Shown: one piece after another, positions 1 to 34,659 of the stretch
How the letters are laid out: every line of letters begins with the position of its first letter
How positions within the stretch are numbered: position 1 is the first letter of the stretch
NCBI GenBank assembly: GCA_026394715.1
Contig: JAPKXR010000218.1
Coordinates: forward strand, 1 to 34,659
From: Methanomicrobiales archaeon
GTDB taxonomy: Archaea; Halobacteriota; Methanomicrobia; Methanomicrobiales; Methanospirillaceae
Direction: 5' to 3'
DNA length: 34,659 nt
The notes under the pieces: generated by a model
The model's input: only the letters and a program-made list of their open reading frames with translations
Told to the model about the DNA's origin: nothing
Databases searched by the model: none
Program-made: the position numbers and the translations under genes

Positions 1-213
1 CTGATGTCTCTCCAACAATGCACGTGTCGTAAATAATTTTTTGTATTCCTTTCAGGACGGTAAACGCTTACCCCGGGAAACAATCAAAAAAACGGATTAT
101 ACGTCTTCATGAAGGAACTACCCCACCGGCAGCTTCCAGTCATAAACATTAAAAAAATCAGGGGAAGATATATTGGTTGGGCCTTCCCGTAGCCCATGTA
201 TCGATAACCCCGG
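1..213. other. Non-coding left edge of the window
   Basis: I see no convincing coding region here. The stretch is AT-rich and lies downstream of the minus-strand secreted-protein gene that ends at 214, so it probably holds that gene's 3' untranslated region and perhaps control sequence for a gene outside the window. No clear hairpin or tRNA-like element was found. Confidence 0.5.
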
Positions 214-1026
214 TTAACTGGGTGCCGATGTGTAACTCACTTCCTTCGAGAGGTCAAACAGCCCGTCAACTGACGTCACATCATGGTACTGCATGTCGGT
301 AGTCTGTGTCGTGCTATTGGCGCCCTGCATGATCAGACCACTGACATATGCTGAAGCGCTACCTATTGCCGGACTGTCCATGGTACCTGCCGTCTGGTTA
401 AGCCCGTGGGCATCGATTGAATAATCGAGTTCGACCGTTGTTCCCGGCTGGTTCGAGATGGCCCGTACGCCGCTGCTTGAACTTGCAGATACTTCCGAGA
501 CATCCAGCTTACTGCCTGCAACGACAATCTCATTCTCGGCAGGTAAGACCGCGTCAGTCGTGCTTCCCCATGGACAGCAACCCGTTGAAGTCGTATCCTC
601 TGATGCATCGGTTTGTACGAGGATGCTCTCATCAGAAACCATACGGCCGGCGTCCCCTGCTTCGAAGGTGATAATCCTATCCGTCTGGACATTATCCTGG
701 CCGTTCAGCACGCTGCCGGTATTAATCTGTGTGTTCTTCGTGTAATCCGTCGCACCGTTTATTGCCATTGAGTTCTCAGAATACACAATCGTTGAAACCT
801 GACCACCATCACTTGCGAGTGGGGGTACCAGGCTACCATTGCCCTGCTGGAGCCCAAGGTCAGTCTGTGCCTGGAAATTACCTACGACCTTTGCTGAAGT
901 CTTTACAGTAATAACAGAACTTTCATTCCCAGCCGGTACAGGACGTGCAGCCATGGCCGAGCCAGAGACTGCAATGAGTATCACCATCGCTATGATGATC
1001 ACACCTATCGATACGTTTGTCTTCAT
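214..1026 (-). CDS. Secreted or surface-anchored protein of unknown function
   Basis: The product is about 270 residues. It starts with a lysine-containing hydrophobic signal peptide (hydrophobic core VIIIAMVILIAVSGSAMA, likely cleavage after AMA), followed by a Ser/Thr/Asn-rich, low-charge exported region. A short CCPWG motif lies near the middle, and I see no recognisable enzyme domain. A longer GTG start exists at 1035, but the ATG at 1026 is preceded by AGGTGG with 5-nt spacing, so I prefer it. An archaeal TATA box (1079-1087) lies about 55 bp upstream. I do not recognise the family; a cell-surface or extracellular role is inferred from the signal peptide and composition only. Confidence 0.75.
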   Translation of the reverse strand: MKTNVSIGVIIIAMVILIAVSGSAMAARPVPAGNESSVITVKTSAKVVGNFQAQTDLGLQQGNGSLVPPLASDGGQVSTIVYSENSMAINGATDYTKNTQINTGSVLNGQDNVQTDRIITFEAGDAGRMVSDESILVQTDASEDTTSTGCCPWGSTTDAVLPAENEIVVAGSKLDVSEVSASSSSGVRAISNQPGTTVELDYSIDAHGLNQTAGTMDSPAIGSASAYVSGLIMQGANSTTQTTDMQYHDVTSVDGLFDLSKEVSYTSAPS

Positions 1027-1035
1027 CTTCGCCAC

Positions 1036-1510
1036 CTAGATCGATAAAGTTGTAAGCATCGAAATTACGTTATTGAAGTATATATAATTAATGTAACCCA
1101 TTTTTTAAAAGTGATAACCAATGAGTTCTTTTCATTCAAATTCCCCCATGGTGGGTACGTTTTTGGGTACCGTTCTGATCACCAAAAACGCATTCTCGCC
1201 GGCCTTATGTCACCCATTATTGTAATCCATTGCGCAGACGCCTGACAATAGCGGGGATACCAGGCAAAAAAACGAGGTGCGCTCCCGAACAAAACAACAG
1301 GAAACCAAAGGGGTTGTTATACGCGATGAAAATCTAATAAATTCAAAGACCCAGGGGCTGGAATATTGTTTTGATTTTCATTTTTTTTTTCATTTTCCTG
1401 AGCTGTCCAGAATTTGTAACTCCACGCAATTGGGAAACCAGTTACTCTGTTCCATCCTTTAGGGAAAACTACCATAAACAACAGGAAAAAAATAAAAAAT
1501 AATACCCGGC
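1036..1510. other. 475-base intergenic region with a 9-bp inverted repeat
   Basis: No credible gene is present; the short plus-strand frame at 1277-1462 has no ribosome-binding site and no recognisable sequence. Besides the TATA box at 1079-1087, there is a perfect 9-bp inverted repeat, CGTTTTTGG (1158-1166) and CCAAAAACG (1182-1190), with a 15-base loop. It sits between the 3' end of the gene at 1511-1882 and the promoter of the gene at 214-1026, so it could be a terminator or an upstream operator. A GGGTAC direct repeat overlaps it. Confidence 0.4.
1079..1087 (-). promoter_or_regulatory. Probable TATA box for the secreted protein gene at 214-1026
   Basis: The minus strand reads TTATATATA about 53-60 bases upstream of the ATG at 1026. 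Transcription would start roughly 25 bases downstream, leaving a leader of about 30 nt that contains the AGGTGG ribosome-binding site. This is assigned by eye from the archaeal promoter consensus. Confidence 0.45.
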
Positions 1511-1882
1511 TTACAGAGTAACCGAAATGGTCTGACTGTACTGGTAGATTATCCCTGATGCCCTCGAGGATTCTGAGTAGCGGATTGACTGCCGCGAAGA
1601 CTGGTTGGAGCCGGACCGGCCGAAGTAGTTAAAATATGAACTCACATCACCATAGGTCGGCCTGGTCCCGCTGCCTCTCGCCGCAAATGAGTACCCCATG
1701 TTCGGGCTCCCGGAATCACCCGTCATTGCCGAACCCAGGGCGGATGCCAAATATACCTGGCCCCCCGAATACTTGCTCCCGGCCTGGCCAAACCCGGTGA
1801 AGGTATCAGCCGAAACGGGCACAATAAACGCAACCAGCACAACGAGTACTGCAATGTACCCTGCAAATTTTATTGGATCCAT
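1511..1882 (-). CDS. Small secreted protein of unknown function
   Basis: This 123-residue protein has a clear signal peptide: a short N-terminus with one Lys, hydrophobic core IAVLVVLVAFIVPVSA, then D. The mature part, about 97 residues, is rich in Ser, Gly and Tyr and lacks Cys. The ATG at 1882 is preceded by GGAGG with 5-nt spacing, a strong ribosome-binding site that fixes the start. It lies upstream of, and in the same direction as, the other secreted protein (214-1026), but the 475-base gap with its own TATA box argues for separate transcription. The family was not recognised. The composition suggests an exported structural or adhesive protein, but that is a guess. Confidence 0.7.
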   Translation of the reverse strand: MDPIKFAGYIAVLVVLVAFIVPVSADTFTGFGQAGSKYSGGQVYLASALGSAMTGDSGSPNMGYSFAARGSGTRPTYGDVSSYFNYFGRSGSNQSSRQSIRYSESSRASGIIYQYSQTISVTL

Positions 1883-2065
1883 TTTTTCCTCCAGATCAGT
1901 AATACGACCAATAATTAATAATAAATGGTTTTAGGGGCTGACCTTAAAAACTTTATCAGAATTTTACATCACCGCTAAACACACCGATGAAAAGCCAGAA
2001 CCAAGAAAATTCACTCCTTTCTGGTTAAAACCCACATATTACTCAAAAATCAGTCTCCGTCCGAT

Positions 2066-2084
2066 AACCTATCTTTATTAGGTT
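2066..2084 (+). promoter_or_regulatory. Promoter region with inverted repeat upstream of the TPR lipoprotein
   Basis: AACCTA (2066-2071) and TAGGTT (2079-2084) form a 6-bp inverted repeat around a TATA-like stretch (CTTTATTA). The repeat ends 18 bases before the ATG at 2103, so the transcript would be nearly leaderless. The arms flanking the TATA element could be an operator; this is only a pattern-based suggestion. Confidence 0.3.
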
Positions 2085-2102
2085 TTACATTGAAAATTTA
2101 CT

Positions 2103-4082
2103 ATGAAATCCTGTTGGGTACTGGTGGCCTTAATCTTTCTAATCACCCCGTTTTTTTCCGGTTGTCTAAATTACCAGGATCCTTCGGGAGCCCGGGGGGT
2201 CCAGCAGGCACGGTTGTTGTACGATGCAGGAAAGTTCAATGAATCACTTGGAATCTATGAAAACCTCACCGTAAAAGAACCTGCTAATGCGGTTGCATGG
2301 TCGGGGAAAGGGGACGTCCTCCTGAAAACCGGCAGGTTCAGTGATGCACTGGCATCGTATGATACCGCCCTGAAAATCAACCCCGGAAATGCAGCAGCAT
2401 GGAAAGGAGAAGGCGATGCCCTGGCCTTCCTAAAACAGTACAACGAATCGGTCACCAGTTACGATAAGGCACTTGCATCAGATCATACGATGGCTGAAGC
2501 AGCAGAGGCAAAAGGAAATTCCTTAAAGGCATCAGGCAGGTTCAACGAGAGCATTGCGGCATATGACGAGGCAATCTCAATCAATCCCGGACTCTCATCG
2601 GCGTATAAACTGAAAGGTGATGTTCTTGCGTTGCAGGGGCGGAACATAGACGCGTTCGATGCGTACGACGCCGCATTCAACGCGGGATACAGCACGGCGG
2701 GCATATGGAGTGCCAAGGGCGATATTTTTAAAAATATGGGCCGGTACAACGAGGCCATGACCGCCTACAATAATGCTCTCACCACCGAACCAAACAACTC
2801 CAGGACCTGGAGTTCCGCAGGCTTTATTTTCAATAGTGTCGGCAGGTATGAGGAGGCGGTCGGGGCATACAACCGTGCCCTCGCCATTTCACCGGATGAC
2901 CCGGATGCGTGGGGTTACCGGGCATATGCACTGAACAGTCTCGGGAAATCCGCCGAAGCTGACCAGTCTGCAGACCGGGCAATCAGCCTGGACCAGAACA
3001 ACACGCTGGCATGGACGAATAAGGGGTTTGCACAAAACAGCCTTGGAAAGTACAACGAAGCGATCGAGGCCTATAACCGGAGTATTAACCTTAGTCCGAA
3101 TGTCGCGGTGTCATGGACCAACAAAGGGTACGCACTGACCGGGGCAGGGAGGTACAGTGAGGCCATGGCCGCCTATGATCAGGCACTTAGGATTGAGCCG
3201 GGCCTTTCCATCGTCTGGGGATATAAATCGATGGTTTACAACCAGGTCGGCAATTATACAGGGGCGATCAATGCGGCTGAACAGGCCATTCGTCTCGACC
3301 AGAATAACACGATCGCATGGACGAATAAGGGGACTGCCGAGACACGGCTGGGTAAATTCGAACAGGCAGCAAAATCCTTTACCAGGGCGCTTCAGCTGGA
3401 CCCGGGTGCCGCCGTTACCTGGTTCAACAAGGGTTTCGCCCTCCACACGATAAAGAACTACGAGGAGGCGGTTGTTGCCTATGACCAGGCGTTGAAGATA
3501 GACCCAAAGAACACCATGGCCTGGATATACAAGGTATCGGCACTCAGTTCCCTTGGCCGTGAAGAAGACACAGTCCGTGCCTATGACAAAATTCTGAAAG
3601 CCGAGCCGAATAACACCGTCGCATGGATGAACAAGGGATATGCCCTGTTCCAGCTTGGACGCATGGATGAAGCGGTCAGTGCGTACGACCGTGCACTTGA
3701 TTATGAACCGAATAATACCATGGCCGTCACCAACAAGGCATATGCATTACTGGTCCTTGGCAGTTATCCGGAAGCGGTACGGGCCTACGATAAAGCCCTT
3801 TTGCTGGAACCGAACAACACGGACTCGCTGAATTATAAAGCGACTGCATTGCTACGGGTTGGCAAACTGGAGAAGGCATTGACGATATTTGAAAAAGTCA
3901 TCCAGATTGATCCGAAGAATGTCGTAGCCTGGACAACCAGGGGATACATCCTGTATAAACAAGGTAATATCGATGGGGCAATCAAGGCGTATGACACCGC
4001 ACTCAGTATCGATCCCAATAATGCTGATGCAAACTACGGCAAAAGTGAGGCGATTCGGATCATCTGGCCTCACTACCGGTAG
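2103..4082 (+). CDS. TPR-repeat lipoprotein (about 18 tetratricopeptide repeats)
   Basis: This 659-residue protein has an N-terminal hydrophobic segment ending in a lipobox-like FSGC (Cys at about residue 21), so it is probably exported and lipid-anchored. From about residue 35 to the C-terminus it consists of 34-residue TPR units, recognisable by the recurring AW.NKGYAL ... G+Y.EA...YD.AL...P.N pattern. I count 18 full units plus a partial one. TPR superhelices bind peptides or partner proteins; no catalytic domain is present. Several units near residues 290-480 are close copies of one another, suggesting internal duplication. It is transcribed convergently to the chaperone operon (ends 128 bp apart), so it is a neighbour and not an operon member. 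TPR lipoproteins of this kind are common in Methanomicrobiales; the partner is unknown. Confidence 0.88.
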   Translation: MKSCWVLVALIFLITPFFSGCLNYQDPSGARGVQQARLLYDAGKFNESLGIYENLTVKEPANAVAWSGKGDVLLKTGRFSDALASYDTALKINPGNAAAWKGEGDALAFLKQYNESVTSYDKALASDHTMAEAAEAKGNSLKASGRFNESIAAYDEAISINPGLSSAYKLKGDVLALQGRNIDAFDAYDAAFNAGYSTAGIWSAKGDIFKNMGRYNEAMTAYNNALTTEPNNSRTWSSAGFIFNSVGRYEEAVGAYNRALAISPDDPDAWGYRAYALNSLGKSAEADQSADRAISLDQNNTLAWTNKGFAQNSLGKYNEAIEAYNRSINLSPNVAVSWTNKGYALTGAGRYSEAMAAYDQALRIEPGLSIVWGYKSMVYNQVGNYTGAINAAEQAIRLDQNNTIAWTNKGTAETRLGKFEQAAKSFTRALQLDPGAAVTWFNKGFALHTIKNYEEAVVAYDQALKIDPKNTMAWIYKVSALSSLGREEDTVRAYDKILKAEPNNTVAWMNKGYALFQLGRMDEAVSAYDRALDYEPNNTMAVTNKAYALLVLGSYPEAVRAYDKALLLEPNNTDSLNYKATALLRVGKLEKALTIFEKVIQIDPKNVVAWTTRGYILYKQGNIDGAIKAYDTALSIDPNNADANYGKSEAIRIIWPHYR

Positions 4083-4092
4083 ATTGCCGGCC

Positions 4093-4142
4093 TGAACGAA
4101 TGGACCCCCGGGTTTTGAAACCCCCGGCCCCTTTACCGTTCA
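4093..4142. terminator. Candidate bidirectional terminator hairpin between convergent genes
   Basis: TGAACG (4093-4098) pairs with CGTTCA (4137-4142). Inside it, GGGTTT (4110-4115) pairs with AAACCC (4118-4123), flanked by further complementary C/G runs. The element lies between the stop codons of the TPR gene and the J-like gene, which converge. Position and symmetry suggest transcription termination on both strands, although archaeal terminators usually depend on T-runs, which are weak here. Confidence 0.35.
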
Positions 4143-4210
4143 AACTGCTGAAAAATCCCCTCAATTTCTAGCCTTTGCGCAGACCACCGTTGACCCTCTC
4201 CAGCAGGGCA

Positions 4211-5374
4211 TCAACCCTTAAAGAGATTCCGGCCCTTCCCGGCCCGCTCCTTTCCTGGATGTTCCCTGACGTTTTTAACAGATAACAGTACCCTCAACGT
4301 TTCTACCAGTTTATCGTTCTCAAAAAGCCACAGGTAATCCTCCCGTAACGATTGGTTTTTCAGCACGCTGTATGCCAGGTTCACGGTAGGAGTCCGTTCG
4401 AGTTCCCGGTATTTATTCCGGATAATTATCTCCGCCTCTTTTTTATCAACCGGGAGCGGACCGGCTTTTAGCCCGAGAACTGAAAAAAAAGTTACCTTTG
4501 AAGGAGGTAGGTAATCCTTCCAGTCCTGGTTGGTATTCTGTATCGCATCAGACCTCGTAAAATATTCCTCGAGAAAACCCGGGTTCGTGAGGGCAGCCAG
4601 GATAATCTTTCCCACCATATCCGGGCCGATAAATCTCCAGTGTTCCTTTTTCTTCTCCAGGGATAAAAACTCCTCAGGGCCCATCTTCGTTGCAATTAAA
4701 CCAAGCATGATGTCATACTGCTCGCGGAAAACGGAGTCTGTCAAAAGAGAGTAAATTTTTCGGGATAACTCAGAATCCTGCAGGCAATTCGTGATAATTG
4801 CCTCAATATCGGAATCCTTTGCAAGCCCTGCAACCTCGTAGAGGTCCGGCATACCCTCAGTGTACAGGTACCAGTATTCGGCATAGATTACTTGTGACTG
4901 CACCAGTTTGTCAAGCTTTTTTGCATCGTTGATATTTTCGCTATGTATCCTGATCAGCTCATTTTTTTCAAAGGGGGGCATGCACTTTGTAAACTGCTCA
5001 GCAACCGTGAGAAACTCGTCATACTCTTTCTGGAGAGAGGGGGTACTTATGACTAAAAGCGCCTCACAAATCACCTCAGGAGGATAAATCGAGGGTCCCT
5101 TCTTATTCTGATACACCAGTTTGACCTCTTCCTGTGTCACCCCCCGGTGAACGCCAAGGACGCAATAATAGGTGGGTATACCCTCCATGAAATCATCTGC
5201 CCATTGGGGGTGCCGCTGGGTAAACTGGTAAAACCGGTCGAGATACCTGCCGACCCGGTGTTCATCCATGAAAACATTCTTAGAAACCTTCCAGTAGGGG
5301 TCATCCTCAATTGGTATACCCGGGCTTTTCGCCTGAAGATTTCCAGGACTTTTACTCTTAATTTTCCAGCCCAT
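4211..5374 (-). CDS. Multi-module J-like (HPD-lacking) co-chaperone protein
   Basis: This 387-residue soluble protein has at least three J-domain-like modules: residues 69-121 (YYCVLGV ... VTQEEVKLVY ... LQKEYDEFL), 177-224 (LYEVAGL ... LLTDSVFREQYD) and 295-352 (FFSVLGL ... YSVLKNQSLREDY). A fourth helix III/IV-like piece is near 256-271 (LTNPGFLEEYF). Each keeps the spacing of J helices I-II and the closing (L)..S/D..R..YD helix, but none has the HPD tripeptide that stimulates Hsp70 ATPase; the HPD loop is shortened or replaced. The start is firm: AAGGG lies 6 nt before the ATG, inside the 3' end of the Hsp70 gene, overlapping it by 17 nt. It is the third gene of the GrpE-Hsp70-J-like operon, so it is probably the dedicated partner of that Hsp70. 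The module assignment is by eye. Confidence 0.7.
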   Translation of the reverse strand: MGWKIKSKSPGNLQAKSPGIPIEDDPYWKVSKNVFMDEHRVGRYLDRFYQFTQRHPQWADDFMEGIPTYYCVLGVHRGVTQEEVKLVYQNKKGPSIYPPEVICEALLVISTPSLQKEYDEFLTVAEQFTKCMPPFEKNELIRIHSENINDAKKLDKLVQSQVIYAEYWYLYTEGMPDLYEVAGLAKDSDIEAIITNCLQDSELSRKIYSLLTDSVFREQYDIMLGLIATKMGPEEFLSLEKKKEHWRFIGPDMVGKIILAALTNPGFLEEYFTRSDAIQNTNQDWKDYLPPSKVTFFSVLGLKAGPLPVDKKEAEIIIRNKYRELERTPTVNLAYSVLKNQSLREDYLWLFENDKLVETLRVLLSVKNVREHPGKERAGKGRNLFKG

Positions 5375-7079
5375 TCTTTTCCCTTATCTCAATTTCGGAA
5401 TCATTCTTCAGGTTAAGACCGGAAATTCTCTCGTTGTCAGCGGGTTCAATACCATCACAGACCAGAATCTCATGTTCTCCGATGATCCCCTTTTCATGAA
5501 GCTCCCGTTTTAAGTCTAATACGGTCCCCGAAGGGTTAAGGAACATATCAAGCGTCACTTTGCCAGGCTTGTTTTTGATATCCACGTGGATACTCTCGAC
5601 ACCGACGAGTTTTTTCATCCACTTGTTCTTTTCTTTCTTTGAAAGCCTGCTCCGTGACTCCAGTTTTACAGTTCGCTGATTCCCTGAAGTTGCATCAAAT
5701 GCCGTGACATGAAGTATGCCGAACTCCTCCCCGACTTCAAACGTCACGTCAATACTATTTTGTCGCATCGGTAATGGTTCGATTGATATCCAGAACTCTC
5801 CAAGATACTCGTTGTCTTCCGCTATCTCTTCATCACCCTGGTAGACAGGTATGATGACCTCATCAGAGAAATCACCGGCATTCGTGTAATTACGTGTACG
5901 TGAAATCGGAATTTTTGTGTTCCGCTCAATAACCTTTGAGAGCGTTCCATCAAAAACTCTTACTCCCAGTGAACAGGAGACCACGTCACTGATCTCGATA
6001 TTCTTCGCCATCCTTGCGTTTTCTCTTCCGTATTCGGTGCCGGCAATGGCAGCGCCAAGTGCAACCGCTGTATAGGGATCGCCGACCAGGGGTTCTTTTC
6101 CGAAATACTCCGTGACAAATTGTCTGACCGCGGGTATGAGCGTCGTCCCTCCCACCAGCAGGATATCATCGATCTCGCTTTTTTCCAGTGATGCGTCCTT
6201 CAAAGCCTGTTCCACCGGAATTAAGGTACGCTCGATCAAGTCTTTTATCAGGCCGTTCAGCGTTTCCCGTTTCAGGACCATACTGAAAGGCGGTTTACCG
6301 GAAGCGGCAAAGGGAATGTTTATTGTCGTGCTTTCAACCGTGGATAGTGCAATCTTTGCCTCTTCGGCAGCTTCTTTCAGCGTGGCAAGAAGCGACATAT
6401 CTTTTTTCGGGTCAATCCCAAGTTGCCGGTGTAATTTTTTTGTCACATGTTCGATAATACGGGCATCAATATCGTCGCCACCCAGCCGGTGCTCACCGGT
6501 GCTTGCGTCCACGTCAAAAAAACCGGATGAGACCGAGAGGATGGATACATCAAAAGTCCCGCCCCCAAAGTCATAGACCAGCACTTTTCTGTCCCGGTCT
6601 TCCCGTATTCCATACGCGAGTGCAGCGGCAGTTGGTTCATTTATCAGCCTGAGGACATTGACTCCTGCAATCTCTGCGGCATCCAGGATGGACTGCCGCT
6701 GGCTGTCAGTATAGTTCGCCGGGACCGATACAACCGCATCAATAAACTTTTTCCCCAGGCGGAATTCCGCATCGTCGAATAGCTTTTTAAAAATTAATGC
6801 ACCGATATATTCAGGGGGGAATTTATGCCGGCCAACTTTCTTTTTGTAGTCCGTCCCCATTTCACGCTTGATTGAACTGACGACCCTGTCGGGATGTACG
6901 ACAAGGTTACGTTTAGCGGATTCCCCGACGGTGAACGTATCTTCTCCTTTGAAATGGACGATGGAGGGAGTAATCGTCTGTCCTTCGCGGTTCTCGATGA
7001 TCTTCGGATCATCCAGCAGCATGTACGCCATCTTCGAGTTCGTCGTCCCGAAGTCAATACCCAGTATGTCCCGGTCCAT
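5358..7079 (-). CDS. Hsp70-family ATPase with a C-terminal ubiquitin-like domain in place of the lid
   Basis: This 573-residue cytoplasmic chaperone ATPase has a complete nucleotide-binding domain: phosphate-1 GIDFGTTNS (7-15), the catalytic Lys equivalent K71, E148 in INEPTAA, phosphate-2 DFGGGTFD (170-177) and adenosine motif VGGTTLIP (309-316). A linker-like DVVSCSLGV leads to a beta-sandwich substrate-binding domain (about 366-475). The usual alpha-helical lid (about 130 residues) is missing. After a short basic helix the chain enters a region (496-567) matching ubiquitin in strand/helix order: an N-terminal hairpin, NPSGTV where ubiquitin has EPSDTI, the LKRELHEKG helix, ILVCDG, then LNLKNDSEIEI where ubiquitin has YNIQKESTLHL. 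It ends in GLEN without a di-glycine. A TTG start at 7091 is possible, but the ATG at 7079 fits family N-termini. The upstream gene encodes GrpE and the downstream one a J-like protein. Confidence 0.93.
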   Translation of the reverse strand: MDRDILGIDFGTTNSKMAYMLLDDPKIIENREGQTITPSIVHFKGEDTFTVGESAKRNLVVHPDRVVSSIKREMGTDYKKKVGRHKFPPEYIGALIFKKLFDDAEFRLGKKFIDAVVSVPANYTDSQRQSILDAAEIAGVNVLRLINEPTAAALAYGIREDRDRKVLVYDFGGGTFDVSILSVSSGFFDVDASTGEHRLGGDDIDARIIEHVTKKLHRQLGIDPKKDMSLLATLKEAAEEAKIALSTVESTTINIPFAASGKPPFSMVLKRETLNGLIKDLIERTLIPVEQALKDASLEKSEIDDILLVGGTTLIPAVRQFVTEYFGKEPLVGDPYTAVALGAAIAGTEYGRENARMAKNIEISDVVSCSLGVRVFDGTLSKVIERNTKIPISRTRNYTNAGDFSDEVIIPVYQGDEEIAEDNEYLGEFWISIEPLPMRQNSIDVTFEVGEEFGILHVTAFDATSGNQRTVKLESRSRLSKKEKNKWMKKLVGVESIHVDIKNKPGKVTLDMFLNPSGTVLDLKRELHEKGIIGEHEILVCDGIEPADNERISGLNLKNDSEIEIREKNGLEN

Positions 7080-7128
7080 GATGTAACCCAAACGTTTAAT
7101 CGGTAGTATTATTTTCTAGTTTCCGTCA

Positions 7129-8382
7129 TTAGGTATCTTTCTCTTTGTTATTATTTTCGTCCCGGGCCGGATCACTCCCACCAAATTTATTAACGTTCGG
7201 TCCTGGCCGGGGCACCTGATATTCAGATGCAATAAATTTCTCTCCAGGTTTATCGGTCATCTCTTCCTGGTAAGGGATGATCCCGGCTATTCCTGGATTT
7301 CGTCCAACCGATTGCAGAATAAATTCTTCTTCATTATCCATCTTCTCCACAGGTCGGTTGATCGTTTCCCCATAAGCCCGTAGGTGTTCATCCGGCACCT
7401 GGTTTTCTCTGGTTGATTGAACGATGAACTCTTTTAGCCCGGCCTCCACCTCTACGGGTCGTCCCATCGCTTCCCCCAAAGCCCGTATGGATTCATCAGG
7501 TCCCGGTTTTTCTGCAACTGACGGATAAATGAATTCCTTTACCTTGTCCATCTCACCCGCGAGTCGTCCGGTCGTTTCTCCCAAAACCCGTACGCACTCA
7601 GCGGTTTCCTGTTTCTCTGCAGCTGATTGATAAATGAATTCCTTTACCTCGTCCATCTCATCCGCGAGTCTTCCGATCGTTTCTCCCAAAACCCGTACGC
7701 ATTCAGCGGTTTCCTGTTTTTCTGCGGCTGACAAAGAGATGAATTCTTTTAAACGGTCTATCTCCTGGTGAAGTCTCATGTTGTCTTCACTGCGGGTGTG
7801 TTCAAGTCCGGCAATCTGCTGGTCAATATGGGAAAACCTGCGCTGTGCAGGAAACACCCAGTGGGTGAGATGTTCCCACACCCCGGTTTTACCTGCTTTG
7901 GTCCCTTCCCGGGGACGTTTTGAAATGATCACCTCTGCTGGCCTGATAAGAGTATCGTCGCGGAGGTACCCTTTTCTTACCACGCGGAAAACGGTGTCCT
8001 CAGGATAGCGGCTGCCATACTCGAGGCCGACCGCCATATGCAGGGTATCATCAAATTTGTCTCCCGGTGCCGGGTCAACCGGGGTAAGACCTGATACATT
8101 AAGCAGGTGGTGGTACATCACATCGATATTTTTCTGGAAGTTTTCGTTCGTATTTCTGACAATATCACATGAATTATTGTTGACTGAACCAGACATCCGG
8201 GACAACGAATCTGCAAAAACCAGCATTTTTTTTGCATGGTCAGATTGCAGTTCCTTTTTTTTGAGGGCTTCATTTCTCTGGCTGTTCTCAATATAGTCCT
8301 TGAATTCTTTCTTCAACTTGTTGTATTGTGCTTCAGACTGATCAACTTTTTTCCGTAGTGCAGTGATAGTGCCATCGTCCAT
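7129..8382 (-). CDS. GrpE-like nucleotide exchange factor with a 35-residue repeat tail
   Basis: This 417-residue protein is about twice the usual GrpE length. Residues 1-55 form a charged coiled coil like the GrpE dimerisation helix. Residues 98-157 match the GrpE beta-domain: GLTPVDP, FDDTLHMAVG, YPEDTVFRVVRKGY and LIRPAEVIISK. After a linker (158-206) come five tandem 35-residue (five-heptad) repeats at 207-381, consensus KEFI.QSAAEKQ....CVRVLGET.GRL..EMD, then a polar tail. The role is presumably nucleotide exchange on the adjacent divergent Hsp70; the repeat tail may extend the coiled coil or bind a partner. It is first in the operon, 49 nt before the Hsp70 ATG. No ribosome-binding site precedes the ATG at 8382, and a TATA-like box near 8411-8418 suggests a nearly leaderless mRNA. 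The GrpE assignment of the head is confident. Confidence 0.88.
   Translation of the reverse strand: MDDGTITALRKKVDQSEAQYNKLKKEFKDYIENSQRNEALKKKELQSDHAKKMLVFADSLSRMSGSVNNNSCDIVRNTNENFQKNIDVMYHHLLNVSGLTPVDPAPGDKFDDTLHMAVGLEYGSRYPEDTVFRVVRKGYLRDDTLIRPAEVIISKRPREGTKAGKTGVWEHLTHWVFPAQRRFSHIDQQIAGLEHTRSEDNMRLHQEIDRLKEFISLSAAEKQETAECVRVLGETIGRLADEMDEVKEFIYQSAAEKQETAECVRVLGETTGRLAGEMDKVKEFIYPSVAEKPGPDESIRALGEAMGRPVEVEAGLKEFIVQSTRENQVPDEHLRAYGETINRPVEKMDNEEEFILQSVGRNPGIAGIIPYQEEMTDKPGEKFIASEYQVPRPGPNVNKFGGSDPARDENNNKEKDT
7240..7764 (-). repeat. Five tandem 105-bp coding repeats in the grpE-like gene
   Basis: Five in-frame units of 105 nt (35 codons) encode residues 207-381. The first two units are nearly identical in protein and very similar in DNA (for example CAAAACCCGTACGCA on the plus strand in both), so that duplication is recent. 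Units 3-5 have diverged and gained prolines (GRPVE), which would weaken a continuous helix. Confidence 0.88.
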
Positions 8383-8410
8383 TGCAATACAATTGTGAGA
8401 ACAGAAATTG

Positions 8411-8418
8411 GATATACC
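8411..8418 (-). promoter_or_regulatory. Candidate TATA box of the chaperone operon
   Basis: The minus strand reads AAAAAGGTATATCC about 30 bases upstream of the GrpE-like ATG (8382), with an A-rich stretch just before it as in archaeal BRE/TATA promoters. Initiation about 25 bases downstream would give a leader of only a few bases, consistent with the absence of a ribosome-binding site. Confidence 0.4.
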
Positions 8419-8475
8419 TTTTTATTTTCGACAGAGCAGGACAACGACGTAACCGGGGGAGAGGCCTGTGCCATG

Positions 8476-8574
8476 CCAGGACCTCCTCAACCCGTATGGT
8501 AATGCGGCAGGACGAGTATCACCCGCCTGACCACCGCCGAAGAAGACCACCCGCCGTGTACCCGGAGGTCCTGG
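8476..8574. repeat. 11-bp perfect inverted repeat with a GC-rich 77-base loop
   Basis: CCAGGACCTCC (8476-8486) is complementary to GGAGGTCCTGG (8564-8574). Outside it, CCTG (8465-8468) can pair with CAGG (8577-8580). The element lies in the 213-base gap between the SRAP-RNase H gene and the chaperone operon. It could fold as a structured RNA, act as a terminator for the SRAP-RNase H transcript, or be incidental. The plus-strand open frame over it (8382-8729) does not look like a protein gene. Confidence 0.35.
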
Positions 8575-8595
8575 GTCAGGGGAAGGAGTTTCACC

Positions 8596-9723
8596 CTAAC
8601 GGTCGTTTATACACTCATCGAGGGCATAATTGCAGAGTTTGTCACAATGCCGGATATGTCGGTTTTCCCGGGGGACCTCGTGGTAGGTCACCTTCTGAAA
8701 GTTCCGCTCCAATTCCCGTATCTTACTGATAGACAGGGCAAGATGGGATTTTGTGACATGGTAACGACCAGTCAGCTGCCTGACCACCAGCTGACTATCC
8801 GAATACAGGTCTATCGAAGTACGCGAGAGGTCTTTCGCCCTCAAAAGAGCACGTTCAACGGCAGTATACTCAGCGGTATTGTTGGTCGCCCGGCCGATGA
8901 AAGCCGCATACTCACCAACGAACTGACCATTCCGGTCCAGCAGCAGAAATGCACAGGCTGCGGGACCAGGGTTTTTCCGGGCAGCCCCATCCGTATAAAT
9001 CGTTAAGCCACAAGGGTACCCTTCAGCAGGGGATTTTTCCATCCTGTCAATGACTACTCTCTTCCTGGCGCCGGTCTTCACCATAGACTGCACCATTTCC
9101 GGGCTCCGGTGATACGGCTGGATGAGGTCCTCGCCATCTTCGGTTTGATCATTGACCTTCCGGGACACTTCATGCACCTGGAGCAGGTCAAATGGATATC
9201 CGGGAAGCCCCAGGACATCAGCACCCGCCAGGTACGGGGACTCTGCATCACGTGACAGGACAACAGGCACCCGGCCGGTATCGCTGGCGGCTTCACCTTC
9301 TGCATGGGTGGTAAGGACCACAGTTTCTCTCCCCGTTTTGGTCACTCTTACCAGGCCCGCCAGGCAGAGGACTTCATGGGACCGTGGATGGACATAGAAC
9401 GGGATGTTGTATTCCCCCTCTTTCCTCCAGGTGAACCAGCCGGAAGCCGGGATCAGGCACCGCCCGGTAGAAAGAAGCGGGAGGAAAAGTGGTCGCCCGG
9501 CAAGAGTCTCTGCCCGGGCATTCAGGAGAAGATTATTCTGCCGGCCTATCTGAAAGCCCCACCTCACGTAGGAAGCGGTCAGCCGGACCCCATCCGGCCT
9601 GATGATAAGGATCTCTTGCCCGGACGAGATGTTGTACCGGGGATTGTATGAGGGGGGAATTTTCGCCTGGAACCGGGAAAATAGTTCCTTTTTAGATGCA
9701 ATAAGGGTAAATCTGCTGCACAT
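8596..9723 (-). CDS. SRAP (HMCES/YedK-like) domain fused to ribonuclease HI
   Basis: This 375-residue protein has two domains. Residues 1-205 are an SRAP domain, the family that shields abasic sites in single-stranded DNA by covalent linkage through Cys2: MCSRF at the N-terminus, NAR at 68-70, SGWFTW at 94-99 and RVPVVLS at 151-157, closing with LIQPY. Cys2 and the Asn are kept, but the active-site Glu expected in the GFYEW motif is Thr98, and the His of IHDRMP is Thr149 by alignment. Residues 238-375 are an RNase HI domain with intact acidic residues D245 (YTDGA), E285 (NTAEY), D309 (YSDSQ) and D361 (HCDKL), so it should cleave RNA in RNA:DNA hybrids. RNase HI is normally a separate protein of about 130-150 residues. 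The start MCSRF is required, because Cys2 must be exposed after Met removal. Confidence 0.9.
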   Translation of the reverse strand: MCSRFTLIASKKELFSRFQAKIPPSYNPRYNISSGQEILIIRPDGVRLTASYVRWGFQIGRQNNLLLNARAETLAGRPLFLPLLSTGRCLIPASGWFTWRKEGEYNIPFYVHPRSHEVLCLAGLVRVTKTGRETVVLTTHAEGEAASDTGRVPVVLSRDAESPYLAGADVLGLPGYPFDLLQVHEVSRKVNDQTEDGEDLIQPYHRSPEMVQSMVKTGARKRVVIDRMEKSPAEGYPCGLTIYTDGAARKNPGPAACAFLLLDRNGQFVGEYAAFIGRATNNTAEYTAVERALLRAKDLSRTSIDLYSDSQLVVRQLTGRYHVTKSHLALSISKIRELERNFQKVTYHEVPRENRHIRHCDKLCNYALDECINDR

Positions 9724-9760
9724 ACCTGGAACCTGAACTAAAATCTATTATTAGTCAACC

Positions 9761-9786
9761 ATCAATCGGGTCCAGGCCAACCCGGG
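9761..9786. repeat. Direct repeat copy 1 (partner at 9955-9983)
   Basis: The sequence ATCAATC-GGG-TCCAGG-C-CAACCCGGG recurs at 9955-9983 with three extra bases and one substitution. The second copy contains a near-perfect dyad, CCCGGGTT / AACCCGGG; in this copy the left arm is shortened. Two spaced copies suggest a protein-binding site. Confidence 0.45.
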
Positions 9787-9849
9787 TTTTCGGAAGGTTT
9801 AGGACCGGGGGGGACTGAAATTATTGAACATAATGTCCCGGAATACCAC

Positions 9850-9888
9850 TTGAACTTATTGCTGCTGTGGTTCATTTGAACGGTTCAA
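9850..9888. promoter_or_regulatory. Cluster of TTGAAC/GTTCAA half-sites
   Basis: TTGAAC occurs at 9850-9855 and 9876-9881, and GTTCAA at 9883-9888. The last two form a dyad TTGAAC-G-GTTCAA, and GTTCA (9870-9874) forms a second overlapping dyad with TGAAC. The cluster is about 130-165 bases upstream of the SRAP-RNase H start codon. This density of one hexamer suggests an operator; the regulator is unknown. Confidence 0.35.
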
Positions 9889-9954
9889 TGGTGACTTTTT
9901 CCATACCATTCCAAATCACCCCACTAAAAAAAGTCATTCATTTCAGATCTTGAC

Positions 9955-9983
9955 ATCAATCCCGGGTTCCAGGTCAACCCGGG
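9955..9983. repeat. Direct repeat copy 2 with 8-bp dyad
   Basis: ATCAAT is followed by the dyad CCCGGGTT (9961-9968) and AACCCGGG (9976-9983) separated by 7 bases. It matches 9761-9786 over most of its length. It may be an operator or a structured element; nothing in the sequence names the binding protein. Confidence 0.45.
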
Positions 9984-10153
9984 AAAAATCAAGCCTTATT
10001 CCGAGCCCTTTATCGCAAAAATAAGGGGGTTACCATCATTACATCACCCATTGCTAACCCCCATTCTGCAAGTGCCCTGATTTTGAGTCCTTAAGGACGG
10101 TATTTCCGCCCGTTACCAAATATAACCAATTATCAGCCGTATTTTTAAATAAC

Positions 10154-10178
10154 CCCGATAATCGCTTATTTTATCGGG
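10154..10178 (-). terminator. Candidate terminator hairpin downstream of thiL
   Basis: CCCGATAA (10154-10161) and TTATCGGG (10171-10178) form an 8-bp perfect stem with a 9-base loop, starting about 25 bases after the thiL stop codon. Reading on the minus strand it is followed by GTTATTTAAAAAT, a T/A-rich tail. This fits the end of the RIO2-DUF460-thiL transcript. Confidence 0.4.
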
Positions 10179-10202
10179 ATCGGGGTCCATAATGAGGCTG
10201 GT

Positions 10203-11111
10203 TCACTGCACCCCGCCATTACCAGGCAGGTCGGGACCACGGGCCCCTCGTACCCATGTATGTTCGTACCCTTTCCTCTCCATTACATTTCCATCAAGCA
10301 GTACACAATGGTCTGGAATTACAGACCCGATAACAGAATAATGAAAGCCTGGTGGTGCTACCCAGTCATGGGGGACCGTGAATAATAACTCATAGTCTCC
10401 CCCGCCATACAAGGCCAGTGTGATTGCTTCATCTGCCGGGACTCCGGCGGGGGCTGGTATTTTTTCCCGGTCAATCGAGTACCCGCAGGAATTCGCCTCG
10501 AGCAGGTCATAGAGCGAGATAGCGAGCCCGTCGCTGATGTCCATCATCGAGGTGGCACCCGTCCTGCCAAGGACCTCACCTTCACGGACCCTTGCCCGTG
10601 GCTCCATCAGCGCTTTGTCAAACTGGTGGTACCCGTTGAGTGCTGCCTGGGCACACCCAGGGACCCCGGTCACGCAGACCAGGTCCCCGGCCCGGGCACC
10701 GGAACGCCGGACAATATGGTCCGGGGCTACCATTCCAATACCACTACTGACGATCGTCAGTTCCGTGTGGTGGTCGATGTCGCCACCGGCAATGTAACCA
10801 CCAGCCTCCAGGCAGCAGTCCCTGGCACCCCTGAGTATTTCTCCGAGCCGTGACGGGTCATCAAGCCCCACTGCTAAAAGGAGGACCGCCGGGGTCGCAC
10901 CCATGGACGCAATATCAGAGAGCGTTACCGCAGCACTCATCCATCCGATCTGCCAGTCTGTTATCCCTGCAGGAAAATCTGTTGTTTCGTGGAGCATGTC
11001 CGTCGTGGCAACAAGGAACTGTTCACCACAGGGAATTACGGCACAATCATCGAGACAGTGCTCCCTGCCAATAATTGCATACACTTCCTGTAACAGGGCC
11101 CGTTCATCCAC
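10203..11111 (-). CDS. thiL: Thiamine-monophosphate kinase
   Basis: ThiL phosphorylates thiamine monophosphate with ATP to thiamine pyrophosphate, the active cofactor. The 302-residue protein shows the family pattern: DDCAVI near the N-terminus, TTDMLHETTDF, the long glycine-rich/aliphatic helix LSDIASMGATPAVLLLAVGL, GGDIDHH (metal/phosphate binding; usually GGDT), MDISDGL and GGDYELLFTVP. Length is normal for the family. The start codon overlaps the end of the DUF460 gene by 8 nt, so translation is probably coupled. It is the last gene of a RIO2-DUF460-thiL operon and is followed by a candidate terminator hairpin. Confidence 0.95.
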   Translation of the reverse strand: MDERALLQEVYAIIGREHCLDDCAVIPCGEQFLVATTDMLHETTDFPAGITDWQIGWMSAAVTLSDIASMGATPAVLLLAVGLDDPSRLGEILRGARDCCLEAGGYIAGGDIDHHTELTIVSSGIGMVAPDHIVRRSGARAGDLVCVTGVPGCAQAALNGYHQFDKALMEPRARVREGEVLGRTGATSMMDISDGLAISLYDLLEANSCGYSIDREKIPAPAGVPADEAITLALYGGGDYELLFTVPHDWVAPPGFHYSVIGSVIPDHCVLLDGNVMERKGYEHTWVRGARGPDLPGNGGVQ

Positions 11112-13068
11112 TCTTCTTCATCTCCTTTCCCCGTGCAGTCTGGTAATCCCGGAAGATCCCCTCGATACGCCTCGCATTCTGCTCATTCTCATAGTCCCGA
11201 TGCTTCTCCTGCCACTGTTTCAACGAGGTTTCAAAGGGGATTTTTTCAGCACTTCCAATCTTTCCCCGGATATGAATGGGAATTCCTCCACCGTCAAGAA
11301 GTGGAATATGCTGTTCCATGCAGGCCTCCGAAAGCTGGGGGTCCGCGTGCGATGTGAGGCCCGGACCCGTGATCACTGCTTTGATACCCATCCCACCGAT
11401 ATCCCGGACCACGCTCCTTCCCCACCCGTCAATCCGGAACACATACAGGATGTCCCCCTCCCGGACACCTGGGTCATCTGATAATGCCCTGACCGCGTCC
11501 TTTGTAAAAGCGCCAAGCATCTTGACCGGTACCAGATCAGGACGGCCTGACAGCTCGTCAATCCGGTCCTGCCGTTCAATTTTCTTTTTTAAGTTCAGGC
11601 TCGAACGCTCTTCACGCCGGAGCCTCTTTTTCAGCGTCTGTATCGTTAAGTCCCTTTTTACAATTTCTGCATCTTTTGTGATATCTTTCTCATGTATTGA
11701 CCGAATCTTCCGGATCCGGGACTGGAACCTGACGATCTCATGCTCTTTCCCCCGGACCTCCTCCTGCAACTCCTGTACATACGTGCGCAGACGCTTTACC
11801 ATCCCATCGAGGACCCTGACCCGGTCATCAGATTTCCTGTCGGCCGTAACAATCGGTAGTTCAGTTTCCGAAGGGGGGATGACAACGTTCAGTTCACCGA
11901 CCACCTGCTCCAGGGAGTGCCCGCGGATCATGCCTGCCCTGACCTCGTCCAGGTCCTGCCCGGGAGGTACACGTTTAAGGATATGCTGAAATTTGTGGTT
12001 ATAGTGCCGGTATGCTTCAAGGGCCGCGGATAACGCATCCCGTTCGTGATCGTTCATGTACTTGAACGGTTTCGTATACTCCAGTTTCACATCCACGCTC
12101 ACATCCAGGCGTGGTGCATAGGCGACCGCATTGAATGCACGCCTGACCTTCTCGACAGAAAACGGCATATCACGGACATCAGTCGCCACCACAACGGGTT
12201 TTCCAACCTTGCAAAGCGCTTCAATGACATCAGACAGGGAGGTCTGGCGGGAACTGCTCAGGTGAAGCAGGTTCCCCTCAAGGTCCAATGCAGCAATAGC
12301 GGTAGTTGTCCCGGGGTCCATCCCGACAATAATAAATTTCGGCCGGACCGAGAGGGGCCGGAACATGATCCGGTCCAGGCGTCTCCCGCTTATCCGGACC
12401 TGGACATCTGCACCCCGGTAGGTCGATACCGGTACCTGGTCACGCGGGGCAAATACCCGAAAAGAGACTTTGCTGCACCCGCCAAATGCCTTTGTTTCCT
12501 TTTTTTCGTACTTCAGGCCCGACGCCACAAGGTCCATTTCGATCTCCCGGGACCGTTGCAGGACCCCGCCATGGATCTTTCGCACGTACCGGTTCTGGCT
12601 CCACCCGCCTTTCCCAGGGGACCGGTTACGGGTTACCGTCACATCAGAACTGTTTTCAAAGGCAATTACTTCGGCCCCTGCCCCAAGAGACGCCACCCTC
12701 GCGATCGTGCGGGCCTCGTCAAAGGGGTCAAGCCGGTTAAAACGGATATTGTACCGGCTGGCAACTTTGATGAGAGACTCACGCCGGTCCCCGCCCGTCA
12801 CCTGGACAAGGCGTGTGGCAGGAGGCAGGGACTGCATAAATGCGAATAGTTCGTGCTGGTCCGTGGAGATCTCCTGGAGGCTGTCCACGGCAAGGATATC
12901 CGGCTGCTCCAGGGATAGCATCCGAAAGAGCCGCAGGGACGAGACCCCGTCCTCGGAGAGGACCTGGGCTCCCTGAAGCCGTACCAGGGCATACAATGGC
13001 CGCCGGGACTTTGACCTGACTGAGCCACGGATAATGTCAATCCCGAATACCTTCAGCTGGTCACGCAT
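11104..13068 (-). CDS. DUF460 family protein (archaeal RNase H-like fold plus coiled coil)
   Basis: This 654-residue protein belongs to the archaeal DUF460 family. Around residue 245 a strand IIVGMDPGTTTAIAAL, followed by VVVATDV and then HERDALSAAL, gives the three acidic positions of an RNase H/RuvC-like fold, so nuclease activity on nucleic acid is possible but unproven here. Residues of about 410-500 are a long, highly charged coiled coil (KRLRTYVQELQEEV, KKRLRREERSS). The C-terminal part (about 510-630) is a separate alpha/beta domain with GWGRSVVRDIGGMGI and LLDGGGIPI. It lies between RIO2 and thiL with overlaps on both sides (16 and 8 nt). RIO2's role in 40S/30S maturation makes an RNA-related job attractive, but that is inference. 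Confidence 0.88.
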   Translation of the reverse strand: MRDQLKVFGIDIIRGSVRSKSRRPLYALVRLQGAQVLSEDGVSSLRLFRMLSLEQPDILAVDSLQEISTDQHELFAFMQSLPPATRLVQVTGGDRRESLIKVASRYNIRFNRLDPFDEARTIARVASLGAGAEVIAFENSSDVTVTRNRSPGKGGWSQNRYVRKIHGGVLQRSREIEMDLVASGLKYEKKETKAFGGCSKVSFRVFAPRDQVPVSTYRGADVQVRISGRRLDRIMFRPLSVRPKFIIVGMDPGTTTAIAALDLEGNLLHLSSSRQTSLSDVIEALCKVGKPVVVATDVRDMPFSVEKVRRAFNAVAYAPRLDVSVDVKLEYTKPFKYMNDHERDALSAALEAYRHYNHKFQHILKRVPPGQDLDEVRAGMIRGHSLEQVVGELNVVIPPSETELPIVTADRKSDDRVRVLDGMVKRLRTYVQELQEEVRGKEHEIVRFQSRIRKIRSIHEKDITKDAEIVKRDLTIQTLKKRLRREERSSLNLKKKIERQDRIDELSGRPDLVPVKMLGAFTKDAVRALSDDPGVREGDILYVFRIDGWGRSVVRDIGGMGIKAVITGPGLTSHADPQLSEACMEQHIPLLDGGGIPIHIRGKIGSAEKIPFETSLKQWQEKHRDYENEQNARRIEGIFRDYQTARGKEMKKSG

Positions 13069-13910
13069 CGTAACGTGTCCTCGATATCGTATGACAACTG
13101 GTACTTCCGTGAGAAGTAGGTGAGGATATTATGGAGGTCCCGCCGGAGGATCGTATCGGCATTGGGGTGATCCGTCTCCATCCACTGCGGCCAGTCGATC
13201 AGGGTACAGCCACGTTCATTGACCATAATATTGAATTCAGAAAAATCAGCGTGAATTACCCCCAGATTGTACGCCTTCCTGACCTCCCCGATTATTTCAT
13301 CAAGGAATTCCTTCGGCTCTTCAAGCCTTGCGTTATTGAGATTCACACCCGGAATGTACTCCATCACCACAATATGCCGGTTCTGATCGATCGGGAGCGG
13401 TACCTTTACACCCGGGTGAAGGGTCTTAAGGGCTAGAAATTCCCGTTCTGCGGACTGCCGCGAAGTAAAAATCCATGGTGAATGGGTCTGCCCTGGTTTA
13501 TATTCCCGGTTAAGGCGCACCGACTGGAAAGACCGCTGACCTACATGATGGAGCTTGAGTGCCACACACCCGAGGCCAAGCCCTTCATACACTACCGACT
13601 CCTTGCCAACCCCGATCATGCTCCCCAGTGCCTGGATTGTGCCAATTTTCGTGAGGGTCCGGAGCGCAAGCGTATCATATCCCAAAAAAACCAGTGAGTA
13701 CCCATCGTATGGGACGGCGTTATACCTCACCATCCCTTTCTCCATCAACCGGCTGATACGAAACGATACCTCGGATTCCGCCAGACCTACGGCCCGTACC
13801 AGTACTTCAAGCGGGACCCACTCGTAGTTCCTCATGAGCCGTTCAAGCGCCATTAGTATATCTACCTCGTACTTATGGAGCGTCCTGATATTGTTCCCGG
13901 AAATTGCCAT
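13053..13910 (-). CDS. rio2: RIO2-family serine/threonine protein kinase/ATPase
   Basis: This 285-residue atypical kinase is involved, in archaea and eukaryotes, in small ribosomal subunit maturation. Residues 1-80 form the winged-helix domain that distinguishes RIO2 from RIO1 (LEVLVRAVGLAESEVSFRISRL). The kinase domain follows: GVGKESVVY (100-108) as the flexible phosphate loop, ALKLH with K119, hinge VMEYIPG, catalytic HADFSEFNIMV (D222, N227) and metal-binding LIDWPQ (D239). All key residues are intact. It is the first gene of the RIO2-DUF460-thiL operon; the next gene starts inside its 3' end. It is divergent, across 52 bp, from the TtuA-like gene at 13963. Confidence 0.96.
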   Translation of the reverse strand: MAISGNNIRTLHKYEVDILMALERLMRNYEWVPLEVLVRAVGLAESEVSFRISRLMEKGMVRYNAVPYDGYSLVFLGYDTLALRTLTKIGTIQALGSMIGVGKESVVYEGLGLGCVALKLHHVGQRSFQSVRLNREYKPGQTHSPWIFTSRQSAEREFLALKTLHPGVKVPLPIDQNRHIVVMEYIPGVNLNNARLEEPKEFLDEIIGEVRKAYNLGVIHADFSEFNIMVNERGCTLIDWPQWMETDHPNADTILRRDLHNILTYFSRKYQLSYDIEDTLRCVTS

Positions 13911-13962
13911 CTCTGCTACACATTTTATCTATTTGGATGATAAAGGTTGATCTGGTAGCAGC

Positions 13963-14751
13963 ATGGGGTGCAGTAAATGTGGAAGGCCCGGGGTTATTTT
14001 CCAGGATTATTCCGGCCTCGACCTGTGCCCGCAGCACTTTCGGGAAGACGTTCTTCATAAAGCGAAAAGGACCGTGCGGCAGAACCACTGGCTGGTCCCG
14101 GGGAGGAGGTACGCCGTGGCACTTTCCGGCGGGCTGAAGAGCTGTGCACTTCTGGATTTTATGCGTACCCTTATTGGAGGACGGAAAGATGTCCACCTCA
14201 TGGCGGTAACAATAAGAAATAACGATCCGGGCGCGATGGAAAACGCACAGTCAATAACTGAAGCAGCAGGTATTCCCTGGTTTATAATACCGGAGGTGGA
14301 TGCCGGAATTAAACAGGTGAACAGGCCTGGTGCCATAAATAAATCTCCGTTTCCTGCCCATGAACAGATAGAGTCCCAATTGACGCTCATGGCTGAAGAG
14401 CTGAAATTCGGAACTCTTGCCTTTGGGTACACACTGGAAGACCATGCCGCATGGGTACTCTTGAATGTCATTTCAGGGAATATGACAAGAAAACCAGGTT
14501 ATCCGGACGAACCACGGAAGCGGGCCCGTATTATCAGGCCTTTTATGCATATTCCAGGGAGGGAACTGGACCTGTATACACGGCTTTTTCTGAATGGATA
14601 TGATGAGAAGATGCAGGCAGAAAACGGCATTCCGGTTGATAACCCGGTCGGTACACTCCTGGCACGGTTTTACAACCGGCACCCGGGCGTCCCCTATGCA
14701 CTGGTCAATATTGGTGAACAAGTCAAAAAATTCCGGGACCAGGTCTCATGA
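13963..14751 (+). CDS. Degenerate TtuA/Ncs6-like PP-loop protein (tRNA 2-thiolation family)
   Basis: This 262-residue member of the TtuA/Ctu1/Ncs6 adenylating family normally would thiolate tRNA wobble or position-54 uridine. Seen here: an N-terminal zinc-knuckle C3-x2-C6 ... C22-x2-H25, an altered PP-loop S55-GGLKS60 (family SGGKDS), FGYTLEDHAAWVLLNVISG in place of the family GHNLDDEAQ...NLLRG, and the conserved late motif NPVGTLLARF...HPGVPYAL. Missing: the CxxC that ligates the catalytic Fe-S cluster (here FPAH, 130-133), the third cluster Cys, and the whole C-terminal zinc ribbon. Only C3, C6, C22 and C61 remain. It may bind nucleotide or tRNA but is unlikely to thiolate by the known route. 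It is the first gene of a group with the K+ channel and nadE. Confidence 0.82.
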   Translation: MGCSKCGRPGVIFQDYSGLDLCPQHFREDVLHKAKRTVRQNHWLVPGRRYAVALSGGLKSCALLDFMRTLIGGRKDVHLMAVTIRNNDPGAMENAQSITEAAGIPWFIIPEVDAGIKQVNRPGAINKSPFPAHEQIESQLTLMAEELKFGTLAFGYTLEDHAAWVLLNVISGNMTRKPGYPDEPRKRARIIRPFMHIPGRELDLYTRLFLNGYDEKMQAENGIPVDNPVGTLLARFYNRHPGVPYALVNIGEQVKKFRDQVS

Positions 14752-14808
14752 GAATAAATAAATCCGGTAGTATCCCACTGCGTCAGAAAGAGAGAGGTGC
14801 ACCCAGGT

Positions 14809-16515
14809 ATGGGTGACACACGGGGATTATTCTGGAGGTTGATCCATAGTTCACCAGAAGTAAAAATAGGACTCTATTTTATCCTTTTCTTTCTCCAGAT
14901 GGTGGCATATACCGTATTGTTCAAATATCTCTACCCGGTACTCGAACAAAAACCAATATCCTGGCCTTCGTCGCTCCTTTTTGTCGTTGAAACGATCACC
15001 ACCGTTGGCTATGGTGAGCTCCTGCCATTCCGGAACCAGTACACGGTATTCCTGGCAATCGTTATGATGATCACAGGGATTACCCTGATCTTCATGATTG
15101 TCCCGCTCCTCATCGCCCCATACCTGACGGCCATTCTCAGGGCTTCGCCCCCCCAGAGGACACCGCATGAGCTGAAAAACCATATTATCATTGTCGGGCA
15201 CGGAGAGCTGACAAAGGCGCTCGTTGAGAGCCTGATGATAGCTGACAATGATATTGTCATCCTGGACAAGGACGAAAAATCTGCCCAGGAGGCGGCCAGG
15301 CTCTACCGGAAAAGTGTCTACTCGGTCTGGGGGGATTATAATAACCCATCAACGTGGTCAAATATCTGGATAAAAAATTCTGGCACCGTCATTCTATGCG
15401 AAGACGAGCGCACCGCGGCAACAATCATTCTCGGTATCAGGGAACTGACTCGTGGAAAAATTGTCGCCGTCGTTGACAAACTCTCTTTTGACCGGTATCT
15501 GCGTCATGCCGGTGCAGAGTACGTCCTCTCACCGAAGCATATAACAGGCCGGATCCTTGCACGACATGCCGAACTCACGGCCCACCACCCGGGAGCCCTT
15601 GATAGCTCAGGCATCGACCATGCAATCCTTGACAGTTCAGGCAGCTATGACAGTGTATTGAAAGTAGTCCATATCCCGGTAATGCCGGGGTCGAGGTCTG
15701 CGGGTAAAACCTTAAAAGAGATAGGGTTATACGAAAAATATGGGTTTTATACCCTGTTCATGGCACGGAGCGGAAAATTTGTCTTCCATCCAGGGGACGA
15801 CGAAATAATTGACCTCTCAAGCGGGGTATTCCTGCTTGGAAGGGCAGACAAGGTAGAAGAACTGGTAGAGAACGAATTTATTTCCGGACTTTCCGGGGAG
15901 AATTTTGCCGTCATTGCGGGTTTTGGAGATGTCGGGCGGTCCGCATATCACGACTTGACTGCTCTTGGTATTTCCTGTGTCGTCATTGACCAGAAACCAC
16001 AGGGGGTCCTTGGGGTAGAGGGAAATGCAGAAGATGAAGAGGTCCTCCGTGATGCCCGGATATCTGAGGCCAGGTACTGCGTTGTCGCACTTAATGATGA
16101 TGATGTGAATATCTTCACCACCTTGATGGCACGGGATATGAACCCTGCACTCCGCATTTTGGTCCGTGCGAACGATCCTGCTTCGGTCGACAAACTCTAC
16201 CGGGCGGGTGCGGATTATGTCGCCCTGTTGCCCACCATCGGCGGACAGGTCATTGCCCGTGTCGTGCTCTCCGACAGCGTACACGTAATCCTGGACCTGC
16301 CGAACGGGCACAAGGTAATCCGAAAACACATGATGAAGAACGCAGGATTGACCATCGGGTGGGTTGAACATAAAAGTGGTTCCCGAATTATCGGGCTTGA
16401 ATCGGCGAACAGGGCAATCGTAAGGCCCGCACCTGAAGAGGTCATCCTCGGGGGCGATGCACTGGTTGCCACGGGCGACCTGCACCAGTTGAAAAAATTT
16501 ATCCGGCTCTGTTAG
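14809..16515 (+). CDS. Two-TM potassium channel with tandem RCK (TrkA-N/TrkA-C) domains
   Basis: This 568-residue membrane protein has TM1 at about 20-42, a pore helix and intact K+ filter TVGYGE (65-70), and TM2 at about 78-101. Two cytoplasmic RCK modules follow, each with a Rossmann GxGxxx motif: RCK1 from about 124 (IIVGHGELTKAL, ILDKDE) and RCK2 from about 364 (VIAGFGDVGRSA, VIDQKP). Both end their second strand with Asp, as in NAD-binding Rossmann folds. Each is followed by a TrkA-C-like segment. This layout matches ligand-gated prokaryotic channels with both RCKs in one chain. A GTG at 14797 extends the frame, but GAGAGGTG ends 9 nt before the ATG at 14809, so I chose the ATG. nadE begins 15 bp downstream, clearly in the same operon. 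Confidence 0.93.
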   Translation: MGDTRGLFWRLIHSSPEVKIGLYFILFFLQMVAYTVLFKYLYPVLEQKPISWPSSLLFVVETITTVGYGELLPFRNQYTVFLAIVMMITGITLIFMIVPLLIAPYLTAILRASPPQRTPHELKNHIIIVGHGELTKALVESLMIADNDIVILDKDEKSAQEAARLYRKSVYSVWGDYNNPSTWSNIWIKNSGTVILCEDERTAATIILGIRELTRGKIVAVVDKLSFDRYLRHAGAEYVLSPKHITGRILARHAELTAHHPGALDSSGIDHAILDSSGSYDSVLKVVHIPVMPGSRSAGKTLKEIGLYEKYGFYTLFMARSGKFVFHPGDDEIIDLSSGVFLLGRADKVEELVENEFISGLSGENFAVIAGFGDVGRSAYHDLTALGISCVVIDQKPQGVLGVEGNAEDEEVLRDARISEARYCVVALNDDDVNIFTTLMARDMNPALRILVRANDPASVDKLYRAGADYVALLPTIGGQVIARVVLSDSVHVILDLPNGHKVIRKHMMKNAGLTIGWVEHKSGSRIIGLESANRAIVRPAPEEVILGGDALVATGDLHQLKKFIRLC

Positions 16516-16530
16516 AGATATGATGATTGC

Positions 16531-17277
16531 ATGAATGATGACCGGGGGTGTGCACTGGGCCGTATCGAACAGATGATCCGGTACACCGTATGGAACAGCG
16601 GAGCGACGGGTGTGGTGATCGGTGTCAGCGGCGGGGTAGATTCCGCGGTTGCAGCTGCCATGTGCTGCAGGGCATTGAGCGGCGAAAATGTGCTGGGCAT
16701 CACGCTGCCAAGTGCTGTTACCAGTGACGGGGATATCAACGATGCCGTGGAACTCTGCCGGTTACTCGGCATGAGACACGAAATAGTAACGATAGAGCCC
16801 ATGCTTGACGCGTATCGCTCATTGCCAGGCTACGTTGAGTCACCGGCGCTCCTTGGAAACCTTATGGCACGTACCCGGATGGCACTGCTCTATTACTACG
16901 CAAACCGTGACAACCGCCTCGTCTGTGGCACCTCTAACCGCACCGAGTATATGCTGGGTTATACGACGAAATTCGGGGATAATGCGGCAGATTTCCAACC
17001 AATCCTCCACCTCTACAAACGCGGGGTCTATGAAGCTGCGAGGGATATCGGGGTCCCTGCAAACATTTTGAAGAAGCCCCCCTCCGCAGGACTCTGGTAC
17101 GGCCAGAGAGACGAGGACGAGATCGGCCTCTCGTATGCCGAAATTGACGAGGCGCTGGTCGCACTCGAAGCAAACGGCTGGAAAGATGAAAATTCAGTCC
17201 AGGAAAAAGTGCTTGCCATGGTTAAAAAAAGCAGGCACAAAAGAATGACGCCGAGTCTCCTGGATTCAACCCTGTAA
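16531..17277 (+). CDS. nadE: Ammonia-dependent NAD+ synthetase
   Basis: This 248-residue enzyme of NAD biosynthesis amidates nicotinic acid adenine dinucleotide using ATP and ammonia. The ATP-PP motif SGGVDSAVAAAM lies near residue 34, ARTRMALLYYYAN near 112, CGTSNRTEYMLGY(T)TKFGDNAAD near 130-150, and KPPSAGLWYGQRDEDEIG near 175-192; these are the family's substrate-binding stretches. There is no glutaminase domain, so free ammonia is the nitrogen source, as is usual in archaea. It lies 15 bp after the RCK K+ channel gene and overlaps the convergent glucose-6-phosphate isomerase gene by 12 bp at the 3' ends. Confidence 0.96.
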   Translation: MNDDRGCALGRIEQMIRYTVWNSGATGVVIGVSGGVDSAVAAAMCCRALSGENVLGITLPSAVTSDGDINDAVELCRLLGMRHEIVTIEPMLDAYRSLPGYVESPALLGNLMARTRMALLYYYANRDNRLVCGTSNRTEYMLGYTTKFGDNAADFQPILHLYKRGVYEAARDIGVPANILKKPPSAGLWYGQRDEDEIGLSYAEIDEALVALEANGWKDENSVQEKVLAMVKKSRHKRMTPSLLDSTL

Positions 17278-18024
17278 CACGGCATCGAACAGGAATTTTT
17301 CCGGGGAATTCAGAAACAGGAGCGTGTGTTCCTCGCCCACCATGCGATACAGCGGCCGGTTGTGAATACCGGGAAATCCTGCAACATTACATGTCCGGAT
17401 ATACCGTAATTGCGGGTGCACTGGATACCCGGGGTTTTTCACATACCCTGAACGTTCCATCCGGTAATATACGGCCCCCCGGAGGTCTTCATAGTCCGCA
17501 TAAATGCTTTCGAATGCTGTAGAGACGATGTTTGCCATGACAAGGGTTGTACTGCCCGGGTTAATGGTGACATGACCGTACCCGGGTGGGATCAGGACCG
17601 TATCACCTTTCCCGGCAGTAAGAACAACGGCATCCGAAAGCGCTTTGTCCTGGAGGAGATACTCAGCTGACCCTTCAAGAACCTCATAAATTTCCGGGTA
17701 CCCGGCACCCAGCGGACTATCGGGATGATAATGCCCCTTTGTTTTTACGTATTCCCCGCACAGGACGGACGGAGGGATCACCGTCACATCATACCGGAGG
17801 TTATTGTCCCGGAGCCATTCACGGTCCACATTCGTCCGGGAGAGATTACGGTACATAAAATAGATAGGGCCTTTAATGGAGCAGTTTCTTTCAGCCAGCA
17901 CCTGCGTAAGATCTTCTGCCATCCGGACCTGCGGTTCCGGCAGGGGACCGTCCCACGTAAACATCTCTTTTTCTTTCGCACTACAACCAGATAAACCATT
18001 ATTGCCTGTGTGATTATTACTCAT
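17266..18024 (-). CDS. pgi: Cupin-type (archaeal) glucose-6-phosphate isomerase
   Basis: This metal-dependent isomerase interconverts glucose 6-phosphate and fructose 6-phosphate and is unrelated to the bacterial/eukaryotic PGI fold. With the ATG at 18024 it has 252 residues. Cupin motifs are clear: GHYH (H98, H100), PEIYEVLEG (E111) and GYGHVTINPG (H151), the metal ligands of the archaeal PGI family. The frame extends upstream to 18126 without support. The ATG at 18024 has AAGGA about 11 nt upstream, and ATG 17964 (MFTWDG) is a shorter alternative closer to family N-termini. In methanogens it would act in glycogen or gluconeogenic metabolism. Its 3' end overlaps nadE on the opposite strand. 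Confidence 0.92.
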   Translation of the reverse strand: MSNNHTGNNGLSGCSAKEKEMFTWDGPLPEPQVRMAEDLTQVLAERNCSIKGPIYFMYRNLSRTNVDREWLRDNNLRYDVTVIPPSVLCGEYVKTKGHYHPDSPLGAGYPEIYEVLEGSAEYLLQDKALSDAVVLTAGKGDTVLIPPGYGHVTINPGSTTLVMANIVSTAFESIYADYEDLRGAVYYRMERSGYVKNPGYPVHPQLRYIRTCNVAGFPGIHNRPLYRMVGEEHTLLFLNSPEKFLFDAVLQG

Positions 18025-18101
18025 TGTTGAGATTGTCCTTACAGGATAATGGCATCGTTGATCAGGAAAGTTAATAAAAATGAATACATATATAGTGGAG
18101 C

Positions 18102-18407
18102 ATGGATAGAAAAACCAGACGGGCATTAGAAATTGGAATACTCCTTATTACCCTGGTTTTTGTTGCAACACCTGTTGCAGCGGCAAACACGAACCTGGCA
18201 TACAACATGAACACCGTCATGAATCATGGATATCAGTATTTTTTACCTGCAGACCTGAGTACCGAGTATAGAAGCCCGCTATTGCATTACACTCCTTCAA
18301 CGGACCTCAGTACATTCAATTTAGTCACTCCTGTGAGCACTATTGCAACCGGTTCGATAAATCCATTTTATCGACCTCCGACCATTCGTTGGAGGGCCTG
18401 TAGTTAA
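18102..18407 (+). CDS. Small putative secreted protein
   Basis: This 101-residue frame begins MDRKTRR followed by a hydrophobic core (IGILLITLVFVATPVAA) with an AAA-type cleavage site, a good signal peptide. The mature part is short, rich in Asn, Thr, Tyr and Pro, with no recognisable domain. GTGGAG lies just before the ATG, and TTAATAAA (18071-18078) could be its TATA element. A small inverted repeat, TCGATAAA / TTTATCGA, falls at 18354-18374 inside the 3' end, so the true end of the protein or a truncation is possible. It could be a remnant, since the next 890 bases contain no gene. Confidence 0.5.
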   Translation: MDRKTRRALEIGILLITLVFVATPVAAANTNLAYNMNTVMNHGYQYFLPADLSTEYRSPLLHYTPSTDLSTFNLVTPVSTIATGSINPFYRPPTIRWRACS

Positions 18408-19297
18408 CAGGATATATCAGGAATCTGGTTTCGGGTGAATTTAATTTTCAACAATGAGTTTCCGGTTTTTTATCCGGACACCTTCTTTTTTCATCCCATA
18501 TTTCAGATTTATCATTTCTGGACTTCCACAATTGAATCAGAAGAAATGTGTAATCCCCACAACGAACGGGTAAAACAAAAGGACCAACAAATTAGGACGG
18601 TCGGGGGAACAATAAAATAGTCCGTGGTAGATTCGGTAGATGGTCCGTTTTGCGTCGTACCAACTGCTGACCGTTTTCAACAGATTCGCCAAAAGGAGAG
18701 GAAACACAAAATGAACCACAGGTCGATATGCCATCCATCATCGAACCTTTTCCTTCCGACCCATGGGCATCTCTCGATGCCGCAGCATTATTTATCACCC
18801 CTGGATGGTAAACTTCGATATTCCCGCTAAATTCGACTGAATAATTTCCTGGCCTGATTTTGACACTTCGGGAACATCCGCAGCCCAATGTTCGGGCATC
18901 CCTGCCTGAACGAACGGTTCTGAACACCTTGATGAAACAATAGTTACTCAGGTGAACAACCGTCTGACAGAATCGCTGGCATTTGGTCCTGGTTCACCCA
19001 GGGATTGCATCACGAGTTTCCGGGCAGGTCACAAGCTTGCCCTGTTTCCCGAGGTAAATGCGTTAACTCATACCCCCGGTCCTACCAGATATGAAACCGC
19101 ATTTTCATGGTTTCTGGTCTGAACATATTTGGCGTTCATGTACGGTTCTACCATACGTTAATGAAGACCGTTCCGGTGCATTTGGGAGGACTTCACGCCC
19201 ACCCATTTTCCCTTCCATGACCTATTCTATCCCTGTCTTTTTTGGTCCACTCAGGCCTTAGCTTTTCCGGCCGGAATCACGCGGCTGGATTCTATGA
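18408..19297. other. 890-base region without a convincing gene
   Basis: Short open frames occur on both strands, none with a ribosome-binding site, signal peptide or recognisable domain. Two short plus-strand segments look protein-like in composition (about 18845-18935 and 18910-19125) but lack start codons and lie in different frames, so decayed coding sequence is possible. I could not identify the ancestor. No tRNA, CRISPR or transposon end was seen. Confidence 0.4.
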
Positions 19298-20587
19298 TTA
19301 TTTAATCTGTCGACGACGGATTACAACCAGGTAATACCCTGCCGCTATGATGACGATGATCCCGGCGACTACAACTACCAGGTAGCCCATTATGCCATCC
19401 ATTGCGGCTGGCTGAATAACGGTAACCGGGACCTTTACGGTATCTGATATCTGGCTGTTGTCAAGCGAGTCACGGTACCGCACCTCAGAATCAAGTGCAT
19501 AATCTTTTGCTATGGCCCCGGAACTCACCCCTACCTCGTATCGTGCAATCGCTGTTTTTCCCGGGGCAATATCCCCAAGATACGCGGAATCATCATTACT
19601 GGTGAACGGGTCAACCACAGATACACGCGCCTGGGCACCATAAGCTGTCGCATCACCCGAATTACGGTAGGTTACTTCTATCACCTTTTTCTTACCCGCA
19701 CTCAGGTTTGAGTCCGCTGCAACCACGTCAAACCCGATTTTTCCATGTACCGGGATCCCAACGGTAGTCGGGACTGATGTAACGGTGTCACCCTCATGAT
19801 TTTTGTACACGGCAATAACATCAACCGGGTACTCCTGCGCTTCTGCATCGCGGGAGACCGACACTTTAAACCGGCAAACCGTTGAATTCCCTGCAGGGAA
19901 ATCCCCAATATATACACTACTGTCGGTTGGTGTTACCGGGCTGTTGCCGTTTCTTGAAATTTTTATGATGGCCGCATGGGCATCCTCTCCACCACGATTC
20001 GTAACAGTCAGGTCGAGATAACCTTCGGTACCGACATTCAGCCCTCCGTTGATAACCGGAGATATATCAAGAAACACCTTCGGTTCGATGGTCAGGGGGA
20101 GAGTTACCGTAACACTTTTTGTCTTGTAGTGGTACTCGATGAGGTCGCCTGCGCTCTGCTCAGCGCCGGCGAGGTACTGGTAACTAATTGTAAGGGGCAG
20201 TACATATTTACCCGCCGCGGCCTGTTTCGGAATTTTGACCTGATATATCACCTGGGCACTTTTTCCACCGGGCAGATCTCCGACCACCTGGGAATCTGAT
20301 TTTATGATCATCGGGGTTTCCCCGGGTGCTAGTGAGACCGTCACAAATTTCGCCGTATTGGGAAGGTCATCCCGCTCAATATACCCGGTTTGCACAAATT
20401 TAAGTTGGTTCAGGCCGCGGTTCTCAATTTTAACAGGAAGTTGTACATCTGTCCCGGGAAGGAACTGATTTGTCCCGGCAACAGTCGCGGTGAAGGTAGG
20501 ACCATCAGAGATGTACAATGTCCCGGCCATTGCCGGCGCTATTAAAAAAACCATGAATATTGCTATCAGAAGATACCGTATTTCCAT
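19298..20587 (-). CDS. Secreted CARDB/S-layer-type surface protein with C-terminal membrane anchor
   Basis: This 429-residue protein begins with a signal peptide (MEIRYLLIAIFMVFLIAPAMA). Three successive immunoglobulin-like beta domains of the CARDB/NEW3 kind follow, recognisable by repeated VKIENRG, LTVTNRGGEDAHA and VTYRNSGDATAYGA motifs, each followed by YIGD or YLGD and then A.ARY/CRF. A C-terminal membrane helix (about 400-423) with basic tail RRRQIK anchors it on the cell surface. The family is common in methanogens and is annotated as S-layer-related; its role is probably adhesion, assembly or an accessory to an exporter. GTGATC 5 nt before the ATG serves as the ribosome-binding site. 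It is divergent from a TrmB-type regulator with a palindrome in the shared promoter. Confidence 0.85.
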   Translation of the reverse strand: MEIRYLLIAIFMVFLIAPAMAGTLYISDGPTFTATVAGTNQFLPGTDVQLPVKIENRGLNQLKFVQTGYIERDDLPNTAKFVTVSLAPGETPMIIKSDSQVVGDLPGGKSAQVIYQVKIPKQAAAGKYVLPLTISYQYLAGAEQSAGDLIEYHYKTKSVTVTLPLTIEPKVFLDISPVINGGLNVGTEGYLDLTVTNRGGEDAHAAIIKISRNGNSPVTPTDSSVYIGDFPAGNSTVCRFKVSVSRDAEAQEYPVDVIAVYKNHEGDTVTSVPTTVGIPVHGKIGFDVVAADSNLSAGKKKVIEVTYRNSGDATAYGAQARVSVVDPFTSNDDSAYLGDIAPGKTAIARYEVGVSSGAIAKDYALDSEVRYRDSLDNSQISDTVKVPVTVIQPAAMDGIMGYLVVVVAGIIVIIAAGYYLVVIRRRQIK

Positions 20588-20606
20588 TCGAGATCACTTG
20601 TTGTTA

Positions 20607-20618
20607 TTGTTATAACAA
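20607..20618. promoter_or_regulatory. 12-bp palindrome in a divergent promoter (candidate TrmB-family operator)
   Basis: TTGTTATAACAA (20607-20618) is perfectly palindromic. A wider pairing, GTTGTTAT (20600-20607) with ATAACAAC (20612-20619), overlaps it. Its core TTATAA sits 35-40 bases before the TrmB start codon and so can also be that gene's TATA box. It also covers the expected start site of the surface-protein transcript. A regulator bound here could control both genes. Confidence 0.5.
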
Positions 20619-20635
20619 CATTTATCACCCTACCG

Positions 20636-20643
20636 TATATATA
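20636..20643 (-). promoter_or_regulatory. TATA box for the surface protein gene
   Basis: TATATATA lies about 50 bases upstream of the minus-strand ATG at 20587, giving a leader of about 25 nt with GTGATC as ribosome-binding site. It is only about 10 bases before the plus-strand TrmB ATG, too close to serve that gene. Confidence 0.45.
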
Positions 20644-20651
20644 GGTATTCA

Positions 20652-21416
20652 ATGGCCGGATCACAGGATGAACTCTCAAATATTGCCGAATCTTTGAAAT
20701 CACTCGGGCTGACAAAGTATGAAGCCCTCGTCTATATCGCCCTCTTAAAAGTTGCAGGGGCAACTGCCACGGAGATCCACCAGGTATCGGGGGTACCTCG
20801 CGCATCAGTGTACCCTGTGCTCGACCGGCTCAACCAGAAAAACCTTGTATACGTATCGAACACCTCACCCAAACGGTTCGATGCAATGCCGCCGGATGAG
20901 GGGATCGGTAACCTCCTCGCTAGTATTGAGGATAGTGCACAAGAGGCTAAAGCAGTACTTTCTGACATATTCCGCCAGAGGATAGGAGTTGAGCGGGGGA
21001 CACAAGAGCTGATATGGAGTAGTTACGGCCAGGATAATATCCATATCCGGATATCAGAACTTATCCGCCAGGCAAAACAGAGTATCCGGATTTTTTGCAA
21101 TATGCATTTTTTCACCTCCGCCATGATCGAGACGCTTGAAACCGCAGGAGAGAGTGTTACAATTGAGATTATTGTTGACCAGTGGACAGGGGCGGCCCCA
21201 AAAAACATAAAAATTTTAATTAAGAAGGCACCAATCGGACATGAAATAGATAACAAAACTATTACGGGGGGTGTCTTTCTATTCGACTGCAAACGGGTCA
21301 TGGTGATCATGGGTCCGCAGGACGACGGATTGACCGGGCTCTACTCCGAGTCTGACGGGTTTGTCAGGTTTTTCAGTTCATACTGGCGTTTTTTCAAGGA
21401 CTGGGCCAGAAAATAG
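20652..21416 (+). CDS. TrmB-family transcriptional regulator
   Basis: This 254-residue protein has an N-terminal winged helix typical of TrmB: LGLTKYEALVYIALL near residue 18, TATEIHQVSGVPRASVYPVLDRL as the recognition helix, then the wing LVYVSNTSPKRFDA. A short coiled linker leads to a C-terminal alpha/beta effector domain (DNIHIRISELIRQAKQSIRIF ... IEIIVDQW), as in TrmB-like regulators, where this part senses a ligand. TrmB proteins control sugar or metabolic genes in archaea; the ligand cannot be told here. Its gene diverges from the surface protein at 19298-20587 with a palindromic candidate operator between them, so autoregulation plus control of the neighbour is the simplest reading. 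Confidence 0.92.
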   Translation: MAGSQDELSNIAESLKSLGLTKYEALVYIALLKVAGATATEIHQVSGVPRASVYPVLDRLNQKNLVYVSNTSPKRFDAMPPDEGIGNLLASIEDSAQEAKAVLSDIFRQRIGVERGTQELIWSSYGQDNIHIRISELIRQAKQSIRIFCNMHFFTSAMIETLETAGESVTIEIIVDQWTGAAPKNIKILIKKAPIGHEIDNKTITGGVFLFDCKRVMVIMGPQDDGLTGLYSESDGFVRFFSSYWRFFKDWARK

Positions 21417-21454
21417 GGGACGTAGGATATGCCAGGGAAGAACGGCCGGGTAGA

Positions 21455-22219
21455 TTAGTACTCGTTGATATGGGTCATTTCCCCCACATCCATCAGGCCC
21501 TTCATGGCCCTGATTACCTCCCAGCGCCCTTCTTCCCGGATTGCCGCCATCGGGTTTGTTCCACCCACGGCAACAATTCCAAGGAACTGGGGGTCTACCG
21601 TAACGCCTAATGTGGGAGTATTCGGCATCCCTACCTCAAGGATGCCTGACAGGTCACTTCCCGTGAGACTATCCAGCACCTCCCCAACGAGGGATTCCGC
21701 CTCCATGTGGCATTCACGAATATTCGCGAGGAGGTTCCCGCTCCCCTGCCTCATAACCGCATTCACCGAGGTAAGTTCCTGGGAGATCAGCACCTGGAGA
21801 GGGTCAATTGTCGTATGCTCGTACAGGATCATGTGAATGAACCGTTTCGGGACACGGTGATCGATCTCGACAATACCCCCACCTATCGGTTTCATGGGGA
21901 TCCCCCGCCTGAGCAGCAGGCCGTCAAGGGTGGAGCTGCAGACAGATACGATACCGATGCACCCTTCGGGTACCGGGTAATCTTCGATTGTTACGCCAGG
22001 TTGAAGGAACCGCACAAGTCCGCTTACGCTGATACCCGCCCTGTAAGAATCTTTAAAAATCTTTATCGCAAATTCCAGGTCTTCACTCCTGATCAGGGAA
22101 AGGTTATAGACACAAGTGCCGGTCCTCTCCTCAGGGCTGTAGGTGACCTGCAATGCAAATTCTTCAATCCGGTTATTAATAAATTTCGGGGGACTCATCA
22201 TTATACAGTTTTCCATCAT
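21455..22219 (-). CDS. NrpR regulatory-domain (DUF128) protein without HTH
   Basis: This 254-residue protein consists of a single NrpR/DUF128 domain: VCSSTLDGLLLRRGIPMKPIGGGIVEI, then LISQELTSVNAVMRQGSGNLLANIRE, GILEVGMPNTPTLGVTVDP and LGIVAVGGTNPMAAIRE. NrpR represses nitrogen-assimilation genes in methanogens and responds to 2-oxoglutarate through this domain. Full NrpR has an N-terminal winged helix and usually two such domains. No DNA-binding region is visible here, so this resembles the NrpRII-type partner or a stand-alone 2-oxoglutarate sensor. Several ATGs lie near the start (22219, 22216, 22201) without a clear ribosome-binding site. It is divergent from the unknown gene at 22261 with a gap of about 40 bp. 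Confidence 0.88.
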   Translation of the reverse strand: MMENCIMMSPPKFINNRIEEFALQVTYSPEERTGTCVYNLSLIRSEDLEFAIKIFKDSYRAGISVSGLVRFLQPGVTIEDYPVPEGCIGIVSVCSSTLDGLLLRRGIPMKPIGGGIVEIDHRVPKRFIHMILYEHTTIDPLQVLISQELTSVNAVMRQGSGNLLANIRECHMEAESLVGEVLDSLTGSDLSGILEVGMPNTPTLGVTVDPQFLGIVAVGGTNPMAAIREEGRWEVIRAMKGLMDVGEMTHINEY

Positions 22220-22260
22220 GAAAGAGAAAAATTGTTCTATAAGATCGGGGTAATGTATGC

Positions 22261-23217
22261 ATGATGGAACACGAGACGCGGGAAAAGGCGAAAAATGCCG
22301 TGAAGCTCATCCTTCTTTCGGCAGGATTCGAGGTAGAGGAAGTAAATGAACCACTCGACCTCTCGGCTGCAAGGGACGGGGAATGTGTAGCAGTGCTCTG
22401 TTCGGTAGATGCTGACACTATTGCTGATTTTGACAAGACAAACTATAACCTCGTCGTCGGTGAAGATCAGGTGCCCTGCAAAAAGCTCCTGTTTACACTG
22501 GACAATACGATTCATGCAGAACATTGCATCGTCTGGGGCGTTCAGGAGTTCGTCCGCCTTTCAGGTGAGGCAACCCTTGCCAGGGTCCTCGACCGCGAGC
22601 TCTCGCTCACGCTCACCCCGGGAGCAGGTACCAGACCTGCACCGGATGCTGCACAGGTACCAGAGGCAACTGAAAGTTCCGGCGTCAATATCCCGCACCT
22701 GCCGGTAAAAGTAACAAAACAGAATGCAGAACGGATTTCCGGTACGCAGGGAGTTGCCAGCCTGAAGTTTATGCCTCACTGGGTGTACCACTACATGAGC
22801 AGTGGCGAACAGGTCTACCAGGAACGCCACATCCCATTCGATTCTGAAGGATGGGGGGCAATCAACGCGATCAACGGGTTAAAACTCGAGATCGATCCAA
22901 AATCAATTGATAAAGGCGAAATCCCGGGTGACGCAGAGGTAGTAGGACCTAAAATTACGAAGGATGAAGCGAACCTAAAGGTGTTTGGTGAGCTGGTGGA
23001 ACAGCTTACCCAGCATGTGCGGATCAAGCAGGTGAAGGGAGATACCATTTTCTACGAAGAAAAAGTCATGAAACCGGAGAAGAAGAATATCAGTATTGAT
23101 ATTGACCTCGTGCATTTCCCGGTCTGGCAGGTCCGTGGTAAAAAAATCATCGAGGTGAACGCATTCACCGGCGAGGTCCTTTCCCAGCCGATGGATGAAG
23201 GTTGTGAGATACTCTGA
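22261..23217 (+). CDS. Conserved-looking protein of unknown function
   Basis: This 318-residue soluble protein has no signal peptide or membrane segment. Residues 1-120 look like one alpha/beta domain (EKAKNAVKLILLSAGFEVEEV, LLFTLDNTIHAEHCIVWG). A Pro/Ala-rich linker (about 121-150) leads to a second domain ending in VHFPVWQVRGKKIIEVNAFTGEV, a strand pattern reminiscent of PepSY-like modules but too weak to name. Cysteines are few. The downstream flavoprotein starts 8 bp after its stop codon, so the two are co-transcribed and may work together. I do not recognise the family. Confidence 0.75.
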   Translation: MMEHETREKAKNAVKLILLSAGFEVEEVNEPLDLSAARDGECVAVLCSVDADTIADFDKTNYNLVVGEDQVPCKKLLFTLDNTIHAEHCIVWGVQEFVRLSGEATLARVLDRELSLTLTPGAGTRPAPDAAQVPEATESSGVNIPHLPVKVTKQNAERISGTQGVASLKFMPHWVYHYMSSGEQVYQERHIPFDSEGWGAINAINGLKLEIDPKSIDKGEIPGDAEVVGPKITKDEANLKVFGELVEQLTQHVRIKQVKGDTIFYEEKVMKPEKKNISIDIDLVHFPVWQVRGKKIIEVNAFTGEVLSQPMDEGCEIL

Positions 23218-23225
23218 ATCATCCC

Positions 23226-24566
23226 ATGATCGTTGTTCTTGGAGGTGGACCGGCCGGCCGCATCGCCGCCATGCACCTTGCACATGCCGGAAAGGAGGTG
23301 CTACTCGCAGAACAGGGCGTTATTGGTGGCCAGTGCCTCAATTCCGGCTGCATGGTAGTCTGCGCACTGAATGATGCGGCACGGGTGGTCCGGAATGCCC
23401 GTGATTTAGAGAGACTCGGCATCATCGACCGGTCTCCTGAAGTGAATTTTCCTGCGTTGATTGGTGAAATGCAAAGGATCCAGAGAAAAATCGCTGGCAT
23501 CCTCGATTCGGAGACCCGCAGTTCCGGGGTTGAGATTCAATACGGCAAAGATGCCGCCCTCCATGGAAACGAAGTCCGGCTGGGTGGCGAGGTACTACGC
23601 CCCGATGCCATAATTGCCGCCACCGGTTCTTCCCCGGCAATTCCCAACATCCCGGGGCTCTCGAAAGAAGGGGTGTATAATCCCCGTACTCTCGCACAGA
23701 TGGACCGGTTACCGGAGAACATGGTTATCCTCGGCGGCGGTGTAATGGCAGCCGAATTTGCATATATTTTCTCTTCGTTCGGCTGCGATGTAACCCTGCT
23801 GGCCCGAAGTGATGTGCTGAAGGTACTTGACGAGAAGCAACGCGCGGTCGCGTTAAAAGATCTTGAGGGGATTACCATCCACTCCGGGACCTCACTACTT
23901 ACCATTAACGGTGATCGGCACCTGGATTCTGTTTCTGTACGAACACCGGACGCTTCACAAACGGAGATTACATGTGACGCACTCTTTATTGCCACCGGGC
24001 TCTCCCCGCGGTCAGAAAACCTCCATGGCATTGCAAAAGGGCCTGGTGGGGAAGTGCTTGTTGACAGCCACATGGAGACCAGCATCAAAGGAGTATATGC
24101 CGCAGGGGATGTCACAGGCCCGCCATACCTTACACCCGTCGCCCGCCATGAAGGGATCACTGCAGCAGAGAACATTCTTGGACGGGTAACCACGATGGAC
24201 TACCGGTTTTTTCCCCAGTCGGTCAACCTGGCAAGTGAACATGCGTTTTGTAACCCGTCACCAGATGAGGGGATGGTCTCGGTTAGTCTTCCCGGGCCTG
24301 CAGGACCTGGTACGTTCTGGAAAGTCCCCTTCAATGCCACGGGTCTCTCGAAGGTCAGCGTACACCCTGAAACGGGATTGTTGCAGGGGATTTCAACATC
24401 CGGGCCGGGCGCAGGAATGATCGCGAGTTATATCGCGTTCCTCATGCAGAAAGGTTACACTACAGACGATTTCGCCTCATTCCTGGAAGTCCACCCCGAG
24501 ACAGACGGGGTCCACGGGTTGCTTAATTACCTGTCGGTTTACCTGAAACGTAAAAATTCCCCATAA
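23226..24566 (+). CDS. Disulfide-reductase-type FAD/NAD(P)-dependent flavoprotein
   Basis: This 446-residue member of the pyridine-nucleotide disulfide oxidoreductase family resembles dihydrolipoamide dehydrogenase. It has the FAD-binding GGGPAGRIAAM at the N-terminus, redox-active pair C37-LNSG-C42, NAD(P)-binding VILGGGVMAAEFAYIF near residue 168, second FAD motif YAAGDVTGPPYLTP near 290, and a dimerisation domain at the C-terminus. The usual active-site dyad HPT..E near the C-terminus is altered (VHPETDGVH), and the residues after the redox pair (MVVCAL) differ from the common IPSKAL. The substrate is therefore uncertain and probably not lipoamide; no lipoyl-complex genes are nearby. It follows the unknown gene by 8 bp in one operon. 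Confidence 0.9.
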   Translation: MIVVLGGGPAGRIAAMHLAHAGKEVLLAEQGVIGGQCLNSGCMVVCALNDAARVVRNARDLERLGIIDRSPEVNFPALIGEMQRIQRKIAGILDSETRSSGVEIQYGKDAALHGNEVRLGGEVLRPDAIIAATGSSPAIPNIPGLSKEGVYNPRTLAQMDRLPENMVILGGGVMAAEFAYIFSSFGCDVTLLARSDVLKVLDEKQRAVALKDLEGITIHSGTSLLTINGDRHLDSVSVRTPDASQTEITCDALFIATGLSPRSENLHGIAKGPGGEVLVDSHMETSIKGVYAAGDVTGPPYLTPVARHEGITAAENILGRVTTMDYRFFPQSVNLASEHAFCNPSPDEGMVSVSLPGPAGPGTFWKVPFNATGLSKVSVHPETGLLQGISTSGPGAGMIASYIAFLMQKGYTTDDFASFLEVHPETDGVHGLLNYLSVYLKRKNSP

Positions 24567-24699
24567 TGATGACGGGTTGGCACCAGGGCCCGATTTTTTT
24601 GTTCTTTTTGTGATGCTCTTTTTTCACCCGGGACGCGAGCTCTCCTTTAGGGTAAGTCAATTATGTCACTATAGTCCATACATTTACAGGATCAGAAAA

Positions 24700-26637
24700 A
24701 TGGAGCAACAACGCATCGCGGACGGACAGAATGTTACGGTCGGGCTGGTCCAGATGAATATGGGGCCGGACCCTGAAGATAACCTCCAGCGTGCTGTGAT
24801 AAGCGTAAAGACCGCAATCCAGAAGGGAGCAAAGATTATCTGCCTCCCCGAGTTGTTCCGCACCCGCTATTTCCCGCAGTATATCCGGAGAGATGCGACA
24901 GGTCTTGCAGAGAGCGTCCCGGGGAAATCCACGGATATCTTTTCAACTATCGCAAAGCAGCACCGGGTTGTCATTATCGTACCGGTGTACGAGAAAGCAT
25001 CTAACGGACGTACCTACAATACCGCGGTTGTTATCGATGCAGATGGCCACCTGCAGCCGCCGTACCATAAGGTCCATATTCCACAGGACCCTGGCTTTTA
25101 TGAAAAGGGTTATTTTCACCCGGGCAATGAGTACCGGGTCTTTCACACCCGGTACGGGTGCATTGCGGTCTTAATCTGTTTTGACCAGTGGTTCCCTGAA
25201 GCAGCCCGTTCCGTCGCTCTTATGGGTGCATCAATCATTTTTTACCCGACGGCAATCGGCCAGCCACTCCGCTATGATCCCCTGGAGGGCAACTGGCAGG
25301 AATCATGGGAACTGATCCAGCGGAGCCATGCGATTGCCAACAGTGTCCATGTAGCCGCGGTGAACCGCGTGGGCACCGAAGGAGCCACCAGGTTTTTCGG
25401 GGGCTCCTTTGTGAGCGATGCGTTTGGCAGGGTACTAGCCCGTGCGGGAGATACAGAAGAGATCATCATTGCAGACCTGGACCTCTCGATGAACAGTACA
25501 GTCCAGGAGTCATGGGGGTTTTTCCGCAACCGGCGCCCTCGTACGTATGGTAATCTCGTCACAGCACCACCTGGTACCGGTCATCACTTTATCGTCCGTA
25601 ACGGTGATACCCCGCGAAACATGGGATTTTGTATGCCAGCAGAATGGGAGAGACATGAGGCCGTATGGCTCTCCTGGCCTCACAACACGGTGACATTCCC
25701 GGACCTTGCAGCAGTTGAGGATGCCTATGTACAGTTCATTTCTGCAATGAACGGATCAGAAACGGTCGAACTGCTTGTCAGGGATACAGACACAAGAGAG
25801 ATGGTTGCGGAACGGCTCTCTAAAGAAGGACCCGACGATTCTCATGTCAGGTACCGGGTTACTGACTATGAAGACGTCTGGATCCGCGATTACGGTCCCA
25901 CATTCGTGGTAAATCCTGCCATTTCCCAGGTGGCCATGGTGCAGTGGGAGTTTAATGCATGGGGTGGGAAATACGAGGACCATATCAGGGATGGATTAGT
26001 TCCGGAAGTAATGATCGGCTGGCTGGGACTCCCCGTGTTCCGCCCGGGTATTATCCTCGAGGGGGGATCAATCGACGTAAACGGGAGAGGTACCGTTATG
26101 ACCAGTCGTTCCTGCCTGCTTAACCCGAACAGGAACAAAGGATTGTCAGAATCTGACCTGGAGGCACATCTTTGGGAAAACCTGGGGACCGACCATGTAA
26201 TCTGGCTGGATGAGGGGATTGCAGGGGATGATACCGATGGCCATGTTGACGATTTTGCAAGGTTTACCGGTCCTTCCACCGTTGTCTGTGCCTTTGAAGA
26301 GGACAGGACCGATGAAAATTACCGCCCCCTGCAGGAGAATTACGACACCTTACGAAAATCCACGGACCAGGACGGGGGCCCCCTTACGGTTGTGAAACTG
26401 CCGATGCCAGACAGGGTCTCAGGTGGAGATCTCCGGTACCCGGCAAGTTATACGAATTTTTTTATCGGTAACTCGGTGGTTATTGTCCCGGTTTTTAATG
26501 ACCCCCATGATAGCGAGGCATTACGTCGTCTTTCGTCCCTCTTCCCGGGCCGAAATGTGATAGGGATTAATGCCCGGGCGATGGTTGAAGGTTACGGGAC
26601 GTTCCACTGTGCGAGCCAGCAGCAGCCGGGCCTCTAA
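24700..26637 (+). CDS. Bifunctional N-carbamoylputrescine amidase / agmatine deiminase fusion
   Basis: This 645-residue cytoplasmic protein joins two successive polyamine enzymes. Residues 12-290 are a nitrilase-superfamily amidase (AguB type) with catalytic triad E51 (CLPELF), K124 (YHKVHIP) and C160 (VLICFDQW). Residues 306-645 are an agmatine deiminase (AguA type): FCMPAEWERHEAVWLSWP, VWIRDYGPTFVV (395-404), LEGGSID, GDDTDGHVDDFARF with H515, and catalytic C637 in GTFHCASQQ. Together they would convert agmatine to N-carbamoylputrescine and then putrescine, releasing ammonia twice and CO2. The domain order is reverse to the reaction order. The frame extends to 24577, but AGGA lies 9 nt before the ATG at 24700, where homology begins. 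The more usual arrangement is two separate genes. Confidence 0.94.
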   Translation: MEQQRIADGQNVTVGLVQMNMGPDPEDNLQRAVISVKTAIQKGAKIICLPELFRTRYFPQYIRRDATGLAESVPGKSTDIFSTIAKQHRVVIIVPVYEKASNGRTYNTAVVIDADGHLQPPYHKVHIPQDPGFYEKGYFHPGNEYRVFHTRYGCIAVLICFDQWFPEAARSVALMGASIIFYPTAIGQPLRYDPLEGNWQESWELIQRSHAIANSVHVAAVNRVGTEGATRFFGGSFVSDAFGRVLARAGDTEEIIIADLDLSMNSTVQESWGFFRNRRPRTYGNLVTAPPGTGHHFIVRNGDTPRNMGFCMPAEWERHEAVWLSWPHNTVTFPDLAAVEDAYVQFISAMNGSETVELLVRDTDTREMVAERLSKEGPDDSHVRYRVTDYEDVWIRDYGPTFVVNPAISQVAMVQWEFNAWGGKYEDHIRDGLVPEVMIGWLGLPVFRPGIILEGGSIDVNGRGTVMTSRSCLLNPNRNKGLSESDLEAHLWENLGTDHVIWLDEGIAGDDTDGHVDDFARFTGPSTVVCAFEEDRTDENYRPLQENYDTLRKSTDQDGGPLTVVKLPMPDRVSGGDLRYPASYTNFFIGNSVVIVPVFNDPHDSEALRRLSSLFPGRNVIGINARAMVEGYGTFHCASQQQPGL

Positions 26638-27422
26638 AATACCTCCAGAAAAATTCTATCCTGAAAAGACCGTATCAGATTGGGCTGTCTTTTATGGATA
26701 TCCAATAAAAAGATGTGTTTAGGAGATTGATCAATCGAGTGAAATGTGGCGGATGTATATTGAGAGACTGCCATATCGCATTTCCTGCGCATACCCCTGG
26801 CAGATCTACCCATTCGCCGGGACGGGTTATTTCTCATGATCAGGTGGTCCCGGTGACCCCGGACTTCACTCGTATGCTACAATTGTCAAGGTGGGGTTGT
26901 GGTTGGTTCATTTGATCCTTTTTTACATCACTCCTTTTTTTCGGTTCCCATTTTTCCGGTCCTTCCCTGCGACCTGGCAGCGGATGGAGATTGCAAATTC
27001 CGCGGCTTTGTAATTAACCCCGGCTGCTTCCCCTCGGTATCCTATCCTTCCCTGGTGGCGGCGGGACATTCTGCATGGTGCCAGGTGTCCGCAATTATAA
27101 CGAAGGATTGTTCTGACGGGGACCATTTTCGTTCTTTTTCGGGATGTGTCAGGAGCATCATGCTACTACCGCCACCACAGGCTGATCTGGCAGCCCGGAT
27201 GTAATCCCCGGATAATTTTGCTTTTTCCGTGTTCCAAATGGTCCTGACACGAATTAACATCTCATAAATGAGGTATAAACAATCTTGCCGTGCGCGGGGT
27301 GAAAGTGATGGAAAAATGGAGCCCGGAAAACCGGGGGGGTGTAACTTCCAACCGATTGCCAGAATAGTCTGACAAAAATAACAAAAAAAGCCATATCTTC
27401 GGCCAGCAAATATATCTGGTAC
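26638..27422. other. 785-base region without a convincing gene
   Basis: Open frames of up to about 100 codons occur (for example plus strand 26899-27204) but have no recognisable domain and no good ribosome-binding site. Codon use does not resemble the neighbours. A small GC hairpin, CCCGG-AAAA-CCGGG, lies near 27322-27335, upstream of the ion-channel gene. No tRNA or repeat array was seen. Confidence 0.4.
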
Positions 27423-28145
27423 ATGCCATCCATGCCCGGACCAAAAAATCTATCGGGCTCTTTCAAAAATAGAACTGCCGCTTTTTTCCAATGGAGAGAA
27501 AATAATAAATGCACATTCCATTTCATTGCACTCATCGTTTTTCTTTCGGTCCTTCCCCTGCTCGAAGATAGTGAAGTCGCCCGGATTTTCACTGATATCC
27601 TGCTGGTAATGTTATTATTCTTCGCAGTCCAGGCAATCAGTCATGATATATATCTTATGGCTGTTGGCATTGTGCTTGTGGGAATTACAATTATCCTCTA
27701 CGGATTATATTACCTGACCAATCACGTGCACTATTTCAACGCCGCAATCGTCGTGACCCTGGTGTTTTTCATCATGGTGAGCGTGGCAATTTTTTCAGTC
27801 GTAATTCGCGAACGTGACATCAAAATGGACACGATTATCGGGGCAATATCGGTCTACTTCCTCCTCGGTCTTACGTGGGCACTCGGGATTATGGTGCTCG
27901 GGATATTTTTACCCGGTTCATTCAACATTGCGGCCCAGGGTGCAGACCAGCTTATCTACATATCCGATTATATCGGCTACAGTTTCTCGATTCTGACAAC
28001 AACAGGAAACTACAATGTTACGGCAATGACATCAACCGCCCGAACGGTGATAATGTTTGAAATGATTAGCGGGACACTCTACATCGCAGTCCTGGTCTCC
28101 TGGCTGGTCGGAAAATTCTTAAAAAACAGGCCGGCCGAAGAGTGA
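27423..28145 (+). CDS. Six-TM voltage-channel-like protein with altered selectivity filter
   Basis: This 240-residue membrane protein has about four N-terminal helices (about 30-127), then an Ion_trans_2-type pore region: helix at about 139-162, pore loop 183-200 and final helix at about 207-232. The pore sequence FSILTTTGNYNVTAMTSTART lines up with FVTLTTLGYGDITPV in related channels. The K+ filter GYGD is therefore replaced by GNYN (195-198): the second filter glycine is lost. The rest of the motif and the last helix (EMISGTLYIAVLVSWLVG) fit the family well. It may conduct another ion, be non-conducting, or assemble with other subunits. It is the only gene on this strand here and is convergent with the Ca2+ ATPase. 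Confidence 0.83.
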   Translation: MPSMPGPKNLSGSFKNRTAAFFQWRENNKCTFHFIALIVFLSVLPLLEDSEVARIFTDILLVMLLFFAVQAISHDIYLMAVGIVLVGITIILYGLYYLTNHVHYFNAAIVVTLVFFIMVSVAIFSVVIRERDIKMDTIIGAISVYFLLGLTWALGIMVLGIFLPGSFNIAAQGADQLIYISDYIGYSFSILTTTGNYNVTAMTSTARTVIMFEMISGTLYIAVLVSWLVGKFLKNRPAEE

Positions 28146-28418
28146 TTTTTACCCTTACCGGAATTACCGGGGTATAATACCAAATGGGATTCTCTTACAG
28201 CGGGAGGTATTACATCTCCGAACTGAAGCGTAAATTAGCAGGTATTCCCTGGATTACCCTTGGGCAATGTGGGAAAGAAACGGAAGTCCTTTCCCTTGAG
28301 GAAATGACGGGCAAATGAAGAAGACCAACGGGGGGTCACACCTTTTCTGCCACAACCCGTTTGAAATTTCCGTTGGATAGTCGAATAATCGTAAGATTGT
28401 TCGCCGTCTTTCCCGTAC
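28146..28418. other. Convergent intergenic region
   Basis: This 273-base gap between two 3' ends contains no gene. A short CCGG-AATTA-CCGG inverted repeat follows the channel stop codon at about 28159-28171 and may help terminate transcription; the evidence is weak. Confidence 0.3.
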
Positions 28419-31010
28419 TTATGCACCAGGCATAAGCGAATTGATACGGCCCCTGAACTGGTGATAGACACCCCGTATTACGAAACCTACAACCAGCACG
28501 GAAGCAGACATGACAATTATTTTTACCCACTCATCAAACGAAAGAGGAACCGTGCCAAAAACCAGGCCGCCATACTGCACAATCACGATTTGTGCCAGGA
28601 CAATGAACCCCATCACCGCGAAAAATGTTGGGTTCCCTTTAAAAAAGGGCGGCATCTTTCCATCAAGTGCCCGGCAGTTGATACCATTCCAGACCGCAGC
28701 GAGGACAAAGGCTGCGAAAAAAACCGTGTTAATCCCTGCGGGAGTGGTGCCGCCCAGAAAAGCTGTCTCCATCTGGACCAGTCCGCCAATAATAAAAAAC
28801 GCACCCGTAACGATAATGGAAAACCACATAAATGGCGTGATGACCGGAGTATTTCTTTTTATGGGAAGGCGGTTCATCAGGTCCCGGTGCGGGGCCTCCG
28901 AACAGAGTGCGAACGCGGCGAGCGTGTCCATAATCAGGTTAATCCAGAGGATCTGGATAATGGTAAACGGCTCCGGGTACCCGAGGAGCGGGGCAATGAA
29001 TACCAGAATACAGGCACAAAAATTGAGCGTGAGCTGAAACAGCACAAAACGCTGGATATTTTCATACAACGACCGGCCCCACCAGACGGCACTCGTAATC
29101 GAGGCGAACGAGTCATCAAGGAGAATAATATCACTCGCTTCCCTCGCTACCTCGGTCCCGGCAATCCCCATCGCAAGCCCGACATCGGCATTTTTAAGGG
29201 CTGGTGCATCGTTTGTCCCATCGCCGGTGACGGCTACAACATCCCCGCTCTTCTGGAGGGCCTGGACGAGCAGCAGCTTGTCCATCGGTTCAGCCCGTGC
29301 CATTACATCCAGGTTCTGCGCAACTGCGACCTGTTGATCAGCTGACAAGGACCGGAATTCTTTCCCGTCAACGACAACCCCGCCCGCAAGGAGCCCGGAG
29401 TCCTCTGCAATGGCCTTTGCAGTCTCCCGGTTATCACCGGTCACCATCCGGACCCTGATCCCGGCTTCCCGGCAGGTAGCTACCGATTCGGCAATGTCAT
29501 CCCGCAGCGGGTCACGGATACCTACGTACCCGTCCCATGTAAGATTGGATTCGCTTTCATCCCCATCCACGATCTCCTTGTGGGCAAATGCAAGTGTCCG
29601 CATCGCCCTTGAAGCAAGCTTGCTGACACCAGACAGGTCAGGTTGCACATCACAGAGCGAAGCGAGGATCTCCGGTGCCCCTTTCACCAGGAGATAGGGT
29701 GTATCCCCGATATTCACGACTGTTGACATCCGTTTTCTGTTGCCATCAAAGAGGTACTGTTTCCTTGTAGTAGTCTCTGCACGGATATGCATGTAATCAA
29801 GGGTGTGTTCGTGGAGCCACCGGAGGAGCGCCCCTTCCGTCGAGTTTCCTATGACGATTATCCGCCCCTCCCGCTCTTCCAGGTAGGCAGTGCCATTCAC
29901 AGCAGCATTGAGGGTGATCCATTCAGATGGCGAATGTGGGGTATTTTCCTGTTGTGCAGGGTCTCCGGCTGAGGCATACACTACTTCCATCTGGTTTTTC
30001 GTCAGTGTCCCGGTCTTATCCGTGCAGATTGTTGTCGCTGACCCAATCGTCTCACAGGCAATCAGCTTCCGTACAAGGCAGTTGGCACGGGTCATCTTTC
30101 GCATTGCAAGGGAAAGTGAGAGTGCTACGCTCATCGGGAGACCTTCGGGAACTGCAACGACGATAATAGCGACGGCAATCATGAGGTAGTGCAGGACATG
30201 GTTCAGGGTATCAAGGTTCAACCCGGTCAGTTCCCCGAGTACTATCCCACGAACTGACAGGCTGACCAGGATCAGGATACCCATAGTATACCCGAATTTA
30301 CTGATGATCCCGGCAAGGGCTTCCAGTTTCTGTTCAAGGGGGGTTGCAGTTGAATGATCAATACCAAGCGATGCGGCAATTACACCCATCTGGGCCCTGT
30401 CCCCTACGGCCCCGGCGATCATCCGTCCTTTCCCGGCGGTAACGAACGTTCCTTTCAGGACACTATCTGCAGCCCCTTTTCCAACCGGTTCACTCTCCCC
30501 GGTAAATGCGGACTCGTCACTGGTAAGGGCGTCTGAGGTGATGAGCCAGCCGTCCGCGGGAACCGCATCGCCCGCTTCGAGGAGGACAAGATCGCCGACA
30601 ACAATATCGCGGGAGGTGACCAGGGCAGGGTGACCATCCCGGATTACCTTGACACCGACATCGTCCCGGTGAGCATTTAATACATCGAACTCTTTGCTGC
30701 TCCGGTATTCATTGAAAAAGGATATCCCGGTGGCCAGCAAAATTGCGATAATGATCCCGAGGGTATCGTAAATACTGATCCCCTGGATTATCGAGACGAC
30801 CAGGGAGATAACAACTGCAATAATTAAGATTTTTATAATCGGGTCATCGTATTTCTTCAGGTACTGCAACCATAGTGGCTCCCGTACCGGAGGGGTCATG
30901 ACATTTGCGCCAAACCGTTCCCGGTAGACAGGGACTTCTGATGATAACAGACCGCCTTTGACTTCAAGACGTGTCCGTTCTTCGGGGGATAAAATGGTAG
31001 GTTCTTTCAT
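28419..31010 (-). CDS. PMCA-type calcium-transporting P-type ATPase
   Basis: This 863-residue P2-type ATPase exports Ca2+ using ATP. Present in order: the N-terminal cation-ATPase domain, M1-M2 (about 47-95), actuator motif FTGESEPVGK, M3-M4 with VAVPEGLPMSVALSL, the phosphorylation motif DKTGTLTKNQM near residue 331, nucleotide-binding domain KGAPEIL, hinge TGDGTNDAPALKNADVG and six C-terminal helices including WINLIMDTLAAFAL (M6). PEGLP in M4 and N..D in M6 fit the plasma-membrane (IIB) Ca2+ pump group with one ion site. The frame extends by three codons to a TTG at 31019; the ATG at 31010 is the more likely start. It lies among other ion-transport genes. Confidence 0.95.
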   Translation of the reverse strand: MKEPTILSPEERTRLEVKGGLLSSEVPVYRERFGANVMTPPVREPLWLQYLKKYDDPIIKILIIAVVISLVVSIIQGISIYDTLGIIIAILLATGISFFNEYRSSKEFDVLNAHRDDVGVKVIRDGHPALVTSRDIVVGDLVLLEAGDAVPADGWLITSDALTSDESAFTGESEPVGKGAADSVLKGTFVTAGKGRMIAGAVGDRAQMGVIAASLGIDHSTATPLEQKLEALAGIISKFGYTMGILILVSLSVRGIVLGELTGLNLDTLNHVLHYLMIAVAIIVVAVPEGLPMSVALSLSLAMRKMTRANCLVRKLIACETIGSATTICTDKTGTLTKNQMEVVYASAGDPAQQENTPHSPSEWITLNAAVNGTAYLEEREGRIIVIGNSTEGALLRWLHEHTLDYMHIRAETTTRKQYLFDGNRKRMSTVVNIGDTPYLLVKGAPEILASLCDVQPDLSGVSKLASRAMRTLAFAHKEIVDGDESESNLTWDGYVGIRDPLRDDIAESVATCREAGIRVRMVTGDNRETAKAIAEDSGLLAGGVVVDGKEFRSLSADQQVAVAQNLDVMARAEPMDKLLLVQALQKSGDVVAVTGDGTNDAPALKNADVGLAMGIAGTEVAREASDIILLDDSFASITSAVWWGRSLYENIQRFVLFQLTLNFCACILVFIAPLLGYPEPFTIIQILWINLIMDTLAAFALCSEAPHRDLMNRLPIKRNTPVITPFMWFSIIVTGAFFIIGGLVQMETAFLGGTTPAGINTVFFAAFVLAAVWNGINCRALDGKMPPFFKGNPTFFAVMGFIVLAQIVIVQYGGLVFGTVPLSFDEWVKIIVMSASVLVVGFVIRGVYHQFRGRINSLMPGA

Positions 31011-31019
31011 TTTTTTCAA

Positions 31020-31352
31020 AAGACCAGTTGTTCTAACTGTTTTAGAGTTATTCGGATAAAGTCATTCGGGACGTTCAACAAAAACGCCCGCCGGCTATTC
31101 TCATTTCGGTTTTATCATATTCTCATGAATGTGGCAACCAGGGACCCAAGGCCTTTTTCATTACGATCATCTCAAAACGCGGGTGACATCAACCATGGAA
31201 TGGCCCCACCCCTGACCAATGGATTGCCATCGGAGAGAACGAGTAAATTTTAAAAGGGCCCGATCTTCGCAGTAATGTACAATCCCAGGGGTTATTACCT
31301 GATCCCGGTTGACCAGCATATGATCCAGGACCAAAAAAAATGGACTTTTAGC
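31020..31352. other. 333-base intergenic region upstream of the Ca2+ ATPase gene
   Basis: No gene is evident; the plus-strand frame at 31275-31478 is antisense to the DUF389 gene's end and has no domain. The region should contain the promoter of the Ca2+ pump. A TTTAAAAGGG stretch near 31247-31256 could be a TATA element on the plus strand, but nothing convincing follows it. Confidence 0.35.
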
Positions 31353-32387
31353 CTATTTACTGCCTGCAAGCCCCACCAGTACCGAAGGATAGGTTACACT
31401 TTTTTCGGGAATTGTATGCAGGCGAAGGGAGATCTTACGGTCAAATTTCTGCTGCATCATCGTAGAAAGAGTCTCTAGCGGTGGTAGCGTGCCTTCGCCA
31501 CTGAGGACGACATCAACACCTTCGCCTGACAGCACCACCTTCTGTACCTGGTATGGTGCAAACCCAATCCATTCCCTTACCACCTCCTTCGCTACTACCT
31601 GGTCATTTGTTGCCTGGATGGCCTGGTAGCTGGTGACCGTGAGTACACCGATAAGCAGGATGCTTGCAATGATCAACGCCACCATCGTTTTTTTTCGCGT
31701 CTCCTCTTTCATCTCCATCCGTACCGCTTTCGGTAGTCCCATCAGGCCGAACATGGTCGTTACTGCCACCAGGATTGCGATAAAATTGGTGAGGAAAAGG
31801 AGAAAAGCACCTCCTGCTTCAACAAATCCCCCGTGGAACAATGTAATTCCCACGACGCACAGCGGTGGGACGAGCGAGATCGCAATCGCGACACCAGCAA
31901 GGGAATCTGCTATTTCCTGCCGCCCTATCGCGAAAGCTCCGGCAGCACCGGCGGCAAGGGCGATGCATAAATCAAGCAGGCCCGGAGATACCCGGGATGA
32001 GACCTGAGGATTTTGTGTCAGGGATATGAGCCCACCCGGTACGACCGCCGTCAGGAGCATCGCAAGCCCGATTACACCGAGCACCCCGAGAACGACAAGG
32101 GTCATGGATCTTATCGCCCGCTTTGAAGCACCCATTGATATGGCTGCCGCGGATGCGATGATGGGAGTCATCAGCGGGGCAACAATCATCGCACCGATGA
32201 CGGACGCCGTAGAATCTGTGATGACCCCATACGTCGCAATAACCGTCGCAAGTGCCAGCAGGACAGTGAAATTTACAATCTGCCGTTCCCGCTTTTCCCC
32301 TTCAAAAAATAACTTGGATTCGAATATCGGAATATAGTCCAGATCAAACCGGCCCGCTTTAAGTTTTTTGAAAAATCCTTCAGCCAT
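31353..32387 (-). CDS. DUF389 family membrane protein
   Basis: This 344-residue integral membrane protein of the DUF389 (TIGR00341-like) family has an unknown function. The signature is clear: SVIGAMIVAPLMTPIIASAAAISMG near residue 60, followed by about six further hydrophobic helices with small-residue-rich faces (ALAAGAAGAFAIGRQEIADSLAGVAIAISLVPPLCVVG). A soluble C-terminal part (about 270-344) of beta/alpha character follows the last helix. AGGGG lies about 5 nt before the ATG. It is divergent from the two-TM gene at 32597, with a shared promoter region of about 200 bp. Its co-orientation with the Ca2+ pump across a 333-bp gap does not prove an operon. Confidence 0.9.
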   Translation of the reverse strand: MAEGFFKKLKAGRFDLDYIPIFESKLFFEGEKRERQIVNFTVLLALATVIATYGVITDSTASVIGAMIVAPLMTPIIASAAAISMGASKRAIRSMTLVVLGVLGVIGLAMLLTAVVPGGLISLTQNPQVSSRVSPGLLDLCIALAAGAAGAFAIGRQEIADSLAGVAIAISLVPPLCVVGITLFHGGFVEAGGAFLLFLTNFIAILVAVTTMFGLMGLPKAVRMEMKEETRKKTMVALIIASILLIGVLTVTSYQAIQATNDQVVAKEVVREWIGFAPYQVQKVVLSGEGVDVVLSGEGTLPPLETLSTMMQQKFDRKISLRLHTIPEKSVTYPSVLVGLAGSK

Positions 32388-32596
32388 TCGTCCCCTCTGT
32401 CAACCATTCGTATAAAAATTATAGGAGTATCCATACTTAAGTGGCCTGGATTAAAACGTGGAGATTTAAAATACTTAAACCTGCAGGGGTAGAGAAGCAG
32501 AACAATTAATAGTAGTAAGCCGAAGAAAAATGCATTCGTCAACCTCATGAATTTCCGTGAGCTGGAAATTTATCGTGATTACGGCGGGAGAATTGA

Positions 32597-33196
32597 ATGG
32601 CCAATTATATTGAACAACTCAAAGAAGGTGATGACCAGCTGGTCGTCGAACTAAGTTTCAAACGTGTTGACCAGTTTTTCGACCCCGATGACCCGTCACC
32701 TGTAAAAAACAGGGATCTTGCTGAAGATGCACTTTTGGCAATGGTCGCGGCAATTATCGATCGGGAGCCGAAAAAAAAGGTTAACTACGTTATCAGGTTT
32801 CCCGCTTCGCAGGTGACAGAAGAGGTCGAATCGGATCTGCCCGAAGCAGTGAAAACATATTTTATCTACCGGTGTGAAGGTGCGAGGAGAAGGTTGCGGG
32901 TGCTGAGGAAACGAATGAAATACGGACTTATTTATGGCCTCAGTATCTCTACAGTGCTCATTATTATTCTGGTTTTCCTGTATTCCAAAATAACGGACCC
33001 GTTCCTCGCAGATATTGTAATTGGTGCCATCGTAATTTTCTGCTGGGTTGCCTTATGGGACCCGATTGATATTTTCCTCCACCAGTACTTATTTCAAAAG
33101 AAGACCATCGCAATCTGCACAAAAAGGATTATCAACAGTACCATCAGGGTAGAAAAGGCAGATGTCCAGCCAGACGGAATGCCTTCGGCGGGTTAA
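32597..33196 (+). CDS. Two-TM membrane protein of unknown function
   Basis: This 199-residue protein has a soluble, acidic N-terminal half (1-100) followed by a basic stretch (RRRLRVLRKR) and two membrane helices (about 108-128 and 138-157), then a charged C-terminus. GGGAG 6 nt before the ATG supports the start. The N-terminal half resembles no enzyme I know. It lies between the DUF389 gene (divergent) and a TfoX-like gene 36 bp downstream on the same strand, so the last two may be co-transcribed. Confidence 0.7.
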   Translation: MANYIEQLKEGDDQLVVELSFKRVDQFFDPDDPSPVKNRDLAEDALLAMVAAIIDREPKKKVNYVIRFPASQVTEEVESDLPEAVKTYFIYRCEGARRRLRVLRKRMKYGLIYGLSISTVLIIILVFLYSKITDPFLADIVIGAIVIFCWVALWDPIDIFLHQYLFQKKTIAICTKRIINSTIRVEKADVQPDGMPSAG

Positions 33197-33232
33197 TTTT
33201 TTTTTCAACAGCTCAATTAAGGGAATGTGATC

Positions 33233-33571
33233 ATGAACAGGGTGGGTTTTAACCAGGAGCATAAAGAGGTCCTCGACTCTCTTCTGCTGCAAATTCCCGG
33301 GGTGATTTCAGGTACGATGTTTGGCTACCCGGCATACTACATAGACAGGAAATTATTTGCCTGTGTCTACGGTGAGGGAATTGGAATTAAAATCCCAGGG
33401 AAAATTGCGGATTCGCTGGTTGGCCGGGAAGGAATTGTCCGCTTCCAGCCGATGGGCAGGAAACCGATGAAAGAATGGATCCAGGTTAACCGGGAGCGGT
33501 CGGAAGACCTCCGGAAAGACCTGGAAATCCTGATGGTTTCAATCGAATACGTCGCTTCAATTGTGAAGTAG
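33233..33571 (+). CDS. Small TfoX N-terminal-domain-like protein
   Basis: This 112-residue soluble protein contains GTMFGYPAYYIDRKLFACVYGEGIGIKIP, which matches the pattern of TfoX/Sxy N-terminal domains (MFGG...Y..G..FA.V..D.LYLK). These small domains are widespread, and their biochemical role is unclear outside competence control in Proteobacteria. A GTG at 33227 extends the frame by two codons; GGGA at 8 nt before the ATG at 33233 favours the ATG. It follows the two-TM gene by 36 bp. Confidence 0.72.
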   Translation: MNRVGFNQEHKEVLDSLLLQIPGVISGTMFGYPAYYIDRKLFACVYGEGIGIKIPGKIADSLVGREGIVRFQPMGRKPMKEWIQVNRERSEDLRKDLEILMVSIEYVASIVK

Positions 33572-33715
33572 CCGGCCGCCGGATTAACCTGTGGCGCAGA
33601 TCACAACATAATGGTGTGGATCCGCTGGTTATATTGATAAAATTCATAAATACTCAATAATGAAGCAAATAAAAAAATACACACCAATGGGTGGATATTA
33701 TTTTAATTACATCCC

Positions 33716-34659
33716 TTAACTTGAAATCCCCTCATTTTTTGCTTGTTTTTCCCTTAGTTCCCTTAGTCCAATACCCATCATTAGCGCCACTACCGAAGAA
33801 AGGACCAGTAATGCCATCATGTACTGATTCGTATTACCAATAACCACTATCAAAAGGATGGCTGTCAGGGGTACACCTAATGCCATCGTGATAACCGCCA
33901 CTTCAAGACACATTACAAGGATACCTACCGGGATTCCGGGGAACATCAGGCTTAGCGCAAGTCCTATCATGGTACAGATAAACAATGTGGGGAAAATAGG
34001 GCCACCAAGATAGCCACTCTTAAACGACAAAGCGAGGAGAACAATTTTAAGGACTGCCATAATGAGCAACATGGCGACCCCAAAATGAGCAGGGTCCATA
34101 ATAATCGAGTGAATCGATGATTCCCCTGAAAACATCAGTTCAGGAATGAAATAGCATACTATCGCGATGATCACGCCCGCAAAAAGGATCCGGGTCATGA
34201 TCCGGTCTTTAAATGGCCTTGTTATGACATCCCCCATACCTCGCATCACGAGTCCCATAAAAACTGCGATTAACGAACCAAGTACACCAAGGATAACCGC
34301 ATAGATTACGTATGAAGGGGGTAGGCTATCGACGGGTGGGAATGCCAGTAAACTGGCAAACGATTGCAACCCAAGCAGGGAGAAGAAAAGGTAACCGATG
34401 ACCCCTGCAAGAAGGTTCCATGCCAGAAATTTCAGTGCATCTTTATTGCCAACATTGAACTCTGTTGCAAAGACTGCGGTAAAAAGGGGGTTCCCAATAA
34501 TACCGTTGTACGCTGATGCCAATGCCGCAACATCAAACCCGAGGGATGCCTCATTAATAATCTTAAGTTTTGCTCTGAACCAGGCAGAAATTTCCATGAT
34601 CAGAAATGCCAGGGGACCTTCCGGCCCGACACTGGCCCCTGAAAAAAGGGAAAAAAATG
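33716..34659 (-). CDS. CLC-family chloride channel/transporter, partial (5' end beyond the window)
   Basis: The open frame runs off the right edge. An internal ATG at 34597 is not the start, because the codons before it encode FSGASVGPEGPLAFLIM, the CLC motif with the gating glutamate (GxEGP). The visible part, about 313 residues, contains the C-terminal two-thirds of a CLC core: AFNGI/YNGIIGNPLFTAVFATE near the N-side, several membrane helices, GYLGGPIFPTLFI (the second anion-binding stretch) and MALGVPLTAILLIV. No cytoplasmic CBS domains follow; it ends in a short charged tail. It is convergent with the TfoX-like gene. Whether it is a channel or a H+/Cl- exchanger cannot be told from this part. 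Confidence 0.9.
   Translation of the reverse strand, partial: FFSLFSGASVGPEGPLAFLIMEISAWFRAKLKIINEASLGFDVAALASAYNGIIGNPLFTAVFATEFNVGNKDALKFLAWNLLAGVIGYLFFSLLGLQSFASLLAFPPVDSLPPSYVIYAVILGVLGSLIAVFMGLVMRGMGDVITRPFKDRIMTRILFAGVIIAIVCYFIPELMFSGESSIHSIIMDPAHFGVAMLLIMAVLKIVLLALSFKSGYLGGPIFPTLFICTMIGLALSLMFPGIPVGILVMCLEVAVITMALGVPLTAILLIVVIGNTNQYMMALLVLSSVVALMMGIGLRELREKQAKNEGISS

Follow-up and report, generated by a model that had tools for sequence, protein, structure and literature searches.

A ubiquitin-like domain predicted in place of the helical lid bundle of an archaeal Hsp70 encoded between GrpE-like and HPD-less J-like partners

The analysed window, i.e. the whole stretch of DNA under study, is the 34,659-nt contig JAPKXR010000218.1 of assembly GCA_026394715.1 from a Methanomicrobiales archaeon (Methanospirillaceae). 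Its minus strand contains three neighbouring genes for a GrpE-like protein, an Hsp70 with a ubiquitin-like domain, referred to as Hsp70-Ubl, and a J-like protein, with the following features:

4211..5374, minus strand: J-like protein (P0002), 387 aa; J-domain-like repeats at residues 64-128, 172-226 and 291-352; no HPD motif
5361..7079, minus strand: Hsp70-Ubl, ORF of 573 aa; stop codon at 5358-5360
Residues 5-475 of Hsp70-Ubl: NBD and substrate-binding beta-sandwich
5601..5636, minus strand: retained lid helix A of Hsp70-Ubl, residues 482-493, within the SRLSKKEKNKWMKK region (AF2 model)
5379..5594, minus strand: predicted ubiquitin-like beta-grasp domain (Ubl) of Hsp70-Ubl, residues 496-567 (profile, Pfam, AF2 and Foldseek)
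7129..8382, minus strand: GrpE-like protein (P0003), 417 aa; GrpE domain at residues 5-155 and a repeat-containing C-terminal extension

Further along the same strand, a 375-aa ORF at 8596-9723 represents an unusual fusion of an SRAP (HMCES/YedK) domain (E = 4.5e-36) with an RNase H-like domain (RVT_3, 8.4e-18; RNase H, 1.1e-11), and at 11104-13910 a DUF460 protein (654 aa) adjoins a Rio2-type kinase (285 aa), the two frames slightly overlapping.

The Pfam HSP70 profile (PF00012) matches residues 5-490 of Hsp70-Ubl with E = 3.5e-142, and the protein is considered to be devoid of a full lid because this match, beginning at profile position 1, ends at position 513 of 599. In the 14 genomes containing both kinds of Hsp70, the corresponding end lies at positions 512-532 in the Ubl-Hsp70s versus 593-599 in the canonical DnaKs. 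Helix A (residues 482-493) is the best-conserved stretch of the tail in the alignment of relatives, which also revealed a short and fixed linker, a long disordered spacer being absent. The Ubl stands in for the rest of the lid bundle. The original prediction had placed a Ubl at 5379-5594 (residues 496-567) in exchange for the entire lid; its mapping onto the 573-aa ORF (5361-7079, minus strand) is exact, and the replacement holds for the missing helical bundle and the presence of the Ubl but not for helix A, which is kept. Residues equivalent to K70, E171 and D201 of the DnaK ATP site are retained in 32/32, 35/35 and 35/35 readable members, respectively. Judged from its sequence, Hsp70-Ubl is an Hsp70 that combines ATP binding and a peptide-binding beta-sandwich with a built-in Ubl, the latter standing where the helical lid bundle has been lost.

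Taken alone, the tail of the window's protein matches the Pfam ubiquitin profile colinearly (3-67 of 72) with E = 0.026, under the curated cut-off, an uncertainty which was resolved by adding relatives. PF00240 is matched by 21 of 26 Hsp70-Ubl tails (E up to 1, best 5.8e-7), and the SUMO-like Rad60-SLD family of Pfam by nine of them. A profile of four tail sequences recovered single ubiquitin chains among PDB sequences with E-values of about 1e-4, and nearly all of the 60 matches listed are ubiquitin or engineered ubiquitin; the far lower E-values in this search belong to tandem polyubiquitin, whose scores are summed over the repeats. In a comparison with the 26-row family profile, restricted to its Ubl part, ubiquitin itself scored 25.9 bits and the top of 5000 shuffled ubiquitins 12.4 bits, and the Hsp70-Ubl tail can be aligned to ubiquitin nearly without gaps past the central helix. 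An AF2 model of moderate confidence, calculated for the tail only from the 26-row alignment (mean pLDDT 72.6, about 80-85 over most of the Ubl), displays helix 482-493 followed by a strand-strand-helix-strand-strand topology. A Foldseek search of the PDB with this model ranked highest SUMO and variants of ubiquitin, together with the ubiquitins of Caldiarchaeum and Bacteroides fragilis, at E-values from 3e-6 to 3e-5 and with TM by target mainly in the range 0.7-0.85. Profile comparison and the predicted structure thereby confirm residues 496-567 as a ubiquitin-like beta-grasp domain, as had been anticipated from the order of strands and helix and from local resemblance to ubiquitin.

None of the 35 Hsp70-Ubl members ends in Gly-Gly, which supports the earlier view of the Ubl as a built-in and non-conjugable module instead of a conjugated modifier. 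The L8-I44-V70 receptor patch of ubiquitin is altered: position 8 is variable, I44 is mostly replaced by Phe or Val and V70 by Arg (22/26 Ubls), and H68 by Glu (19/26). The Ubl is under purifying selection with dN/dS values of 0.08-0.61 in seven pairs, all below 1, compared to 0.05-0.17 for the Hsp70 body; the Ubl is thus the looser part in most pairs. A ubiquitin-family search in the window's own genome detected no other ubiquitin-like gene and also missed Hsp70-Ubl itself, whose single sequence is sub-threshold.

The C-terminus of Hsp70-Ubl is not a one-off, as about 35 archaeal relatives from several orders were found, all equipped with the Ubl. Their hosts comprise Methanoregula, Methanospirillum, other Methanomicrobiales, Candidatus Methanoperedens, Methanophagales (ANME-1), ANME-2 and Methanosarcinales. 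Searches with the tail yielded three more copies in two genomes of the window's own family and nine positive genomes among 232 of its own order, including the window's own. The phylum scan gave matches in 25/393 genomes, one of them spurious, and thus 24/393 genuine carriers; as the scan reaches near relatives, the spread beyond these archaea is a lower bound. A species-level genome collection contained 24 Hsp70-Ubl loci. The spurious match (G440) is weak and consists of 33 residues with a stop, with no Hsp70, J-like or GrpE-like gene there. A locus in a Nitrosotalea MAG (L022) was set aside as a probable mis-binning, its contig being syntenic with ANME-1-like loci and its protein nested among theirs. 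The window's genus is not uniformly positive, three other genomes (two of them at least 96% complete) being without Hsp70-Ubl, and searches of viral contigs and plasmids found no relative and no match, respectively. Since the members include one from a closed genome belonging to the genus of Methanospirillum hungatei, a culturable host may exist. One genome (G012) contains two complete GrpE-like/Hsp70-Ubl/J-like operons on separate contigs (L018, L019). A different lid-less Hsp70-like protein of 539 aa, which ends after the beta-sandwich, is encoded directly downstream of a WD40-repeat-looking ORF (L136 1379-2995) in a genome without Hsp70-Ubl (G014).

In a tree based on the NBD and the beta-sandwich, the 35 Hsp70-Ubls form one clade apart from 15 canonical DnaKs, the separating branch having an SH-aLRT value of 100. 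The window's own genome also encodes a canonical GrpE-DnaK-DnaJ cluster whose DnaJ carries the HPD motif, and a full-length ordinary DnaK is present in 14/14 Hsp70-Ubl genomes tested. Hsp70-Ubl is a second chaperone system and not a replacement of the ordinary DnaK.

In the loci read, the genes are arranged in the order GrpE-like, Hsp70-Ubl, J-like, a short overlap of a few bases between the Hsp70-Ubl stop and the start of the J-like gene being usual; the original prediction had not mentioned these two dedicated partner genes. An overlap of the J-like gene start with the Hsp70-Ubl gene end is also seen in the window. The Hsp70-Ubl and J-like genes adjoin wherever the contig extends far enough, and even the deeply divergent ANME-1 clade has the GrpE-like gene upstream. 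In P0003, the GrpE domain was identified with E = 1.4e-27 (residues 5-155, profile positions 19-165 of 165), while its C-terminal extension, the length of which varies strongly across relatives, contains 2.8 copies of a 105-bp (35-aa) in-frame tandem repeat that are 84% alike (window 7458-7751). The Pfam DnaJ profile matches the J-like protein in 23/23 members (best 7e-13) and P0002 itself with 2.4e-4, which is below the cut-off. Its three J-like stretches are mutually similar (hhalign probabilities 97, 93 and 94), the J assignment of the second and third repeats coming from profile comparison only. The HPD motif is absent from the J-like protein in all 23 members; a lone 'HPD' at a further locus (L115) lies outside the J-like loop and is not a J-type HPD. 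The model of the J-like protein is all-helical (pLDDT 85), and its fold search returned no match with E < 2; the best named matches include J-domains, with PDB 9dvi among the weak J-domain ones, and the J-domain identity rests on the Pfam and profile matches and not on this search. Strong J-like matches (E < 1e-30) occur in 25 of the 393 genomes, including all 24 with a genuine Hsp70-Ubl. The sole genome without Hsp70-Ubl among them (G478) is 64% complete, and no Hsp70 or GrpE-like gene adjoins its triple J-like gene (L132 1988-3082). Because J-like protein and Hsp70-Ubl co-occur in 24 genomes and share an operon, we consider the GrpE-like, Hsp70-Ubl and J-like proteins as one system; given the shared operon and the relatedness of the genomes, the co-occurrence supports a shared system and not a contact between Ubl and J-like protein.

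The interdomain linker reads (N/P)(I/V)(E/D)ISD in 35/35 Hsp70-Ubls versus (D/E)-I-V-L-L-D in 15/15 canonical DnaKs, with a core of E-I-S-D in 34 and D-I-S-D in one of the 35 compared to V-L-L-D in all 15. At the position aligned with the DnaK latch arginine, Arg is found in 15/15 canonical sequences versus 1/35 Hsp70-Ubls. The roles given to the latch and linker residues are those known for DnaK. As read from the alignments, three parts of the J-driven lid-closing cycle, linker, latch and HPD, are altered jointly and consistently. The HPD motif is needed for the stimulation of ATPase activity by J-proteins, and HPD-less J-like proteins such as Pam16 are inactive in this respect and act through complexes (PMC13254874). 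The alterations of linker, latch and HPD, combined with the loss of the lid, suggest that Hsp70-Ubl does not use the usual J-driven lid-closing cycle.

On this basis we tentatively propose, with a probability of roughly 0.4, that, within a specialised Hsp70 complex operating without the HPD-linker-lid cycle, the Ubl serves as a fixed docking module. Equally tentatively, the operon would encode a new type of Hsp70 machine, seen so far only in methanogenic and methanotrophic archaea, with the Ubl as a permanent docking part, the triple J-like protein as a scaffold and the GrpE-like protein as the exchange factor, the HPD-linker-lid cycle having been abandoned. In this scenario, Hsp70-Ubl would serve as the Hsp70 in a second, dedicated chaperone machine, which skips the usual trap-and-release folding cycle and forms a binding complex switched by nucleotide and reset by GrpE. 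The surface of the Ubl might permanently serve for docking, the J-like protein of the operon being the most likely partner, and the result would be a specialised holder or assembly factor with a narrow client set. A precedent for chaperone docking via a Ubl is the binding of SGTA to the UBL of UBL4A (PMC7463752). Against such a docking machine, the canonical HPD-containing DnaJ of the same cell could still drive Hsp70-Ubl.

A close rival, which we consider possible albeit doubtful, is a compact replacement lid acting in cis, whereby the Ubl would fold over the peptide groove or the NBD and gate access without any outside partner. The position of the Ubl directly after helix A, in the place of the DnaK lid bundle, and the short fixed linker without a long disordered spacer fit this idea, and ubiquitin-like proteins are reported to bind the NBD of the Hsp70-like Stch. 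However, the unconserved latch arginine column implies that such a lid would require a different contact, and most pairs show faster evolution of the Ubl than of the body. This lower conservation relative to the NBD, combined with the sub-cut-off Pfam score of the lone window tail, might also be taken to indicate a degenerate remnant or a chance beta-grasp-like tail without function, but the roughly 35 members, from several archaeal orders, all retain the Ubl, its dN/dS is below 1 in seven of seven pairs and shuffled sequences never approach the ubiquitin score, which renders this very improbable.

Delivery of clients or of the whole chaperone to a PAN-20S proteasome or a SAMP-type system, in the manner of BAG-1 or Rad23 in eukaryotes, appears unlikely; the original prediction had envisaged that clients may be handed to a PAN-proteasome or a SAMP-type system. 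The own genome does encode 20S, PAN-like and ThiS-type proteins, but such genes are general in archaea and have no link to the Hsp70-Ubl operon, in the vicinity of which no proteasome gene was noticed by eye in the loci read; moreover, proteasomes are general among archaea, in contrast to the patchy occurrence of Hsp70-Ubl. The receptor patch is unconserved and carries E68 and R70, and the lack of Gly-Gly likewise argues against this function. To our knowledge, 19S subunits are absent from archaea. Ubl domains of eukaryotic Hsp70 co-factors bind the 26S proteasome, but the Ubl receptors named for it are 19S subunits (PMC7463752). A sulfur carrier of the ThiS/MoaD/SAMP kind, using the ubiquitin fold for sulfur transfer, is the least credible reading: the beta-grasp fold is common to both and ThiS-type proteins exist in the genome, but ubiquitin and SUMO, not ThiS or MoaD, are among the top matches listed in both sequence and fold searches, and we regard a carrier role as refuted because Gly-Gly is missing from all 35 members.

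Within the open-access literature, we found no report of a Ubl fused to an Hsp70, consistent with the initial impression that no archaeal Hsp70 of such layout had been described, and a survey of archaeal DnaKs (PMC3564930) contains no mention of ubiquitin. DnaK, including that of the own genome, resembles Hsp70-Ubl in the NBD, the beta-sandwich, the ATP-site residues and a GrpE-like partner gene, whereas Hsp70-Ubl differs by the Ubl in place of the lid bundle, the (N/P)(I/V)(E/D)ISD linker, the lost latch arginine and its separate clade. For lid-lacking or truncated Hsp70s such as human STCH/HSPA13, yeast Ssz1 and plant Hsp70T (see also PMC10687569) we know of no gain of a Ubl and of no operon partners, unlike Hsp70-Ubl. 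They share with it the loss of the C-terminal lid or tail and a presumably altered cycle. In BAG-1, BAG-6 and UBL4A a Ubl is likewise tied to the Hsp70 network (PMC7463752). There, the Ubl resides on a co-factor and addresses eukaryotic 19S receptors, whereas the archaeal Ubl is part of the Hsp70 itself. Thermus DnaK retains its lid, and DafA is unrelated to the Ubl. The stable Thermus DnaK-DnaJ-DafA complex (PDB 9dvi) offers a parallel in that an additional assembly component is a stable part of an Hsp70 system. The J-like protein of the operon corresponds to Pam16-type proteins in being J-domain-like without an HPD motif (PMC13254874), but is archaeal, contains three J-like repeats per chain and is encoded adjacent to its own Hsp70. 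The Hsp70 layout of two domains and a helical lid is regarded as fixed, and a Ubl on an archaeal Hsp70 itself appears to be undescribed. Hsp70-Ubl brings together, without conjugation, the Hsp70 network and the ubiquitin fold in a prokaryote, and because lid, latch, linker and the HPD motif of the partner have changed together, it amounts to a natural experiment on which elements of its cycle an Hsp70 can do without.
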